64,000 nucleotides of DNA from Clostridia bacterium (GTDB lineage: Bacteria; Bacillota; Clostridia; Oscillospirales; CAG-272): assembly GCA_017520505.1 (NCBI GenBank), contig JAFXFN010000001.1, positions 1 to 64,000 on the forward strand, written 5' to 3'. Made by a program: the position numbers and the translations under genes. Positions 1 to 64,000 of the stretch are shown one piece after another. The notes below the pieces were generated by a model that saw nothing but the letters and a program-made list of their open reading frames with translations, was not told the DNA's origin and made no database searches. Positions within the stretch are counted from its first letter, which is position 1, and every line of letters starts with the position of its first letter.

Positions 1-169
1 TATTTGTCACCATTGCTTTTGTTTCATCGGTTACTTGGAACGGATTTGCATCCCAACACCAATCTCCGTCAAGAAATACGCTATTCGGTAAATCCTGTTT
101 GAGCTGTTGGCTCACAGTTGTTTTTCCAACTCCCATAGTGCCACCAATCATATATAAAGTTTTCATCAT
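1..169 (-). CDS. P-loop nucleotide kinase-like protein, 5' part only (runs off left edge)
   Basis: The first 56 codons of a minus-strand gene are present and the rest lies outside the window. The reading starts MMKTLYMIGGTMGVGKTTVS, which contains a clear Walker A loop (GTMGVGKTT) directly after the first beta strand. This is typical of small AAA or shikimate/adenylylsulfate-kinase-like P-loop kinases; the phrase FLDGDWCW a little later fits the strand that follows in such kinases. A TGGAGGTG ribosome site lies 2-9 bases upstream of the first of two adjacent ATG codons. The IS110 leader begins only about 15-30 bases upstream, so the insertion probably separated this gene from its native promoter. 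The substrate cannot be told. Confidence 0.7.
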   Translation of the reverse strand, partial: MMKTLYMIGGTMGVGKTTVSQQLKQDLPNSVFLDGDWCWDANPFQVTDETKAMVTN

Positions 170-190
170 TCACACCTCCAAATTCTTATT

Positions 191-400
191 TGGTACAATA
201 TAAGAGTAGAAACTCAATGCAAAAAGCATTGCAAAACTACTCTTATTTTTATACAATAAAGAGGAAAGGTCCGGCGTAATTCTTATTGGATTAACACATC
301 CGATCGATAAACTGTCGACCGCCTCTTATTGTATACATTCGAGTAAACAGGTTGAAGCATAGCCTTCGTGTAACGAGCCAAAATGAGTGTCAATAAGAGT
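191..400 (+). ncRNA. candidate IS110 bridge RNA in the transposase leader
   Basis: The roughly 250-base non-coding left end before the transposase folds into three consecutive hairpins, the layout described for IS110-group bridge RNAs (5' stem-loop, target-binding loop, donor-binding loop). Hairpin 1: taagagtag (201-209) with ctactctta (237-245), topped by caatgc/gcattg (215-220, 226-231). Hairpin 2: 251-264 with 322-334, 13 pairs and one bulged A, with inner ggtc/gacc (268-271, 317-320), enclosing a large internal loop. Hairpin 3: acattc (335-340) with gagtgt (385-390, one G-U), enclosing about 44 bases. The pairings are seen directly; the role is inferred from the IS621/IS110 literature. 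Exact RNA ends are unknown. Confidence 0.7.
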
Positions 401-444
401 AAGTGGTTCTACCTTTCAATTATTTTATCAAGGAGGAATACTCT

Positions 445-1647
445 ATGATCAGCGTAGGTATTGACATCTCAAAAGACAAAAGCACGGTATGTATGCTACG
501 ACCATATGGTGAAGTTGTAGAAGCTCCGTACAACATTGACCACACCGAACAAGCCTTAAATACTCTAATTGAGCGTATCAAGTCGTTCGATGAAGATGTA
601 AAGGTTGTACTTGAAGCTACCGGCGGCTATCATCAAGTTGTTGTCGCTAAACTGCTTACATCAAATATTTTTACTGTTGTTGTAAATCCCTACATCATGA
701 AAAAATATTGTGCAGCAACTTTAAGAAAGGCTAAAACAGACAAAATTGACTCTATCCGAATTGCAAATTATGGCATAGACCATTGGTTTTCTATGACCGC
801 ATATTGTCCACCCGATGAGATCTACAAAGAACTCAAACTACTGGGAAGACAATATGAACAGTATGTACGATTAAAAGTAGGCTGTAAGATACAACTTGCA
901 AACCTGCTTGACGGTGTTATGCCGGGAATCAAGAGCATACTGCAAGGAACCGTTCCGGCGTACAGTACAAAGGATAAACTCTGCGACTTTGTAGAAAAGT
1001 ATTGGCATTATGACAATATCAAAAAAATGAGCGAAAAACAGTTTCTTTCAGACTATGAAAAATGGACTAAAAGAAAAGGATATCGTTACAACGAAAGTCA
1101 AGCGATAGCGATATATCAGCTTTCGAAGAACAATATCCCAACTCTTAAATCCAGTACCCCATCGACCAAAATGTTGGTACTGCAAGCGGTAAAATCGGTC
1201 AGAGAAGCCGAACTCACCTTATCTCTAATTATATCACAAATGCAAGAAATTGCAAGTACCTTGCCTGAATATTCTGTGGTTAGAGAGATGAAAGGTGTTG
1301 GGGACGTTCTTTCGGTTCGCCTAATTGGTGAAATCGGAGATGTCAGACGCTTTCGTAATGGTAGTTCTCTTGTAGCGTTTGCAGGCATTGATGCTCCACC
1401 GTATGAATCAGGAAAGTTTGTCGGCACAAATCGTAATATTTCAAAGCGAGGCTCTTCCACTCTTCGAAAAATCGGATACGAAATTATGCACAGTCTCAAA
1501 GTATCAAAACCGACTGAAGATTCTGCAGTGTATGATTTCATTATCAAAAAAGAGAATGAAGGAAAACCTAAGCGCGTTGCCAAGATCGCAGGACTAAACA
1601 AATTCTTGCGTATATATTATGCAAGAGTTATGGCACTGTATTGTTGA
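445..1647 (+). CDS. IS110-family transposase (bridge-RNA-guided recombinase)
   Basis: A 400-residue DEDD recombinase that should excise and insert its own element through a circular intermediate. The N-terminal RuvC-like domain shows the acidic tetrad D7 (VGIDIS), E57 (VVLEATGGY), D99 and D102 (KTDKID). The C-terminal Transposase_20 domain has the helix-hairpin-helix segment (MKGVGDVLSVRLIGEIGD, 282-299) and the conserved serine region YESGKF (S322 probable nucleophile) followed by NRNISKRGS. The length is normal for the family and there is no frameshift, so it looks intact. I chose the ATG at 445 because AGGAGGA lies 8 bases upstream; the longer frame from 403 has no ribosome site. No terminal inverted repeats are visible, as expected for IS110. 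Confidence 0.93.
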   Translation: MISVGIDISKDKSTVCMLRPYGEVVEAPYNIDHTEQALNTLIERIKSFDEDVKVVLEATGGYHQVVVAKLLTSNIFTVVVNPYIMKKYCAATLRKAKTDKIDSIRIANYGIDHWFSMTAYCPPDEIYKELKLLGRQYEQYVRLKVGCKIQLANLLDGVMPGIKSILQGTVPAYSTKDKLCDFVEKYWHYDNIKKMSEKQFLSDYEKWTKRKGYRYNESQAIAIYQLSKNNIPTLKSSTPSTKMLVLQAVKSVREAELTLSLIISQMQEIASTLPEYSVVREMKGVGDVLSVRLIGEIGDVRRFRNGSSLVAFAGIDAPPYESGKFVGTNRNISKRGSSTLRKIGYEIMHSLKVSKPTEDSAVYDFIIKKENEGKPKRVAKIAGLNKFLRIYYARVMALYC

Positions 1648-1670
1648 TTGAATAACCGTCATTCACATAT

Positions 1671-1742
1671 ATGATCGCTACTGCAAACAAATTTTTACGT
1701 ATCTATTACGCAAGAGCCAAAGAATGTCTTGTCAACACTTGA
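1671..1742 (+). pseudogene. 3' remnant of a second IS110 transposase
   Basis: An open stretch of 23 codons ending in TGA reads IATANKFLRIYYARAKECLV, closely parallel to the C-terminus of the adjacent intact transposase (IAGLNKFLRIYYARVMALYC). Only the last helix remains. It differs at many third codon positions, so it is a diverged relative rather than a fresh duplication. It may be the stump of an older element into or beside which the present copy inserted, or the result of recombination between two copies. Confidence 0.65.
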
Positions 1743-1814
1743 AGTCGCAAAGCGAGTTTACAAAAAATTCGGAATTACCATTTTGAATTTTTTGTATGTT
1801 GACAACGTGACTTC
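1729..1814. repeat. nested inverted repeat downstream of the IS110 remnant
   Basis: Three sets of arms nest in order: ttgtcaac (1729-1736) with gttgacaa (1798-1805), gaagtc (1741-1746) with gacttc (1809-1814), and a perfect 12-base pair of arms, tacaaaaaattc (1759-1770) with gaattttttgta (1785-1796). The first two sets cross and so are alternatives to each other. It could be the right end of the older IS110, a structured RNA of that element, or a bidirectional terminator. Confidence 0.5.
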
Positions 1815-2144
1815 GGTATAATCTTGCCACGGCGAAGCGCCTCTGTGCTTTGCTCTTAATTACCTTGACCGGCGCAAAAATTTTTACAATGCGGTGGTCT
1901 TTTGGTCATACCCTTTTTTCAACACTCAAAATTGTTTGAGCTTTTCGGCTTTGTTGTTACGCCTTTTTTTATTTGTATTTTTTCAAAAAGCTCTTGACAA
2001 ACAGTAACAGGTTTATCGTTCTGTTTTATCTCCGGTTTCGCCTTTGTATTACAAGGCGCAGGGCAAAGCCATACCCCTAAAGTTGCACCCGCCCAAAGGC
2101 CCGCCCTTTGGGAGAGCTCCCGCAATAGCGGGTGAGAGGGCGAT
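1815..2144. other. gene-poor degenerate stretch
   Basis: About 330 bases with no convincing gene. Minus-strand frames of 68 codons and fewer exist but have no ribosome site and match nothing I recognise. The right part (2092-2140) carries two REP-like hairpins: cccaaaggc with gccctttggg (2092-2112) and cccgc with gcggg (2119-2132). It reads like a graveyard between the insertion sequence and the DUF559 remnant. Confidence 0.5.
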
Positions 2145-2300
2145 TTACGACAAGTTTTCTATTTTCTCATTGATCACTCTATCAATATAATATCGCAAAA
2201 AATCATACCATAAATGCTTTTCGTGCCGAGTCATATTACGGCGTAAAATTCTTGCGGCATTCAACAACTCATTATTTTTCTTAAATGGTTCTCGCTCCAT
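2145..2300 (-). pseudogene. truncated DUF559 (VSR-like endonuclease fold) gene
   Basis: A 51-codon minus-strand frame starting with ATG at 2300 reads ARILRRNMTRHEKHLWYDFL in its middle. That is the N-terminal signature of DUF559 proteins (usual pattern ARxLRxNMTxxExxLWxxLR). After LRYY the family sequence stops and an unrelated tail of 13 residues runs to a TAA. Family members are usually about 115-130 residues with a PD-(D/E)XK-like core, so catalytic parts are absent. The fragment is bracketed by REP-like hairpins on both sides (2092-2132 and 2304-2362). Function is presumably lost. Confidence 0.6.
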
Positions 2301-2303
2301 TTT

Positions 2304-2362
2304 GCCCTCTCCGTCGGCTACGCCGCCACTCCTGTGCCGACGTTCCTTTCGGCGGGAGAGGC
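2304..2362. repeat. REP-like palindromic element
   Basis: Outer arms gccctctccg (2304-2313) and cgggagaggc (2353-2362) enclose a second pair, gtcggc/gccgac, and a GC-rich centre. The element sits exactly at the 5' end of the DUF559 remnant and resembles the hairpins at 2092-2132 beyond its 3' end. It is probably a non-coding interspersed repeat of this genome; frames read through it are artefacts. Confidence 0.55.
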
Positions 2363-2542
2363 TTTTTCATTATCCTCATTATATCACAAATCGGCAGAGG
2401 AAACAAGTGTTTTCTCTGCCGAAATTTTTGTACCTGCAAAGTCTCCGTTAAAATAGCAGAGAACTGCGGTACTTTTGCTATTTTTTAAAATATACGGTAA
2501 GGTCTGTTAATTTTAATATATATATTATTAAAATTATTGCAC

Positions 2543-2571
2543 TTGACAAAATTTGTGCTTACAGTTATAAT
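2543..2571 (+). promoter_or_regulatory. sigma-A promoter of the solute-binding lipoprotein
   Basis: TTGACA (2543-2548), a 17-base spacer and TATAAT (2566-2571): a perfect consensus promoter. It lies about 35 bases before the start codon, leaving a short leader. No operator-like palindrome is obvious. Confidence 0.85.
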
Positions 2572-2606
2572 ATATGCTAACAAAATATATTGAAAGGAAC
2601 TCAGCA

Positions 2607-4061
2607 ATGAAAAAACTTTTATGTTTGGTACTTTCACTTCTTATGATAGTACCCGTATCGCTGGTAGGTTGCGGAGGTGACGGCGACGACACAACTGTTC
2701 CCACCATTACAGTCGATGTAAAAGATGAGCGTTTGCCTCTCGAAGTACCCGAAGTGGTGATCCCCGAAGACAAGGTCTTCAAGATCGTCGGTCAGGGTGA
2801 CGGTGACGGCTGGAAAGCAGATGACATTCTTTGCCCCGAGGAAGACTCCGATGACGTTCTTGAAAGTGCTAAATACACACGTTACAAGAATGTTGAAGAA
2901 ATGCTCGGTATTGAAATAGATGTTTATCTTAATCCGACCATCTACAACACGGTTCAGGCAAGTGTACAGTCAAATGACAAGGGCTTTGACCTTGTATTTA
3001 TGACGGTTGACAACGCTTCAAATGCCGCTATAAGCGACCTTCTTTACAACATTAACGACATCGAATCCATCAAGACAGAAAGCCCTTGGTATGACCAGGG
3101 TTACGTTGAAGGTCTTTCCGTAGGTGATGAAATTTACTCTTTGGTAACGAGTGTAGGTATTTACGATACATACATCATGTACATTCTTATGTACAACAAG
3201 AGACTTATTCAGACATACGGTCTTGACGATCCTTACCAGATGGTAAAGGAAAACAGATGGACATACGATAACTTCGTAGCTATGCTTGAGGGTATCTCCA
3301 CAGACAACGGTAACAGTGTTTGGGGCCCCGAGGATACATACGCATTTGCAGCTCACCCCGGTTCTGCAGGTAACTTCTTCTATGCGTCAGGTCTTAAGAT
3401 ATGCGAGAAAGACGATGCAAACCTCCCCGTAATGGCAGTTGAAAACAACTCAAAGGCTGTTGCGCTTCAAGAAAAGCTTATAAAGCTTCTCTTTGAAGAA
3501 AATACAACAATGTACGCAGGTGTTGCGGGCTTTGCACCCTCTGACTGCATCAACGCATTTATGTCAGGACGCTTGCTCTTCATGGGCGAGATCGTTGGTT
3601 ATCTCTGCACAACATTCCGTGAAATGGAGGATGACTTCGGCGTTGTTCCTTATCCTAAGTACGATGCTTCACAGTCAAGATACTACACAACAAACGATAC
3701 GGTTATCAACGTAATGTGCGTTCCGAGATTCATCTATACAGAAGAAGAGCTTGAAGTTCTCGGTACGATCACAGAAACGATCTGCTGGGAATCCTACTAC
3801 ACAGTTCGTCCTGCATTCTACGAGGACGTTCTCGGCGGTAAGGGTACACGTGACGAAGGCTCATACGAAATGCTCGACCTTTGCCGTGAGTCCCGTGTTT
3901 ATGACTTCGGTCTGTTCAACAGATCCATCGACCTTTCCAATCTCTACCGTGATCTTATTTCGAACAAGACAACGAAATACAGCTCTACTGTAAAGAGAAA
4001 CATCAAGCAAAGCCAGGTGGCTCTTGATGAGATCATTGCAAGCTATACAGATAACACTTAA
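2607..4061 (+). CDS. extracellular solute-binding lipoprotein (family 1-like)
   Basis: A 484-residue secreted lipoprotein. It starts MKKLLCLVLSLLMIVPVSLV followed by GCGG, a lipobox with the lipidated Cys at residue 22, then an acidic linker. The mature part is rich in aromatic and acidic residues and has the size of carbohydrate ABC-transporter binding proteins of Clostridia. No permease or ATPase gene is next to it, so it either serves a distant transporter or is an orphan receptor. The ATG at 2607 is preferred over one at 2574 because a GAAAGGA site precedes it and the signal peptide begins there; the earlier start would lie inside the promoter region. It is monocistronic, with a consensus promoter and a terminator. 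The ligand is unknown. Confidence 0.75.
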   Translation: MKKLLCLVLSLLMIVPVSLVGCGGDGDDTTVPTITVDVKDERLPLEVPEVVIPEDKVFKIVGQGDGDGWKADDILCPEEDSDDVLESAKYTRYKNVEEMLGIEIDVYLNPTIYNTVQASVQSNDKGFDLVFMTVDNASNAAISDLLYNINDIESIKTESPWYDQGYVEGLSVGDEIYSLVTSVGIYDTYIMYILMYNKRLIQTYGLDDPYQMVKENRWTYDNFVAMLEGISTDNGNSVWGPEDTYAFAAHPGSAGNFFYASGLKICEKDDANLPVMAVENNSKAVALQEKLIKLLFEENTTMYAGVAGFAPSDCINAFMSGRLLFMGEIVGYLCTTFREMEDDFGVVPYPKYDASQSRYYTTNDTVINVMCVPRFIYTEEELEVLGTITETICWESYYTVRPAFYEDVLGGKGTRDEGSYEMLDLCRESRVYDFGLFNRSIDLSNLYRDLISNKTTKYSSTVKRNIKQSQVALDEIIASYTDNT

Positions 4062-4070
4062 TTGAAGATC

Positions 4071-4105
4071 AACTGCCCGGGGTTCACACCTCGGGCGGTT
4101 TTTTA
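4071..4105 (+). terminator. Rho-independent terminator of the solute-binding protein gene
   Basis: GC-rich arms actgcccggg and cctcgggcggt close a small loop and are followed by TTTTTTATTTT, 10 bases after the stop codon. Confidence 0.85.
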
Positions 4106-4124
4106 TTTTCAATATAAACTCCGC

Positions 4125-4276
4125 AAACGGGCTCGTGTTTCAGGGGCGTCACGTTTCGCATTCTGCAAAACTGACGGTGCGCATTTTAAAAATTCATTTA
4201 AAGGAATCGAGCACTGTGCGCAGCGTCAAATTCACGGATCCGTGAATTGTGACGCCCCGAAAACAGATGCCCGTTT
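4125..4276. repeat. 152-bp multi-branched inverted repeat
   Basis: The outer stem pairs aaacgggc (4125-4132) with gcccgttt (4269-4276), continuing through ggggcgtcac (4143-4152) with gtgacgcccc (4249-4258). Inside are two side arms. Arm A pairs 4173-4183 with 4217-4227 (10 of 11 positions). Arm B is a perfect 20-base palindrome, aattcacggatccgtgaatt (4229-4248). The whole forms a closed three-way junction. No protein frame is convincing here. It could be a miniature mobile element or a structured RNA. Confidence 0.6.
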
Positions 4277-4387
4277 TTCACAAAAGGTCATCTTTGGCAA
4301 TAAGCTTGCCCTTTCAGCTTTTATTCATTATGATGGAAGCAGCCGGCGTGATATCGAATTTTAATCAGCTTCTTTGTAATACACTCT

Positions 4388-4460
4388 CCCTCAGTCTTTT
4401 GCTTCGCAAAATCCAGCTCCCTCTCTGAGGGCGCCTGACGATAAAGCGGAATTGTCGGGC
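4388..4460. repeat. REP-like hairpin cluster
   Basis: ccctcag (4388-4394) pairs with ctgaggg (4425-4431) around an inner hairpin, ttttgcttcgcaaaa (4397-4411). A second stem, gcctgac with gtcgggc, follows to about 4460. The composition matches other REP-like elements in this window. No gene is seen. Confidence 0.5.
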
Positions 4461-4489
4461 GGCAAAAGCCTCTTTCAGTAAACAAAAAC

Positions 4490-4520
4490 AAAACAGCCTC
4501 GATATATCGAGGCTGTTTTT
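4490..4520. terminator. bidirectional terminator
   Basis: A 14-base perfect palindrome arm pair (4491-4504, 4505-4518; core cagcctcgata) is flanked by A-runs on the left and T-runs on the right. It can terminate the minus-strand P-loop gene ending at 4536 and any transcript from the left. Confidence 0.8.
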
Positions 4521-4535
4521 ATTATGCTTACTTAA

Positions 4536-4943
4536 TCAGCAATATTTCTTCATTGCGTCCGTAAGGTTTTCAACGGGCATTGAAGCTGTGATGATAACAT
4601 CAACCTTTGTGCGGTCGGAGAACGCTTCGCATTCCTTGAGGAAATATTCGAAGGAAGCGAGGTCATCCTTACAGATCTTGAGTGCGGAATCTATGAAAAT
4701 ATGTGTGATATCATAGTTGCTTGCATATATACCGGAAACAAATCCGAACAGTGACTGACCGTCACAGATCATATATTCGCTTGTGTCTATAAGGCGGATC
4801 TGGTGCTTGATATCGTGAATGAGCTTTGTGCCCTGTTCAAGACATACTACCGAACCGTGAGAATCGATAAGCGCCTTATTGGTAAGCTCGATAAGCTGCT
4901 TTGTTTTACCTGTACCTTTTACGCCTGCAATCAATTTTAACAT
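4536..4943 (-). CDS. small P-loop ATP-binding protein (PilT/twitching-motility-like annotation)
   Basis: A 135-residue protein beginning MLKLIAGVKGTGKTKQLIEL, with an N-terminal Walker A (GVKGTGKT) and a DITHIFIDSA segment that fits a Walker B strand. Homologues in Clostridia are often labelled twitching motility protein PilT, but the length is far below PilT and no secretion ATPase domains follow, so the function is unknown. The ATG at 4943 lies 9 bases after AGGAGG; the ATG at 4952 overlaps that site and is rejected. It is monocistronic, with its own promoter (4985-5013) and terminator. Confidence 0.7.
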   Translation of the reverse strand: MLKLIAGVKGTGKTKQLIELTNKALIDSHGSVVCLEQGTKLIHDIKHQIRLIDTSEYMICDGQSLFGFVSGIYASNYDITHIFIDSALKICKDDLASFEYFLKECEAFSDRTKVDVIITASMPVENLTDAMKKYC

Positions 4944-4984
4944 AATGAACATCCTCCTGAATTGTAGTTATTTACCCTAACTAT

Positions 4985-5013
4985 ACTATACAATATTTTT
5001 CCGATTTTTGCAA
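4985..5013 (-). promoter_or_regulatory. sigma-A promoter of the small P-loop gene
   Basis: Read on the minus strand: TTGCAA (5013-5008), a 17-base spacer and TATAGT (4990-4985), about 42 bases upstream of the start codon. Confidence 0.7.
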
Positions 5014-5087
5014 GGGTTTTTATAAAAAAATTATAACTTTTTTTGAGAAACTAAACTGTTTTTTATTCAAATTGCCTATAATTGCGA

Positions 5088-6428
5088 TTATTTGTTGAGT
5101 CTTTCGATAAGATCTACCTGCATTTCTTCATATCCGGACTTGCCTAAAAGCGCAAACATATTCTTTTTATACGCTTCAACACCGGGCTGGTCGAACGGAT
5201 TTACGCCGAGAAGATAACCCGAAACACCGCAAGCATACTCAAAGAAGTATACGAGATATCCGTAGTTATATTCATCTCTTGCATCGATCTCGATCATCAT
5301 ATTGGGAACACCGCCGTCAACGTGTGCAAGGACTGTACCTGCTTCTGCCATGCTGTTTACGTAGTAAAGCGACTTTGAAGCAAGGAAGTTAAGACCGTCA
5401 ATGTTAGCGGGATCGTAAGGAACTTCGATTCCGTCACGTGAGGAAGCGAACGTAACGACTGTTTCAAACAGATTTCTCATACCCATCTGGATATACTGAC
5501 CGAGGGAGTGAAGGTCTGTTGAGAAGATAACGGATGCAGGGAAAATACCCTTGCCGTCTTTGCCCTCGCTTTCGCCGTAGAGCTGCTTCCACCATTCGCA
5601 CATCATTGCAAATGAAGGCTCGTAAGCTGCAAGAATTTCTGTGGTCTTACCCTTTCTGTAAAGGATATTTCTGTATGCCGCATAAGCAAGTGCGGGGTTT
5701 TCTTCGACGGGAGCATTCTTCATAAGCTCACGTGCGTCAGCCGCACCCTTCATCATCGCATCGATATCGGCACCGCTTACAGCGATGGGAAGAAGTCCTA
5801 CAGCCGTAAGGACTGAATATCTTCCGCCGATATCATCGGGAACGACGAACGTTTCATATCCCTTTTCATCAGCAAATGCTTTAAGAGTACCGCGGCATTT
5901 GTCAGTTGTGATGAAGATTCTTTCCTTAGCACCCTCTTCGCCGTACTTCTTTTCAATAAGCTCTCTGAAAAGACGGAAAGCGATAGCAGGCTCTGTCGTT
6001 GTACCCGACTTACTGATAACGTTTATGCAAACGTCACGGTCACGGCAGATTTCAAGAAGCTCTGCCGTTGCAGATGCGCTTATCGTGTTACCTGCAAAGT
6101 ATATATCGGGTGTATCCTTTTTCATATTATTATAAAGGGGGCTTTTTACGAATTCTATTGCCGCACGTGCGCCGAGGTATGAGCCACCGATACCGATAAC
6201 AACAAAAACGTCACAGCTTTTCTTTATCTTTTCAGCCGCCGCCTTGATGCGTGCGTATTCTTCCTTATCGTAATTTACAGGGTGATCTACCCAGCCTGTA
6301 AAATCATTTCCTGCACCTGTACCGTTTTTAAGCGTATCAGCCGCCGCATAAAGCGCAGGGGAGATGGAAGCAAGCTCATGCTCGCCGACAAATCCGTTTA
6401 AATGTTTTGTTTTAAGTTTAACTGCCAT
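5088..6428 (-). CDS. pgi: glucose-6-phosphate isomerase
   Basis: A 446-residue cytosolic enzyme interconverting glucose 6-phosphate and fructose 6-phosphate in glycolysis. Sugar-phosphate-binding and active-site motifs are visible: [16 protein letters not shown] (75-90), [16 protein letters not shown] (138-153) and a [14 protein letters not shown] stretch near 200. The length matches the short Gram-positive form (about 450 residues). An AAAGGA site precedes the ATG. The carboxypeptidase gene ends 23 bases upstream and may be co-transcribed. Confidence 0.95.
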
Positions 6429-6451
6429 TTTTTTTATTTTCCTTTCAATGT

Positions 6452-7597
6452 TTAGCTGAACAAAAAGGACTTAATCATATATGTAAGCATCTGAAAAAAT
6501 CCTATACGGGGAGCATCGCAGTCCGCTGTTATGTCGCTCTTGCCGATGACCTCACCGTTTAATATATATTTAATGCTTCCGACCGTCTGTCCCTTTTCTA
6601 TCGGAGCTGTAAGACTTTCGGGAACATCAATTTCATAAGTTACCTTTTTCGTGTCCGATTTACCCAACAGCGTCGAAAATCCCGTATGCGATACCGATAT
6701 TTCATCCATCACCGCACCCTTTACCGCAATCGGCGGAAGACTTGCGGGGGAATAGTTCACCATACCGTAATTTGCAAAGCCGAAATCAAGCAAGAGCTTT
6801 GCGCACTCATTTCTCGCACTGCTCGTTGACGATGCCATAACGACACATATAAGCTGCATTCCGTCACGCTTTGCCGCTGCCGAAATACAGAACTTCGCCT
6901 TTGCCGTTGATCCCGTTTTAAGCCCGTTTGCGCCATCGTAAAATCTTATCAGCTTATTCGTATTGGTAAGTCCGAACTGTCCGTTTCTTATTGTATCCAT
7001 CCAGATGGTGGTATAATCAAATATCACGGAATGCTTCATTAGCTCACGTGACATTATTGCAATATCACGTGCCGAGGTGAGATGCTTTTTGGTCGTATCA
7101 TCAAGCCCCGTCGGATTTTCAAAGCACGTGTTCGTCATACCGAGCTGTTCGGCACGCTCGTTCATCCTTGAAACGAACGATGCTTCGCTTCCTGCAATAA
7201 ACTCCGCCATTGCAACGGCGCAGTCGTTTGCAGATGCCACGGTTATCGACTTCAGCATTTCATCGACCGTCATTTTCTCGCCGACTTTCAAAAAGACCTG
7301 CGATCCGCCCATAGATGCCGCATTTTCGCTGACAGGCACTTCGTCGGTAAGCTTTATATCTCCTCTTTCAAGCGCCTCGCAGATAAGTAAAAGCGTCATT
7401 ATCTTTGTGACGGATGCCGGAGGTAAAGGCTCATCGGCGTTGTCTTCATATAGCACCTTGCCCGTTTGCGCTTCAATGAGAATTACGCTTTTGGCATCGT
7501 ACTGTCCGGAAAGCTCCACACAGAACGGATGAAGCGCAAAGCTCACCGTCATAACGATGCAGAGTACGAAACACAAAAAAGTTTTTTTATTTGTCAT
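6452..7597 (-). CDS. D-alanyl-D-alanine carboxypeptidase (PBP5/DacF family)
   Basis: A 381-residue secreted serine peptidase that trims the terminal D-Ala from peptidoglycan stem peptides. A signal peptide covers residues 1-30. The penicillin-binding motifs are intact: S62-V-T-K65 (catalytic serine and lysine), S122-A-N and K227-T-G. The C-terminus carries the PBP5-associated beta domain ([18 protein letters not shown]) and a final hydrophobic/amphipathic segment ([11 protein letters not shown]) for membrane attachment. The ATG at 7597 follows a G-rich ribosome site (GGGGGGC); the upstream in-frame start at 7627 would put charged residues in front of the signal peptide. Confidence 0.92.
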
Positions 7598-7659
7598 TTT
7601 CAGCCCCCCTGATAGATGTACTACCATTTTATGCCGAGGGTTGCTGTTTTAGTATCAAA

Positions 7660-7700
7660 AAAGAAGAAAATGCACCGTGGCATTACGCCATATACGGTGC
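7660..7700 (-). terminator. terminator of the HPr-like gene
   Basis: On the minus strand tgcaccgt and acggtgca pair around a loop that includes the stop codon, followed by TTTTCTTCTTTTTT. Confidence 0.7.
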
Positions 7701-7910
7701 AAGCTCTGCCACAAGATCGTCAGCTTTGTCAGCGTGTATCGTCAGCTTAACGGGTGAAAGCAAGTCAAGTGAGAAGATTCCCATAATGCTCTTACCGTTA
7801 ACAAGATATCTGCCGGAAGCTACGTCAACTTCATACTCATACTTCGTGAGTGTTGCAACGAAAGCGTAGACCTTGTCGATCGTATCGAGTTTAATGTCTA
7901 AACTTATCAT
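7683..7910 (-). CDS. HPr-family protein lacking the phospho-histidine
   Basis: A 75-residue protein with the HPr fold pattern. The Ser46 region is present as NGKSIMGIFSL (S41), but the N-terminal segment that normally carries GIHARPA with the catalytic His15 is replaced by LDTIDKVYAF. It therefore cannot accept phosphate from enzyme I. It resembles Crh, the regulatory HPr paralogue of bacilli, in keeping the regulatory serine and losing the histidine, which suggests a role in carbon catabolite signalling rather than sugar transport. It has a strong AGGAGG site, its own promoter (7943-7972) and a terminator. No hprK or PTS gene is nearby. Confidence 0.75.
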   Translation of the reverse strand: MISLDIKLDTIDKVYAFVATLTKYEYEVDVASGRYLVNGKSIMGIFSLDLLSPVKLTIHADKADDLVAELAPYMA

Positions 7911-7942
7911 AATACTACCTCCTTTTCATATTTTTCAGTAGT

Positions 7943-7972
7943 ATTTTAACACGGATAACGGACTCTTGTCAA
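7943..7972 (-). promoter_or_regulatory. promoter of the HPr-like gene
   Basis: Minus strand TTGACA (7972-7967), an 18-base spacer and TAAAAT (7948-7943), about 33 bases before the start codon. Confidence 0.7.
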
Positions 7973-8035
7973 TAGTAAAATCTACAAAAATACACGTTTT
8001 TCTACAGCCTTCGCATATACATTATGTGCATTTGC

Positions 8036-9160
8036 TCACGTCTTCTTTTTATTTCTGAAATATTGGTAATAATTGCACCTTATCATACCGTTGTAAAGAC
8101 GGCGTACGGAATCGGCACGGCGGCCGTACAACCGCTGAAAATCCTCACACGAGGATATTACGTATATCTGCCACGAGCCGAGGCTCTGCCAAGCCTTGCC
8201 CATATTTCTGTAAAGGGCTTCGACCTCGTCTGCCGACATAAGTCTCTCCCCGTACGGAGGATTGCAAACCACCGTTCCCCGTCTGTCATACGTTTCGATG
8301 GTCAAAGCGTCACGGCAAAACACCTTTATATATTTTTCCATTCCTGCACGTTTCACATTTGCATTTGTGATTTCAACACATTCGGGGGAAATATCCGAGG
8401 CGAAGGCTTCAAAACTGCAATCACGTATGATTTTATCGTTTGCCTCCGTCACCGCATCGTACCAGCACTTTTTCGGTATCTGCGGAAAATTTTCCGAGAT
8501 AAACTCACGGTTAAGCCCCGGCGCTGTGTTCGTCATAAGCATCGCCGCTTCTATCGGTATCGTACCCGAACCGCAGAACGGATCCCAGAAAAGCACGTCA
8601 TCTCTTGTATGCGCAAGCTTAACGAGGGCGGCGGCAAGCGTTTCTCTTATCGGCGCTTCGTTTGACGTCGGACGGTAGCCTCTTTTATGCAAGGGCGTAC
8701 CAGATGTATCTATCATTATGTGGACATTGTCTTTGAGAATGAAGAATTCTATCTGATATTTAACGCCCGTTTCCTCAAAATACGAAATACCGTATTTTGA
8801 TTTCAAACGCTCTACACACGCTTTTTTGATTATGCTCTGACAGTCGGGTATAGAATAAAGTGTCGAGCGTATACTGTGTCCTTTAACGGGGAAAGCATCG
8901 TCTTTACCGACAAATTCCTCAAGCGGTAACGCTTTTACACCGTCAAAAAGCTCCGTAAAGGTACGTGCTTCAAATTCACCGAGGAGAATAAGAACACGCT
9001 GGGCATATCTTAAATTTATATTGAGTCTCGGTATATCCGTTACGTCACCGTCAAATATTACCCTGCCGTCGAGCGTTTGCACACGTTTGAGTCCGAGGGA
9101 GTCAATTTCCTCATTTACAAGCTTTTCTATGCCGAAAAGGCACGTTGCAACGAAACGCAT
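8036..9160 (-). CDS. THUMP-domain 23S rRNA (guanine-N2) methyltransferase, RlmL/YpsC type
   Basis: A 374-residue SAM-dependent methyltransferase expected to make m2G on 23S rRNA. The N-terminal THUMP region (about 45-155) precedes a class I methyltransferase domain with motif I WDPFCGSGTIPIEAA and the catalytic NPPY motif in VVCNPPYGERL. The length matches the YpsC/RlmL-N family. Its ATG overlaps the TGA of the upstream ASRT gene by one base (TGATG), indicating translational coupling. It is the last gene of a six-gene operon starting at 13242. Confidence 0.9.
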   Translation of the reverse strand: MRFVATCLFGIEKLVNEEIDSLGLKRVQTLDGRVIFDGDVTDIPRLNINLRYAQRVLILLGEFEARTFTELFDGVKALPLEEFVGKDDAFPVKGHSIRSTLYSIPDCQSIIKKACVERLKSKYGISYFEETGVKYQIEFFILKDNVHIMIDTSGTPLHKRGYRPTSNEAPIRETLAAALVKLAHTRDDVLFWDPFCGSGTIPIEAAMLMTNTAPGLNREFISENFPQIPKKCWYDAVTEANDKIIRDCSFEAFASDISPECVEITNANVKRAGMEKYIKVFCRDALTIETYDRRGTVVCNPPYGERLMSADEVEALYRNMGKAWQSLGSWQIYVISSCEDFQRLYGRRADSVRRLYNGMIRCNYYQYFRNKKKT

Positions 9161-9528
9161 CAGTCAACGGGATATGCCATCGTGGTCATAAGTGCCATTT
9201 CGACCTCGGATGTGTCAAGACGGCTGTACTGAACAACGATGTTTACGTTTGATTCAACGAGTGCGGCATAGGGTGTGTCACGGGGGATAAGCTCACCCTT
9301 TTCATTTGTCATCTTATCCATTCTGATGTGGTGCGTTCTTTTAGCACCGCATTTCGAAGAAAAGCCGAGCACGGGCTCTCTGTTTTCAAAAAACAGAGTA
9401 AGCTTTATTTCAGCATCCTCATCGGTCGTATTTATAACGCATATAGCTTCGTGGCTGACACTTGCGTTTTTTGAAACAGAATTCAAAAAGCAATCGGGTA
9501 TAAGCCATGTCTTTTTTCCGTAATTCAT
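9160..9528 (-). CDS. ASRT-family protein (Anabaena sensory rhodopsin transducer-like)
   Basis: A 122-residue beta-sandwich protein matching the ASRT family in order: GKKTWLIPDCFL near the start, then VSHEAICVINTTDEDAEIKL, a FEDREP-type segment (FFENREPV), HHIRMDKM, IPRDTPYAALVES and VVQYSRLDTSEVEMALMTTM at the end. In Anabaena the tetramer couples to a rhodopsin; most relatives live in non-photosynthetic bacteria and have been suggested to bind sugars or DNA. No rhodopsin or chemotaxis gene is seen here. It lies between murI and the methyltransferase in a wall/translation operon, 13 bases after murI and overlapping the next gene by one base. Confidence 0.8.
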   Translation of the reverse strand: MNYGKKTWLIPDCFLNSVSKNASVSHEAICVINTTDEDAEIKLTLFFENREPVLGFSSKCGAKRTHHIRMDKMTNEKGELIPRDTPYAALVESNVNIVVQYSRLDTSEVEMALMTTMAYPVD

Positions 9529-9541
9529 TTTGTATTCCTCA

Positions 9542-10354
9542 TCATTCTATATCGATTTTTTTGATTTCTCCGCCAAGCGCACCGCCCATAAAAACTGCGG
9601 CGCAGGTGTCAAAGTTGTTCGGCACGTCACTTACAAAATACTCTGTAAGTCCATTTTTTTCATCGCAAAGCATATTTTCCCTCATCAAATACTCCGCAAG
9701 GCTTACCGCCGCCTCAGCACCCGAATTTATCAGAGTAAGGTCGGGATATATTTCACTTATTTTCTCCGACAAAAGCGGAAAGTGTGTACAGCCTAAAATG
9801 ACCGTATCAACTCCCGTACTCACAAGCGGGGACATATAATGCTTTATTGCGTGATATGCAATTTCAGTATCTATCAGATTGTTTTCAACGATAGGCACAA
9901 GAAGCGGACACGCCGTTTTGTATACCTCATAATCGCCGAGGGCTGACAGCTTCGTTTCGAAAACACCGCTTTTGACGGTTGCCCCCGTACCCATAACACC
10001 GATCTTGCCGTTTTTCGTGGCGGCTGATGCCGAGCGTGATGCGCTGTCAATAATCCCGAAAAGCGGAACGGAGCAGGTATCTTTTATTCTTTCAAGCGCT
10101 ATTGCCGACACAGTACCGCAGGCGGCAAGTATCGCTTTGACGTTATGCTCCTGCAAAAAACGAACGTCGGAGGCGGCATATTCAGTTATTTTTTCTTCGC
10201 TTCTCGTACCGTAGGGCGTTCTTCCCGTGTCGCCGAAGTAGACGAAATGTTCGTTTGGCAACAGCTTTTTCAGTTCCTTTAGTGCGCACAGACCGCCAAG
10301 ACCGCTGTCAAAAACACCGATGGGGCGGTTGTCTTTCAAGCCTGCCTTCATCAT
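9542..10354 (-). CDS. murI: glutamate racemase
   Basis: A 270-residue cytosolic enzyme making D-glutamate for peptidoglycan. The family signatures are intact: PIGVFDSGLGG (11-21, catalytic Asp16), GDTGRTPYG (41-49), AACGTVSA with catalytic Cys79, and GCTHFPLL with Cys189 and His191. The start codon overlaps the ddl stop (ATGA), so the two wall-precursor genes are coupled. A second ATG follows immediately; either may be used. Confidence 0.95.
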   Translation of the reverse strand: MMKAGLKDNRPIGVFDSGLGGLCALKELKKLLPNEHFVYFGDTGRTPYGTRSEEKITEYAASDVRFLQEHNVKAILAACGTVSAIALERIKDTCSVPLFGIIDSASRSASAATKNGKIGVMGTGATVKSGVFETKLSALGDYEVYKTACPLLVPIVENNLIDTEIAYHAIKHYMSPLVSTGVDTVILGCTHFPLLSEKISEIYPDLTLINSGAEAAVSLAEYLMRENMLCDEKNGLTEYFVSDVPNNFDTCAAVFMGGALGGEIKKIDIE

Positions 10355-11388
10355 TCAAGCGCAAATTTGATAAGTCCGTCGATTATTTCCGAATCGGTCA
10401 TACCGCTGTTTTTCATAAGTGACGGATACATTGAAATGTTCGTAAATCCGGGGAAAGTGTTGATTTCATTGAACACGATATTTTCATTCTTGTCAACGAA
10501 GAAGTCAACACGTGAAAGCCCACGGCAGCCGAGTGCTCTGAAAATACGGAGTGCGTATTCTCTTACAGCATTTGCACATTTATCGGATATTCTTGCAGGG
10601 ATGTAATACGATGCCGTATCGTTTTTATATTTCGTTTCATAGTCGTAAAATTCAGCGCCGGGGTTAATTTCACCGCAGACGGATGATGTCGGATCGTCAT
10701 TTCCGAAAACTGCGACCTCAATTTCTTTTGCGGTTATATATTCCTCGATAAGCGCTTCGCCGCCGTACTTTATTGCATCAGCAAGTGCTTTTTCAAGCTC
10801 GCTTTCGTCGTTTACCTTTGATGCGCCGACCGATGAGCCTGCGGAAACAGGCTTAACGAACACAGGGTACGTAAACTTATTTTTTACGTCCTCAAACACC
10901 TCTGCCTTGTGGCGCAAAAATCTTCTTTGTCTTATGTGAAGATATTTTGTAACGGGCACTCCCCAGTTTTCGGCAACGAGCTTCGTCAGATATTTGTTCA
11001 TTGAAGCATCAGACGCCGTCACACCGCACCCTACGTACTTGATGCCGCAGGTGTCAAGAAGTCCCTGAAGACGTCCGTCCTCGCAAAATTCACCGTGAAG
11101 CACGGGAAGCACGACGTCGCACGGCAGTTTTCCGTCGGGAGTAAAAAATCCTTCTCCGCACAGGCTGACCGACACGGGTGTTATATCACCGTTTTTCCAC
11201 GTGTTATTTTTGATGCTTGCATCGTCGCCGCGGTAAAGATACCATTTTCCCTCTTTGTCGATGCCTATTTTATGTACGTTATACTTTTCACCGTCGATGG
11301 CGGAAAGCACGTTACAAGCGCTTGACAAGGATACTTCATATTCAGAGGAGCGTCCTCCGAAAAGTACGCATAGTTCTGTTTTTTTCAT
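10351..11388 (-). CDS. ddl: D-alanine--D-alanine ligase
   Basis: A 345-residue ATP-grasp enzyme joining two D-alanines for the pentapeptide. The start MKKTELCVLFGGRSSEYEVS is the family N-terminus; FVKPVSAGSSVGASKV is the ATP-binding loop and NEINTFPGFTNISMYPS the metal and D-Ala binding end. The FTNISMYPS ending is of the Ddl type; a VanA-like D-lactate preference is not suggested. The ATG at 11388 has a GAAAGAG site; a GTG at 11397 overlapping the prmC stop (GTGA) is an alternative adding three residues. The neighbour murI supplies the same pathway. Confidence 0.93.
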   Translation of the reverse strand: MKKTELCVLFGGRSSEYEVSLSSACNVLSAIDGEKYNVHKIGIDKEGKWYLYRGDDASIKNNTWKNGDITPVSVSLCGEGFFTPDGKLPCDVVLPVLHGEFCEDGRLQGLLDTCGIKYVGCGVTASDASMNKYLTKLVAENWGVPVTKYLHIRQRRFLRHKAEVFEDVKNKFTYPVFVKPVSAGSSVGASKVNDESELEKALADAIKYGGEALIEEYITAKEIEVAVFGNDDPTSSVCGEINPGAEFYDYETKYKNDTASYYIPARISDKCANAVREYALRIFRALGCRGLSRVDFFVDKNENIVFNEINTFPGFTNISMYPSLMKNSGMTDSEIIDGLIKFALE

Positions 11389-11393
11389 ATTAT

Positions 11394-12206
11394 TCACTCT
11401 TTCAGTAATGCAACACGGTCAAGTCCGTTTATGTCGCATTTTATTTTGCAGTTTAATCCGAGGGTGTCTGCAAGTGTTTTCATCTTTTCGCCCTCGTCAT
11501 ACCCTATCTCAAATATTATATTCACGCCACGGGTAAAATGATCACGTGATTTTTCTATAATTTTACGGTAAAAGTCCATACCGTCAAAACCGCCGTCAAG
11601 GGCAATTCTCGGTTCTTTTAAAACCTGCTTTGACAGAGCTTTGATGTCTTCTGTCGGAATGTACGGCGGATTTGACACGATAAGGTCAAATTTACCGAGA
11701 GTATTCCAGCAAGCATCGGACATAACATCAAATTCAAGTGCCTTGAATCTTTCACAAACTCCAAGTCTTTCACCGTTTATTTTTGTAACGTCAAGTGCGT
11801 CCTTTGAAATATCAAGAAGCACGCCTTTTGTATTTTCGCACTCACACAAAAGCGTAAGGCCGATACAGCCTGAGCCCGTGCAGATGTCGGCAAAGACACC
11901 GCCACCTTTAAGTTCCTTAACAGCATATTCCACCACACATTCCGTATCAAAGCGCGGAATAAGCACGCGGGAATCAACAAAAAACTCACGTGTATAGAAA
12001 AAAGCGGAGTTTAAAATATACTGTAAAGGCTCACCCTCACTTAGTTGGGTGAGCCTCTTTTCTGTCTTTTCAAGATTCTCGGGAGAAATTTCATCGTTGC
12101 CCGACAAAAGCAGATGCGCTCTGTCAATTCCAAGCGTGTGACAAATTATCTCCTCACCGTCGAAGCCGAAGTGCTTGTATTTTTGTCTTAACTCAAATAT
12201 TTTCAC
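11394..12206 (-). CDS. prmC: peptide chain release factor N5-glutamine methyltransferase
   Basis: A 270-residue SAM enzyme methylating the GGQ glutamine of release factors. It has an N-terminal helical domain, then LIPRFDTE (82-89), SAM motif DICTGSGCIG (107-116) and the catalytic SNPPYIP (178-184) that holds the glutamine amide. The length is normal. It overlaps the DUF1385 gene by 14 bases and nearly touches ddl. In many Clostridia this pair follows prfA and rpmE, which are not in this window. Confidence 0.93.
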   Translation of the reverse strand: MKIFELRQKYKHFGFDGEEIICHTLGIDRAHLLLSGNDEISPENLEKTEKRLTQLSEGEPLQYILNSAFFYTREFFVDSRVLIPRFDTECVVEYAVKELKGGGVFADICTGSGCIGLTLLCECENTKGVLLDISKDALDVTKINGERLGVCERFKALEFDVMSDACWNTLGKFDLIVSNPPYIPTEDIKALSKQVLKEPRIALDGGFDGMDFYRKIIEKSRDHFTRGVNIIFEIGYDEGEKMKTLADTLGLNCKIKCDINGLDRVALLKE

Positions 12207-13242
12207 TGTCGGATAAGCTCTTATCGTCTGTTTCTTCGGACATTTCTTGTTCTTCCTCTTTTATTTCCTCGGGAAATTCAGCAGGGAGAGCTGCCTTTAT
12301 TGCGGCTATTGCACATTCTATCTGCTTGTCGTCAGGCTCTTTCGTCGTAATGCGCTGTACCCAAAGACCGGGAACGGAAAGAATATTCGTCACGGGGTTG
12401 GGATGCTTGCCTGCAAGCATAATAAACTCAAAGCCAAGACCTACGGAAAGCGGAACGAGAAGAATTTTAAGTCCTGTACGAAGCAGCATATTGTCACTCG
12501 GCAGGAATATACCGATAATGATACCGAGCAAGATCATCATAAACATAAAGCTCGTACCGCATCTGGGGTGATAGCGTGACTGCTTTCTTACGTTTTCAAC
12601 CGTCAGATCAAGTCCCTTTTCGTAGCAGAAAACACTCTTATGCTCTGCGCCGTGATATTGGAACGTGCGCTTGATGTCATTCATAAGAGATACAAGCGAA
12701 AGATACGCAACGAAGATAACTATCTTCAGAAGTCCCTCGATAACGCTTACCCAATATCCGTCGATGCCAAAATCACCGCCGCTTATTTTGTTAACCACCC
12801 AGTCAAGTCCTGCCGTCGTTGCCGTGGGAAGCACGGTGAACAGAAGAAGTGCAAGCAAAAGTCCCAAAATCGTGCTTATGACCATAATAAACGTCATAAT
12901 ACCCTTGCCGAACTTTTTCATCAGCCACTTTTCAAATTTCGACATTTCCTCTTCCTCGTCAATGCCGAGAGCCTCAGTTGAAACGCTGAGCGTTTTATAA
13001 GAAAGTATCATCATTTCAACGAAATTGACAATACCTCTCAAAAGCGGAATGTTGAGTATTTTGTACTTTTTACGTACCGATACAAACTTATCCTTTGTGA
13101 GCTTTATGCTGCCGTCAGGCATACGGGAGGCGATAGCCATATCATCTCCGCTTTTCATCATTACGCCCTCAATGACGGCTTGACCGCCGACCTTGCCGAG
13201 ACGGCAAGCAAGCGGATCTTTATTTTTTTCTTTGTCTGCCAT
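12193..13242 (-). CDS. DUF1385 (YqhQ-like) membrane protein
   Basis: About 349 residues. The family hallmark GGQAVIEGVMMKSGDDMAIA is near the N-terminus, and RGIVNFVEMM lies before the first membrane segment. Four or five hydrophobic helices follow; between them sits the conserved YHGAEHKSVFCYE segment and a PRCGTSF motif, suggestive of a metal-binding face. The C-terminal 40 residues are strongly acidic. The biochemical function of the family is unknown, but its co-occurrence with prmC is conserved in Firmicutes. Start choice: ATG at 13242 (GGATTGG upstream); an ATG at 13260 has no ribosome site. First gene of the operon running to 8036. Confidence 0.85.
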   Translation of the reverse strand: MADKEKNKDPLACRLGKVGGQAVIEGVMMKSGDDMAIASRMPDGSIKLTKDKFVSVRKKYKILNIPLLRGIVNFVEMMILSYKTLSVSTEALGIDEEEEMSKFEKWLMKKFGKGIMTFIMVISTILGLLLALLLFTVLPTATTAGLDWVVNKISGGDFGIDGYWVSVIEGLLKIVIFVAYLSLVSLMNDIKRTFQYHGAEHKSVFCYEKGLDLTVENVRKQSRYHPRCGTSFMFMMILLGIIIGIFLPSDNMLLRTGLKILLVPLSVGLGFEFIMLAGKHPNPVTNILSVPGLWVQRITTKEPDDKQIECAIAAIKAALPAEFPEEIKEEEQEMSEETDDKSLSDSENI

Positions 13243-13281
13243 TTTACCAATCCATTTCAATATTTAATATTACAATTTTAC

Positions 13282-13307
13282 ACCCTTAATATATATAAAT
13301 TAAGGGT
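13282..13307. terminator. hairpin between galK and the DUF1385 operon
   Basis: acccttaat (13282-13290) and attaagggt (13299-13307) form an AT-rich stem just beyond the galK stop. The T-run is on the plus-strand side (TATTTTTG), so termination of galK on the minus strand would be weak. Confidence 0.4.
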
Positions 13308-13329
13308 ATTTTTGTTAATATTATGTCTT

Positions 13330-14595
13330 TTATATTTTGACAGCACCGTATTTTCTTATATTCAGCACGGCACAAGCGCCATCTCCGAACACTCTGTCCA
13401 TCTGCTTTTTGTATTCCTCTGCCTTTTCCTTCGGCAAAAATACCTGTATCGTGCCTGCAAATCCGCCGCCGTGAACACGTGCGGAATACTTTTCGCCCTC
13501 AAGCAGCTTGCGTGTAAGACAAAGTCCGAGCGCAATTCCCTGATTTTCGGGGTTATGCTGGGGATAGATGTTCTGCAAATACAGCTCACTTGAATTGCAC
13601 GATGCGTTTTCAAAGCCCAAAAATGCGTCGATGTCGTTATTTTCAAGTGCTTTTTTCATACCCTTTACACGCTTACATTCATCATAGAAGTGAACGGCAC
13701 GCATAACGGCTCTGTCACCGCAGGACTTCTTTATTTCGGGGAGCTTTTCGTAAAAATCTTCCTCGCTGACATCGGCTAAAATATTACCGCCGAGGTATTT
13801 TGCCACAGACTTCATTTCACCGGGGATCGCCGCATAGTCGTTGTCAAGACCTGCGTGGCTTCCGAACGTATTTACAATACACATAACGTAACCAAACGTG
13901 TCGGGGGCAAATTCCTTTTGCTCAATAACAGGGGGCGATGTCTTGAAATCTATGTAAACGAAGCCGCCGTAGGCACAAGCGACCTGGTCCATAAGTCCGC
14001 AGGGCTTGCCGTAGTAGACATTTTCTGCAAATCTTGATATTTCGGCTATCTTGACAGCGGACACCTCGCCGTCATTGTAGAAATGCGAAAGAATATTTCC
14101 GACCATATCCTCAAAAGCCGCAGAGGAGGAAAGTCCCGAGCCCTTTGCAACGTCTGACGTCGTATATGCACAGAAGCCGCCTATATTAAAGCCGTTATCC
14201 TCAAAGCCCTTGCAAACACCTCTGATAAGTGAAAGCGATCTGCCCGTTTCAGCTTCATTTACCGAAAGGTCGGATATGTCGCAAACGTCCTCGTCAAAGC
14301 CGTGGCTCTTAATGCGGACCGTCTTATCGTTCATCTTTGCGGCAACAGCGATTATGTCAACGCTTACTGACGAAGCAAGCACACAGCCTCCGTTATGGTC
14401 TGTGTGGTTTCCGAGCACCTCGCTTCTGCCGGGAACGGAGAAAAGCTCGCAGTCAAGCGCACCGTAAAGCTTTTCAAATTCACCTACTGCCGCTGTAAAT
14501 CTTTTCTTTGCCGAATCTATATCCGTGTAGATACGTGAAAATCTTTCATCGTATTCACCGTTTTGTATTGCCTTTATCAGTTCTGTTGTTACCAT
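13330..14595 (-). CDS. galK: galactokinase
   Basis: A 421-residue GHMP kinase phosphorylating galactose at C1. The sugar-binding signature GRSEVLGNHTDHNGG (56-70) and the ATP loop GSGLSSSAAF (151-160) are intact, and HGGGFAGTIQVF near the C-terminus is the third GHMP motif. No galT or galE is adjacent; a GH36 alpha-galactosidase lies 46 kb away. A strong AAGGAGAGAGG site precedes the ATG. The upstream HEPN frame runs 41 bases into this gene, implying coupled translation. Confidence 0.95.
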   Translation of the reverse strand: MVTTELIKAIQNGEYDERFSRIYTDIDSAKKRFTAAVGEFEKLYGALDCELFSVPGRSEVLGNHTDHNGGCVLASSVSVDIIAVAAKMNDKTVRIKSHGFDEDVCDISDLSVNEAETGRSLSLIRGVCKGFEDNGFNIGGFCAYTTSDVAKGSGLSSSAAFEDMVGNILSHFYNDGEVSAVKIAEISRFAENVYYGKPCGLMDQVACAYGGFVYIDFKTSPPVIEQKEFAPDTFGYVMCIVNTFGSHAGLDNDYAAIPGEMKSVAKYLGGNILADVSEEDFYEKLPEIKKSCGDRAVMRAVHFYDECKRVKGMKKALENNDIDAFLGFENASCNSSELYLQNIYPQHNPENQGIALGLCLTRKLLEGEKYSARVHGGGFAGTIQVFLPKEKAEEYKKQMDRVFGDGACAVLNIRKYGAVKI

Positions 14596-15019
14596 TTTCC
14601 TCTCTCCTTAAATCATTTTCTATCTGCTTCAACGTGAAATCAAAAAGTCTTTTTGCCGAGCGTATAAGATACTCAAGCTTATTTTTAGTTATATCAAGCG
14701 GTTTGTCGGGCGGATACCTCGTCTGAATGTAATAGTTATTCGTTTCTATACATTCATCTATCCACTGTTCAAACTCACGGTATTTACCCGAAAGCTTACG
14801 GCACAAAAATATTATGTTGTGACCGTCCGGGGCATAGCCGTCCTCGTAAAGAAAATACGCCTTGAGTGTTTTTTCTATTGCCTGCTGACAGTGGAATGCA
14901 GAGCAAAGATACGTTTCCTCTTTATCCGAAAGATCAAGTGCGGCAGTTATGTCAGCCTCTGCATAATCGAGCCAATCGTAGTATCTTCTGCTGTCGGATG
15001 TATTACTTCGTCTTCCCAT
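14555..15019 (-). CDS. HEPN domain protein (partner of the MNT protein)
   Basis: A 154-residue helical protein with the pfam HEPN pattern: DWLDYAEADI, FHCQQAIEKTLKAY (42-55), GHNIIFLCRKL (67-77) and NNYYIQTRYPPD (94-105). The canonical ribonuclease motif RX4-6H of HEPN toxins is not visible, so it may not cleave RNA. It overlaps the upstream MNT gene by 17 bases and galK by 41 bases. HEPN-MNT pairs include type VII toxin-antitoxin systems in which the MNT enzyme adenylylates the HEPN toxin; other pairs have no known toxic role. The ATG at 15019 is preferred; 15037 is possible. Confidence 0.8.
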   Translation of the reverse strand: MGRRSNTSDSRRYYDWLDYAEADITAALDLSDKEETYLCSAFHCQQAIEKTLKAYFLYEDGYAPDGHNIIFLCRKLSGKYREFEQWIDECIETNNYYIQTRYPPDKPLDITKNKLEYLIRSAKRLFDFTLKQIENDLRREENGNNRTDKGNTKR

Positions 15020-15320
15020 AGTACAGCCTTCCCACACGCAGAATACGGCTCACAAATGAGCCGGGATCCTTTGAAAATTTTTCAAAATCCTCAGGTGTAT
15101 ACAAAAAGATGTCAAACGGAACATCACAGTCCGTCTGCATATACGCCTTTTTCAAAAGGGCATTTCTGTCCTCTTCCTCAAATTCGGCAACGATGCACAC
15201 GTCAAAGTCCGTGACATATTCCATTTGCTGTGAATTGTATTTTACACCGAAAATATAGACGGCTTCGGCGTTAAAAACCTCTTTTATCTGCTCAACGGCA
15301 GGAATTATATTGTCATACAT
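15003..15320 (-). CDS. MNT-type minimal nucleotidyltransferase
   Basis: A 105-residue protein of the polymerase-beta nucleotidyltransferase fold. The catalytic carboxylates are in place: D38 and D40 (VTDFDVCIV) and D70 (VPFDIFLYTP). The usual GS motif that binds the nucleotide triphosphate is altered to GV (FGVKYNS, 24-30), so activity may be weakened. A CGGAGAA site precedes the ATG. It is first in a MNT-HEPN-galK unit. Confidence 0.8.
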   Translation of the reverse strand: MYDNIIPAVEQIKEVFNAEAVYIFGVKYNSQQMEYVTDFDVCIVAEFEEEDRNALLKKAYMQTDCDVPFDIFLYTPEDFEKFSKDPGSFVSRILRVGRLYYGKTK

Positions 15321-15381
15321 ATTTTTTCTCCGTACTAAAATATGATCGAAATGAATACTATATAATTGTTAGGGGGTTATT

Positions 15382-15957
15382 ATGACCGTTGATGAAAAAA
15401 TAACAAACGATACATTTAATAATAACGGTGCGGTATGCGGTATAAAAATACGCTGTCCGAAATTACTCGGTGCAAAATGCAGTAAAAAAATGAACGCATT
15501 TTTCGATGAATTGTGCCGTGATTTTACCGCCCTTGCAAAAAAGAAAGGGGGCGACGGCGATATTTTTTCGTTTGATTTCGTGTCAGTATATTCCACCGAC
15601 AGCCTTTGCAGTATTTTCTTTGAAAAAAGCGTAAGAAACGGACGGTACATCACGGCATATACACCGTTTTCCGTCACGTTTCTGCAAAAAAACGGCATTT
15701 TCATTCCGCTTTACCGTGCAGACACTTCACTGTCATCACGCTTTCAAGAAGTGAAAGGAATGGCAAAAAGAAATGGACTATCCATTTCATTTTCCGAATT
15801 TTCACGCTGCTATTACCTTAATGAAAACGGTGCTGTTATATACAGATCCGTTTTCGTCCCGAATAAGGAAATAAGAAAAACAAGCGAGTGCGTACGTAAA
15901 TTTTATATTTCTTCGGATGGATCAAGTCCGAGCTTATGCAAAACAGATACAAAATAA
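15382..15957 (+). CDS. hypothetical protein
   Basis: A 191-residue soluble protein with no family I can name firmly. The alternation of hydrophobic and charged segments and the phrases RCPKLLGAKCSKKMNAFFDE and YTPFSVTFLQKNGIFIPL are reminiscent of RsiV/DUF3298-type surface domains, but there is no signal peptide or anchor. TTAGGGGG precedes the ATG by about 6 bases. It is the only plus-strand gene among minus-strand neighbours, and its last 55 bases overlap the 3' end of rluD tail to tail. Confidence 0.6.
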   Translation: MTVDEKITNDTFNNNGAVCGIKIRCPKLLGAKCSKKMNAFFDELCRDFTALAKKKGGDGDIFSFDFVSVYSTDSLCSIFFEKSVRNGRYITAYTPFSVTFLQKNGIFIPLYRADTSLSSRFQEVKGMAKRNGLSISFSEFSRCYYLNENGAVIYRSVFVPNKEIRKTSECVRKFYISSDGSSPSLCKTDTK

Positions 15958-16841
15958 TCGGGAAGCGGACTTTCAAAATAAAGCTCCTGCTTGGTTATAG
16001 GGTGAATAAAGCCTATACGCCTTGCGTGAAGGCATTGACCGCACAAAAGCATTTCGTTTGAAATTTCAAATTTCGTTTTACCTGCGCCGTAAACTGTGTC
16101 GCCCATAAGCGGATGGCCGAGTGATGCCATATGTACACGTATCTGGTGCGTTCTGCCCGTTTTAAGTCTGAATTTTACGTAAGAAAAGCCGACAGCTTCG
16201 CCAAGCACCTCGTATTCCGTGACGGCGTTTTTCGAGTTTTTGAGTGTCACCGCCATCTTTTTTCTGTCCTTTTCGTTTCTGCCTATCGGCTTATCTATGA
16301 CACCTGAGGACTCTTTCAGCTTGCCGACGGTAACTCCCTCATATTCTCTTAAAAAGCTGTGCTCCTTTATCTGCTCGGCAAGGCCCACGTGCGCCTCGTC
16401 CGTCTTTGCGATTATAAGCAGACCGCTTGTGTCCTTGTCAATTCTATGTACGATTCCCGGACGGATAACACCGTTTATTGATGAAAGTCTGCCCTTCATT
16501 TTGTATAAAAGCGCCGAAACGAGTGTTCCTGTGTAATTACCCGGTGCGGGATGCACGACCATACCCTTCGGTTTATTTACAACGGCTAAATATTCGTCCT
16601 CATAAACTATTTCTATCGGAATATCCTCAGGCACGACCTTGTCTTCAACCGCCTCGGGTGCTTCGTACGATACAGTATCGCCCGATTTCAGGCGGTATTT
16701 TTTTTCGGATGCTTCACCGTTTACGGTTATATTTCCGTTTTCAATGCATTTGACAGCCGAGGCTCTCGTTATATCAAAAAGCTCGGCTGATGCCGTATCA
16801 AGTCTTGCACCGTCAAGGCTTTCGTCAACCGTTTTTATCAT
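15903..16841 (-). CDS. rluD: RluD-family 23S rRNA pseudouridine synthase
   Basis: A 312-residue enzyme with an N-terminal S4 RNA-binding domain (about 10-75) and a catalytic domain containing NKPKGMVVHPAPG and HRIDKDTSGLLIIAK, whose Asp is the nucleophile, plus the RTHQIRVHMASLGHPLMGD signature. It is expected to isomerise uridines of 23S rRNA helix 69 or a related site. The ATG at 16841 is used with a GAGG site; a TTG five codons upstream is less likely. It overlaps lspA by 17 bases, the usual order in Firmicutes. Confidence 0.92.
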   Translation of the reverse strand: MIKTVDESLDGARLDTASAELFDITRASAVKCIENGNITVNGEASEKKYRLKSGDTVSYEAPEAVEDKVVPEDIPIEIVYEDEYLAVVNKPKGMVVHPAPGNYTGTLVSALLYKMKGRLSSINGVIRPGIVHRIDKDTSGLLIIAKTDEAHVGLAEQIKEHSFLREYEGVTVGKLKESSGVIDKPIGRNEKDRKKMAVTLKNSKNAVTEYEVLGEAVGFSYVKFRLKTGRTHQIRVHMASLGHPLMGDTVYGAGKTKFEISNEMLLCGQCLHARRIGFIHPITKQELYFESPLPDYFVSVLHKLGLDPSEEI

Positions 16842-17373
16842 TTTCTTTAACCTCAACAGCGGCTTTTTGCTCTCTGAATATCGTTTTATCGATAAATATC
16901 ATATACACGGCAAGGCATATACAGCCAAGCGTGACGAAAATATCCGCAACGTTAAAAACGGGAAAATCTTTATAAAACTCAAAACGCAAAAAGTCAACAA
17001 CGTAACCGTTTGCAACCCTGTCTATCATATTTCCGATGCCGCCGCTTATGACTGCGGCGAGGCTTATGCAAAACATTTTATGCTCTTTTGCATAGAAAAA
17101 CAGCACCGCCGTCATCAAAATAACGGCAAGAGTCGAAATGCTCATAAACACCCAGCGGTGGTCGGCAAACATACCCCACGCCGCCCCTCGGTTTTCAACG
17201 TACACAAGGTCAAAAACATAGGGAATAAACGGCTGAACGCCTTGTCCTTTAAGTGATGATACAGCCGCAATTTTAGTCAGCTGGTCAAGCACGACGCCGA
17301 CTGCGGCAAAAAGCACCCACAGAGAAAACAAAGGAAGTCTTGATACTATATCCCTTTTTGTAAACTTCATCAT
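16825..17373 (-). CDS. lspA: lipoprotein signal peptidase (signal peptidase II)
   Basis: A 182-residue membrane aspartyl protease that removes signal peptides of the many lipoproteins seen in this window. Four hydrophobic helices are visible. The two catalytic aspartates lie in GGIGNMIDR and FNVADIFVTLG, and the ENRGAAWG motif is intact. The start codon overlaps the divIVA stop (TGATG). Confidence 0.95.
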   Translation of the reverse strand: MMKFTKRDIVSRLPLFSLWVLFAAVGVVLDQLTKIAAVSSLKGQGVQPFIPYVFDLVYVENRGAAWGMFADHRWVFMSISTLAVILMTAVLFFYAKEHKMFCISLAAVISGGIGNMIDRVANGYVVDFLRFEFYKDFPVFNVADIFVTLGCICLAVYMIFIDKTIFREQKAAVEVKENDKNG

Positions 17374-18086
17374 CAGTTGTCCTTTTTGTCTTCGGTGTCT
17401 GTTATAAGCTCACCGATTTCTGCGGTTATTTCATCATTGGAGGTGTAGTTTATCGCCTTTATTTTATCTCTTATCGTTCTGCCCTTGAATTTTGCCGCCT
17501 CACCCCTCACAGGTGTCGGTCTTTTTTCATTTGCTTTTTGAACGGGGGCTTTTTCACCCTCTGCAATATCCTCCTTGATGCCCGAAAGAACTGTCTTTAC
17601 AAGCACATCGACATTCGTTTCGCTCTTGTATTTTTCATCGGGCGCAAGCGTTTCCGCTTCCTTTATTGCATCACGGTATGTCTTTATTATCTGCTTTTTC
17701 ATCATATCCGTGTGCTTTTTGAGGTAATCGAGCAGTCTTGCCTCATCCTCTATCTGACGGCGGAAGTCCTTGAGCACACGATCGGCATTTTCCTGCGCCG
17801 CCTTATAAAGAAGACGTGACTTTTCCTCTGCTTCCGCTATTATTTCGTCAGCCTTCTTTTTTGCTATCATTATCGCTTCCTGTGCTTCGTCGGAATTGAG
17901 CTTCTTATCGGATGATGAAAGTCCGTCGACAGCGGCATCAAGCTTATACTGAAGCTCATCCTTTTCAAGGCAAATCGACTCGTATTTTTCACAAATAAAA
18001 TCTATATATGAATCGACCTCATCGGTATTATACCCGAATACGGTTTTACCAAAGGTCTTATTTTTTATATCCTGCGGTGAAAGCAT
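17373..18086 (-). CDS. divIVA: DivIVA domain protein
   Basis: A 237-residue coiled-coil protein that senses curved membrane at septum and poles. The N-terminal membrane-binding crossover domain (MLSPQDIKNKTFGKTVFGYN, then EVDSYIDFI) is followed by long coiled coil (35-125) rich in Glu, Lys and Ala, then a low-complexity tail. The ATG at 18086 is chosen because GGAAAGGA precedes it and DivIVA proteins begin at this Met. It belongs to the division cluster with sepF, although ylmG and ylmH, usually between them, are absent. Confidence 0.9.
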   Translation of the reverse strand: MLSPQDIKNKTFGKTVFGYNTDEVDSYIDFICEKYESICLEKDELQYKLDAAVDGLSSSDKKLNSDEAQEAIMIAKKKADEIIAEAEEKSRLLYKAAQENADRVLKDFRRQIEDEARLLDYLKKHTDMMKKQIIKTYRDAIKEAETLAPDEKYKSETNVDVLVKTVLSGIKEDIAEGEKAPVQKANEKRPTPVRGEAAKFKGRTIRDKIKAINYTSNDEITAEIGELITDTEDKKDN

Positions 18087-18159
18087 TTTTTCCTTTCCGA
18101 GCGTACAGATGACACTCAACTGTAAATATTTGTAAGAAAATCATTAAAATGGGAATTCA

Positions 18160-18226
18160 AAAATAAAAAACAACCACGCCAACCGGTCACCGTTATTTTT
18201 TTTGACCGGCAACAATAGTTGTTATT
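18160..18226 (-). terminator. terminator downstream of sepF
   Basis: Arms aaccggtca and tgaccgg, extended by aacaac/gttgtt, form a long stem on the minus strand followed by GGTTGTTTTTTATTTTT. Confidence 0.8.
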
Positions 18227-18247
18227 TATTAATTTTGTCGCTTTTTA

Positions 18248-18706
18248 TTAGTTTTCTTCGCTCTGCTTCTTTTCTTCACGGCGCATAGCTTCGCCTGAAA
18301 CGTCAACGTTGGGAGGTGTTATAACGTATGTATTTGATGCAACCTTCTTGAGCTGACCGTCAAGAGAGTAAGCAACACCTGACAAGAAGTCAATAACACG
18401 TCTTGCTGTTTCCTTGTTTGTTTCCTCAAGGTTGAGTACAACTGTTCTTCTGTGGAGAAGGTGGTCTGCGATCTGGGGAACAGATTCGAATTCCTTGGGT
18501 CTTACGACCTTGAGCTCAAGGGAAGCGCCCGATGCTACGTTGATGCCGTTTCTTACAGCCTCACGAACGGGAGCTGATGTCTGTGTCTGCGGCTTTTCTT
18601 CCTTTACCGCTTCCTCTTCGTATTCGTAGTCGTAGTCGCTGTCCTCTGATACTTCAGAATCCTCAAAATCCTGACCGTTGAATTTAAGCTTGTCAAAAAA
18701 TCCCAT
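18248..18706 (-). CDS. sepF: cell division protein SepF
   Basis: A 152-residue FtsZ-binding membrane anchor. It has an amphipathic N-terminus (MGFFDKLKFNG), an acidic linker rich in Glu, Asp and Tyr, and the conserved core LKVVRPKEFESVPQIADHLL followed by VVLNLEETNKETARRVIDFL and GVAYSLDGQLKKVASNTYVI. AAAGGAG precedes the ATG at 18706; the upstream in-frame extension overlaps ylmE and is rejected. Last gene of the operon from miaA. Confidence 0.95.
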   Translation of the reverse strand: MGFFDKLKFNGQDFEDSEVSEDSDYDYEYEEEAVKEEKPQTQTSAPVREAVRNGINVASGASLELKVVRPKEFESVPQIADHLLHRRTVVLNLEETNKETARRVIDFLSGVAYSLDGQLKKVASNTYVITPPNVDVSGEAMRREEKKQSEEN

Positions 18707-18734
18707 TTTAAACTCCTTTATATTTGATATTTTT

Positions 18735-19430
18735 TTACATTCTTTTGCCGAACACCGCAGAGCCGACACGAACCATATTCGATCCGTTCATAACAGCTTG
18801 CACATAACTGTCCGACATACCCATAGATAATATGGGTTCTATTATATTATCTAACTTTTTTTCGCAAATGTCAATAAATAATTTATAAATTTGTGAAAAA
18901 TAATTGTGATAATCTGATTTATTTTCGCATTTCGGTGCCATTGTCATAACACCCACTATCCTTATATTGGAATAATTGGATATTTTTTCAAAAAAGTCAT
19001 AAATATCCTCCGGCATAATACCGCTTTTGCTTTCCTCTTTACCGCAGTTTATCTCTATCAAAATATCCTGAACGATACCGAGCTTTCCTGCACGCAGGTC
19101 GATTTCCTTTGCTAATTTTTCAGAATCGACTGAATGGATAAGGTCGACCTTACCGACTATGTACTTCACCTTGTTGCTTTGAAGCGTTCCGATGAAGTGA
19201 AGCTCACAAGGAAGATCCTTGACGTCCTCGTATTTATCGAGAAGCTCCTGCACACGGTTTTCACCTATTGCCTTTATTCCGCATTCGTTGACGGCATACG
19301 CAATTCTTTCCGTGTCGACCGTTTTGGTCGCAAGCATCAGAGTGACCTCGGGGGAGGTTTTGCCCCCGTCGATCTCTGCCTTTATTCTTTCGATATTCGT
19401 TTTTATTGCTATTTTATCTGCTTCTGTCAT
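18735..19430 (-). CDS. ylmE: YggS/YlmE-type pyridoxal-phosphate homeostasis protein
   Basis: A 231-residue single-domain PLP-binding TIM barrel. The PLP lysine lies in LMLATKTV, GENRVQELLDKY follows, and the phosphate-binding end is MGMSDSYVQAVMNGSNMVRVG. The family keeps free PLP safe and affects amino-acid pools; it is not a catabolic racemase. Next to sepF, as in the ylm cluster of Gram-positive bacteria. It starts one base after tldE's stop region, so translation is probably coupled. Confidence 0.93.
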   Translation of the reverse strand: MTEADKIAIKTNIERIKAEIDGGKTSPEVTLMLATKTVDTERIAYAVNECGIKAIGENRVQELLDKYEDVKDLPCELHFIGTLQSNKVKYIVGKVDLIHSVDSEKLAKEIDLRAGKLGIVQDILIEINCGKEESKSGIMPEDIYDFFEKISNYSNIRIVGVMTMAPKCENKSDYHNYFSQIYKLFIDICEKKLDNIIEPILSMGMSDSYVQAVMNGSNMVRVGSAVFGKRM

Positions 19431-19431
19431 T

Positions 19432-20799
19432 TCATTCTCCCTCGGCGGCTATGGGCATAGGCTCGCTCAAAAGTATTGACGGACAAGATATTACATCTCC
19501 GAACGGATTTGCATACACATCGCATCCTACAGCCTCTATATTTTTCAAAAGATCATATACATTTCCGCTTACGGTGATACCCGTCACGGCTCTGTCAGGC
19601 TTGCCGTTCTTGATCAGAATTCCCTGCGCTGACAGCGAAAAGTCGCCCGTTGCGGCGTTTGCGCCTGCGTGAAGTCCTTCAAGAGATGTGAGCATTATTC
19701 CGTTTTCCGCCTTTTCCATAAGCTCATCACGTGTAAGCGTGCCCGCTTTCAGACAGAAGTTTGAAAACGATATTGCAACAGCGGAGGAATATGAAGCCTT
19801 TGAGGCACTTGCCGTTGACTCACATCCTGCCTTATTTGCTGTCTTGAGGTTATACAAAAGCGACTTCAGGACACCGTTTTCGATGACTGTAATCTTACGT
19901 GAAGCAACACCCTCATCATCAAACCCACGTGAGCCGAATGAAAAGTCTGCTGTCGGCTCGTCGGTTATCGTCACGCACTCAGAGGCGATTTTTTCGCCCT
20001 CTTTATTCACCAGAAGCGAAAGTCCCTTTTGCGTACATTCAGATGAGAAAATACCGCTGAACGTCGAAAGCAAGTCGCAAACGGCACGTGCTTCGATGAT
20101 CGTTTTAAGGCTTCCGCCCTCACACGAGCCTGCTCCGCAGAAGCGGATTGCCTCATTTGCACTTTCTTCAGCCGCCGACTTTATATCAAGGCTGTCAATA
20201 TTGAAGCCTGCCGTATATGCAAAGCCCGAATTCATATCATCGCCTATTTTTGCAATCGGTATAACGTATGCGGCAATAAATCCGAAATCCTCGGAAACAT
20301 CAAGTCCGCTTGAATTTTTTATCATTCTCGACGAATTCTGCGAAATAACATACGAGCCCATCGTTCTTATTATCTTTTCGTCATATTCCAAGGCGTATTT
20401 TTCCATTTGCTTTGCAAGCTCTATCTTTTCCGATGCGCTGACAGAAGCAAGCGATGAGTCTACTGTTTTCGGTGTCGGGTATTCTTTATCGCCGTGATAA
20501 ATGAACTGCTCGTCGGGGGACTCTATTACCCTTGCGTTTTCTATCGCCTTTTCTATAAGCTCCTCTGCACCGCCGACGTCGTAAGACGTGGTTGAAGCAT
20601 AGCCCATTTTACCGTCAGTCTTCACACGAAGTGAAATTCCGATAAAATCGTGAACGCTGTAGTTATCTATCTCCCCGCTTATGACCTTTACCTGGAAGCT
20701 GTCGCCCCACGTTGCGTATATTTCATATTCAAGACCTTGCTTTTCGGCTGATATTCTGTCAATTTCCTTTGCAAAAGCAATTATTCCGTTTTTAAGCAT
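19432..20799 (-). CDS. tldE: TldE/PmbA-family subunit of the TldD-TldE metalloprotease
   Basis: A 455-residue protein of the PmbA/TldE family, the non-catalytic partner of TldD. No HExxxH zinc motif is present, as expected. Typical blocks are DNYSVHDFIGISLRVKTDGK near the N-terminus and a DDEGVASRKITVIENGVLK segment near residue 300. The heterodimer degrades unfolded peptides and matures some ribosomal peptides. It overlaps tldD by 8 bases. Confidence 0.9.
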   Translation of the reverse strand: MLKNGIIAFAKEIDRISAEKQGLEYEIYATWGDSFQVKVISGEIDNYSVHDFIGISLRVKTDGKMGYASTTSYDVGGAEELIEKAIENARVIESPDEQFIYHGDKEYPTPKTVDSSLASVSASEKIELAKQMEKYALEYDEKIIRTMGSYVISQNSSRMIKNSSGLDVSEDFGFIAAYVIPIAKIGDDMNSGFAYTAGFNIDSLDIKSAAEESANEAIRFCGAGSCEGGSLKTIIEARAVCDLLSTFSGIFSSECTQKGLSLLVNKEGEKIASECVTITDEPTADFSFGSRGFDDEGVASRKITVIENGVLKSLLYNLKTANKAGCESTASASKASYSSAVAISFSNFCLKAGTLTRDELMEKAENGIMLTSLEGLHAGANAATGDFSLSAQGILIKNGKPDRAVTGITVSGNVYDLLKNIEAVGCDVYANPFGDVISCPSILLSEPMPIAAEGE

Positions 20800-22183
20800 T
20801 TACGTCACCTCCCACAAGAATGTTTGAAATGCGTATTGTCGGCTGGCCGACGTTTGTGGGTATCGAGCCGGATGACGAACCGCACATACCCTGCGCAAGC
20901 GTCATATTGTCAGAGACCATATCAATGTTCATAAGCACCTCTGCGCCCTTGCCGATAAGAGTTGCACCACGTACGGGCTCTGCTATCTTGCCGTTTTTAA
21001 TGAGGTACCCCTCCTGAACGCTGAAGTTGAATTCGCCCGTCACGGGATTGACCGAGCCGCCGCCCATGTGTGCGGCATAAAGACCGTTGTCAACGGATGC
21101 GAAAATATCTTCTTCCTTATCGGCTCCTGCGGCAATATACGTATTTGTCATACGTGAGGTAGGTGCATAGCTGTAGTCCTGACGTCTGCCGCTTCCCGTT
21201 GAGGGCATACCCATACGGATAGAGCCGAGCTTATCTATCATATAATTTTTCAGTATTCCGTTTTCTATAAGCAGTATTTTAGTGCTTTTTTCGCCCTCGT
21301 CGCTCATAGCAATCGAGCCCCACTGTCCTGTCATCGTTCCGTCGTCGTATGCGGTGACCTTTTCGTTTGCAATTTTCTCTCCCATTTTACCGCAGAATAC
21401 GGAGTTGCCCTTTGCAACGCTTGTGGCTTCAAGGGAGTGGCCGCAAGCCTCGTGGAATATAACGCCGCCGAAGCCGCCGCCCATTATAACGGACATTTTA
21501 CCCGCAGGGCATTTGCCTGCGTGAAGCATCGTCACCGCCTGGCGTGCGGCAAATCTTCCGCCCTCCACGGGGTCTATCGTGTCAAAATACTCAAATCCTC
21601 CGCAGGTTCCGGGGGAAAATCTTCCGTTTTGATTTTCACGTCCGTTTGATGCTATTGCGCTTATCGCTATGCGTACGTACGCACGGCGGTCCTCGCCGTA
21701 CACGCCGTCGCTGTTTGCAACGAGCACGTTTTTGTCGCTTACGGCAAGTGAGCCTGTAACCTGCTTTATTTCATCGGAATAGCTCTTTGCCGCATCGCAT
21801 CCGAGCTTCAGATACTCTGCACGTCTTTTCGCCGAAACGTCGCACGGCGGTACTTGAACAGGGCATATCACAGGGAAAACCGTCGGGGTAAGTACGATAT
21901 CAAGACCGCTTTTTCCGATACCTCCGACAGCATCGCACACCTTGTCGGCAACAGCCGAAAGCCCCTTTTCGCTTATATCGTTTCCGTAAGCGTAAACAGA
22001 GTTTGTTCCCTTTATCGCTCTGATACCTGCGCCGATATTACGTGCGGTAAGCGCATTTTCAACGTTACCCGATATGACCGAAACCGTATCGCTTCTTTTA
22101 TCCTCTGCGTATATTTCCGCATAATCTGCTCCGCTTGCAAGTACACGGGCAATTATTTTTTCACATATTCGTTTATCTATCAT
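20792..22183 (-). CDS. tldD: TldD zinc metalloprotease subunit
   Basis: A 463-residue protease with the active-site helix GGGFGGVIFHEACGHSLEA, zinc ligands H244 and H249 and catalytic E245. The C-terminal half includes a DEGEKSTKILLIENGILKNYM block shared with TldE. It functions with the downstream tldE product. No microcin or RiPP precursor is visible nearby, so general peptide turnover is likely. Confidence 0.93.
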   Translation of the reverse strand: MIDKRICEKIIARVLASGADYAEIYAEDKRSDTVSVISGNVENALTARNIGAGIRAIKGTNSVYAYGNDISEKGLSAVADKVCDAVGGIGKSGLDIVLTPTVFPVICPVQVPPCDVSAKRRAEYLKLGCDAAKSYSDEIKQVTGSLAVSDKNVLVANSDGVYGEDRRAYVRIAISAIASNGRENQNGRFSPGTCGGFEYFDTIDPVEGGRFAARQAVTMLHAGKCPAGKMSVIMGGGFGGVIFHEACGHSLEATSVAKGNSVFCGKMGEKIANEKVTAYDDGTMTGQWGSIAMSDEGEKSTKILLIENGILKNYMIDKLGSIRMGMPSTGSGRRQDYSYAPTSRMTNTYIAAGADKEEDIFASVDNGLYAAHMGGGSVNPVTGEFNFSVQEGYLIKNGKIAEPVRGATLIGKGAEVLMNIDMVSDNMTLAQGMCGSSSGSIPTNVGQPTIRISNILVGGDVNA

Positions 22184-22192
22184 AATTCCCTC

Positions 22193-23443
22193 TTATCCGA
22201 CGGTCCTGCCGTCATAAAGTTCTTTTCCGCCTAATATTATACGGTCGTGCTCACGAAGGTGTCTTTCGGTGTCGCCCTCACCGTAATCGGTTTTGGAAAT
22301 GTAATAGCCGTCACCCTCGTGTATTATATCCGTCTTTATAAATCTTATCACATTTTTATCAAGAATATACACGCCGTGCTCTCCGTTTGACAGATGAAGT
22401 GCATCTGACGGTATTTTTATACCCTCTGTTGCTTTGTACGTTATCTCGATATTCTGACGTCTTTCAAAGCTGAAGCCTGATGGCACGGTGTCCGTTTTAA
22501 ATATCAGAAGCGACTCCTCATCATTCGGTGCGGACACGGTACGTTCAAGTGTGAATTCTATCGTCATTCCTGCCTCATACGGAAAATATATGCCGTATAA
22601 AGAGTCCTGCTCAAACTCCGAGGCTGTCATTTTGTCAACCGTGCATACGATATACCAATCGTGGCTTCCCGCTATTTTGCCTGCGGCATATCTACCCTGT
22701 CCGCTGTTTTTAACAGGCGAGGAGGTTGAAAGCGCTTTGAACTCATCAACCGTCATATTTTCAAGCGACTGCACGGTAAATACTGTTTCATATCCGTCTG
22801 TCGTCGAATAATAATAACCCGGTATTTTCGTCTTTACTGTGTCAGACGGCACATCACCGTTTCCTACGAGCGACTGTCTTTTCGATTCATACACAGATAT
22901 TTCATTATTGAAGTTAAGACGCTTGTTCGTTATTATCTCACGCTTATTCAAAAGCACTAAAAGCTCCTTTGATTTTTCGCCTGCATACTCAAAATCACCC
23001 TGTGAAATTTTTTCACAGATAAGATAATAAAGCTGATTTATCTGCTTGTCTGTATATTTCGTGTCGTAAGCCTCAGCGCCGAGTTTTACGTTGCTTTTTT
23101 TCAATATGTCAAGCTTTTTGTCTATGACCTTGAGCTGTTCGCTTACATCTGAATATGTACCCGAATAAACGCACGCAACCTCCGAATGAGCCTTTACGTG
23201 CTCACCCTCCTCACAGTAGCTGTTGAGTATACCGTCAAACGACGTGTACAAAACCGTTTCATCTCTGAAAATATATCCGTCTGAGATAACCTTTTCGTCA
23301 CTTACGGTATATTTTGCCTCTTCAAAAATAATATCGTTTGAAAAGGAATTTATGATGTGATACACGACGTACACAATGGCGAGTATCGAAAGAAGCGTCA
23401 TTGCAACGTATACACCGACACGCTTTAGATATTCCTTATCCAA
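22193..23443 (-). CDS. HlyD-like membrane adaptor protein
   Basis: A 416-residue protein with one N-terminal membrane helix (VYVAMTLLSILAIVYVVYHI, 12-31), then a biotinyl-lipoyl-like half motif (DGILNSYCEEGEHVKAHSEV), a coiled-coil hairpin (about 95-190) and a C-terminal beta domain ending with the second lipoyl-type block (IKIPSDALHLSNGEHGVYIL). This is the architecture of HlyD-type efflux adaptors, but no transporter is adjacent. In Clostridia this gene is commonly found beside sepF/ylmE, so an envelope or division role is possible. It overlaps miaA by 8 bases. Confidence 0.7.
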   Translation of the reverse strand: MDKEYLKRVGVYVAMTLLSILAIVYVVYHIINSFSNDIIFEEAKYTVSDEKVISDGYIFRDETVLYTSFDGILNSYCEEGEHVKAHSEVACVYSGTYSDVSEQLKVIDKKLDILKKSNVKLGAEAYDTKYTDKQINQLYYLICEKISQGDFEYAGEKSKELLVLLNKREIITNKRLNFNNEISVYESKRQSLVGNGDVPSDTVKTKIPGYYYSTTDGYETVFTVQSLENMTVDEFKALSTSSPVKNSGQGRYAAGKIAGSHDWYIVCTVDKMTASEFEQDSLYGIYFPYEAGMTIEFTLERTVSAPNDEESLLIFKTDTVPSGFSFERRQNIEITYKATEGIKIPSDALHLSNGEHGVYILDKNVIRFIKTDIIHEGDGYYISKTDYGEGDTERHLREHDRIILGGKELYDGRTVG

Positions 23444-24377
23444 GTTCGTTCCTCTTTTCCTTTATCGTGTTAATAATGTACTTTGACACTTCATCCTTTG
23501 ACGAAAACTCATCAGCATAAACGAAGTGTGCGTCTTTATACCGTGAAAACCACGTTATCTGTCTTTTTGCGTAATTTCTCGTTGCTTGCTTCAAGGATTC
23601 GACCGCCTCGTCAAGTGACATCTGACCGTTTATGTATCCGATAAGCTCCTTATAGCCTATTGCCTGATACGCCGTTGTTCCCTCTTTAAGCTCGCCGCTT
23701 GACAAAAGCTCTCTTATCTCTTTTTCAAGCCCCTCTTCAAGCATCATATCGACACGTCTGTTTATTCTGTCATAAAGGATCTCACGATTTCTGTATGACA
23801 GCACAAATATCGTATAATCGTACGTTTCGTCCTTTACAAGCTGAGTTTTGTCAATTTCCGACTTTGTTTTACCCGTCAGATAATATATTTCAAGCGCACG
23901 CACAACACGCTTTACGTTGTTTTCGTGTATTTTTTCAGCCGATTCGGGGTCAATTTGCGAAAGCATCAGCCAGTTTTCGTGCTTGTCCCTTGATAAAAGC
24001 TCTGCACGCAGCTTTTCGTCAACCGAGCACGCTTCATCAGGGCGGATAAACATAAGCGAGTCAAGATAAAGCCCCGTACCTCCGCAAAGAACGGGAAGCT
24101 TATTCCGTGATGACACATCATCTATTGCACGCTTTGCAAGGGAAACGTAGTCAGAGGATGAAAAATCCTCCCACGGCTCTCTTACGTCTATCAGGTGGTG
24201 GCGCACGGCTTCCATTTCAGATTTCGTCGGCTTTGCCGTGCCTATATTCATTTTGCGGTATATCTGCATACTGTCACAGGAAATAAGCTCACCGTCAAGT
24301 GAAGTGCATACGTCAAGTGCCGCACTTGATTTACCCGATGCGGTTGCCCCCGCAATTACAATAACATTTTTCTTCAT
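23436..24377 (-). CDS. miaA: tRNA dimethylallyltransferase
   Basis: A 313-residue enzyme transferring the dimethylallyl group to A37 of tRNAs reading UNN codons. P-loop GATASGKSSAAL, the DSMQIYRKMNIGTAKPT block and the HHLIDV motif are intact; QATRNYAKRQITWFSR near the end is the tRNA-binding tail. The ATG at 24377 is used; a TTG two codons upstream is possible. First gene of the miaA-HlyD-like-tldD-tldE-ylmE-sepF operon. Confidence 0.93.
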   Translation of the reverse strand: MKKNVIVIAGATASGKSSAALDVCTSLDGELISCDSMQIYRKMNIGTAKPTKSEMEAVRHHLIDVREPWEDFSSSDYVSLAKRAIDDVSSRNKLPVLCGGTGLYLDSLMFIRPDEACSVDEKLRAELLSRDKHENWLMLSQIDPESAEKIHENNVKRVVRALEIYYLTGKTKSEIDKTQLVKDETYDYTIFVLSYRNREILYDRINRRVDMMLEEGLEKEIRELLSSGELKEGTTAYQAIGYKELIGYINGQMSLDEAVESLKQATRNYAKRQITWFSRYKDAHFVYADEFSSKDEVSKYIINTIKEKRNELG

Positions 24378-24418
24378 ATACAAGTCCGTTTAAATTTGAT
24401 TATTACTTACCATTATGC

Positions 24419-24447
24419 ATTATATATTATAATATATTTAATGTCAA
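24419..24447 (-). promoter_or_regulatory. sigma-A promoter of the miaA operon
   Basis: Minus strand TTGACA (24447-24442), a 17-base spacer and TATAAT (24424-24419), 42 bases upstream of miaA. Confidence 0.85.
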
Positions 24448-24451
24448 GAAC

Positions 24452-24490
24452 AAAAAAGAAAAGAAGCTATGATAAATCACAACTTCTTTT
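24452..24490 (-). terminator. terminator of the cytidylate-kinase-like gene
   Basis: Minus strand arms aaaagaagt and gcttctttt followed by CTTTTTTG, just before the miaA promoter. Confidence 0.65.
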
Positions 24491-24507
24491 CTTAAAACTG
24501 TTCCGGT

Positions 24508-25146
24508 TTAATCACTTTTCACCTGCTCACGGCATTTCACATATTCAAGTATCATTTTTGCCGTCTTTTCACTTCCGAGGGGATAACTGCTTATTGCCAA
24601 TTCATAATTGGAAACGTTGCCCCATTCTCGGTTCGTGTAAAAATTATAGTAATTTGCACGTCTTTTATCGGTTTTAACGATCTTTGATTCTGCCGCATCT
24701 GCGGGAATGCCGTCTTTCTTTTTTATTCTTTCTATCCTTTGCTCCATTGGAGCATAGATAAATACACTCACACAATCGGGATTATTTCTTAAAATATAAT
24801 CCGCACATCTTCCGACGATAACGCACGAGCCTTCTTTTTCTGTAATCTCATTGATAATTTTATTTTGGAGGATATACAGCTTGTCATTCATCGGCAACTC
24901 AACCGAGGAGGTAAAATGACTTGAGAACATAAATGCTCCGGTTGACAAAGCATACAATAAGCTGTTTGTTGCTGTTTCGTCAACACTTGCATAAGTTTCG
25001 GGTGCAATACCGCTTTTCTGTGCCGCAAGAGCTATCAGCTCTCTGTCATAAAACGGTACGTCCATCATTCTTGCAAGCTTTTCACCTATTTCTCTGCCGC
25101 CGCTGCCGTATTGCCTACCTAAGGCAATAATTGATTTGTAAGCCAA
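24508..25146 (-). CDS. cytidylate kinase-like family protein
   Basis: A 212-residue P-loop kinase of the AAK6/cytidylate-kinase-like family. Walker A is GRQYGSGGREIGEKLA, then PFYDRELIALAAQKSG and CVIVGRCADYIL; an RANYYNFYTNREWG block near residue 165 is typical of the family. Real Cmk is generally next to plsC or ispH; this family is distinct and its substrate is unknown. The start is a TTG at 25146, supported by AAAGGGG 8 bases upstream; the longer frame would begin inside that site. Confidence 0.8.
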   Translation of the reverse strand: MAYKSIIALGRQYGSGGREIGEKLARMMDVPFYDRELIALAAQKSGIAPETYASVDETATNSLLYALSTGAFMFSSHFTSSVELPMNDKLYILQNKIINEITEKEGSCVIVGRCADYILRNNPDCVSVFIYAPMEQRIERIKKKDGIPADAAESKIVKTDKRRANYYNFYTNREWGNVSNYELAISSYPLGSEKTAKMILEYVKCREQVKSD

Positions 25147-25193
25147 CGGTATCACCCCTTTCAAGTTTTTAGTCCTTCCTTCTTTCCGTCTTT

Positions 25194-25222
25194 ATGATAC
25201 CATAAATTCGTTTGTTTGTCAA
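25194..25222 (-). promoter_or_regulatory. promoter of the cytidylate-kinase-like gene
   Basis: Minus strand TTGACA (25222-25217), a 17-base spacer and TATCAT (25199-25194). Confidence 0.75.
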
Positions 25223-25374
25223 GTATTTTAAGCAAATTTCATAAAAAATATAATGGTTTTGATATAAGTTTGTTAAAGTTGCACAAAATCAAGACGCTTT
25301 AAAAAATGTTAAAAACCCATAAATTGTACATTTGTTATAAATACCGAAAGTTAACATATTTGTTTTTTGCAAAG

Positions 25375-25404
25375 AAAAAGTGCAGTCTTAAACAAGACTG
25401 CACA
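25375..25404 (-). terminator. terminator of secG
   Basis: Ten-base perfect arms gtgcagtctt (25380-25389) and aagactgcac (25394-25403) with a 4-base loop, followed on the minus strand by TTTTT. Confidence 0.9.
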
Positions 25405-25418
25405 AATTTGCATTTAAA

Positions 25419-25841
25419 TTATTCAGCTGCTGTGTCCTCAGCGGGTACTTCTGTTGCAGCCTCTGTAGCTGCATCTGTAGCTGCGTCTGTTGCAGCAGCA
25501 GTATCAGCAGATGTACCTGCAGCTGTGTCGTCGCCTGTAGCAACAGCTGTTGTTGTAGCAGCAGTTGTATCAGCGGGCTTTGTGTTCTGCTGGTAATTTG
25601 TTACCATAGCAGTAGCAAAAACGATAACAACGAATACGATCGCAATTATCATAGTAACACGGGAAAGCATCTTGTCCTTTGCACGCTGCTTATTCTTACC
25701 GATGTAGTTATCGGATGAACCGCCTGCGATAGTTGTTGAAAGCTTGCTGGACTTACCGCCTGTCTGGAACAATACTGTTATAACAAGTGCGATAGCCGAG
25801 ATTATTAAAAGAACTGCAAGTAAAATATTAACGAAACCCAT
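25419..25841 (-). CDS. secG: SecG preprotein translocase subunit with long Ala/Thr tail
   Basis: A 140-residue small channel subunit of SecYEG. Two membrane helices (about 5-25 and 60-82) flank the conserved cytoplasmic loop VLFQTGGKSSKLSTTIAGGS. A tail of about 55 residues made almost only of Ala, Thr, Asp and Glu follows; usual SecG is 70-80 residues, so this tail is an addition. Its repetitive codons (GCA/GCT/ACA) suggest expansion by slippage. It has its own promoter and a strong terminator. Confidence 0.88.
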   Translation of the reverse strand: MGFVNILLAVLLIISAIALVITVLFQTGGKSSKLSTTIAGGSSDNYIGKNKQRAKDKMLSRVTMIIAIVFVVIVFATAMVTNYQQNTKPADTTAATTTAVATGDDTAAGTSADTAAATDAATDAATEAATEVPAEDTAAE

Positions 25842-25939
25842 AATTTTATATCCTTTCGATTATGTAATTACCTCAATTTGTCGGGTAAATTTTAGATTTA
25901 AGCCCGAAAAAATAATCTTCGAGCATAACAAGCGTTGAT

Positions 25940-25968
25940 ATTCTATCATATTTTTTGAGAAAAATCAA
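25940..25968 (-). promoter_or_regulatory. promoter of secG
   Basis: Minus strand TTGATT (25968-25963), a 17-base spacer and TAGAAT (25945-25940), giving a leader of about 90 bases. Confidence 0.6.
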
Positions 25969-25983
25969 TACCTTACACAAAAA

Positions 25984-26838
25984 TTAACAAATTTTTCTTT
26001 TTAAAAAATCAACTGCCATACGAATATCTGATGCAGGATCCTCTCCGCACTCACGTTCGATGGTCAAAAAGCCTTTATATCCTATATTGTCAAGCTCACG
26101 AAGGTACTCATCCCACAAAACGCTTCCCTGTCCAAGAGGTACTTCCTTGAAATATTCCGAAAGACGCATATCCTCTATTCCGCCGTAAGCAAAGAAATCG
26201 TATATTATTCTCGGCTCTGTCTTTTTGAGCATTATACCGTCCTTTGCGTGCGTGTGCACGATGTACTTACCCAAGACCTTTACGGCATCGGGTGCTTTAA
26301 CGTCCGTCACCATTGCGAAATTTGCAGGGTCAAGGTTGACACCGACACCAACGCCGACGTCATCAATAAAGCCTTTCAGCGTTTCGGGTGTTTCGGGGCC
26401 CGTTTCAATGGCAAGAGTCACACCGTTTTCATTTGCAAACGCACCAAGCTCCCTTGCGGCATTTACCATAATTTCATATCTTTTTTCGTTTTTATCATTC
26501 GGAACCGTGCCTATATGAGTCGTCACGACTCCGACACCGAGCGTATTTGACAAAGAAATTATCTTTTTTAAATCGGGAAGCTTCGTTTTGTTTTCCTCAG
26601 CCTCCATAATTCCGTGGCCGCCGAGGTCGCCGCACAGTGCAGAGACCTCAATACTGTATTTCTTTATAAGCTCATCAAAAACACGCTTGCGGCTTTCGTC
26701 AAACGTTCTGAAATCGTTTTCGCCCTCTGTAACGTAAAGCTGTATGCCCTCAGCGCCGACCTCCTTTGCCTTTTTCAAGGAAGTCTCAAAATCGGTTTTG
26801 AAGGATTCAACAAGAACACCTATTTTAAAATCGTACAT
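25984..26838 (-). CDS. sugar phosphate isomerase/epimerase (xylose-isomerase-like TIM barrel)
   Basis: A 284-residue TIM-barrel protein of the AP-endonuclease-2-like isomerase family. Metal-binding strands are visible: VVTTHIGTVP, LAIETGPETPETL (Glu ligand), VGVNLDPANFAM, YIVHTHAKDG and a final FLTIERECGEDP. This family isomerises or epimerises keto-sugars or inositol derivatives; the substrate cannot be chosen. AAGGAG precedes the ATG at 26838, which lies one base after the cca stop, so it is the second gene of a cca operon. Confidence 0.82.
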   Translation of the reverse strand: MYDFKIGVLVESFKTDFETSLKKAKEVGAEGIQLYVTEGENDFRTFDESRKRVFDELIKKYSIEVSALCGDLGGHGIMEAEENKTKLPDLKKIISLSNTLGVGVVTTHIGTVPNDKNEKRYEIMVNAARELGAFANENGVTLAIETGPETPETLKGFIDDVGVGVGVNLDPANFAMVTDVKAPDAVKVLGKYIVHTHAKDGIMLKKTEPRIIYDFFAYGGIEDMRLSEYFKEVPLGQGSVLWDEYLRELDNIGYKGFLTIERECGEDPASDIRMAVDFLKRKIC

Positions 26839-26839
26839 A

Positions 26840-28180
26840 TTATTCTCCTTTTTTATATATGAGAGCCTGTGCATATTCAATGAGCATCTCTCTGTCATTT
26901 CTTATTTTTTCAGAAACCACCGCATCAAGCACACCGGACAGTATTTCACCGACTGTCTTCCCCGGCTTTACACCGAGGGACACAACATCGTCGCCGTTTA
27001 TCATAAGGTCCTTCACAGCAAGCGCCGTGCCCTCCTTGACTATACTGCAGGCAAGCTCGTAAACACGGTTCTGATTTTCAAGCCGGTAATAAAATTTCGG
27101 ATTTTGCGATAAAATATCAGCCTTTTGAAGCTTCAGAAGATCGAAGAAAAATTCATCTCCGTGCTTTGATAAGAATTTTTTTATTCTTATGCGTTCGGGC
27201 TTTAAACGTTCATCGTGGTATTTTACAAGCTTGCATACGCTGTCGCACAGCTTATTTGGCGCTTTAAGCGCTTTAAGAGTTGCAAAGGCAATCGCCTCGC
27301 TTGCATCAGGATGCCCTTTGTAATGCGAAACACCGTCATTGTCAGTCGTGCGCTTTAACGGCTTTCCCGTATCGTGAAGCAGGGCGGCAAGCCTTAAATG
27401 AAGCTCGGGAGCAACGTAGGAAACACAATTCGCCGTATGCTCATAAAGCTCAAAGCAATGGTTGTAATTATTCTGGTCATATCCGTCTATGCGCTGTAAG
27501 CACGGCACGGCTGACGTCATAACGTCACGGTACTGCATAAGCACACGCTTTACACCGTCACCGCACAGAAGACGGCATATTTCGGAAAATACACGCTCAT
27601 ATGAAAGTCCGTCAAGCTTATCTGAAAATGCGTGCACAGCCTTTTCTGTTTCTTCTTCAAGCTCAAAATCAAGCTGAGAAGAAAATCTCACCGCACGAAG
27701 GACACGCAAGCGGTCCTCGTTAAACCGTCTTTCGGGAGTACCGACACATTTTATCGTCTTTGCGTTTATGTCGCCGATACCGCCGAACGGGTCAATATAC
27801 CCTGTTTTTTCACTGTACGCTATGGCGTTCATCGTAAAGTCACGGCGTGACAGATCTTCTTCTATCGTTTCGGCATACGCAACATCATCGGGGTGTCGTC
27901 CGTCGGCATAACCCGTTTCACTTCGGAACGTCGTTACCTCTGCCGACATATTGCCGTCAAAAATCACCGTCACAGTTCCGAATTTTTTACCGAGCGTTGC
28001 CACGGTCTCATCTTTAAATATTCTTTCCGTTTCATCGGCGGGCGCCGACGTTGTAATATCGTAATCGTTGACTTTTCTGCCCATAATATCGTCACGCACA
28101 GCTCCGCCAACAACGTAGGCTTCATAGCCGTTATCCTCGAGCTTTTGCAAAATACGGGCGATCCCTTCGGGAATAAACAA
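26840..28180 (-). CDS. cca: CCA tRNA nucleotidyltransferase
   Basis: A 446-residue class II enzyme adding or repairing the CCA end of tRNAs. The head domain has YVVGGAVRDDIMGRKVNDYD, with the metal-binding DYD, and LSRRDFTMNAIAY; a central RNA-binding region follows, then an HD domain (RLAALLHDTGKP), as in longer family members. The start is a TTG codon with GGAG about 10 bases upstream; no in-frame ATG is available before conserved residues. Confidence 0.93.
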   Translation of the reverse strand: MFIPEGIARILQKLEDNGYEAYVVGGAVRDDIMGRKVNDYDITTSAPADETERIFKDETVATLGKKFGTVTVIFDGNMSAEVTTFRSETGYADGRHPDDVAYAETIEEDLSRRDFTMNAIAYSEKTGYIDPFGGIGDINAKTIKCVGTPERRFNEDRLRVLRAVRFSSQLDFELEEETEKAVHAFSDKLDGLSYERVFSEICRLLCGDGVKRVLMQYRDVMTSAVPCLQRIDGYDQNNYNHCFELYEHTANCVSYVAPELHLRLAALLHDTGKPLKRTTDNDGVSHYKGHPDASEAIAFATLKALKAPNKLCDSVCKLVKYHDERLKPERIRIKKFLSKHGDEFFFDLLKLQKADILSQNPKFYYRLENQNRVYELACSIVKEGTALAVKDLMINGDDVVSLGVKPGKTVGEILSGVLDAVVSEKIRNDREMLIEYAQALIYKKGE

Positions 28181-28358
28181 CAGTTCTTCACTCCATAATA
28201 AATATTATTATTAGTTTATCACGATTTTCCCATTTTTGCAACACCATACGAAAATATTTAAAAACATATTGAAAATTTTGTAATTTTACAGTCAGTGCAT
28301 AAAAAACGTCCGTGCGTCTGAAAATAACAGTAACATAATTTGAAAAGAGGTTTAAAAA

Positions 28359-28565
28359 ATGAAAGAAAAATTTTCTGAAATAATGTCGGTTTTGAAAAAG
28401 CCTGCCGTCACAGTTCACGGTCAAAGCACCTGCACGCTGACAGTCATCGGGATAACGCTTATTTTCATCATAATAGCATTTCATATTATGATGTGCAAAA
28501 TGCATTCATTCTGTACGAAATGCAAGGTAAAAAAGGCAGAAAAGAATTCCTGTGAGTGCAGATAA
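28359..28565 (+). CDS. small single-span membrane protein with Cys-rich tail
   Basis: A 68-residue protein with an AAGAGG site before its ATG, lying alone on the plus strand between minus-strand genes. A soluble N-terminus of about 24 residues precedes one hydrophobic helix (LTVIGITLIFIIIAFHIMM, 27-45) and a basic cytoplasmic or external tail with four cysteines after a Cys at the helix end (CKMHSFCTKCKVKKAEKNSC). The two CxxC-like pairs could bind metal. No family is recognised; a bidirectional terminator follows 6 bases after the stop. Confidence 0.5.
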   Translation: MKEKFSEIMSVLKKPAVTVHGQSTCTLTVIGITLIFIIIAFHIMMCKMHSFCTKCKVKKAEKNSCECR

Positions 28566-28569
28566 AAAA

Positions 28570-28603
28570 TCGGCAGACTCAATTTATTTTGAGTCTGCCT
28601 TGA
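28570..28603. terminator. bidirectional terminator
   Basis: Perfect arms ggcagactca (28572-28581) and tgagtctgcc (28590-28599). The minus strand continues GATTTTTTATC, so it serves the ABC exporter operon and perhaps the small plus-strand gene. Confidence 0.8.
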
Positions 28604-28616
28604 CTTTAATAAGACC

Positions 28617-29783
28617 TTACAATCTGAACATTACTTTTTCCGAATCAAACATTTTCGTCATTGCAAGCACGCCGAGCGCCGCATATACGATATTTGACAC
28701 GCAAGTGACAAGCAAGCCTACACTGTTGGGCGCAAGCGAGAATATGTCGCCGAGGCACATTGAGCTGTTATAAAGCGGTATAAGATACATATAAACGTTA
28801 TGTCCGCCCTCCATTCCTGCCATTGACAAAACGCCGATAGCTATGGAGATCATCATAAAGGGGGATGATATCATCTGCGCTTCCTTGACGGTATTTGCGT
28901 ACGTTGAAAGTATCGACATCAACGTAACAACGAAAAGGACAGTCGAAAGTATTACGGGTGCTACCGTTATGTAATCATTCACCGTATATACAGAAGAAAT
29001 ATCCGCACCGCTTCCCTCTATCAGCTTGGGAAGCGCAAGCAGCGTTCCTGCTGTGCTTGATGCGCCGCTTACAAGCGCAATAACGGACAGTGAAAAGACC
29101 TTACCTAGTGCTATCTTCGTTCTTGAAACGGGTGATACAAGAAGCGTTGCCATCGTTCCTCTTTCCTTTTCGCCCGCTATCGATTCGGGTGTTATGGCAG
29201 ATGCGCCTGTAAACAGAAGCATCAGAAGAAGCATCGGCATAAGCGAGGAGTAAAACATCGCCGCCATATCTTCATCGCTTGTTAGATCGTATGATACATC
29301 AACGTTTCCGTTTATATCGAATTTGTTGGAAAGCGAGCTTTCGTATGTATCGAGTAAAGCATAAACGATCGAATAAGCCTCCGAGGAGTTTGCAGATGCG
29401 GAATTATAAAACACCTCAACGTCAGGAGCTTTTCCCTGTGATACATCATACTGCATCACTTTACTGTCGAAGTTTTCGGAAAATACCAAAAGAACGTCGG
29501 CATTTTCATTTGCTATATCGTCCTTTGCTTTTTCAATATCGGTCACTTCAGTAAGCTCAGCACCTGATGATGTGAGCATTTGAGCGACAATTTCAGAGGA
29601 ATTTACTGTAAGCACTACGGGCTTGTGTCCTTCGTCAACAGTCGTCATATCCGTTAAAAGTCCGCCCATAAGGCTGTACATTATGTATATGAGCACACCC
29701 GGCATAAACAGCGTTACAAGCATACGCTTGTCTGTAAGAAAACGGACAAGCTCTTTTTTCATTATTATAAGAATATCCTTCAT
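28617..29783 (-). CDS. ABC-2 type transporter permease (NatB-like)
   Basis: A 388-residue permease with one N-terminal helix (about 22-42), a large extracytoplasmic domain (45-180) and a C-terminal block of five helices with the family ABC-2 region around ESIAGEKERGTMATLLVSPVSRTKIALGK. The layout matches NatB-type exporters (Na+ or toxic-compound efflux). It overlaps the ATPase gene by 4 bases. Substrate unknown. Confidence 0.85.
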   Translation of the reverse strand: MKDILIIMKKELVRFLTDKRMLVTLFMPGVLIYIMYSLMGGLLTDMTTVDEGHKPVVLTVNSSEIVAQMLTSSGAELTEVTDIEKAKDDIANENADVLLVFSENFDSKVMQYDVSQGKAPDVEVFYNSASANSSEAYSIVYALLDTYESSLSNKFDINGNVDVSYDLTSDEDMAAMFYSSLMPMLLLMLLFTGASAITPESIAGEKERGTMATLLVSPVSRTKIALGKVFSLSVIALVSGASSTAGTLLALPKLIEGSGADISSVYTVNDYITVAPVILSTVLFVVTLMSILSTYANTVKEAQMISSPFMMISIAIGVLSMAGMEGGHNVYMYLIPLYNSSMCLGDIFSLAPNSVGLLVTCVSNIVYAALGVLAMTKMFDSEKVMFRL

Positions 29784-30550
29784 CTTGCCGCCTCCGCTTC
29801 ATAAACCTCAAAAAATCTTTCCTCAAGACTCTTGCCGCCGCAGAAGGCTTCAAGCGTATCCTCTGCTGTCATTTTACCGTCGATTATGATACCGATACGG
29901 TCACAAAGCTTTTCGGCAAGAGAAAAGATATGGGTTGACAGAATTATCGTTTTGCCGCTTTCTTTGAGCTTAAAAAGGAAATCCGTCACTACCTTTGCCG
30001 TTATTACGTCAAGTCCGTTTGTCGGCTCGTCAAATATAATGATGTCGGGATCGTGCGCAAGCGCAACGACAAGCGACGCCTTTTGCTTCATACCCGTTGA
30101 AAGATTGCCGACCTTAACATGGGCAAAATCATTTATTCCGAAGCTTTCAAAAAGCTTCGCTTTTCTTTCGTTTGTCTGCTCCTCGGTCATTCCGTGGAGC
30201 TTTGCGAAAAAGTTGAACATATAGTCAACCGAGAAAAAGTCCTCAAGCTTCAGCTCACTTGTAAGAAATCCTATCTTTCCTCGTACATCCGCAGGTGACT
30301 TTACTATACTTGCCCCATCAATAACAGCATCTCCCGCATCGGGCTTTATAAGTGTCGCAAGCATACGGAGCGTCGTAGTTTTACCTGCGCCGTTAGAGCC
30401 CAAAAGCCCGTATATTTCGCCTTTTTTAACACCGAATGATATATTATCAACGGCGTGCACCGTTTTTCTTTTTGTTTTTTCTGCCTTTTGCTGTTTTGCC
30501 GACAGCTTGAAGCTTTTGTCAAGCCCCTTTACCTCAATGGCATATTCCAT
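29780..30550 (-). CDS. ABC transporter ATP-binding protein (NatA-like)
   Basis: A 256-residue ATPase: Walker A GSNGAGKTT, signature LSTGMKQK, Walker B DIIIFDEPTNGLD and H-switch LSTHIFS. It powers the permease encoded immediately downstream. AAGGAGG precedes the ATG at 30550; the ten-codon upstream extension is rejected. Confidence 0.93.
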   Translation of the reverse strand: MEYAIEVKGLDKSFKLSAKQQKAEKTKRKTVHAVDNISFGVKKGEIYGLLGSNGAGKTTTLRMLATLIKPDAGDAVIDGASIVKSPADVRGKIGFLTSELKLEDFFSVDYMFNFFAKLHGMTEEQTNERKAKLFESFGINDFAHVKVGNLSTGMKQKASLVVALAHDPDIIIFDEPTNGLDVITAKVVTDFLFKLKESGKTIILSTHIFSLAEKLCDRIGIIIDGKMTAEDTLEAFCGGKSLEERFFEVYEAEAAR

Positions 30551-30588
30551 AGCGACCTCCTTAAAAATGTTATTTTTCAAAACAAAGC

Positions 30589-30630
30589 TGGCTCATTTTT
30601 AGGAATTATTTCCAAAAATGAGCCAGCCAT
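30589..30630. repeat. hairpin repeat, short form (gctggctcattttt)
   Basis: gctggctcattttt and aaaaatgagccagc form 14-base perfect arms around a loop that itself pairs partly (gga/tcc). The same arm sequence occurs in the 196-bp nested repeat at 59938-60133. It may act as terminator for the foldase-side transcript or be a mobile palindrome. The following 80 bases contain another weak palindrome and no gene. Confidence 0.6.
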
Positions 30631-30712
30631 CGTGTTTTTTGTAGTGGACGGCGTCCTCGACGTCCCGCTTGAAACAAATTTATACGCTTTAAAGCTACGG
30701 ATTACCCTGTAA

Positions 30713-32332
30713 TTAATCTATTTTAGCGGTTGCCTTATCGTTTACTGTTACTGTGTGCTTCTTTGCAAGCTCTTCATAGTAAGCATCGTAATCAGCGGCT
30801 CTCTTGTCAGCATCAACTGCTACCTTCCATGAGGGCATACCGACACCGTCGATGTAGAATGCGGCATATATACCCTTATCCTCATCTTCGAATACCTTTA
30901 TGTCGCCTGCCTTTGTGCCTTCTGCGAATGCCCAATCGTCAAAGCCTTCGATACCGAGCTGGCTGTCAACAGTATTCTTGTCGATATTTTCCATAAAGTC
31001 GCTTCCGTAAACGTACTTATCTTCTGCAAAATCCTTTGCTATAGCAACGAAAGCTTCGCCTGTCTTATCAGACTTGTTCTTGAATTCGTCAACCTTTGCC
31101 TGAACAGCTGCTGCTGTTTCCTTCATAACTTCTTCAGACGTCTGTGTGCTTGTTGCCTTGTAGTTGTCTGCAGAAAGTGTTATAGCGTAGAAGTTAACTG
31201 TATTGTATTCGTGTCTTTCGGGAAGTGAAACGACCTGGTATACCTTGTAAGCATCTGTGCTTTCAACGAGCTTTGTTTCGTTAACAGCGGGAGCCTTTTC
31301 AGCGTAAAGCCATTCGCTGAATTCGTCATCCTTCGTATATGTGCCGTTTTCGGTAAGAACCTTATCCTTAAGCTCTTCCTTCTTTTCTTCCTCTGTCTTT
31401 TCTTTTTCTTCTGTTGTGCTGCTTGAAGATGAGCTTGCAGTAGTATCAGCAGTTGTTTCCTTGCTTGCTTCTTCCTTCTTTTCTTCTTCAAGCTTCTTTT
31501 CGTACTCGTAAACAGCTTCTACGAAATCCTTACCGCCGTCGATAGCAGCCTTGATCTCCTCAGCCGCCTTCTTTGCTTCTTCGTTAGCTGCCTTCTTTTC
31601 GTCGTCTGTTGCCTTGCTGTCGTAAGTTGCGCTTACTGTGTAGCTGTAGTAGTCAGCGAAAAGATATGTGTTCTTGTTTTCGCCGTAGTACTTTTCGTAA
31701 TCCTCGTCTGTGTACTCAAAAGCATCTGTTATCTGCTTTGCGTACTTGCTTGCAAGTGCCTGAAGCTCAACAACATACTGAACATCTGATGCCTTGATAC
31801 CCTTTGAGCCGTACATCTGACCTACGGAAACGCCCTGGCTCTTTGCGTATTCCTTCATTTCTGCAACCTGAGCTTCGATATCCTTTATCTCGTCTTCAGT
31901 AAGAGAAACGTTGTTCGCCTTTGCTTCCTCGCAGATAACAAGACACTTGGAAAGGTTTGCTATTGCCTGTTCAAGGAAGTAATCAAGCCATGACTGTGTA
32001 GCTGAACCCCAGTACATCTGCTGGCTGAGGGGCTTTGACGTATCGAAGCCTGCGCTCTGTGCGTAGCCGTACTGTGAATATGTGCTGTATTCCTGATTAT
32101 AGTAGTAATATACCAAATATGTCAGGTGAGCGTTATTGAACTTGTAATTCTCTGTTTCAATGGCTGTTGTTGTGTGCATTGACACATAATCTGCAATACC
32201 TGTGGGCTTAATTATTGCAAGAAGTGCGCCGAATACAAGCACGACTGCGATGAATATCGCAATTACCTTGTACCAGATATCGGACTTTGACGAGTCCGCA
32301 CCGTTTGCTTTTTTAATTTTTTCTTTTGCCAT
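30713..32332 (-). CDS. membrane-anchored SurA/PrsA-like foldase (peptidylprolyl isomerase family)
   Basis: A 539-residue protein with a short basic cytoplasmic end, one membrane helix (VIAIFIAVVLVFGALLAI, about 23-40) and a large external part. A SurA-N-like helical domain (about 60-210) is followed by a segment of very low complexity, Lys/Glu/Ser/Thr-rich (about 270-325), and a C-terminal parvulin-like region. The parvulin active-site histidines are not obvious, so chaperone activity without isomerase activity is plausible. It is alone between nifS and the ABC operon; AAGGATT precedes the ATG. Confidence 0.65.
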   Translation of the reverse strand: MAKEKIKKANGADSSKSDIWYKVIAIFIAVVLVFGALLAIIKPTGIADYVSMHTTTAIETENYKFNNAHLTYLVYYYYNQEYSTYSQYGYAQSAGFDTSKPLSQQMYWGSATQSWLDYFLEQAIANLSKCLVICEEAKANNVSLTEDEIKDIEAQVAEMKEYAKSQGVSVGQMYGSKGIKASDVQYVVELQALASKYAKQITDAFEYTDEDYEKYYGENKNTYLFADYYSYTVSATYDSKATDDEKKAANEEAKKAAEEIKAAIDGGKDFVEAVYEYEKKLEEEKKEEASKETTADTTASSSSSSTTEEKEKTEEEKKEELKDKVLTENGTYTKDDEFSEWLYAEKAPAVNETKLVESTDAYKVYQVVSLPERHEYNTVNFYAITLSADNYKATSTQTSEEVMKETAAAVQAKVDEFKNKSDKTGEAFVAIAKDFAEDKYVYGSDFMENIDKNTVDSQLGIEGFDDWAFAEGTKAGDIKVFEDEDKGIYAAFYIDGVGMPSWKVAVDADKRAADYDAYYEELAKKHTVTVNDKATAKID

Positions 32333-32426
32333 AATCCTTCCAACCTTTTAATATAATAATAATCGTTGACAGTATATCACAGCTTGTCTTCAAACTGAAA
32401 CACATAATATTGAATAAATTGTAAAA

Positions 32427-33593
32427 TTATTTGCGGTATGTCTTTTTAACAAGACTTTTTACTCCGTTTTCAAGTGCAGACACCAATATTTCGCACTCAT
32501 CCATAGTGTTTTTTGGCGATATGCTTATTCTCACCGTGCTGTCTGCTTCATCGGGGGAAAGCCCGAATGATGTCATTGCCGTGCTTGTGCCGGGATGGTT
32601 TGAGGAGCACGCAGAGCCGCTTGAAACGAACACACCGCACGAGGAAAGGTGGTGAAGCATTACCTCGCTTTTGATGCCGAAAACGGTTACGCTTATAATT
32701 GACGGCGAGCACTCACCCTTTGTAAGGTTCACTCTGACGCCGTCAAGCCTTGACAGCCTTGAAATGATGTCGGTGCGCAAATCCTTCATATATGCAATAT
32801 TTTCCGAAAGCTTTTCCTGCCCCTCTTTTACAGCGGCGGCAAACGCACGGATCAAAAGCGTGTTTTCTGTTCCGCTTCGCAAGCCGCTCTCCTGCCCTCC
32901 GCCGAAAATATGCGGCTTAACGGCACGTCTTTTCATCATTTCAGCGCTTACGTAAAGTGCGCCGACACCCTTGGGAGCGCCTATTTTATGTCCCGAAACG
33001 CTCAAAAGGTCAACTCCCGTCTTTTTGACGGAAACATCCGTTTTCATAAATGCCTGAACGGCATCGGTATGAAAAATAACATTGGGGTTCTTTCTTTTGC
33101 ACAGCGCACACAGTCTTTTTATATCATACTGTGCGCCCGTTTCGTTGTTGACGGTCATAATCGAAACAAGAAACGTTTTATCGTCTACCGCATCAAGAAG
33201 TGCGTCCTCATCAACGACACCGCCCTTTGTAGGTATCTTCGTCAGCTTAAAGCCTCGCTCCGCAAGCTCCTCGGCGCATCTTGACACCGACGGATGCTCA
33301 CTGTCCGAAATAATAATTTTCTTGCCGTAGTTTGATTTTTTCGCATAGGCTGTTCCGAAAACCGCAAGGTTGTTCGCCTCGCTTCCGCTTCCCGTGAAAA
33401 TGAGCTTGCCGTCCTTTGCGCCAAGTGCATCAAGCACGGTCTGTCTGCATTTTTCAAGTGCTTTTTCAGCCGTATGGCCTATGGAATGGAGTGATGACGG
33501 ATTGCCGAAAACGTCAAATCCCTCTATTATTGCCTCCTTCGCCGCCTCGCAAAGCGGTGTGGTGGCAGAGTTGTCCATATATATTTCTCTCAT
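32427..33593 (-). CDS. cysteine desulfurase (NifS/IscS family)
   Basis: A 388-residue PLP enzyme releasing sulfur from cysteine. FHTDAVQAF, the PLP lysine in SVSGHKIGAPKGVGALYV and the catalytic cysteine loop SSGSACSSNHPGTS are present; the short loop and residues fit group I enzymes that feed Fe-S clusters or tRNA thiolation. No iscU is adjacent. It follows the lipoprotein gene by one base, so it is the last gene of the VTC operon or coupled to it. Confidence 0.92.
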   Translation of the reverse strand: MREIYMDNSATTPLCEAAKEAIIEGFDVFGNPSSLHSIGHTAEKALEKCRQTVLDALGAKDGKLIFTGSGSEANNLAVFGTAYAKKSNYGKKIIISDSEHPSVSRCAEELAERGFKLTKIPTKGGVVDEDALLDAVDDKTFLVSIMTVNNETGAQYDIKRLCALCKRKNPNVIFHTDAVQAFMKTDVSVKKTGVDLLSVSGHKIGAPKGVGALYVSAEMMKRRAVKPHIFGGGQESGLRSGTENTLLIRAFAAAVKEGQEKLSENIAYMKDLRTDIISRLSRLDGVRVNLTKGECSPSIISVTVFGIKSEVMLHHLSSCGVFVSSGSACSSNHPGTSTAMTSFGLSPDEADSTVRISISPKNTMDECEILVSALENGVKSLVKKTYRK

Positions 33594-33594
33594 A

Positions 33595-34149
33595 TCAGTC
33601 CGTAATGCCCGACTTTATCATAAAATTGTTGCAAATGGAAGTAAACGCTTCGATATTTGCATCGTATCTGTCGCCTATCGCCGTATACGTGAGCATATAA
33701 ACGCTTCCGTCAAGCACGCAGATAACAGAGCAATACTTGTACGTCTGTCCCGTAAGTGATGCTGTATAAACGTATTTGCACGCATCCTTACCTGCAAGCG
33801 TCGTCTTTTCATTTTCAGTAACGACCGTGAAGTTTGTAAATGACTCGTTAAAGTCCTTTTTATAGCTTTCCCAATAAAGCTCCGCAGTTGTGACATTGGC
33901 ATCGGGTACCGAAACACGAACGGCGGAAACGTTCGTCGGATCTATATCCGAAACGTAAGCGCACGCACTTCCGGATGACGTGTCAACCTTCCATTCCGCA
34001 GGAACGAAGAAGTTGAAATAAGCCGCCTTATCGGAGGCAAGCTGCATCCCCGATGGTACGGAAACGTCGATATTTTCCGTCTGTCCTGTCGAACAGCCTA
34101 CAGACAGCATCATACAAACGAGTAAAGCAAATATAACTATTTTTTTCAT
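33595..34149 (-). CDS. secreted lipoprotein of unknown function (PsbP-like pattern)
   Basis: A 184-residue lipoprotein: signal peptide with lipobox LSVGC (Cys19), then a compact alpha-beta domain (YFNFFVPAEWKVDTSSGSAC, later ESYKKDFNESF and YKYCSVICVLDGSVYMLTYT) reminiscent of the PsbP/Mog1-like fold. It lies 11 bases after the CotH gene and may be part of the same surface complex. Function unknown. Confidence 0.7.
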   Translation of the reverse strand: MKKIVIFALLVCMMLSVGCSTGQTENIDVSVPSGMQLASDKAAYFNFFVPAEWKVDTSSGSACAYVSDIDPTNVSAVRVSVPDANVTTAELYWESYKKDFNESFTNFTVVTENEKTTLAGKDACKYVYTASLTGQTYKYCSVICVLDGSVYMLTYTAIGDRYDANIEAFTSICNNFMIKSGITD

Positions 34150-34160
34150 TTTTATTCCCC

Positions 34161-35468
34161 TTAATTACCTTCGAGCTGTGTGCGGAGCGCTTCTGCTCTT
34201 TTTTTCACAAAGCCCATCATTGAATTTTCCGCACTTGCATTGAATTCGTTTTCAAAAAGCTCATACGCATAAAACGCTTTTGCATCGTTTTTAACGTGGC
34301 TTGCAATAAGCTCCTTTACAGGCTGTACCTTTTCGGGAAGCTTTTCAAGAAACTCCGTCAGCTTTTCAACGTATTGCTTATATTCGGCAAAATAATCCTC
34401 ATTTGCAAGTATATTTGCAACAAGCGGTCTTTCCTCCGGCAAAGCACCGAAATACGGATTTTTGAAATCAGCGTTCACAAGCTCCGTTTTTATCGCATAT
34501 TCGTCCTTTCGGTGTGAGGTGTCTGTACCGAAAGCGAGGTTGAAGTCCCACGGGATCATTGAAAGCTTGCCGTTTTGCGAATAAAAATAGTAGTTACGTG
34601 CCTTTTCTCCGAGATATGAGTCCTCGTTTGCGATCACCGCATTTACAGCCGTATATTTAAGAACGCCCGAAATGTCAAGACAGCTTGCAAGCTGTGTCAT
34701 ATCAGACATAGCGGATACCATCTTGCGAAGCTGTGACATCGAAACATCATCTCCGTTTTTAACCTCAAACGTCGCTGTGTCAGCTCCTATAAGCGTACTG
34801 CCTCTGCCCGCTTTATAAAGCGTGCCGTCGGAATTTCCGTATATACGGTTCAGAAAGCTGTCGTCAACAGACTCAACGGCAAGGTAAAGCCCTGCAAATT
34901 CACCGTTTACCGTAACGTTTGCAAAGGTTGAAAGCGGCGACGGTGCTCCAAGCTCCTCAAGTGCCGTGTACGTAAGATACTCACGGATATACGACGGATC
35001 GTAAGCCATATTGTTAAGGCACAGCTCGTCAAGTCCGTTGAGCGTTCCGTCTGTATATTTTCCGAAATTTATTTTGTATGAAAATCTGTCACCCTCCGTC
35101 GTACTGACGTAGGATACGTTTCCTCTTGTTCTGAAGCCGACGTTCTTACATTCAACGCCGTCAACTGTAACGTCGGCGTTGTAATACTCCTCTGTTTCAG
35201 GGGAAGCAAGCATCGCCGTGCGGTCGGTCGGTGCCATCGTTATGTTGATATTTATGACCTTACCGCTGTCAAAAAGTCCGTCGTAAGGCCCTTTTTCAAC
35301 GATGACCGTGTCACCCTGCGCATCTGTGACGACCTGCGTTTCGGGCGGCTGTGTCGCCATACCGAGCTGTTTTTCAATATCCCCGCAGGAAAAAAGCGAG
35401 GACGCACAAAGCACGCAAAGCGCTGTTGCCAGCGCTTTTTTGTAATTTACAACTGAATTTTTCTTCAT
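34161..35468 (-). CDS. CotH-family kinase-like lipoprotein
   Basis: About 435 residues. A lipoprotein signal ends at LFSC (Cys28). The CotH domain follows with GFRTRGN, ELCLNNMAYDPSYIREYL, the GLYLAVESVDD segment and the MIPWDFNLAFGTD metal/ATP site. CotH proteins are atypical protein kinases; in spores CotH phosphorylates coat proteins, and bacterial extracellular versions are little studied. The ATG at 35468 has AAAGGG upstream and begins the signal peptide. Conserved downstream of VTC and DUF4956 genes in many Firmicutes. Confidence 0.85.
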   Translation of the reverse strand: MKKNSVVNYKKALATALCVLCASSLFSCGDIEKQLGMATQPPETQVVTDAQGDTVIVEKGPYDGLFDSGKVININITMAPTDRTAMLASPETEEYYNADVTVDGVECKNVGFRTRGNVSYVSTTEGDRFSYKINFGKYTDGTLNGLDELCLNNMAYDPSYIREYLTYTALEELGAPSPLSTFANVTVNGEFAGLYLAVESVDDSFLNRIYGNSDGTLYKAGRGSTLIGADTATFEVKNGDDVSMSQLRKMVSAMSDMTQLASCLDISGVLKYTAVNAVIANEDSYLGEKARNYYFYSQNGKLSMIPWDFNLAFGTDTSHRKDEYAIKTELVNADFKNPYFGALPEERPLVANILANEDYFAEYKQYVEKLTEFLEKLPEKVQPVKELIASHVKNDAKAFYAYELFENEFNASAENSMMGFVKKRAEALRTQLEGN

Positions 35469-35487
35469 ATTAAAACCCTTTACAGTC

Positions 35488-36219
35488 TTATTTTTCTTCA
35501 TCTGCCGCATAAGTGATAACGATATTCAAATTACCGTTGCGGCATCTTATCTTATCAAGAAAAGCTTTCGTTTCAACGTTGTTTTTGAGCTTGAGTCTGT
35601 AAATCAGCTCAAACATCGTGCCGAAGTCACTCGTTTTCACCTTTGCAAGACGCCAGTAAGCAGTATCGCTTTCCATAATATCGTCAAGAAGTCCCTCAAA
35701 ATTGAGGTTTTCGGGAATAACGACCTTCAACTGCATTTCACGCTTTTTCGGATAACCGAAGCCAGTAACGGAAATGATGAGCATAACGAGAATGAAAATT
35801 ACGCAGAAAAGTGCGGAATAACCAACATATCCGATACCGCAGCCGAGACCTATCGCAAGGGACATAAAGACATATGAAATATCCTTGGGTGTTGCAGGCA
35901 AACTTCTGTAACGCACGATAGAAAATGCACCTGCCAGCGTAAACGCTCTTGCGTAGCTGTTTCCGACGAGCATAACGATGACCGCAACAACTGCGGGAAC
36001 CATTATGAGAGATATCGAAAGCGACGTATCAGCACCGTTTTTCTTCTGTGTCCATATGTAAACCAAGCCTATAAGCGCACCGAGTATGAGTGCAGAAAAC
36101 AGTATCAGAAGCACGGACGGAAGCGTAAGCGTTTCCGATGCTATCTGCGCATTGAATATTGAATCAATAATTGAATTTACGGAGCTTTCCGTATCTGCCA
36201 AAGAATTTGTAAGGAACAT
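35488..36219 (-). CDS. DUF4956 membrane protein
   Basis: A 243-residue protein with four predicted membrane helices in the first 155 residues and the conserved block YARAFTLAGAFSIVRYRSLP followed by TPKDISYVFMSLAIGLGCGIG. A cytoplasmic C-terminal domain has a ferredoxin-like alternation. The family is linked by neighbourhood to VTC-type polyphosphate polymerases and CotH kinases. Function unknown; a role as membrane partner for polyphosphate or phosphorylated polymer handling is inference. Confidence 0.85.
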   Translation of the reverse strand: MFLTNSLADTESSVNSIIDSIFNAQIASETLTLPSVLLILFSALILGALIGLVYIWTQKKNGADTSLSISLIMVPAVVAVIVMLVGNSYARAFTLAGAFSIVRYRSLPATPKDISYVFMSLAIGLGCGIGYVGYSALFCVIFILVMLIISVTGFGYPKKREMQLKVVIPENLNFEGLLDDIMESDTAYWRLAKVKTSDFGTMFELIYRLKLKNNVETKAFLDKIRCRNGNLNIVITYAADEEK

Positions 36220-36244
36220 AACATTAACCTCGTCTTTATTTTAT

Positions 36245-36985
36245 CTAAGCATCATCCTCGGGAGAAACGTCAAAGTCATCGAGGATATATTTTCTGTATT
36301 CTCGTCCGTATTTGGAAAAGCTTGTCATATATATGCCCTTTTCCGACAGCATGCGTGTCAGCCATAGGGGTACTGCACCGGGAATTTTAACCTCCATCAG
36401 CATCATATCCTCGGGGATAAGACGCTCACCTGTAACGGGGGAGGTAAGGTCAAGGTCATCTCTTCTTGTCAGAATATTGAAATCGAACGTAATTCTGACG
36501 TCCCCGTTATTTTTTTCAAAATAAGCACGTCTGTCATAAGCGATGAAAACGACAGGCTTGCAATCATTGATCTGTCTGAAATAATCTATTTCGTCAAGCA
36601 CCTGATTGTCAAGATATTTTTCTTTTTTCGGTCTGATGCCGTTATATATGTAATCGTTTGCTTCCTCGACGGTCATACCGACACGTCTTTTTGTCACTAT
36701 TTTGCCTGTTTTTTTCTTCAGCTCAAGAAATACTCTGTCTTTTGGCTTTGCCCTGTCATAGCTTCGTAGCCGCAGTTTTTCTTTGTGGTAGGGCTTTGAA
36801 ACGGAATGACGTATAATGTCGTTTTCTTCCGTGTCGAAATACAGGTTGCATATTCTGTATGATTTTCCGTCAAGACAGTACTTGTCGGCATCCATATGCT
36901 GTTCTATTACGGGTAGCAGCTCTTCGCATTGTTTTTTCGTAATCAAAAACTTTTTTTCGTACCGTTTAAAGGTCGCTATAGCCAT
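36245..36985 (-). CDS. VTC-domain polyphosphate polymerase-like protein
   Basis: A 246-residue tunnel-fold protein of the VTC family. Basic residues lining the tunnel are visible in ATFKRYEKKFLI, KEKLRLRSYDR, FLELKKKTGKIVTKRRVGM and the final SFSKYGREYRKY; the acidic metal site is LMEVKIPG. Yeast Vtc4 makes polyphosphate from ATP with this domain. GGGAGG precedes the ATG. First gene of VTC-DUF4956-CotH-lipoprotein-NifS, with promoter at 37018-37046. Confidence 0.88.
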   Translation of the reverse strand: MAIATFKRYEKKFLITKKQCEELLPVIEQHMDADKYCLDGKSYRICNLYFDTEENDIIRHSVSKPYHKEKLRLRSYDRAKPKDRVFLELKKKTGKIVTKRRVGMTVEEANDYIYNGIRPKKEKYLDNQVLDEIDYFRQINDCKPVVFIAYDRRAYFEKNNGDVRITFDFNILTRRDDLDLTSPVTGERLIPEDMMLMEVKIPGAVPLWLTRMLSEKGIYMTSFSKYGREYRKYILDDFDVSPEDDA

Positions 36986-37017
36986 TGAGCATCCTCCCGT
37001 CTTTAGAATTAAAGTAT

Positions 37018-37046
37018 ATTATACATTCAAGATGTTTTTTTTTCAA
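37018..37046 (-). promoter_or_regulatory. promoter of the VTC-DUF4956-CotH operon
   Basis: Minus strand TTGAAA (37046-37041), a 17-base spacer and TATAAT (37023-37018), 33 bases upstream of the first gene. Confidence 0.75.
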
Positions 37047-37235
37047 GTAAATTTTAATCAAGTAATTATTTATTTTTTTATTTTTACATTTTATTTACAT
37101 AATTTCAGCCCGAAAACAGCAATGATAATGTATAATTTACACAAAATTCAAGAATCTGTACGCATAATAACGCATTTTCCTGCAAATTATGCGACAGCTT
37201 TTTGATAATTATGTGAAAAATTCCGAGGTACGAAC

Positions 37236-38195
37236 GTGAAATATTATCTTGCAACAGACTGCGGAGGCACAAAAATAGCCTCCGTAATATTTGACGAAAC
37301 GCTTAAAATACACGCAAAAACAGAGTTTTTGGGAGGCGCAAACGCAAAAACTCTGTCAGCCGATGTTTTGAATGCCAACATAAGAGGCGCTTTGGAGGAA
37401 ATCAAAGCGCAACTTGGCGGCAAAAAAATTGAGAAAATGTACGGATTTTTTATGCACAACGAGGAGCTTTTCGCAAAACACGGGGGTGACATCCTCGGCT
37501 GTGACGACGTCACGGAGATTCCCGAGGGCTCGCTCGGTGTGCTTTGCGGCGGAATTTACCCCGACGGTGCGCTTCTTCTGTGCGGAACGGGCGGAGATGT
37601 TTTCGTCATCAAAAACGAAGAGGTTGCAGACATTATCGGCGGATACGGCGCAATTTTAGGAGAAAAAGGAAGCGGCTTTGCAATCGGCAAGGCGGCAATA
37701 AATGCAGCTATTGCGTACCACGAGGGCCGTGGTGATTACACGGTGCTTTACGACGTATTAAAGGAAAAATACCCTGCCGAATCATTCAGGCAGAGCGTTT
37801 ACGGAATATACCGTGCGCCCGAAACGGTAAGAGCCGTGGCAGGCTTTGCCATCGACGTTGAAAAAGCGGCCGAAAAGGGGGACTGTGCGGCACTTGACAT
37901 ACTCAACACCGCCTCGCATGACCTTGCCGATATGGTCATCACCGCATACAAGAAGAACGGTCTTTCAAATGATTTTCCCCTCACCTTTTCGGGCAGTGTA
38001 ATAAAGCACGACATTTCAAGAAAAGAACCGCTTATGTTCACAACCGTTTGCTCCATTCTTGAAAAACACGGAATAACGAATATAAACACACCTCTCGTAC
38101 AGCCCGTGTACGGCGGTATACTTTACTATGCTTACACACACGGACTCCCCGTGACGAGGGATAAGATAAAAGAATATTTTTCCGACATCGAATAA
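37236..38195 (+). CDS. BadF/BadG-family sugar kinase (N-acetylglucosamine kinase-like)
   Basis: A 319-residue ASKHA-fold kinase. Phosphate 1 motif LATDCGGTKIASVIF (5-19), phosphate 2 LLCGTGGDVFVI and the IGGYGAILGEKGSGFAIGK loop match GlcNAc/glucosamine kinases of the BadF/BcrD ATPase family. The start is a GTG with GAGGT upstream. It is monocistronic, and a mobile-looking palindrome follows at 38230. The sugar specificity is inferred from the family only. Confidence 0.85.
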   Translation: MKYYLATDCGGTKIASVIFDETLKIHAKTEFLGGANAKTLSADVLNANIRGALEEIKAQLGGKKIEKMYGFFMHNEELFAKHGGDILGCDDVTEIPEGSLGVLCGGIYPDGALLLCGTGGDVFVIKNEEVADIIGGYGAILGEKGSGFAIGKAAINAAIAYHEGRGDYTVLYDVLKEKYPAESFRQSVYGIYRAPETVRAVAGFAIDVEKAAEKGDCAALDILNTASHDLADMVITAYKKNGLSNDFPLTFSGSVIKHDISRKEPLMFTTVCSILEKHGITNINTPLVQPVYGGILYYAYTHGLPVTRDKIKEYFSDIE

Positions 38196-38229
38196 CAGCT
38201 TTATTCTGCAAATTTATAATCGTATAAAC

Positions 38230-38248
38230 ATATTTCCGCAGGAAATAT
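38230..38248. repeat. 19-base palindromic repeat (copy 1)
   Basis: atatttccgcaggaaatat: 8-base arms and a GCA loop. An identical 19-mer lies at 60165-60183. It marks the left limit of the AT-rich stretch containing the next gene. Confidence 0.6.
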
Positions 38249-38385
38249 TCGGAGAACTTGTTTTCTCTACCAATTTGTATTATAATATAATTATATTATA
38301 GTGTATGGGATTACTCATGCAGTAACTAATGATTTATATCGAAAAAGCGACTATTATTAAAACAAAAAACGAGGTACCAACGCAT

Positions 38386-39327
38386 ATGATAAAAAAAATA
38401 AAAGGATTCTTACTAATGTTATATGACGCTTTAAATGTAAACTGCAACGAATGGATAATAGCAATTCGGAAAACTGGCAAAGAAAAACTTTATGATGGTA
38501 ATAATAGCGAATTTCATTTAATAAAAAACAGCATCAGATATTGGCGTGCAGATCCTTTCTTATTCAAACATAATGGTAAAAACTATCTGTTTGCAGAAAT
38601 GTTTGACAGAAAAAAGAAAAAGGGTGTTATCGGGGTAGCATGTGTACATAACGGTAAAGTTGGGAAATTCAAAGTAGCATTAGAAGAAAATTTTCATTTA
38701 TCTTACCCTTGCATTTTCGAGCATAAAAAAAGTATATATATGATTCCAGAAAGCAGTGATTCTCAAGAATTATGGCTTTACACATGCGACAAATTTCCAT
38801 ATAAATGGAAAAAAATCAAAAAAATATCAAACGATTGTGTAGCCGACGCAACACCTTTTTTCGTCGATAATACATACACTCTTTTAGCTACAAAATTCAA
38901 TAACCCAAACAATAGACAAAATGATAATTTATCAATTATCAACAAGGACACGCACTTTAATATCATAATGAATAATCTTTTGGCACGCCCGGCAGGCCAT
39001 ATTATAAAACTAGAGAACAACAAACTTATACGTCCTTCCCAAAATAATACGCATACATATGGTGGAAATCTTGTATTCAACGAAATACAACAATATGATA
39101 AAGAAACATTTCTCGAACATCCTTTTCTACAAATATATTCTGACAAAACATTTGCTGATGAAAACGACATCATCATCCAATGTTCAAAAAAACACTATTG
39201 GAATTACAAAGGAATACACACATATAATTTAAATGAAGACTACGAGGTTATAGATTTAAAATATAGCGGCGGAAAAAGTATATACTCTCTACTTTCTTTT
39301 TTAAAAAGAAAGTATTTACACATTTGA
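38386..39327 (+). CDS. beta-propeller protein of the GINT1/formyltransferase-associated type, in AT-rich DNA
   Basis: A 313-residue protein with five-bladed-propeller features: WRADPFLFKHNGKNYLFAEM, LSYPCIFEHKKSIYMIPES, ADATPFFVDNTYTLLATKF and RPAGHIIK. These blocks match the N-terminal domain found in plant glucosamine inositolphosphorylceramide transferase 1 and in bacterial surface-glycan loci, where it accompanies sugar-modifying enzymes. The base composition (about 30% GC) and AAA/AAT/ATA codon use are unlike the neighbours, suggesting horizontal transfer. The ATG at 38386 has GAGG upstream; a start at 38329 is possible. Confidence 0.7.
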   Translation: MIKKIKGFLLMLYDALNVNCNEWIIAIRKTGKEKLYDGNNSEFHLIKNSIRYWRADPFLFKHNGKNYLFAEMFDRKKKKGVIGVACVHNGKVGKFKVALEENFHLSYPCIFEHKKSIYMIPESSDSQELWLYTCDKFPYKWKKIKKISNDCVADATPFFVDNTYTLLATKFNNPNNRQNDNLSIINKDTHFNIIMNNLLARPAGHIIKLENNKLIRPSQNNTHTYGGNLVFNEIQQYDKETFLEHPFLQIYSDKTFADENDIIIQCSKKHYWNYKGIHTYNLNEDYEVIDLKYSGGKSIYSLLSFLKRKYLHI

Positions 39328-39628
39328 AATCTATTTTCCAAGTTAAAAGTATTATCACAGTAAGAAATACAAGTTCGTCAATGATTAAAAAATACATTTT
39401 CTAATTAAATTACTTTAATGCGAATAAATAATGATTTCAACGCACTTACAATCAAGTCGAATCTATATGTTGTTTCTCTATCAAATCTTCTAATTGGTTG
39501 TTTAATATAAACTGTTACTAGTAATTTTACAATAGATACTCAATTATGTTATCACACGTATCTTGTTGTAAGATTGTAATACAACATTTAATAATTGTAA
39601 TAATGATATTATAGAACATAATAAAAAT
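39328..39628. other. AT-rich gene-free stretch
   Basis: About 300 bases, very AT-rich, with no plausible gene, ribosome site or strong hairpin. It probably belongs to the same acquired segment as the propeller gene. Confidence 0.5.
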
Positions 39629-39670
39629 GCTGAGCAGATAACTTATTCGTAAGTATCTGTTCAGCGTTTT
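39622..39670 (-). terminator. terminator of the trpB-IMPase/HAD unit
   Basis: Minus strand cgctgaacagatact pairs with aagttatctgctcagca across a short loop (39629-39666), followed by TTTTTATT. Confidence 0.85.
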
Positions 39671-41107
39671 TTATTTATATTCAAGCTCTGTAAAATCTTT
39701 TATGCAAAGCATTGCATCGGGGTGTTTGATTCCGCCTATTGCAACGACCTTCATTCCCGCATTGAGTGCGGCGTTTACTCCCGCCATTGAGTCTTCAAAC
39801 ACAACGCAGTCGGATGCTTCAAATCCGCAAAGTCTTGCCGTCAAAAGGAAAAGATCGGGCGCAGGCTTCTTGGGTAAAGGCAACGAGCCGTCACAGATGA
39901 CCTTAAAATATTTATCAAGGTCAAGGTCTTTGGCTATTTTCGGTGCAAAAATACTTGATGAGCCGACACCGCAAGGCACTCCCTTGTCGTTTGCCAGCAT
40001 CAGAAGCTTTTCAATACCCGAAACTATATCCTTTTCGGAAAGGTCACGTGTTATTTCAACATACGTGTTTTCCTTTGTGTCGCCGACGTACGTTCTGTCC
40101 TCATCAGACAGCGTCATCTCTGACTTTTCCGCAATATAGTTTACGATATAGTCACGGCCTGTACTTTTCAAGGGGAGATATTCCTCATCACCTATCGTAA
40201 CACCGAACTTTTCACCGCCTTTATTCCAGGCGATAAGGTGGTATTTTTCAGTATCGACCACTACACCGTCAAAATCAAAAAGACAGCATTTGAACGTGTG
40301 CTTCTCTCCGTTTTTGTCGGTTATCGTAACACTTCTTTTATAGCTTTCGTCAACGAGGTCTGCAATTTCTTCATTTGCCGAGGCAACAACTCCCTCGTCG
40401 CCGTAGGAGTATTCCTCGCCCTCAAGATTTCTGATTATCGCCCCTGCTTCCTTGCAGATTATAACACCGGGCGCAATATCCCAGAGATTTTTTGTAATGA
40501 CCACCGTGCAGTCCGTTTTACCCATCGCAACATACGCAAAGTCAAAGCAAGCCGCACCGAACATTCTTATTTTTGCTATCTTCGGGTAAAGAAAGCCCAT
40601 TGAATCGTGCTGTCTTTTGGCAACCTCTCCGTTCACGTGCGAATAGTCGCCCATGCTTGCAATGACGTTATTTATCGTAACACCTGCATTTACGTGTATT
40701 TTTTCACCGTTGAGAAATGCTCCGCCGCCGACGGATGCGTAAAAGATTTCGTTCGTGTGTGGCAGATAAATAACGCCGAGTGCAGGCTCGCCATCAACGA
40801 ACAGCGCACACTGAACACCGTGCAAGCATATATTTCTTGCCATATTGCACGTGCCGTCAATGGGATCGATTATCCACGTTCTGCCGACAAGCGCCTGTGT
40901 TGACGAGGTTTCCTCGCCGTGTATCTTATCATCGGGATATTTTTTGACGATCTCTGCTGAAAGATATTTTTCAATATTTATATCAATATCCGTTACAAGG
41001 TCAAAATGCGACTTCTGCATAACGGATGAAGCGCCACACTCGGCATACGTTTTGTATGCCGAGCGTATTTTTTCTGTTATAAATTCAATTTCGGATGTGA
41101 AATTCAT
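39671..41107 (-). CDS. fusion protein: inositol monophosphatase domain + HAD phosphatase (beta-phosphoglucomutase type)
   Basis: A 478-residue two-domain protein. Residues 1-255 form an inositol-monophosphatase-like domain with metal sites GEE (64-66), DPIDGT (81-86) and WDIAPG (209-214). Residues 273-478 form a HAD domain with nucleophile motif LFDFDGVVVDTE (276-287), the PLPKKPAPDLFLLTA motif III and VVFEDSMAGVNAALNAGMKV motif IV, as in beta-phosphoglucomutases and sugar-phosphate phosphatases. Both catalytic sets look intact, so one chain may remove phosphate from two related substrates. The ATG at 41107 is 2 bases after the trpB stop, so it should be controlled by the same Trp T-box. Confidence 0.88.
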   Translation of the reverse strand: MNFTSEIEFITEKIRSAYKTYAECGASSVMQKSHFDLVTDIDINIEKYLSAEIVKKYPDDKIHGEETSSTQALVGRTWIIDPIDGTCNMARNICLHGVQCALFVDGEPALGVIYLPHTNEIFYASVGGGAFLNGEKIHVNAGVTINNVIASMGDYSHVNGEVAKRQHDSMGFLYPKIAKIRMFGAACFDFAYVAMGKTDCTVVITKNLWDIAPGVIICKEAGAIIRNLEGEEYSYGDEGVVASANEEIADLVDESYKRSVTITDKNGEKHTFKCCLFDFDGVVVDTEKYHLIAWNKGGEKFGVTIGDEEYLPLKSTGRDYIVNYIAEKSEMTLSDEDRTYVGDTKENTYVEITRDLSEKDIVSGIEKLLMLANDKGVPCGVGSSSIFAPKIAKDLDLDKYFKVICDGSLPLPKKPAPDLFLLTARLCGFEASDCVVFEDSMAGVNAALNAGMKVVAIGGIKHPDAMLCIKDFTELEYK

Positions 41108-41109
41108 AA

Positions 41110-42351
41110 TCAAAGCTCAAATCCTTCGCCGTAACCGTAATGCTCTGCAACGTAGTCAACGTCCTTGTCGCCTCTGCCCGAAAGTGTTGCAAGGATAGAA
41201 CCGCCCGTCGTTGCGTGTTCCTTTGCGTATCTCATAGCAAAAGCAACTGCGTGAGAGCTTTCAAGTGCGGGAATAATTCCCTCGTATCTTGAAAGGGCAA
41301 AGAATGCCTTTACGGCTTCCTCATCGTCAACCGTTACGTAATTTACACGACCGCAGTCGTGCAGATATGCGTGCTCGGGACCAACGGAGGGATAGTCAAG
41401 ACCGCTTGCGATCGAGTAAACGGGAGCAGGCTCACCGTTTTTGTCTTTAAGCATAATGCTTTCAAAGCCGTGCATAATACCGGGCTCACCGTATGTCATC
41501 GATGCCGCATGGTCACCGAAGCCTGAACCCTTTCCGAGAGGCTCGATACCGTATATTTCAACGGGGTCAGCCAAAAATCCCGTAAATGTACCGATGGAGT
41601 TTGAGCCGCCGCCGACACAAGCCGCAACGGCATCGGGCATAATGCCAGTCATTTCAAAAAACTGCTCTCTTGCTTCAAAGCCGATTACAGACTGAAAATC
41701 ACGAACCATAAGCGGGAACGGATGCGGACCGAGAACCGAACCGATGCAGTAGATTGCATCCTTATACTCTCTCATATACGCATCAAATGCCGCATCAACA
41801 GCCTCTTTAAGCGTTTTAAGACCGTGCGATACGGGCACAACTCTTGCGCCGAGCATCTTCATTCTTGTTACGTTGGGCGCCTGCTTTGCAATATCGACTT
41901 CACCCATATAAATATCACATTCAAGTCCGAAATAAGCCGCCGCAGTTGCAAGGGCTACGCCGTGCTGACCTGCGCCAGTTTCGGCAATAAGCTTCTTTTT
42001 GCCCATATATTTTGCCAGAAGTCCTTCACCCATACAGTGGTTGAGCTTGTGCGCACCCGTGTGGTTAAGGTCCTCACGCTTCAAGTATATCTGGCAGTTA
42101 CCGATCTTGTTTGAAAGTCTTTCGCAGTGGTAAACGGGTGTGGGTCTGCCCTGAAATTCCTTGCGGATACGGCGAAGCTCATTGATGAACTTTGCGCTGT
42201 GGCAGATAGCCTGGTATGCGTCGCCGATTTCCTTGAACGCAGGCTCAAGCTCAGGGGGAAGGTACGCACCGCCGTAGCGTCCGAAGCGTCCGTCCTTTGT
42301 GGGGAATTCTTTTGAATATGTTACAAAATCCTTGTAGGTCTTCTTTTCCAT
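41110..42351 (-). CDS. trpB: tryptophan synthase beta chain (stand-alone)
   Basis: A 413-residue PLP enzyme joining indole and serine. [20 protein letters not shown] carries the PLP lysine K102; [15 protein letters not shown], the phosphate cup [10 protein letters not shown] and LSGRGDKD complete the site. The length and motifs are of the TrpB1 type, which normally needs TrpA, but no trpA or other trp gene is adjacent. The gene may salvage indole, or trpA is elsewhere. A Trp T-box riboswitch precedes it; TAGGAG precedes the ATG. Confidence 0.95.
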
Positions 42352-42452
42352 TGTTTTTTCTCCTATATATTTTAGTGTAGTTATCTCTTTTGGGTTGATT
42401 TACGGCACTCACGCCATCGCTTTGAAAATATAAACATTTTCACCCTCCAAAA

Positions 42453-42715
42453 TAAAAAATTCCTGTCCTACTCATAGGACAAGAATAAAATTCCTGCGGT
42501 GCCACCTAAATTAACGGTTATCCGTTCACTTTGCCGTACACGCTCGATGTACGCATTCATATAACGGTGAATCTCCGTCGGCCATTACTCACTTTCGCTT
42601 TCCTGCCGCCCTCATAAGTCCATTCATTGACCGCTTCACTATGGCATCGCACCCCCTGCCACTCTCTGAAAGCTTTACGGAAAACTACTAATCTTAATCA
42701 AAGGTTTCATATATT
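42453..42715 (-). promoter_or_regulatory. tryptophan T-box riboswitch
   Basis: On the minus strand an AGAGAG box at about 42665 opens stem I. The specifier loop reads AGTAATGGCCGACGG, with TGG (Trp) at 42584-42582. The T-box GGTGGCACCGC (42506-42496) contains the TGGC bulge for the tRNA 3' end, followed by a competing terminator tcttgtccta/taggacagga (42484-42461) and a T-run. Uncharged tRNA-Trp should favour antitermination and switch on trpB and the downstream fusion gene. Confidence 0.92.
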
Positions 42716-42721
42716 GACAAC

Positions 42722-42750
42722 ATTATACACCTAGGAAAATATTTTGTCAA
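42722..42750 (-). promoter_or_regulatory. sigma-A promoter of the T-box/trpB transcript
   Basis: Minus strand TTGACA (42750-42745), a 17-base spacer and TATAAT (42727-42722). Confidence 0.88.
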
Positions 42751-42784
42751 GTGCTTTTTTGTAAAAAGGCACACCTGCGTTTTA

Positions 42785-42813
42785 TTGACAGATCGCCATA
42801 TGTGTGCTATAAT
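42785..42813 (+). promoter_or_regulatory. sigma-A promoter for the plus-strand membrane protein
   Basis: TTGACA (42785-42790), a 17-base spacer and TATAAT (42808-42813), divergent from the trpB promoter. It would give a leader of about 195 bases to the gene at 43016. Confidence 0.85.
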
Positions 42814-42826
42814 AAATTTAGACAAT

Positions 42827-42991
42827 ATGACTCCCTCAGTCAAGTGTTGTCCACCCATCATTCAAATCAATTCTCGCATTGTTTTACCGCTTTGCTTTTT
42901 GGTAAGCGGTATACCTTTTTCCGCATCCGCCGATGAAGCTGTGCAGGCACCGAACTTGGAAGATAATCTTAATGACATGAGGAATTATTAA
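42827..42991 (+). CDS. possible short secreted peptide or leader ORF
   Basis: A 54-codon frame starting ATG about 7 bases after the expected transcription start, so it would be nearly leaderless. It contains a hydrophobic stretch ending in a signal-peptidase-like site (IVLPLCFLVSGIPFSASADE) and a short polar tail. No ribosome site is seen. It may be the stump of a degraded secreted protein or chance. Confidence 0.25.
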   Translation: MTPSVKCCPPIIQINSRIVLPLCFLVSGIPFSASADEAVQAPNLEDNLNDMRNY

Positions 42992-43015
42992 CCGAAAGTC
43001 AAATAGGAGAACTAT

Positions 43016-43477
43016 ATGGAAAAACGAAAAAAAATTGTACTGTCAATCGGATTTGCATTAATTTTGATTACATGTATTGTACATGTTGTTTTATTTATTC
43101 ATGAAAACACAATTGAACCGGTAGGTTTCTTTGATAAACGCATAAATGTTCCTTTTTATTTTATATTTGTCTTTCCGATAATACCGGAAGAATTTTTATT
43201 ATTGATAAGTGTGTATCAACTTATATGTTATAGTCCGAAAATTCCGGCTAAAATCTGTCATATCATTTCTATCGTTGTTCTTTGTGTTGCTTTGGTTTTT
43301 CAATTGTTAGTATTCACAGGAGTCATAACATATGATATAATGCCGAACGGACCAACAGCGGCAAGTTCACGTTTTGCGAGACTGATTTTATTAACTGAAT
43401 GGCCGGTGATTTTCTTATCAATCATTTTAGAAAGTGTAAAAAGCGGGATAAAATTCAGACCGAATAATATTGGCTGA
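43016..43477 (+). CDS. hypothetical four-helix membrane protein
   Basis: A 153-residue hydrophobic protein with four likely membrane helices (about 9-28, 47-68, 82-104 and 123-142), a basic N-terminus (MEKRKKI) and no cysteine-rich or enzymatic motif I recognise. TAGGAG precedes the ATG. It is AT-richer than its neighbours. Own promoter and terminator. Confidence 0.65.
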   Translation: MEKRKKIVLSIGFALILITCIVHVVLFIHENTIEPVGFFDKRINVPFYFIFVFPIIPEEFLLLISVYQLICYSPKIPAKICHIISIVVLCVALVFQLLVFTGVITYDIMPNGPTAASSRFARLILLTEWPVIFLSIILESVKSGIKFRPNNIG

Positions 43478-43510
43478 AATTGATCTGTAGTCGCAGAAAA
43501 AATAAAAACA

Positions 43511-43546
43511 AATCGGCGGAGATATTTTTCTCCGTCGATTTTTGAT
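43511..43546 (+). terminator. terminator of the membrane protein gene
   Basis: aatcggcggaga (43511-43522) and tctccgtcgatt (43529-43540) followed by TTTTGATT. Confidence 0.8.
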
Positions 43547-43570
43547 TATTGGCGTAAACATAAAATGCAA

Positions 43571-43597
43571 CGAAAAAGGGCGATTCGCAAATCGCCC
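43571..43597 (-). terminator. terminator of the rpmH-jag cluster
   Basis: Minus strand gggcgatt and aatcgccc (43597-43578) followed by TTTTTCG, 33 bases after the jag stop. Confidence 0.8.
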
Positions 43598-43629
43598 CCA
43601 CGAAGTCCTTGTGAGAACCTCGAATTTAA

Positions 43630-44277
43630 TTATGCCTGTGTTTTTTTGTCGAGTGCAACTACGACCTTGCGGTTAGATTCCTGACCTACAGAGAATGTAG
43701 TAATGCCTTCGATACCCTGAATTTCAGAGTGGATGATACGTCTTTCCTGCGCCGGCATAGGCTCAAGAGTTACGTTTCTTCTTGTTCTTCTTACTCTCTC
43801 CGCTGTTCTTCTTGCAAGCGCACGGAGTGTATCCTCACGCTTTGCACGGTAATTTTCGATGTCAACCACGATTCTTGTATACGCTCTGTCATCGTTTTCA
43901 CCGTCTTTTTTGTTTGCGGCAAGATTTGTAAGATACTGGAGCGAATCAAGCGTGTCGCCGTGGTGACCGATGAGGATGCCTGCATCCTCGCCGCTGATGC
44001 TGATGGTTGCGCCGTCGTTGTTTTCAACAACGTTTACTTCAGCTGAAAGCTCCATATTTTTGATAAGTGTTTTTATAAATTCTGTTGCTGTTTTAAGCGG
44101 GGGCACGGTATAAGAAACCTTTACCTTTGCGGGGGTTGCACCCATACCGAGGAAGCCTTTTTTCGCTTCTTCAACAACTTCGTAGGTAACGTCGGAAAGC
44201 TCAACTCCGAGCTGTGCGCAAGCATCTGCAAGTGCAATCTCAGTCGTTTTTCCGACAACTGTAATTTCCTTTTTCAT
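43630..44277 (-). CDS. jag: Jag/KhpB RNA-binding protein
   Basis: A 215-residue protein with an N-terminal Jag_N domain (FLGMGATPAKVKVSY), a KH domain (SGEDAGILIGHHGDTLDSLQ) and a C-terminal R3H domain (ERRIIHSEIQGIEGITTFS). It binds RNA and in pneumococci affects cell length together with KhpA. It follows yidC, the conserved order near the chromosome origin of Firmicutes. Confidence 0.95.
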   Translation of the reverse strand: MKKEITVVGKTTEIALADACAQLGVELSDVTYEVVEEAKKGFLGMGATPAKVKVSYTVPPLKTATEFIKTLIKNMELSAEVNVVENNDGATISISGEDAGILIGHHGDTLDSLQYLTNLAANKKDGENDDRAYTRIVVDIENYRAKREDTLRALARRTAERVRRTRRNVTLEPMPAQERRIIHSEIQGIEGITTFSVGQESNRKVVVALDKKTQA

Positions 44278-44316
44278 TTTGTCTCCGACCGCTTATGCGG
44301 TAATTTGATTTTTGAA

Positions 44317-45537
44317 TTATTCCTCGCCGTCGTTCTCTTTTTTGTCGTCTTTAAGCTCCGCTTTTGCTATTGACTTTTTGCCCTGTTCGTTTTTCTTTTG
44401 GAATACGGAGTCATCCTCCATACTGTCGTCAGCTTTACGTCTGGGGATATATTCCTCGTCATCGTCAATGTGGTGCAGTGAACGCTTGGGATTTTCCTTT
44501 TTCTCTGCCGCCTGAGCCTTTTTAGCCGCTGCCGCTTCCTTTTCGGCTTCCTTCTGCATCTGTCTTATCTCCTCATCCGTAAGCTTCGGAATGGGGTACA
44601 TTTTAGAAAGAAGTATCTGCTGGCCAAGACCGAGCACGTTCTGGTATACCCAGTAGAAAGCAAGCGCTGTGGGAAGGCTGTAGCTGATGAAGGCGGAAAG
44701 TGCGGGCATCATTATATCCATCATCTTCATGGACATATTGTTTGCCGCATCCTGCGACGCCATAGGCTGATATGTGAATTTCTTCTGTATCTTCATTGTG
44801 AAGTACATAGCAAGAAATACGATAACGGGAACGAGCAAGTAAAGTCCCGATGCGAGATTCGGCGCTTTGCCGAGGTCGATAAATCCGAAAAGATTGAAGT
44901 TCGGAAGATCGGGGGAATTGAGTCTTGCTGCAATATCAGAGCAATACGTGCTCCAATCCGATATTGCCGCACCGCTTACGTCAACCGCACCCTCGGGAAC
45001 GATACCGTCCTTGGGGAAAGCGTTGATTATAGATTCCGCACCGTTTTTGTTGATATAACTGAGTACGTTAATAGCGGCGGTATACGTTGAATTGACAACA
45101 CCGTTAAGATATCCCGTTGCACGGTTATACGCCTCTGTTATCGTTTCGATCTGTGCTGTTGAGAAACGGCACACGTAATAAAGCGGATTCTGAATGATGG
45201 AATAAAGCGACAAAAGCACGGGAAGCTGTATAAGCATGGGAAGGCATCCGCCGAACTGGCTGTAGCCCTCTTTCTGATACATTTCCTGTATCTCCATTGT
45301 CATCTTCTGCTGTGTTTGTTTATCCGTACGGCCTCTGTATTTCTTGCGTATTGCAAGCTCCTTAGGGCGAAGCTGTGCGGATTTCACCGAGTTTTTCTGC
45401 TGCTTGATACTGAGTGGGAAAAGAATGATCTTAACGATCAGCGCAAACAGAAAAAGCGCCAGTGCGTAGTTATGGAACGATATTTTATCGCAAAATATCA
45501 TTACATATTTAAGTATTTCGGCAAGCCAATCGAACAT
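44317..45537 (-). CDS. yidC: YidC/Oxa1 membrane protein insertase
   Basis: A 406-residue insertase with the membrane core ALALFLFALIVKIILFPLSI, then a basic coiled region (SAQLRPKELAIRKKYRGRTD), the FGGCLPMLIQLPVLLSLYS segment and two C-terminal helices (MMPALSAFISYSLPTALAFY). A charged cytoplasmic tail of about 80 residues rich in Lys and Glu follows. It lacks a Gram-negative periplasmic domain, but an inserted extracytoplasmic loop (about 150-205) is larger than usual. No lipobox is obvious at the N-terminus. Confidence 0.94.
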   Translation of the reverse strand: MFDWLAEILKYVMIFCDKISFHNYALALFLFALIVKIILFPLSIKQQKNSVKSAQLRPKELAIRKKYRGRTDKQTQQKMTMEIQEMYQKEGYSQFGGCLPMLIQLPVLLSLYSIIQNPLYYVCRFSTAQIETITEAYNRATGYLNGVVNSTYTAAINVLSYINKNGAESIINAFPKDGIVPEGAVDVSGAAISDWSTYCSDIAARLNSPDLPNFNLFGFIDLGKAPNLASGLYLLVPVIVFLAMYFTMKIQKKFTYQPMASQDAANNMSMKMMDIMMPALSAFISYSLPTALAFYWVYQNVLGLGQQILLSKMYPIPKLTDEEIRQMQKEAEKEAAAAKKAQAAEKKENPKRSLHHIDDDEEYIPRRKADDSMEDDSVFQKKNEQGKKSIAKAELKDDKKENDGEE

Positions 45538-45545
45538 TTAATGCC

Positions 45546-45794
45546 TTACTCCTCTTTTTTTCGCTGTGGCGGGCGTATGCCTTTTTCGGGTACGGGATCG
45601 TAACCGCCTTTACAAAAAGGGTTACAACGCAGTATCCGCCAAACACTCAGGCACAGTCCCATAAAAAATCCTCGTTTGGAAAAAGCCTCGTACGCATATT
45701 GCGAGCACGAGGGTGTGAACCTGCAGCATCTCGGCTTGATAGGGGAAATAAAACGCTGATATATACGTATAATAAACATAAAAACGTATTTCAT
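45546..45794 (-). CDS. yidD: YidD membrane protein insertion efficiency factor
   Basis: An 82-residue protein with the family sequence [20 protein letters not shown] followed by [11 protein letters not shown] and [17 protein letters not shown]. It helps YidC-dependent insertion. It overlaps rnpA by 4 bases. Confidence 0.93.
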
Positions 45795-46168
45795 TCAATT
45801 ATCATTCCCGTTTTTCTGAAAGCTTCCGTCAGGTCTTTAAACACTTCGTCGGTTTTTGCTTTTGTTGCCGCACCTCTTGCGGCGATAACGACAAGCTGAC
45901 CTGTTTTTACGTTATATTCTTTTTGGGCTTTATAGTATGCCTCACGCATAACTCTCTTTGCTCTGTTACGCAAAGGAGCACCGCCGAGCTTCTTGGTGAC
46001 GGTAAAACCGACACGGTTAATCCTCAATTTTAACGGATGCGCCCGCTGTAAACGGGAAGCGTGATAATCGGGTAAAACATAAACACAGACCGTATGCGTA
46101 ATGGCTTTTTTGCCTTTTGCATAGGCCTTGGAAAACAAATGGTTTTCAGTAATGGCGTAAAGCTTCAT
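45791..46168 (-). CDS. rnpA: ribonuclease P protein component
   Basis: A 125-residue basic protein assisting the RNase P RNA in tRNA 5' maturation. [35 protein letters not shown] and the RNR motif region followed by VMREAYY are diagnostic. It is downstream of rpmH with a 123-base spacer that holds two hairpins. Confidence 0.94.
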
Positions 46169-46212
46169 TTACCAAGTCCTGCCTCGGTACAAATTTTGTA
46201 AATAAAAGTATG

Positions 46213-46266
46213 CCCCCGTTTTATCAAAAAACGAGGGATGGGCTGATGACATTATGTCAACAGCCC
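46213..46266 (-). other. two hairpins in the rpmH-rnpA spacer
   Basis: gggctg (46240-46245) pairs with cagccc (46261-46266) and continues inward as tgacat/atgtca. Next to it cccccgtttt pairs with aaaacgaggg (46213-46237). On the minus strand these could attenuate or process the transcript between rpmH and rnpA. Confidence 0.45.
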
Positions 46267-46291
46267 TTTGAAAACATTTTTTTCGCAAGAA

Positions 46292-46426
46292 TTAATAAGT
46301 AAGTCTTGCTCTGCCCTTAGCGCGACGACGCTTGAGGACTTTTCTGCCGTTAGCAGTCTTCATTCTCTTTCTGAAGCCATGTTCTTTCTTTCTCTGGCGT
46401 TTCTTAGGCTGATATGTTCTGAGCAT
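46292..46426 (-). CDS. rpmH: 50S ribosomal protein L34
   Basis: A 44-residue, very basic protein [20 protein letters not shown], continuing to [15 protein letters not shown] precedes the ATG at 46426; the longer frame to 46558 is not credible, since it crosses the promoter. Head of the rpmH-rnpA-yidD-yidC-jag cluster. Confidence 0.97.
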
Positions 46427-46529
46427 TTTGGAACCTCCTTTGTAATAAGCGGAATAATTATATACAGATGCCCCGATTACAGCACCGACATAATCAATCA
46501 TTCTGCCCTTTATACGGGCAAGCGGATTT

Positions 46530-46558
46530 ATTATAGAACAAAGGGTGTGTTTTGTCAA
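46530..46558 (-). promoter_or_regulatory. sigma-A promoter of rpmH
   Basis: Minus strand TTGACA (46558-46553), a 17-base spacer and TATAAT (46535-46530). The leader is about 100 bases. No cluster of DnaA boxes is seen in the intergenic region up to 46702. Confidence 0.88.
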
Positions 46559-46702
46559 TAGTTATTGCGATTTTATTTTGTAAATTTTTTAAGAATCGGT
46601 ATTTTTCCATAAAAAACCACGGATATTTGTATTTTCCCACGGAAAAACTAATCTCGGCGCAGTAAGAAAGACACTGCGCAATTAAGAAAGGATATACGGA
46701 CT

Positions 46703-46999
46703 ATGAGAAAAATATATTTACCGATTCTTGCTTTGGCAGTGTCACTTTCGTTTTGCGCATGCGGAACAGATGATATGGGCACGGGAACATCAGACGGTAC
46801 AAAAGCACCGTCAACAAGCAAGGTAACGGACAGAGTTACGGAGCGTGTAACGGACGAAGTGACTGTTTATGAAACAATACCTTCCACAGATGACGTAAGC
46901 GACACCGTTAACGACGGTGATAGTGGCGGTCTTCCCGAAATAGTAACCGATGCCGTGAGCGACATCAGAGGCTTCTTTGGAAGAATGACCGACAAATAA
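46703..46999 (+). CDS. small Thr/Val/Asp-rich lipoprotein
   Basis: A 98-residue lipoprotein with lipobox SFCAC (Cys20), then a low-complexity stretch (KVTDRVTERVTDEVTVYETI) of VT(D/E) repeats and a short amphipathic end (VSDIRGFFGRM). AAAGGAT precedes the ATG. No known family; similar short spacer-like lipoproteins are common in Clostridia. Confidence 0.7.
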   Translation: MRKIYLPILALAVSLSFCACGTDDMGTGTSDGTKAPSTSKVTDRVTERVTDEVTVYETIPSTDDVSDTVNDGDSGGLPEIVTDAVSDIRGFFGRMTDK

Positions 47000-47003
47000 T
47001 CAA

Positions 47004-47042
47004 AAAATACCGATGCGGATTTATTTTTTCGCATCGGTATTT
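47004..47042 (+). terminator. terminator of the small lipoprotein gene
   Basis: aaataccgatgcg and cgcatcggtattt form a 13-base stem around an AT loop, with T-residues following. Confidence 0.8.
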
Positions 47043-47056
47043 GAATTTCAAAACGT

Positions 47057-47306
47057 GCCGTCCAGTTCGCTTTGCGAACTGATTGGCGCCGACCTCTCGC
47101 CGATTTCAAACGGGTCGTCCGGTTCGCTTTGCGAACTGATTGGCGCCGCCCCCTTGTCGATTCCAAACGGGTCGTCCGGTTCGCTTTGCGAACTGATTGG
47201 CGCCGACCCCTCGCCGATTCCAAACGGGTCGTCCGGTTCGCTTTGCGAACTGATTGGCGCCGACCCCTTGTCGATTCCAAACGGGTCGTCGAGGGCGCCG
47301 ACCCCT
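47057..47306. repeat. 57-bp tandem repeat, four copies plus a partial one
   Basis: Copies at 47057-47113, 47114-47170, 47171-47227 and 47228-47284, with a shortened fifth to 47306. Each holds the palindrome gttcgctttgcgaac (6-base arms, TTT loop) and gattggcgcc. Copies 2 and 4 carry cttgtcgatt, copies 1 and 3 ctcgccgatt, so variants alternate. Because 57 is a multiple of three, frames on both strands stay open as 19-residue repeats, but these look like artefacts. The array abuts the stop codon of rarA. Confidence 0.9.
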
Positions 47307-48561
47307 ACTTTATTTTATCCCAATATGCTTTTGCGGCTTGCTCCGTTTTGTTTGAGCCGTATTCATAGTATATTCTGTCCTTGATGTCGTCGGGCAGGTA
47401 CTGCTGTTTTACATAATCGTTTTCGTAAGCGTGAGGATATTTATACCCTATGCCGTGGCCGAGCGTTTGCGCACCTGCGTAATGGCTGTCGAGCAGGTGG
47501 TCGGGGATATTTTTACCAAGTCCCTGCGATATATCCGCCGCCGCACGCTCGTACGCTTCGAGCGCCGTAACGGATTTGGGCGACGTTGCAAGCATCACAA
47601 CACAGTTTGCAAGCGGAATTCTCGCCTCGGGTATTCCGAGGGTGAGTGCCTGCTGACAGCAAGCGTAAGTTATTGCCGATGCCATCGGGTATGCCGCACC
47701 GATGTCCTCAGAGGCAATTACCGACAGACGGCGCACGACGCTCAAAAGCTCACCTGCGCCAAGCAGCTTTGCAAGATAAAACACAGATGCATCGGGATCA
47801 GATCCTCTTATAGACTTCTGAAGCGCAGAAAGCAGATCGTAATGGCTGTCGCCGTCCTTTGCAAATGCGCCTTGTCCTCTCATTGCATCGGGAATGAACT
47901 TATCCGCAAGCTCACGTGTTATCTCATTTTCTGAGGCATACCAGATATGCTCAAGCATACCGATGGAGCGTCTGACGTCACCTCCGCACACGGATGCGAT
48001 ATATTCAAGAATATCGGTATTACACGCAATGCTTTTATTATTTTCATTATTTAAGAGATTCAACGCCTTTTCAAGTCTTACGGCGCACATTTTCGGTGTG
48101 ACGGGCTTGAATTCAAACACGGCACTTCGGGAAATAACGGCGCTGTAGACCGAGAAAAACGGATTTTCAGCCGTTGAAGCGATAAGCGTTATACGTCCGT
48201 CCTCGATGTATTCCAAAAGCGACTGCTGCTGTTTTTTATTGAAATACTGTATTTCATCGAGGTACAGCAGTATTCCGCCCTCTCCCATTGCCGAATCCGT
48301 TTGCTCTGCAATGCTCTTGACGTCGGCAAGCGATGCCGTCGTGGCATTGAGCTTGTACATCGTCATATTTGATTTTTTTGCAATTATATTGGCACTCGTC
48401 GTTTTGCCCGTTCCGGGAGGGCCGTAGAATATCATATTCGTAAGATACCCCGACTCCGTCATTTTGCGAAGCGAGCCGTTTTTGCCGAACAAATGCTCCT
48501 GCCCTACGATATCGTCAAATTCCTCGGGCCTCATTCTGTCAGCCAATGGACGTATTATCAT
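47305..48561 (-). CDS. rarA: replication-associated recombination protein A (AAA ATPase)
   Basis: A 418-residue clamp-loader-like ATPase acting at stalled forks. RMRPEEFDDIVGQEHLFG, Walker A YGPPGTGKTTSANI, Walker B ILLYLDEIQYF and sensor 1 IASTAENPFF are present; the C-terminal tetramerisation part ends with an LPDDIKDRIYYEYG-type segment. Length as in the MgsA/RarA family. Confidence 0.94.
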   Translation of the reverse strand: MIIRPLADRMRPEEFDDIVGQEHLFGKNGSLRKMTESGYLTNMIFYGPPGTGKTTSANIIAKKSNMTMYKLNATTASLADVKSIAEQTDSAMGEGGILLYLDEIQYFNKKQQQSLLEYIEDGRITLIASTAENPFFSVYSAVISRSAVFEFKPVTPKMCAVRLEKALNLLNNENNKSIACNTDILEYIASVCGGDVRRSIGMLEHIWYASENEITRELADKFIPDAMRGQGAFAKDGDSHYDLLSALQKSIRGSDPDASVFYLAKLLGAGELLSVVRRLSVIASEDIGAAYPMASAITYACCQQALTLGIPEARIPLANCVVMLATSPKSVTALEAYERAAADISQGLGKNIPDHLLDSHYAGAQTLGHGIGYKYPHAYENDYVKQQYLPDDIKDRIYYEYGSNKTEQAAKAYWDKIK

Positions 48562-48618
48562 ATATTTCTCCGAAATTTATTTATACACATCATAACACCA
48601 TCACCGGTACATTCGAAG

Positions 48619-48677
48619 CACCTGCCTTCTCCGGTGGGAGAAGGTGGCACGCAACAAGTTGCGTGACGGATGAGGTG
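48619..48677. repeat. REP-like element with three nested hairpins
   Basis: Outer arms cacct (48619-48623) and aggtg (48673-48677) enclose ccttctcc/gggagaagg (48625-48632, 48636-48644) and cacgcaac/gttgcgtg (48648-48655, 48658-48665). The compact cloverleaf-like shape matches interspersed REP-type repeats common in Clostridia. Confidence 0.6.
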
Positions 48678-48758
48678 TTTGAAATCAATTCATTACAATA
48701 TTATACACCCACCGCACCGAATCGTCAAGTGAGGCGGTGAATTTTAATAATTAATTCA

Positions 48759-48787
48759 TTGACACGGTGTTTTTTGTATGGTAAAAT
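48759..48787 (+). promoter_or_regulatory. promoter of the 5'-nucleotidase gene
   Basis: TTGACA (48759-48764), a 17-base spacer and TAAAAT (48782-48787), about 29 bases before the start codon. Confidence 0.8.
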
Positions 48788-48815
48788 CGTCTTAATGAAT
48801 ATAATGGAGAATAAT

Positions 48816-50354
48816 ATGAAAAAAATACTTTTTATTTTACTTGCCGTTTCCCTTATTCTTTCATCGTGCTTCGACAATACAGCCGATGAAAGCACGAATG
48901 CGGAAACAAAGGCTGATGAGGTGATCGACAGCAGCTGCTTCCACGCAGATGATGACGATAACGGAAAATGTGACAAATGCACGGGCTCTGTTTTAGCAAC
49001 GCTTGATTTTTATGCTATAAATGACTTACACGGAAAATTCGTCGACACATCGGCAAACGAGGGTGTTGACGAGCTGACGACATATCTTAAAAACTGCACG
49101 TCTGCAGACGATCACTCCGTCATTCTTTCATCGGGCGATATGTGGCAGGGTACGTCGGAATCAAACCTCACGAAGGGTAAGCTTATAACCGATTGGATGA
49201 ATGAAATCGACGTCGTCAGTATGACGCTCGGCAACCACGAATTTGACTGGGGATGTGAATTCATAAAGGAAAACAAGGAAATAGCGGAATTCCCATTTCT
49301 TGCGATAAACGTATACGACAGAACGACAAAACAGCGTGCGGACTTTTGCACTCCGTCGGTTCTCGTGCAAAGAGGTAACGTCACAATAGGTATCATCGGT
49401 GCTATCGGTGACTGCTATTCGTCAATTTCGCCTGACAAGGTTGAGGACGTTTTCTTCAAAACAGGTGACGAGCTGACAAACCTTGTCAAAACGGAATCAA
49501 CTAAGCTTCGTGCCGACGGTGCGGACATCATCGTTTATTCGCTTCACGACGGCTACGGCAGAACGAAAGGCGGTGTTTCGTCAGTTTTCGGAAATGAAAT
49601 TGCATCGTATTACGACATAAGCCTCTCACGTGACGGCTACGTTGACCTCGTATTTGAAGGTCACACGCACAGAAGCTACGTGCTTAAAGATCCTTACGGT
49701 GTGTATCACCTGCAGGACGGCGGTGACAACCAGGGCATTTCGCACGTTGAGGTAGAGGTCAATTTTGCCAACTCAAACGTGAAGACGGGCACGGCTGAAT
49801 TCATATCCATTGACAAGTACGATTCATTGAAGGATGACCCCATCGTTTCCGAGCTTCTTGAAAAATACAAGGACGACATTGCGCAGGGCGGTCTTTCAAT
49901 AGGAAATAATAAATATAAAAGAAGCGGCGATGAAATGCGCCGACTCGTTGCAGAAACGTACTACAAAAAAGGCGTTGAAAAATGGGGCAGCCGTTACGAT
50001 ATCGTCCTCGGCGGAGGATTCGTTTCGATAAGAAGCCCCGGTTATCTTGCAAAGGGCGAGGTGACGTATGCAATGGTGCAAACACTTTTCCCGTTTGACA
50101 ATCCGCTCGTGCTTTGCAGTATCAAAGGCTCTGACCTTTTAAACAAGTTCATTAACACAAACAACTCAAATTATTTCGTTTACTGCAAGGAAGACCTCGG
50201 GCAGATAGACAAAAACGGTACATACTACGTGGTGGTCGACACCTATACATCGCAGTATGCACCGAACAATCTTAAAGAAATCGAAATGTACAGTGAAAGC
50301 ATTTTCGCCCGTGACTTAGTGGCTGACTACATTGCCGCAGGTGGTCTTTCCTGA
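48816..50354 (+). CDS. 5'-nucleotidase/2',3'-cyclic phosphodiesterase family lipoprotein
   Basis: A 512-residue surface lipoprotein (lipobox LILSSC, Cys18). The metallophosphatase domain shows INDLHGKF, GDMWQGTSESN, TLGNHEFDWG and FEGHTHRSY, the five metal-binding blocks of the 5'-nucleotidase family; the C-terminal substrate domain (about 370-512) has GGGFVSIRSPG and NPLVLCSIKGSDLL. A short Cys/Asp-rich segment after the anchor (CFHADDDDNGKCDKCTG) may bind metal. It probably salvages phosphate or nucleosides from extracellular nucleotides. TGGAGAA precedes the ATG; the frame upstream overlaps the promoter. Confidence 0.9.
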   Translation: MKKILFILLAVSLILSSCFDNTADESTNAETKADEVIDSSCFHADDDDNGKCDKCTGSVLATLDFYAINDLHGKFVDTSANEGVDELTTYLKNCTSADDHSVILSSGDMWQGTSESNLTKGKLITDWMNEIDVVSMTLGNHEFDWGCEFIKENKEIAEFPFLAINVYDRTTKQRADFCTPSVLVQRGNVTIGIIGAIGDCYSSISPDKVEDVFFKTGDELTNLVKTESTKLRADGADIIVYSLHDGYGRTKGGVSSVFGNEIASYYDISLSRDGYVDLVFEGHTHRSYVLKDPYGVYHLQDGGDNQGISHVEVEVNFANSNVKTGTAEFISIDKYDSLKDDPIVSELLEKYKDDIAQGGLSIGNNKYKRSGDEMRRLVAETYYKKGVEKWGSRYDIVLGGGFVSIRSPGYLAKGEVTYAMVQTLFPFDNPLVLCSIKGSDLLNKFINTNNSNYFVYCKEDLGQIDKNGTYYVVVDTYTSQYAPNNLKEIEMYSESIFARDLVADYIAAGGLS

Positions 50355-50358
50355 CAGA

Positions 50359-51825
50359 TCATTTACATCTCGGACGCATAGCGGCGGAAACACGGAGCGC
50401 AAAATCCTTATCCGCCGCTTCAAAATATGAAAGCACACGTTTAATGATGTCGTGACGGCAGAGCTTCAGCTCTACGGCGATGTTATCGGCAAGCGTGTTC
50501 TTTTCTTTTTCCGTCATACCTCTGTATCTTTCACCCGCTTGTGTGAAATAATCGGGAGGTATAACGGGATGCGCTTCAACGCTTCCCTGTGCGCAAACGG
50601 GCTTAGGCGTCTTTATTTGCGAGACCTCAGGGCGGTTATTCGCAAGGCTGTTGGGGGAGTAGTTTATCGGACTCGGATTGAAAACGTACGTCATTTCGCC
50701 GTCACGCTGATTGTTTTCGGGCATAAACTTCGGTCTGTTTACCGGAAGCTGTGCAAAGTTCGTGCCTATTCTGTAACGCTGTGTGTCGAGGTATGAAAAA
50801 ACTCTGCCCTGAAGCATTTTGTCGTTTGAAAACTCAATGCCCGGTACTATATTTGCAGGACAGAACGCCGACTGCTCGACCTCTGCAAAAAAGCTTTTGG
50901 GGTTTCTGTTAAGCGTCATCATACCGACACGGATAAGGGGAAAGTCACGCTCGCTCCACACCTTTGTGTCATCAAGTATGTTGAAGCTTTGGTGAGATGC
51001 TTCCTCCTCCGTCATAAGCTGAACGCAAAGCTCATACTTCGGGTAGTCGCCCCTTTCTATCGCTTCGTAAAGCAGCCGCACCGCAATATCGGGGTCGGCA
51101 CCTGCTAAATATTCAGCCTCTTGTCTTGTTATCGTTTCGATTCCCTGCTGTGTTTTCCAATGGTATTTTACGTATCTTCTTTCGCCCCTTGCGTTTACCC
51201 AAACGAAGGTGTTTACGCCGAAGCCGTCAACGTGGCGGTAATCCTTTATCGTGCCTCTGTCGGAATAAAGCCACGTTATCATATGCGTGGCTTCGGGGGA
51301 AAGTGACACGAAATCCCAGAAGCGCTCGCTGTCACGCAGGTTTGTGTCGGGTGACGGCTTCAGTGAATGTATGACGTCGGGGAATTTGATAGCATCGCTT
51401 ATGAAGAAAACGGGGATGTCGTTTCCGACAAGGTCGTATATTCCGTGGTCGGTGTAAAACTTCACGGCAAAGCCTCTGGGATCACGCACGGTATCAGCCG
51501 AGCCCCTGCCGCCGATGACCGTCGAAAAACGCACGAAAACGTCAGTCTGCTTGCAGGGGGACTGCAGAAAATCAGCAGACGTGTACTTGCTCATGCTCTG
51601 ATAAGGCTTAAATACGCCGTATGCGCCCGCACCCTTGGCGTGCACGACACGCTCGGGCGTTCTTTCACGGTCGAAATGAGCCATTTTATCTATAAATCTT
51701 ACGTCCTCTAAAACAGCGGGGCCGTTTTCGCCCACGGTTAAAGTATTCGTATCATTCGTTATAGGTCTGCCCAGCGAATCCGTCATATAGCCGGGCATAT
51801 TTAAATTGTGTTTAAAGTTATCCAT
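50359..51825 (-). CDS. katA: monofunctional heme catalase
   Basis: A 488-residue clade 3-size catalase decomposing H2O2. The distal-side block RVVHAKGAGAYGVFKPY (catalytic His), RDPRGFAVKFYTDHGIYDLV (with the Asn of GNDIPVFFI) and the proximal heme ligand Tyr in RVFSYLDTQRYRIG are intact. Its presence in an otherwise anaerobic gene set (class III reductase) points to oxygen tolerance. Own promoter at 51846-51874; AAAGGAGG precedes the ATG. Ends 4 bases from the convergent 5'-nucleotidase gene. Confidence 0.95.
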   Translation of the reverse strand: MDNFKHNLNMPGYMTDSLGRPITNDTNTLTVGENGPAVLEDVRFIDKMAHFDRERTPERVVHAKGAGAYGVFKPYQSMSKYTSADFLQSPCKQTDVFVRFSTVIGGRGSADTVRDPRGFAVKFYTDHGIYDLVGNDIPVFFISDAIKFPDVIHSLKPSPDTNLRDSERFWDFVSLSPEATHMITWLYSDRGTIKDYRHVDGFGVNTFVWVNARGERRYVKYHWKTQQGIETITRQEAEYLAGADPDIAVRLLYEAIERGDYPKYELCVQLMTEEEASHQSFNILDDTKVWSERDFPLIRVGMMTLNRNPKSFFAEVEQSAFCPANIVPGIEFSNDKMLQGRVFSYLDTQRYRIGTNFAQLPVNRPKFMPENNQRDGEMTYVFNPSPINYSPNSLANNRPEVSQIKTPKPVCAQGSVEAHPVIPPDYFTQAGERYRGMTEKEKNTLADNIAVELKLCRHDIIKRVLSYFEAADKDFALRVSAAMRPRCK

Positions 51826-51845
51826 ATAAAGCCTCCTTTACTTAA

Positions 51846-51874
51846 AGTATATTCAAAAATACTCTTTTGGTCAA
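51846..51874 (-). promoter_or_regulatory. promoter of the catalase gene
   Basis: Minus strand TTGACC (51874-51869), a 17-base spacer and TATACT (51851-51846). An imperfectly spaced palindrome, ttattat-gtgtt-ataataa (51929-51947), lies about 55 bases further upstream; it has the base content but not the 7-1-7 spacing of a PerR box. Confidence 0.7.
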
Positions 51875-52032
51875 AGGCGCGCATACGATAACGAAAATAA
51901 ATTACGCCCAAAGGTCTTGTATTTTTCATTATTATGTGTTATAATAAATAGGATAATTTCGCAAAAAACTATATTCAAGCGTTTTGTTAACGTATTGTTT
52001 ACAATTATTGCAATAAAACACACATATTTTTA

Positions 52033-52122
52033 TTGACAAACGATAAAAAATGTTGTAAACTGTAATTGCTTACACAGATAGCGCCCACCGGCGGAGGCGG
52101 TATCAAAAATACTATGCGCCGG
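52033..52122 (+). promoter_or_regulatory. promoter and leader hairpin of the transketolase operon
   Basis: TTGACA (52033-52038), a 17-base spacer and TAAACT (52056-52061). In the leader, ccggcg (52088-52093) pairs with cgccgg (52117-52122), the second arm touching the GGAG of the ribosome site; the hairpin could modulate initiation. Between this and the catalase promoter nothing else is seen. Confidence 0.7.
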
Positions 52123-52133
52123 AGATAGGATAA

Positions 52134-52964
52134 ATGATGGATAATGCAAAGGTTTCAGAGCTTGAGAAGATCGCAAACGGCATCCGCCGTGATATCGTGA
52201 CTCAGGTATATTCCGCAAACTCGGGACATCCGGGCGGTTCGCTTTCCATTGCGGACGTTTTGACGTATTTGTATTTTGAAAAAATGAATGTTATGGTTGA
52301 CGATCCCAAGTGGGAGGACCGTGACAGATTCGTTCTGTCAAAGGGCCACGCTTCCCCCGCAATTTACGCAACACTTGCGGCAAAGGGATTTTTCCCGAAG
52401 GAGGAGCTTGTTAAGTTCCGTAATATCGAAAGCTTCTTACAGGGACACCCCGATATGAAGCATACACCCGGTGTTGATATGTCAACAGGCTCACTCGGTC
52501 TTGGCATTTCCGCCGCTTGCGGTATGGCGCTCGGCGGCAAAACACAGAAGAAGGACTTCCGTGTATATGCCGTACTCGGTGACGGTGAAATTGCGGAAGG
52601 TCAGGTATGGGAGGCGGCAATGTTCGCAGCTCACTACAAGCTTGATAACCTGTGCGCATTTATAGACAACAACGGTCTTCAGATAGACGGCGAGATAACA
52701 AAGGTCATGAACTCCACACCCATTGATGAGAAGTTCAAGGCATTCGGCTGGAACGTACAGATGATAGACGGTCACGACTTTAACGCTATTGAAGCGGCTG
52801 TAAATGCGGCAGAAGCATTCAAGGGCGCACCCTCCGTTATCATTATGAAGACGACAAAGGGCAAGGGCGTTTCATTTATGGAAGGCAAAGCAAGCTGGCA
52901 CGGTGCCGCACCCAATAAAGAGCAGTACGAGCAGGCGATGAACGACCTTGCTATGGCTGACTGA
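52134..52964 (+). CDS. transketolase, N-terminal (TPP-binding) subunit
   Basis: A 276-residue half transketolase. SGHPGGSLSIADVLTYLYF, SKGHASPAIYATLA, the TPP motif GDGEIAEGQVWEAAMFAAHY (GDGx23-N type) and KGKGVSFMEG are conserved. Together with the next gene it forms the split enzyme usual in Clostridia, moving two-carbon units in the pentose phosphate pathway. GGAG precedes the ATG. Confidence 0.94.
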   Translation: MMDNAKVSELEKIANGIRRDIVTQVYSANSGHPGGSLSIADVLTYLYFEKMNVMVDDPKWEDRDRFVLSKGHASPAIYATLAAKGFFPKEELVKFRNIESFLQGHPDMKHTPGVDMSTGSLGLGISAACGMALGGKTQKKDFRVYAVLGDGEIAEGQVWEAAMFAAHYKLDNLCAFIDNNGLQIDGEITKVMNSTPIDEKFKAFGWNVQMIDGHDFNAIEAAVNAAEAFKGAPSVIIMKTTKGKGVSFMEGKASWHGAAPNKEQYEQAMNDLAMAD

Positions 52965-52982
52965 GAAAGGGAGGTCTTTAAA

Positions 52983-53927
52983 ATGGCAGATAAGATAGCT
53001 ACAAGAGAAGCATACGGAGCAGCCCTTGCGGAATTCGGTGCTAAATACGATAATCTGGTCGTGCTTGATGCAGACCTTGCGGGCGCAACGAAGACAGGTG
53101 TGTTCGCTAAAGCATTCCCCGAAAGATTTTTTGACTGCGGTATTGCCGAGGGCGATATGGTAACTGTTGCGGCAGGACTTTCAACAACGGGTCTTATTCC
53201 CTTCGCTTCCTCCTTTGCAATGTTTTTGGCAGGCAGAGCGTTTGAACAGATAAGAAACTCCGTGGGTTACCCCCACCTTAACGTAAAGCTCGGCGCAACA
53301 CACGGCGGTATTACCGTCGGTGAAGACGGTGCTACACACCAGTGCCTTGAAGACTTCGCTCTTATGCGCACTATCCCCGGTATGACTGTAATTTGCCCCT
53401 GCGATGCTGTTGAAACAAGAGCAGCGGTTGAAGCGGCAATCAAATATAACGGCCCTGTTTACCTCCGCTTCGGACGTGCGGCAACACCCGTACTGTTCGA
53501 CAAGGAAACGTATGAATTCACTTGGGGCAAGGGCGTCGTTATGGCAGACGGCGACGATGCGGCAATTATCGCTTGCGGTACAATGGTTGACATTGCTCTT
53601 TCCGCACGTGAGCTTCTCAAGGCTGACGGCATCAACGCAAGAGTTATCAATATGCACACAATAAAGCCCATCGACAAGGAGCTTGTTCTCAAGGCGGCTG
53701 CTGAAACAGGCGCTATCGTAACGGCTGAGGAGCACAATATCCTCGGCGGTCTCGGTGAGGCTGTTGCAGGTGTCGTTGCGGAAGCAAACCCCGTTCCTGT
53801 GCTTCGTGTGGGAACAGAAGACACATTCGGCAGAAGCGGTAAGGTTCCGCCTCTGATGGAAATGTACGGTCTTACAGCAGAAAACATTGCCGCAAAGGTA
53901 AAGAAGGCAATTTCTCTGAAAAAATGA
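52983..53927 (+). CDS. transketolase, C-terminal subunit
   Basis: A 314-residue partner subunit. VLDADLAGATKTGVF, DCGIAEGDMVTVAAGLST (with the catalytic Glu for TPP), HGGITVGEDGATHQCLEDFA and the C-terminal regulatory fold (IVTAEEHNILGGLGEAVAGV) are present. It begins 18 bases after the N-terminal subunit with GGGAGG upstream. Confidence 0.94.
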   Translation: MADKIATREAYGAALAEFGAKYDNLVVLDADLAGATKTGVFAKAFPERFFDCGIAEGDMVTVAAGLSTTGLIPFASSFAMFLAGRAFEQIRNSVGYPHLNVKLGATHGGITVGEDGATHQCLEDFALMRTIPGMTVICPCDAVETRAAVEAAIKYNGPVYLRFGRAATPVLFDKETYEFTWGKGVVMADGDDAAIIACGTMVDIALSARELLKADGINARVINMHTIKPIDKELVLKAAAETGAIVTAEEHNILGGLGEAVAGVVAEANPVPVLRVGTEDTFGRSGKVPPLMEMYGLTAENIAAKVKKAISLKK

Positions 53928-54610
53928 CGAAATTTAAATGTTTAAGCAGATTTGCGCTTAAAGTTATTGCATTGCTCGCAATGGTCATTGACCATTGCGG
54001 GCTTGTCTTATATTATTGGCTTGCGCATTTTCACCAATACCCCGAAGAGCTTTATACAGCCATGAGATACATCGGCAGAATATCGTTTCCGATATACTGC
54101 TTTTTGCTTGCCGAGGGATTTGTGCATACGAAAAACGTAAAACAATATGCCTTTAGAGTGCTTTTGTTTGCGTTTGCTTCTGAAATTCCGTTTGACTATA
54201 TGCTCAAATACAAGCCGTTCACGCTTGAATGTCAGAACGTTATGTTCACGCTGTTTTTAGGAATTTGCGCAATGTACTTTGCAAAAATGGTCAAAGACGG
54301 TAAATATATTTTTTTACCGCTTACGGCAGTTCCGTTTCTGCTTGCGCACTTCGGCAATACAGACTACGGCGCGTGGGGCGTTTGTCTGATACTTTTGTTT
54401 TATTTACTGCGCTCATCCTCTGCATTTATGTACACAGGTGTGTCGGCGGTGCTGTTTGTAAAGCACACAGCATCAACTTTTGCCATTTTACCGATAATGA
54501 TGTATAACGGTCAGCGTGGAAAAGTAAGGCTTAAATATTTTTTCTATGCCTTTTACCCTGTTCATATTATCATTTTGTGTGTTATAAGATATTTCCTTTT
54601 CGGATTTTGA
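53924..54610 (+). CDS. TraX-family membrane protein (acyltransferase-like)
   Basis: A 228-residue protein with about seven membrane helices. LSRFALKVIALLAMVIDHCG, MRYIGRISFPIYCFLLAEGF and RVLLFAFASEIPFD are the signature of the TraX family, named for the F-pilin acetylase; chromosomal relatives outside conjugation loci are common in Clostridia and may acylate envelope components. No conjugation gene is near. Its ATG overlaps the transketolase stop by 4 bases. Confidence 0.85.
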   Translation: MTKFKCLSRFALKVIALLAMVIDHCGLVLYYWLAHFHQYPEELYTAMRYIGRISFPIYCFLLAEGFVHTKNVKQYAFRVLLFAFASEIPFDYMLKYKPFTLECQNVMFTLFLGICAMYFAKMVKDGKYIFLPLTAVPFLLAHFGNTDYGAWGVCLILLFYLLRSSSAFMYTGVSAVLFVKHTASTFAILPIMMYNGQRGKVRLKYFFYAFYPVHIIILCVIRYFLFGF

Positions 54611-54635
54611 CATATTTTATAAGTGACGATAAAAA

Positions 54636-54709
54636 GCGCCCTGCCCGTCCCCCCTCGGCAGGCACAGCCTGCCGCCCACGGGCAAAGGGCGCACACCGCT
54701 TGCGGTGTG
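54636..54709. repeat. GC-rich nested hairpins
   Basis: gcgccc...acgggc outer arms (tgcccgt/acgggca and gcgccc/gggcgc, 54636-54648 with 54678-54692) enclose a perfect inner hairpin, cggcaggc-aca-gcctgccg (54656-54674). A second small hairpin, acaccgc/gcggtgt, follows. REP-like; no coding potential. Confidence 0.6.
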
Positions 54710-54730
54710 TAAATATATTGAATAAAATAA

Positions 54731-54768
54731 AACACATATACCGCACGGTGGCAGTATATGTGTTTTTG
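54731..54768. terminator. bidirectional terminator between traX-like and ygiQ-like genes
   Basis: aacacatata (54731-54740) and tatatgtgtt (54755-54764) followed by TTTGTT on the plus strand and TTTTATTTTATT on the minus strand. Confidence 0.8.
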
Positions 54769-54769
54769 T

Positions 54770-56683
54770 TTATCTGTGTGTCCTTTTCGGCTTTTGTGTT
54801 TGTTTCTTAAAGGGCTTTGCAGAGCCTTTTTTTGTTTGCGGTTTAGTATTTTTCGTCTGCACTTTCGGCGCTTGGTTCATCGGGCGTACAAGACAATCGG
54901 GAGAAAAACCGATAAGGTCCTCACGGTGGCACTTTTTAAGCGCATCAATGACCGTTTTTCTGTTTTCGGGGCGGTTGTACTGTAAAAGCGCACGCTGTAA
55001 TTTCTTTTCCTCGTACGTACGGGGGACATAAACGCTCTTGCCGTTAAGCGGATTTATGCCCGTATAGAACATAGTAGTTGAAACCGTACCGGGGGTGGGA
55101 TAGAAGTCCTGCACCTGCTCGGGCGCATAGCCACTTTTTTTAAGATACACCGCAAGCTCAACAGCGTCGGCAAGCGTGCTTCCCGGATGACTGGACATAA
55201 GATACGGAACGAGGTACTGCTCCTTACCGTATTCACGGCACAGATCAAAATACTTCTTCTTGAATTTTTCATACACGGAAATATTCGGCTTGCCCATACA
55301 GTTCAAAACGTTCGTCGAGCAATGCTCGGGTGCAACCTTAAGCTGACCGCTTACGTGGTCACGCACAAGACGGCGGAAGAACGCATCGTTTTCGTCAAGC
55401 ATAAGATAGTCAAATCTGATACCCGAACGGATGAACACCTTTTTGACTCCGGGGAGCTTTTTGATCTCATCAAGAAGCTTGATATACTCCGTATGGCTTA
55501 CCTTGAGATTTTTGCACGGCGTGGGTGCCAAGCATTTTTTTCTCGGACAGATACCGCTTGTTTTCTGCTTATCGCACGAGCTGTAGCGGAAATTCACCGT
55601 AGGTCCTCCGACGTCGTGTATATATCCCTTGAAATTGGGCATTTTCGTTATAAGCTCGGCTTCTCTTACAACCGACTGTATACTGCGGGACACAACGCTT
55701 CGTCCTTGGTGGAAGGCAAGGGCGCAGAAGTTACAGCCGCCAAAGCATCCTCTCGTGTGGGTAACCGACAAAGATACCTCCTCAATGGCAGGTACACCGC
55801 CGTCCTTTTCATAAGACGGGTGGTATGTACGCATATAAGGAAGCGCATAGACACGGTCAAGCTCCTCACGTGTCAAGGGCATCATCGGGGGATTTACAAC
55901 GAGCATTTTGCCGTCATAATATTCTGTCACAGCTTTGCCGTTTACGTGGTCACACTCTGAATACTGCTCTCCGAATGCCTTTGCATAAAGTGCTTTGTCT
56001 GTTTTCAGATTTTCGTATTCATAGCCCTTGACAAAATCAAAATGCACCTTGTCGTCATACGTTGTAAGGTATGCTGTGCCCCTTACGTCATGTATCTTTT
56101 TGACGGGAACACCGTCATTCAAAAGCTTTGCAATACGCAAAAGGATATTTTCACCCATTCCGTACGTCAAAAGGTCTGCACGGCTGTCAACCAAAATACT
56201 GCGGCGCACCTTGTCGTCCCAATAGTCGTAGTGGGCAAAACGGCGCAGCGATGCTTCAAGACCGCCTATTATTATCGGCACGTCGCCGTATGCTTCCCTT
56301 ATTCTGTTACAGTAAACGATAACAGCCCTGTCGGGGCGTTTGCCCGCTTTACCGCCGGGGGAATAATAGTCGCTTGAGCGTTTTTTCTTTGCCGCTGTAT
56401 AGTGCGCAACCATTGAGTCAATATTGCCCGCACTTACAAGAAAGCCGAGGCGGGGGCGTCCGAACTCCTTGAACGCTTCACAGCTTTTGTAATCGGGCTG
56501 AGGGAGCATTGCAACCGTAAATCCCGCACTTTCAAGCACACGGGAAATAATTGCCGCACCGAATGACGGATGGTCAACGTAAGCGTCACCGCATACGTAT
56601 ACAAAATCGGGAGCGCCCCAGCCGAGCGCATCGGCTTCAGCCTTGTTTATAGGTAAAAATCCTTTGTTTTTTTCTTTGCTCAT
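54770..56683 (-). CDS. YgiQ-family radical SAM protein
   Basis: A 637-residue protein with an N-terminal domain (about 1-290; WGAPDFVYVCGDAYVDHPSF, GGLEASLRRFAHYDYWDDKV) and a radical SAM core with the cluster motif CFGGCNFC near residue 315, then VFIRSGIRFDYLML. A very basic low-complexity tail (KKGSAKPFKKQTQKPKRTHR) ends it. The family is widespread and its reaction is unknown. The stop codon lies 2 bases from the terminator hairpin. Confidence 0.9.
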   Translation of the reverse strand: MSKEKNKGFLPINKAEADALGWGAPDFVYVCGDAYVDHPSFGAAIISRVLESAGFTVAMLPQPDYKSCEAFKEFGRPRLGFLVSAGNIDSMVAHYTAAKKKRSSDYYSPGGKAGKRPDRAVIVYCNRIREAYGDVPIIIGGLEASLRRFAHYDYWDDKVRRSILVDSRADLLTYGMGENILLRIAKLLNDGVPVKKIHDVRGTAYLTTYDDKVHFDFVKGYEYENLKTDKALYAKAFGEQYSECDHVNGKAVTEYYDGKMLVVNPPMMPLTREELDRVYALPYMRTYHPSYEKDGGVPAIEEVSLSVTHTRGCFGGCNFCALAFHQGRSVVSRSIQSVVREAELITKMPNFKGYIHDVGGPTVNFRYSSCDKQKTSGICPRKKCLAPTPCKNLKVSHTEYIKLLDEIKKLPGVKKVFIRSGIRFDYLMLDENDAFFRRLVRDHVSGQLKVAPEHCSTNVLNCMGKPNISVYEKFKKKYFDLCREYGKEQYLVPYLMSSHPGSTLADAVELAVYLKKSGYAPEQVQDFYPTPGTVSTTMFYTGINPLNGKSVYVPRTYEEKKLQRALLQYNRPENRKTVIDALKKCHREDLIGFSPDCLVRPMNQAPKVQTKNTKPQTKKGSAKPFKKQTQKPKRTHR

Positions 56684-56888
56684 TTTAAAATTCCTTGCTA
56701 TTATGCCTATAGTGGCGTATTATTTTCTTTTCAATATTTAGACAATACCTCACGATTTCAAGGTATAATCAACATCGTGTTTTTAATTAAATAATTGGTG
56801 AACAAACCTCAAAAGTCAATATAAAAATTTCATAAAAATTAAGCTTTATATTCGTACATTTTGACGGAATATTTTTTGCCGTCTTCCC
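56684..56888. other. AT-rich intergenic DNA upstream of nrdD
   Basis: No gene, ribosome site or strong hairpin recognised before the nrdD promoter; it presumably also holds the promoter of the divergent ygiQ-like gene. Confidence 0.4.
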
Positions 56889-56917
56889 TTGACTTTTGGA
56901 TTTTTGTGATATATAAT
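56889..56917 (+). promoter_or_regulatory. sigma-A promoter of nrdD
   Basis: TTGACT (56889-56894), a 17-base spacer and TATAAT (56912-56917). The leader to the nrdD start is about 160 bases and begins with the NrdR boxes. Confidence 0.85.
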
Positions 56918-56930
56918 TGTAGTCACCTAC

Positions 56931-56976
56931 ACACAATATATTGTTGTGTGTAATGTGTAAAAACAATATATTGAAC
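56931..56976 (+). promoter_or_regulatory. paired NrdR operator
   Basis: Two copies of the core CAATATATTG (56934-56943 and 56964-56973), within acacaatatattgttg and aaacaatatattgaac, are 30 bases apart, three helical turns. NrdR boxes (ACACwATATATwGTGT) characteristically occur in such pairs at ribonucleotide reductase promoters. The pair covers the transcription start region, consistent with repression when dATP/ATP-bound NrdR is active. The nrdR gene is not in the window. Confidence 0.85.
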
Positions 56977-57087
56977 AAAAATACACTTTATCCGCTTACT
57001 GTCTATATGTATGAAAAGTGCGTTTTTTCTTATTATATAACACTTTTGTGCATATTTCAAGTATTCGGTGAAAGAAAGGAAATTAAA

Positions 57088-59433
57088 ATGATAACAATGA
57101 TAAGAAAAAGGGACGGACGTGAGGTTCCGTTCAACATCGAAAAAATAGCAAATGCCATTTACAAGGCGGCAGAGGTTCTCGGCGGTCAGGATTACTACAC
57201 AGCAATGAAGCTTGCGTGCGAGGTTGCCGAAAGAATAGAGGAAGAATCAAAATCGCTCGGCATTATGCCGACGGTCGAACGCATACAGGATATGGTCGAA
57301 ACGGTGCTTATCGACAACGGACATGCAAGAACGGCAAAGGAATTTATCATTTACCGTGCAGAAAGAACAAGACTCCGTGAAATGAACACGAAGCTTATGA
57401 AAACGTATGAAAACCTCACGTTCAAATCGTCAAGTGAGGTTGACGGTATGCGTGAAAACGCAAATATCAACGCTGATACCGCTATGGGTACGATGCTTAA
57501 ATACGGCTCGGAGGGTGCAAAGCAGTTTTACGAAATGTTCGTGCTTGACCCGAAGCACTCGGCAGCTCACCGTGAGGGCGACATACATATTCACGACCTT
57601 GACTTCTTCACCCTTACGACAACGTGCTGTCAGATAGACATCGAAAAGCTGTTCAAAAACGGATTTTCAACGGGCCATGGCTACCTCAGAGAGCCGAACG
57701 ACATAGCTTCCTATGCGGCTTTGACATGTATTGCCATTCAGGCAAACCAGAATGACCAGCACGGCGGTCAGAGCATACCGAATTTTGACTATGCAATGGC
57801 AGAGGGTGTAAAGAAAACGTACAAGAAGCTTTACACACGAAACCTCAAAAAGGCAATAGAGCTTCTCGGAAATGAAGAAGATCCGACAAGCGTTACTGCA
57901 TCTGTTCTCGATGCAATAGAAAAGAATACAGGCAAGCGTCCCTCCCTCGGTGACGATCCGCTTTATTCACTTGAAGAAACAAGAATACTCACAGAAAAGT
58001 ACGGTGAGGACACAGCAAAGAGAATATCCGCATTTGCAAAGCGTGAAACGCTTCCCGAAATCGAAAAAGCAACGTATCAGGCAATGGAGGCACTCGTTCA
58101 CAACCTCAACACGATGAACTCACGTGCGGGCGCACAGGTGCCGTTCAGCTCTATAAACTACGGTACTGACACATCGGCAGAGGGTAGACTTGTCGTCAAA
58201 AACCTCCTTTTGGTAACGGATGCGGGACTCGGCAACGGTGAAACACCCATATTCCCCATTCAGATATTCAAGGTAAAAGAGGGCAAGAACTTTGAGCCGG
58301 GTGACCCCAACTATGACCTTTTCAAGCTCGCTTGCAAGGTATCGGCTAAGCGTCTTTTCCCGAACTTCTCATTCCTTGATGCACCGTTCAACCTCCAATA
58401 CTACAAAGAGGGCGACAAGAGCACGGAAATAGCATATATGGGCTGCCGTACGAGAGTTATCGCTAACTACTACGACAAGACGAGAGAAGTCGTTTCAGGC
58501 AGAGGAAACCTCAGCTTCTCCTCTATCAACCTCCCCAGAATAGCAATAAACGCTCACGGAAATATAGACACGTTCTTTGACGAGCTTGACAGAAAAATAA
58601 ACCTTGTTGTTGACCAGCTTCTTGACAGATTCAAGATACAGAGTCAGAAAAGAGTATATAACTATCCTTTCCTTATGGGACAGGGTGTGTGGATCGATTC
58701 CGAAAAGCTCGGTCCTACTGATACTGTCGGCGAGATTTTGAAGCACGGAACGCTCACTATCGGCTTCATCGGCCTTGCAGAGGCGCTCAAAGCCCTCATC
58801 GGCAAGCACCACGGAGAAAGCCGTGATGCGCAGAACCTCGGCCTTGAAATAATCGGCTTTATGAGAAAGAGAGCCGACGAGGCGACGAAGAAGTACGGTC
58901 TTAACTTCTCGCTTATAGGTACTCCTGCTGAGGGACTTTCGGGCAGATTCGTCAGAATCGACAAGGCTAAATACGGCATCATTCCCGGCGTTACAGACAG
59001 AGAATACTACACAAACTCCTTCCACGTTCCCGTATATCACGGAATATCGGCGTTTGACAAGATAAAGCTTGAAGCACCTTACCACGCACTGACTAACGGC
59101 GGTCACATCACATACGTTGAGCTTGACGGAAATCCGCTTGACAATCTTGATGCATTTGAAGCAGTTGTCCGCTGTATGAAGGAAAGCGGTGTCGGCTACG
59201 GTTCTATCAACCACCCTGTTGACAGAGATCCCGTTTGCGGTTATACGGGTATCATCGAAAACGAATGTCCCCAGTGCGGAAGACGTGAGGACGACGGCGG
59301 TCCTAAATTCGAAAGAATCAGAAGAATAACGGGTTATCTCGTTGGTACGCTTGACAGATTCAACGATGCAAAGCGCAGCGAGGTAAACGACAGAGTAAAG
59401 CACGGAATTTCCGAAAAGGTAACAGAGCTTTGA
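57088..59433 (+). CDS. nrdD: anaerobic (class III) ribonucleoside-triphosphate reductase
   Basis: A 781-residue glycyl-radical enzyme making deoxynucleotides without oxygen. An N-terminal ATP-cone (VPFNIEKIANAIYKAAEVLG, about 10-95) precedes the barrel. The C-terminus has a zinc-site remnant (VCGYTG then CPQCGRRE) and the glycyl-radical region RRITGYLVGTLDRFNDAKRS. The usual activase gene nrdG is not adjacent. The ATG at 57088 has AAAGAAAGGA upstream; the open frame further upstream overlaps the NrdR boxes and is not translated. Confidence 0.95.
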   Translation: MITMIRKRDGREVPFNIEKIANAIYKAAEVLGGQDYYTAMKLACEVAERIEEESKSLGIMPTVERIQDMVETVLIDNGHARTAKEFIIYRAERTRLREMNTKLMKTYENLTFKSSSEVDGMRENANINADTAMGTMLKYGSEGAKQFYEMFVLDPKHSAAHREGDIHIHDLDFFTLTTTCCQIDIEKLFKNGFSTGHGYLREPNDIASYAALTCIAIQANQNDQHGGQSIPNFDYAMAEGVKKTYKKLYTRNLKKAIELLGNEEDPTSVTASVLDAIEKNTGKRPSLGDDPLYSLEETRILTEKYGEDTAKRISAFAKRETLPEIEKATYQAMEALVHNLNTMNSRAGAQVPFSSINYGTDTSAEGRLVVKNLLLVTDAGLGNGETPIFPIQIFKVKEGKNFEPGDPNYDLFKLACKVSAKRLFPNFSFLDAPFNLQYYKEGDKSTEIAYMGCRTRVIANYYDKTREVVSGRGNLSFSSINLPRIAINAHGNIDTFFDELDRKINLVVDQLLDRFKIQSQKRVYNYPFLMGQGVWIDSEKLGPTDTVGEILKHGTLTIGFIGLAEALKALIGKHHGESRDAQNLGLEIIGFMRKRADEATKKYGLNFSLIGTPAEGLSGRFVRIDKAKYGIIPGVTDREYYTNSFHVPVYHGISAFDKIKLEAPYHALTNGGHITYVELDGNPLDNLDAFEAVVRCMKESGVGYGSINHPVDRDPVCGYTGIIENECPQCGRREDDGGPKFERIRRITGYLVGTLDRFNDAKRSEVNDRVKHGISEKVTEL

Positions 59434-59434
59434 T

Positions 59435-59929
59435 ATGAACGTCACTCTTATCGGTATGCCGGGTGCAGGCAAAAGCACCGTCGGCGTACTGCTTGCAAAA
59501 TCAATGCTTATGGATTTTGTTGACACAGATCTGCTTATACAGCGCAAATACGGTATGAGTCTTTGCGAATTTATAGAAAAATACGGCGAGGAAGAATTCA
59601 AAAGGGCTGAAAACGATGTAATTTCCTCTTTAAACTGTGAAAACACGGTCATCGCAACGGGCGGAAGCGCAGTTTACAGTGAGGGAGGAATGAAGCATCT
59701 TTGTAAAATTTCAACTATCGTATATTTAAGCGTACCCGTTGAAAGTCTCAGCGAAAGGCTTTCCAACATCAGAACACGAGGTGTTGTGATGAAAAAGGGC
59801 GAAAGCATCGAACAGCTTTTCCAAAGACGTTCTCCTCTTTACGAAAAGTATGCGGAAATAACGGTTGACTGCTCTGCTTTAAGGGCGGAGGAATGTGTCG
59901 ATGAAATAATCGGAAAACTGAACGGATAA
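59435..59929 (+). CDS. aroK: shikimate kinase
   Basis: A 164-residue kinase of the chorismate pathway. Walker A GMPGAGKST (7-15), FVDTDLLI with the shikimate-binding Asp, GEEEFKRAE and VIATGGSAVY are intact; RRSPLYEKYA is the lid/adenine region. The ATG is 1 base after the nrdD stop, so it is co-transcribed, an odd partnership with no evident metabolic logic. Confidence 0.93.
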   Translation: MNVTLIGMPGAGKSTVGVLLAKSMLMDFVDTDLLIQRKYGMSLCEFIEKYGEEEFKRAENDVISSLNCENTVIATGGSAVYSEGGMKHLCKISTIVYLSVPVESLSERLSNIRTRGVVMKKGESIEQLFQRRSPLYEKYAEITVDCSALRAEECVDEIIGKLNG

Positions 59930-59937
59930 TAAAAATG

Positions 59938-60133
59938 GGGCTGGCTCATTTAAGAAAAATATAGGTCACATTGCAGGAGCGACCGCAGATCGTCCGCCTC
60001 AAAATGTATAAATATTCTAAACATGGGAGTGCGTAGTTCTTCGAACTGCAATGCACCTCCCATACAGAATGAATATGCAAAAAAACATATAGGGCGACTC
60101 ATTTTGAAAGTTATTTCTTTAATGAGCCTGCCC
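59938..60133. repeat. 196-bp nested inverted repeat (MITE-like)
   Basis: Terminal arms gggctggctcatttaagaaa (59938-59957) and tttctttaatgagcctgccc (60114-60133) pair at 18 of 20 positions. Inside, atgggagtgc and gcacctcccat form a second hairpin with inner agttcttcgaact. The arm core ggctggctcatt recurs in the 41-bp hairpin at 30589. No coding frame is convincing. It fits a small non-autonomous element or a structured RNA. Confidence 0.6.
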
Positions 60134-60164
60134 TGTATTTTTTTCGAATGAAATGAATTAAAAT

Positions 60165-60183
60165 ATATTTCCGCAGGAAATAT
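60165..60183. repeat. 19-base palindromic repeat (copy 2)
   Basis: atatttccgcaggaaatat, identical to 38230-38248. Confidence 0.6.
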
Positions 60184-60235
60184 GTGCGCCGCTTGCCCGC
60201 CCCCACCGGAATAAAATTAACGAAAATGGGTTTTA

Positions 60236-60274
60236 AAAAAATTACGGCTCAGACGGAAATTACCTCTGAGCCGC
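60236..60274 (-). terminator. terminator of the GH36 gene
   Basis: cggctcag (60245-60252) and ctgagccg (60266-60273) with a 13-base loop; on the minus strand TAATTTTTTT follows. Confidence 0.85.
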
Positions 60275-60281
60275 ATTTAAA

Positions 60282-62129
60282 TTATTTCTTATACGTGATG
60301 ATCGTGGAGGAATACTGTTCGGGAAGCTCTATGGTAAGGTCTGCACCGCCGACGAACGATGCGCCTGTATCAAGGCTTGTAAAGGTATAGTCACCCGAAA
60401 GCTCCTTGAGGGTTATTTTTGATGTACTGCAAGGAGATTCTGCCCTGCGGAATGCCATAACCATTCCTTCGTCAGCATCCTTATCGTGATACTGCCAGAT
60501 GACCCAAGACGTATTATCAAGCTGATTTGAGCCGAAGTTGTGGAAGTGGCAGGTAAAGTAGTTGCGTATCTTTCTGTACTCCTTGACCGTTTCGGCAAGC
60601 CATTTTATCTCCTCGTCCGTCATCGAATGGAATATCGTAGCATAAGAGCCGATGCCCCACGTTGCCGAATACGTGCTTCTTGCCGCATAAGTGTCCATTT
60701 TTCTCTTTGTTGAACAGCCCGTTATCGGGAAAAGGCGGGAAGCGTTCGTGTTGTGTACGTTCGTAACGTCGGGATTGGGGTTGAAGATACACTGATAGTC
60801 TGTTTTATAGAGCATCAAAGAACGTCTAAGTGTTTCAATATCTATTCTTCTTCCGCCCGATGCGCAGTTGTCGATAATGAGGTCGGGGAATTCTGCTATA
60901 AGCTTATCCCAAAGCTCATACATACCTAAAATGTGGTATATTTCCGTGATACCGCGTCTATTCTCTTCGTCTGCTTTCTTCCAGAAAATATCGGGGGTGC
61001 AGTTGAAGTCCTGTCTGTAACAGCGGATATTGAGTGTTTTTATGTGATTTCTGAGTATTTCGTAATAATAATCTCTTACTTCCTTCTTTGAAAAGTCAGC
61101 AAGCAGATACACATCATCGGCATCGATAAACCATTCCGGATGCTCCTTTGCAATGGGTGCGACCTTTGCCGCCTTTTCCGTATCAAACCACAGCATAAAG
61201 CCTGCACCGCTTTTTTCAGCCTCTGCAACAACATCAAGGAAGCCGTCGGGGTGAGCATCGAGCTTTACCTCCCAGTCGCCGACCTCGTCAGCCCAGATGC
61301 TGTCGAAGTTGCAGTCACTCTTTGCCTTTTTGCCGTTCCATGCGGCATCTATCCAGTATTCATCAAACTCAACACCGTTTTCACGGAAGCGCTTGATGCG
61401 GTTTATCATTTCATCGCTGGGAAGGCTTCCCCAGAAAAGATTTGCCAGAAGTCCGTGGCGCTGCTTTACAAGCGCCTTGGGTGTGTATTCAGCCCACATA
61501 AGGTCACGGAATTTGTTGTAGCGGTCATCATTTTCGTCATACTGCATAACGAGAATGGATGCGCCTCTGACCTTTTCGCCCGGCTTTAAATAAAATTCAG
61601 CATAGCGAAGACCTGCCTTGAAACGGATGCCCTCATCCTCACGCTGAAGTGTAGCTACCCAGCTTCCCGTCCAGCCGACAGCGATGATGTATCCCTTGCC
61701 CTTGCAGGCAACCTCGAAAAACGGCATTATCTCATCAGAGCATCTGCCCTCGCCGTTTTCAAACGTATATGTCACATTTTTATTGTAGAAATATTTTGTG
61801 TGATATGAAAATTCCTCAGCGGAACGGGCATCATCATAAGAATAAGATTCACCCTCAACGAGTCCCTGTGTCCAGATTACCTTGGGAGCTTCCGAGGTAT
61901 AACGGTTTCCCATAAATTCGTGAACGTATTCGGGAAGAGGAAGCACGGCGTCTATATCTTTTATTTCGGAAAGTATTCCGCTGTTTTGCTCTGATGTGTT
62001 TTCATACCATACGACCCATTCAACAGCATCGAATTTTTCGTGTTTTTTTACTTCAAGCGTTGTCTTTATTGCTCCGTTTCCGTCATACGGCTTGCCGTCA
62101 TACAGAAATGAAAATTGCGGTTTTATCAT
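60282..62129 (-). CDS. alpha-galactosidase, GH36-like
   Basis: A 615-residue cytosolic glycosidase. The N-terminal beta-sandwich (1-220) is followed by a TIM barrel with EYWIDAAWNGKKA, MLWFDTEKAAK, the nucleophile motif CYRQDFNCTPDIFW and the acid/base block IIDNCASGGRRIDIETLRRS, as in GH36/GH31 clan D enzymes. A C-terminal beta domain ends it. It could release galactose from raffinose-type sugars, feeding galK. There is no signal peptide. GAAAGGAA precedes the ATG at 62129, and its own consensus promoter lies at 62174-62202. Confidence 0.88.
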   Translation of the reverse strand: MIKPQFSFLYDGKPYDGNGAIKTTLEVKKHEKFDAVEWVVWYENTSEQNSGILSEIKDIDAVLPLPEYVHEFMGNRYTSEAPKVIWTQGLVEGESYSYDDARSAEEFSYHTKYFYNKNVTYTFENGEGRCSDEIMPFFEVACKGKGYIIAVGWTGSWVATLQREDEGIRFKAGLRYAEFYLKPGEKVRGASILVMQYDENDDRYNKFRDLMWAEYTPKALVKQRHGLLANLFWGSLPSDEMINRIKRFRENGVEFDEYWIDAAWNGKKAKSDCNFDSIWADEVGDWEVKLDAHPDGFLDVVAEAEKSGAGFMLWFDTEKAAKVAPIAKEHPEWFIDADDVYLLADFSKKEVRDYYYEILRNHIKTLNIRCYRQDFNCTPDIFWKKADEENRRGITEIYHILGMYELWDKLIAEFPDLIIDNCASGGRRIDIETLRRSLMLYKTDYQCIFNPNPDVTNVHNTNASRLFPITGCSTKRKMDTYAARSTYSATWGIGSYATIFHSMTDEEIKWLAETVKEYRKIRNYFTCHFHNFGSNQLDNTSWVIWQYHDKDADEGMVMAFRRAESPCSTSKITLKELSGDYTFTSLDTGASFVGGADLTIELPEQYSSTIITYKK

Positions 62130-62173
62130 AATGAGATTCCTTTCGTTTAACGTATTGATACATTTCGATTGAC

Positions 62174-62202
62174 AGTATATCACAACGAAAATTGTTTGTC
62201 AA
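62174..62202 (-). promoter_or_regulatory. promoter of the GH36 gene
   Basis: Minus strand TTGACA (62202-62197), a 17-base spacer and TATACT (62179-62174). Confidence 0.85.
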
Positions 62203-62269
62203 CACGAAAGGAGGATAAAAGCCGTTCAAAAAAAATTATCACGTATATATAGAAATGTAATTTTTATTA

Positions 62270-62278
62270 TGGTATAAT
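62270..62278 (+). promoter_or_regulatory. extended -10 promoter of the foldase pair
   Basis: TGGTATAAT (extended -10) about 30 bases upstream of the GTG start; no good -35 is seen 17 bases before it. Confidence 0.5.
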
Positions 62279-62308
62279 TGCGTTTATAAACACTTTTCGG
62301 AGGTCAAC

Positions 62309-63427
62309 GTGAAGATTTTTTTACGTCAGATTATATGTACAGCACTTTGTGCACTTATGATATTTTCACTTATTTCCTGCTCACTTTTCAAAGGAGATGC
62401 CCTTGAAATAGGCTCGGTTTCGATGAGCGAGGAGGTATATGCTTATTATATGTCCTGTTACCGTCCTTATTGGATATACACATTCGGCGAGGATGATACG
62501 GAAGAATTCTGGTCATCGTCATCGGGCGGTGTTACCGTTGCCGAATATCTTCAGGACGTTTCCCTGACGGCTATCAAAACGAAGCTCGTTGCAGAGTATC
62601 TTTTTGAAGAAAACCGTCTTACCCTGTCAGATGCCAAAAAACAGGAAATAGACTCTATAATAAGCGGTCTTTTGCTCGGCATCGGCGGTGAGGAGGAATT
62701 CAAGAAGGACGAGCTTATGCAAAAGCTCGGTCTTACGGTTGACGATATGCGTGAAATATTCCTCAAGGATGCCAAGGCTGAAGCCGTGCAGGACTATTTT
62801 TACGGCGAATCGGGCAAGGAGGTCGTAAACGCCTCCGACCGTGATGCTTATTATAACGAAAATTACTACCGCTACAAGCAGGTCTACATAATGGACGTTG
62901 ACTTCGTATATGACGAAAACGGCAAGATAAAGTTTGACAAAGACGGATACGCCGTAACGGAGGAGCTGACAGATGAACGCTGGGAGGAAAAATTCACCCA
63001 CGCACAGTCGCTTTTAGAGCGTGCCGAGGGCGGTGAGGACTTTGATGCACTTATCGTTGAAAACACCGAGGAGCTTTCGTATGACAAGTACCCTTACGGT
63101 CACTATTTCAACAAGCTTACAACGAACTCCGACAACTATTTTTCAGACATTTCCGACACGGTCGCCGATATGAAGACAGACGAGGTGCGCCTTATCAAGT
63201 CAAATTACGGTCTTCACCTTATAAAGAAGCTTGCCCTTGACGAAAAGGGATATGAGCATACCGAAAACAAAGACGATTTCAAGAACTTCGGAGAGCTTGT
63301 TGAAGAAGAAAAATTCAAAAAGAAGCTTATGAGTTATTTCGATAAGATCGAGGTCGATGAGGATATAATCGCAAAATACCCCATAAACGAGGTAATTTAC
63401 AGCGAATCCTGGACTTATATGTTTTAA
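62309..63427 (+). CDS. foldase-like lipoprotein (SurA/PrsA type)
   Basis: A 372-residue lipoprotein (lipobox SLISC, Cys24) with a SurA-N-like helical region (about 40-170) and a C-terminal parvulin-like segment (about 195-330: HAQSLLERAEGGEDFDALIV, YPYGHYFNKL, MKTDEVRLIKSNYGLHLIKK). The YGLHLIKK phrase is the conserved parvulin end. Likely helps secreted proteins fold outside the membrane. The start is a GTG with CGGAGG upstream. It is followed after 9 bases by a paralogue. Confidence 0.78.
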   Translation: MKIFLRQIICTALCALMIFSLISCSLFKGDALEIGSVSMSEEVYAYYMSCYRPYWIYTFGEDDTEEFWSSSSGGVTVAEYLQDVSLTAIKTKLVAEYLFEENRLTLSDAKKQEIDSIISGLLLGIGGEEEFKKDELMQKLGLTVDDMREIFLKDAKAEAVQDYFYGESGKEVVNASDRDAYYNENYYRYKQVYIMDVDFVYDENGKIKFDKDGYAVTEELTDERWEEKFTHAQSLLERAEGGEDFDALIVENTEELSYDKYPYGHYFNKLTTNSDNYFSDISDTVADMKTDEVRLIKSNYGLHLIKKLALDEKGYEHTENKDDFKNFGELVEEEKFKKKLMSYFDKIEVDEDIIAKYPINEVIYSESWTYMF

Positions 63428-63436
63428 GGTGAAAAG

Positions 63437-64000
63437 ATGAAAAAAATAATTTCGGTCCTTATTTTATCGGCTTTTTGCCTCTACGCTTTTTGTGCCTGCG
63501 CCGAAACAAAGGAATACGTTGTTTTTTGCGGTGAGCACGGCATAACCGAAAAGCAATACGATTATTGGGTAGCTTATTACAAAACAAAATTTTTAAACAC
63601 TTTTTTGCAAAGCGGAACTGTCACCGAGGCTGACTATACGGAGGACTTCTGGGACACCGAAATATCAAATGAATCGCTGTACGCTTTGACAAAGGATCAG
63701 GCGGAATCTTATATTTCCGACATTGTTGCGTGTCTTGCGCTTTACGATGAATACAAGCTCGGAGAAATAGAGGGCGCTGAAGAGCAGATAAAGCTTTCGG
63801 TCGACAGCTTTATTGACGACGACATAAAAGCGGCAGGCTCAAGAAGCAAGCTCAATTCCCACCTTGCGCAATACAATCTCAACATAAACCAGCTTCGTGA
63901 CATATACGAAATCGAGATAAAAAAGACGATGGTAGATGAATATCTGTACGGTGAAGGCGGAGTTGACAAGGTCACAAGCGAGGAAAGAGAAGAATATTAC
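63437..64000 (+). CDS. second foldase-like lipoprotein, 5' part (cut by window end)
   Basis: 188 codons are present. A signal peptide with lipobox AFCAC (Cys21), then residues aligning in order with the N-terminal half of the preceding gene: ITEKQYDYWVAYYKTKF, EDFWDTEIS, QYNLNINQLRDIYEIEIKKT and YLYGEGGVDKVTSEEREEYY. It is a tandem paralogue of the gene before it. AGGTGAAAAG provides the ribosome site. Confidence 0.75.
   Translation, partial: MKKIISVLILSAFCLYAFCACAETKEYVVFCGEHGITEKQYDYWVAYYKTKFLNTFLQSGTVTEADYTEDFWDTEISNESLYALTKDQAESYISDIVACLALYDEYKLGEIEGAEEQIKLSVDSFIDDDIKAAGSRSKLNSHLAQYNLNINQLRDIYEIEIKKTMVDEYLYGEGGVDKVTSEEREEYY

Follow-up and report, generated by a model that had tools for sequence, protein, structure and literature searches.

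A bridge RNA very probably encoded in the left end of an IS110-group insertion sequence from a Clostridia bacterium, with guides matching its insertion site and both element ends

The left end of an intact IS110-group insertion sequence, located near the start of the window (the whole 64,000-nucleotide stretch of DNA analysed here), almost certainly encodes a bridge RNA. This RNA, at 201-399, would be transcribed from the junction of the joined element ends and would guide recombination at a TT core. Every computable defining feature of an IS110-group bridge RNA is present: we found the anatomy of such an element, conservation and covariation of the fold, guides complementary to the site as well as to the ends, and an uninterrupted site in relatives. 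The proposal of the preliminary description that this RNA belongs to the IS110 bridge RNAs is thus borne out by the fold, by covariation and by four guides matched to site and ends. As its four guides between them match both element ends and the insertion site, the element very probably functions as an RNA-programmed DNA recombinase, although one of a known type, and the family to which it belongs implies that it may be programmable, as had also been put forward.

The element, its recombinase and the fold of the left end

The whole element occupies 189-2013 on the forward strand, on which all element features given below also lie, and carries a TT core at each end; these limits follow from the ends aligned in seven relatives with both ends known and from the empty site in relatives. 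Its recombinase gene (445-1647) encodes 400 amino acids, with the DEDD_Tnp_IS110 and Transposase_20 domains both above cut-off, so that the transposase is intact, as first described. By sequence, the recombinases of IS621 and ISCro4 are the closest solved structures. Catalytic residues D7, E57, D99, D102 and S322, located through an alignment with IS621, are retained; S322 falls on the YES-motif serine, and we would identify it on this basis with S241 of IS621 (S241 and D102 of IS621 taken from PMC11208158).

The left end measures about 254 bp and the right end (1648-2013) 366 bp. A left end longer than the right is a tendency of the IS110 group and not a defining feature; the window element departs from it because its right end carries a 278-bp foreign insert. 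This right end is a mosaic in which 1668-1945 derives from another IS110 lineage, with 75-81% identity to the right ends of L006, L008 and L090, and contains the last part of a second recombinase gene (NKFLRIYYARAKECLVNT), while about 1942-2013 belongs to the element's own lineage. The right ends of relatives measure 120-134 bp. An inverted repeat, TTGTCAACA..TGTTGACAA, is situated inside the mosaic segment 1668-1945, and the right flank (2012-2480) consists of dispersed repeats with many copies in this and related genomes.

No further copies of the element were found in its own genome, and because it is single-copy there, its mobility is not seen directly. Relatives include ten full-length elements at 86-93% identity and others at about 50-57%; additional ones were found within the same family and order, one in the search of viral contigs, and the plasmid search returned one distant match. 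In one relative (L048, 491-2501), the left end is split and the element starts about 2 kb upstream of the gene, which indicates another insertion within its bridge RNA region.

Folding of 185-444 yielded -69.1 kcal/mol, against -48.0 +/- 4.2 in dinucleotide shuffles (z = -5.0), and none of 200 shuffles folded as well. The three successive hairpins first reported at 201-245, 251-334 and 335-390 were recovered at essentially those positions. The 5′ stem-loop (201-245) consists of stem 201-209/237-245 and inner stem 215-220/226-231. In the target-binding hairpin (251-334), outer stem 251-264/322-334 contains 13 pairs with A260 bulged, and an asymmetric internal loop lies further in, in agreement with the 13-pair base and internal loop first noted for the middle hairpin; the inner stem is formed by 268-275/314-320 and the apical stem by 288-291/298-301. 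The donor-binding hairpin (336-389) has its base at 336-340/385-389 and a consensus apical stem at 353-357/364-368, the latter not being the best fold of the single sequence. In folds of 201-400, pairing probability was close to 1 for most pairs of the target-loop stem and about 0.9 at the base of hairpin 3. Inclusion of 189-200 abolishes this base, since the element start and the donor guide complement each other. RNAalifold likewise paired 189-194 with the donor guide; since the -10 box occupies these positions and transcription should begin downstream of them, we took this to be complementarity between guide and donor and not a helix within the RNA. With transcription from the junction promoter expected to begin near 206-207, the outermost pairs of hairpin 1 may lie outside the transcript.

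Alignment of homologous left ends revealed constant stems and variable loops. Across 56 distinct sequences, in an alignment that was fitted to the covariance model, 92.5% of cells were paired and 181 were doubly changed, compared with 45 in shuffles, and this signal vanished when partners were slid. A smaller, unfitted alignment gave 94.2% paired cells, with 65 doubly changed versus 21. The search for co-varying stems suggested at the outset thus returned a clear signal, and the left end carries the structured RNA of the IS110 group, namely a 5′ stem-loop followed by two others that contain internal loops. Searched against 394 genomes of the order, a covariance model built from 20 left ends produced 83 matches, spread over 47 genomes. 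No bridge RNA family in Rfam matched the left end at gathering or permissive thresholds; the only Rfam match in the window was a T-box leader (42472-42710, minus strand).

Two possible partners of strand 323-331

Strand 323-331 (CTCTTATTG), the 3′ side of the outer stem of the target loop, can pair with the 5′ arm of that stem and also with 391-399 (CAATAAGAG). The second pairing comprises nine of nine Watson-Crick pairs that covary, and it would extend the donor-loop stem. A possible addition to the bridge RNA reading, rather than an alternative to it, is that the guides are real and the RNA adopts two states, 323-331 pairing with either 254-263 or 391-399, so that each molecule offers mainly one loop.

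Several observations point in this direction. RNAalifold preferred 323-331/391-399 on a diverse alignment. In alignment A3, the target-loop outer helix was 95.6% paired and the alternative helix 81.2% over its nine pairs; in the latter, changes on both sides affected 30 cells, versus 13 in shuffles, and in the smaller set A1 the alternative helix was 95.4% paired, with double changes in six of seven pairs; own partners also bound better than permuted ones (-8.66 versus -6.63 kcal/mol), a same-sense control being without effect, though relatedness inflates these statistics, which counts against the two-state idea. Computed folds switch completely: the target-loop helix wins fully when the 5′ arm is present, and the alternative wins when the RNA starts at 262 or later. 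In addition, the IS621 complex takes its two loops from two RNA molecules (PMC11208158).

Other results speak against two states. The alternative helix has a probability near 0 in the full-length RNA, and a single-sequence search for shared strands, itself under-powered, was significant in only some members. Nor does a promoter for a shorter RNA stand out: the weak, speculative TTGCAA-17-TACAAT at 229-257 in the left end was rejected as a firm claim, since six promoter-like sites were found and 5.8 are expected from shuffles, which is no better than chance.

We regard the pairing 323-331/391-399 as probably real, and covariation of both pairings suggests a two-state RNA. Even so, that the RNA works in this manner, including the variant in which RNAs with different 5′ ends play different parts, strikes us as rather unlikely. 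Slightly more doubtful still is the wider proposal that the bridge RNA of the clade is bistable, with one strand shared by the target-loop stem and an extended donor-loop stem and mainly one loop per molecule. If true, bistability would account, at the RNA level, for a synaptic complex in which one molecule supplies the target loop and another the donor loop; alternatively, transcripts with different 5′ ends would take different roles. The target-loop stem is much longer here than in IS621, and the second possible partner of its 3′ strand is not seen in IS621, whose stems are separate; the shared strand, if functional, would represent a new element of bridge RNA mechanics.

Guides, insertion site and junction promoter

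Guide positions were read by the scheme of IS621, in which loop stretches, all of them containing the core dinucleotide, read the left and right sides of the target and of the donor (PMC11208160, PMC11208158). The first loop of the bridge RNA is complementary to both target strands, core included. Its left target guide, AATTCTTATT (278-287), is identical at ten of ten positions to flank and core at 181-190; within this match, the left half of the target site in the host flank, AATTCTTA (181-188), equals 278-285 and is uninterrupted in relatives. The right target guide, CGATAAAC (305-312), is complementary at eight of eight positions to 2011-2018 (GTTTATCG); within it, 305-311 pairs with TTTATCG (2012-2018), which comprises the core and the right half-site of the target. 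The second loop is complementary to the donor, that is, the circle junction, again with the core included: the left donor guide, AACAGGTT (346-353), recurs at eight of eight positions as left donor plus core in the right end (2006-2013), and the right donor guide, GCCAAA (377-382), pairs at six of six positions, including one G-U, with core and right donor TTTGGT (189-194). The target sequence is CAAATTCTTATTTATCG and the donor sequence AACAGTAACAGGTTTGGTACAAT.

Joining the right end to the left across TT places the predicted -35 box TTGACA (1994-1999) 17 bp from the predicted -10 box TACAAT (194-199), both in the window and in six relatives; two members of a second subfamily give TTGAAT-17-TACCAT. 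By its sequence, this would be the junction promoter characteristic of the IS110 group.

A genome with 96% identity over the left flank carries the uninterrupted site ACAAATTCTTATTTATCAACC. G107 and G103 have the target without interruption, as do viral contigs. Read in the sense of the neighbouring gene, the target is CGATAAATAAGAATTTG, and loci in the viral collection have the same gene start behind this sequence. TT(T) is single in the empty site; hence there is no target duplication beyond the core. In several loci the target lies about six bases after a TATAAT-like box and ahead of the Shine-Dalgarno sequence.

Across relatives, guides track the sites of their own elements. For the left target guide (70 elements), fit to the own upstream region averaged 7.71/10, versus 6.68 for the regions of others and 7.06 in the best of 5000 permutations; for the right target guide (37 elements), the own right flank scored 8.16 versus 5.97, with 6.62 as the best of 5000 permutations. 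The permutation p-values ignore relatedness and are hence optimistic, yet several unrelated donor and target types still agree. L049 and L076, whose right ends were misplaced automatically, were left out of the right-guide test; L005, also misplaced, was kept and scored low. The right donor guide co-changes with the element start (CCAAA/TTTGG, CTAAA/TTTAG, AATAG/CTATT, AACAG/CTGTT, GCAAA/TTTGC). Mismatched guides occur in L041, L049, L054 and L013, as expected if flanks drift.

These matches bear directly on the idea that the leader acts in cis to regulate the transposase mRNA, as an attenuator or translational leader, and is not a guide RNA. Its position directly upstream of the gene, with which it would share a transcript, and the switch-like appearance of 323-331/391-399 are compatible with such a role, but loop matches to the host flanks and to the element's own two ends, together with loop variation that follows host flanks, would be left unexplained. 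Moreover, no terminator-like site occurs on the + strand within 150-2100, and the ribosome site at 431-436 is not covered by the alternative strand, so we consider cis-regulation very improbable. Local duplication could produce the identity between the left target guide and its neighbouring flank, but that the guide matches arose by chance, or from a left end built of flanking copies, is scarcely credible, given that four independent stretches match four places (two as copies, two as reverse complements), that other elements match their own, different flanks, and that the flank motif occurs without the element.

For the bridge RNA, we infer transcription, RNA binding and strand exchange from IS621. 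In the excised circle, right-end TTGACA would meet left-end TACAAT across the TT core, and the resulting promoter would transcribe the left end, whose RNA would be bound by the recombinase. The target-binding loop would then pair with the host site AATTCTTA-TT-TATCG and the donor-binding loop with the circle junction AACAGG-TT-TGGT, allowing the DEDD/serine recombinase to exchange strands at the TT core. The host site is a leader motif that recurs and frequently lies between a gene's -10 box and its Shine-Dalgarno sequence.

Known systems and the range of host targets

Bridge RNAs have already been predicted in 85.7% of IS110-group elements (PMC11208160). The present element resembles IS621 of Escherichia coli (IS110 group; PMC11208160, PMC11208158; comparison sequence L055) in having its RNA in a long left end, in the order of 5′ stem-loop, target-binding loop and donor-binding loop, in a core dinucleotide within the guides, in a promoter rebuilt at the circle junction and in its DEDD and serine recombinase. 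It differs in its core (TT here, CT in IS621), in a 400-aa recombinase alignable in short stretches only (E 4.9e-12), in its right target guide (7-8 nt versus 4) and in its target, a leader motif here and a REP element in IS621. With the seekRNA of ISEc21, likewise of IS110 type (PMC11187229), it shares an upstream non-coding region in which a bottom-strand match precedes a top-strand match, a junction promoter and the lack of target duplication, whereas for ISEc21 mainly a processed 74-nt RNA was found and the target differs. The recombinase kind and the RNA-guided principle are common to IS1111-group seekRNAs or bridge RNAs (e.g. ISEc11; PMC11187229, PMC11208160). In that group the RNA is encoded downstream of the gene, and the ends carry subterminal inverted repeats of 7-17 bp. 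Neither holds here, which rules out membership: the RNA precedes the gene, and exact inverted matches within 60 bp of the two ends reach at most 6 bp.

In a pattern search of the element's own genome, 12 places matched CAAATTCTTATTTATCG with two mismatches or fewer, and a reversed control pattern returned none. The leader motif thus recurs in the genome, and the guide therefore addresses a recurrent host motif, which may serve as a source of many harmless landing places. The motif, CGATAAATNNGAATTTG, often lies about six bases past a TATAAT-like box and ahead of a Shine-Dalgarno sequence at these 12 places, and some copies follow a dispersed repeat that ends in GGCGATAAAACAGAA. The right flank of the window element is itself a dispersed repeat that abuts the same leader motif elsewhere.

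Bridge recombinases are under development for programmable DNA insertion, inversion and excision. With this element come its four guides, a TT core and a precisely defined target. Several dozen natural relatives have guides redirected to leader motifs, Shine-Dalgarno sequences or terminators, and these offer ready data on guide evolution. A guide redirected in nature has already been described in ISMch6 (PMC11187229).

Much of the wider clade (e.g. L007, L009, L065-L085, L102-L110) is inserted in Shine-Dalgarno sequences, with guides reading CCTCC on the opposite strand. By a crude rule, 25 of 63 flanks of related elements contain a Shine-Dalgarno sequence and start codon, and literature searches for IS110 elements targeting Shine-Dalgarno sequences returned nothing relevant. 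A subfamily with donor TTTAGTAC (L050, L054, L058/L122, L115 and L116) is located on the 3′ side of intrinsic terminator stems, and its guides end in a T run.
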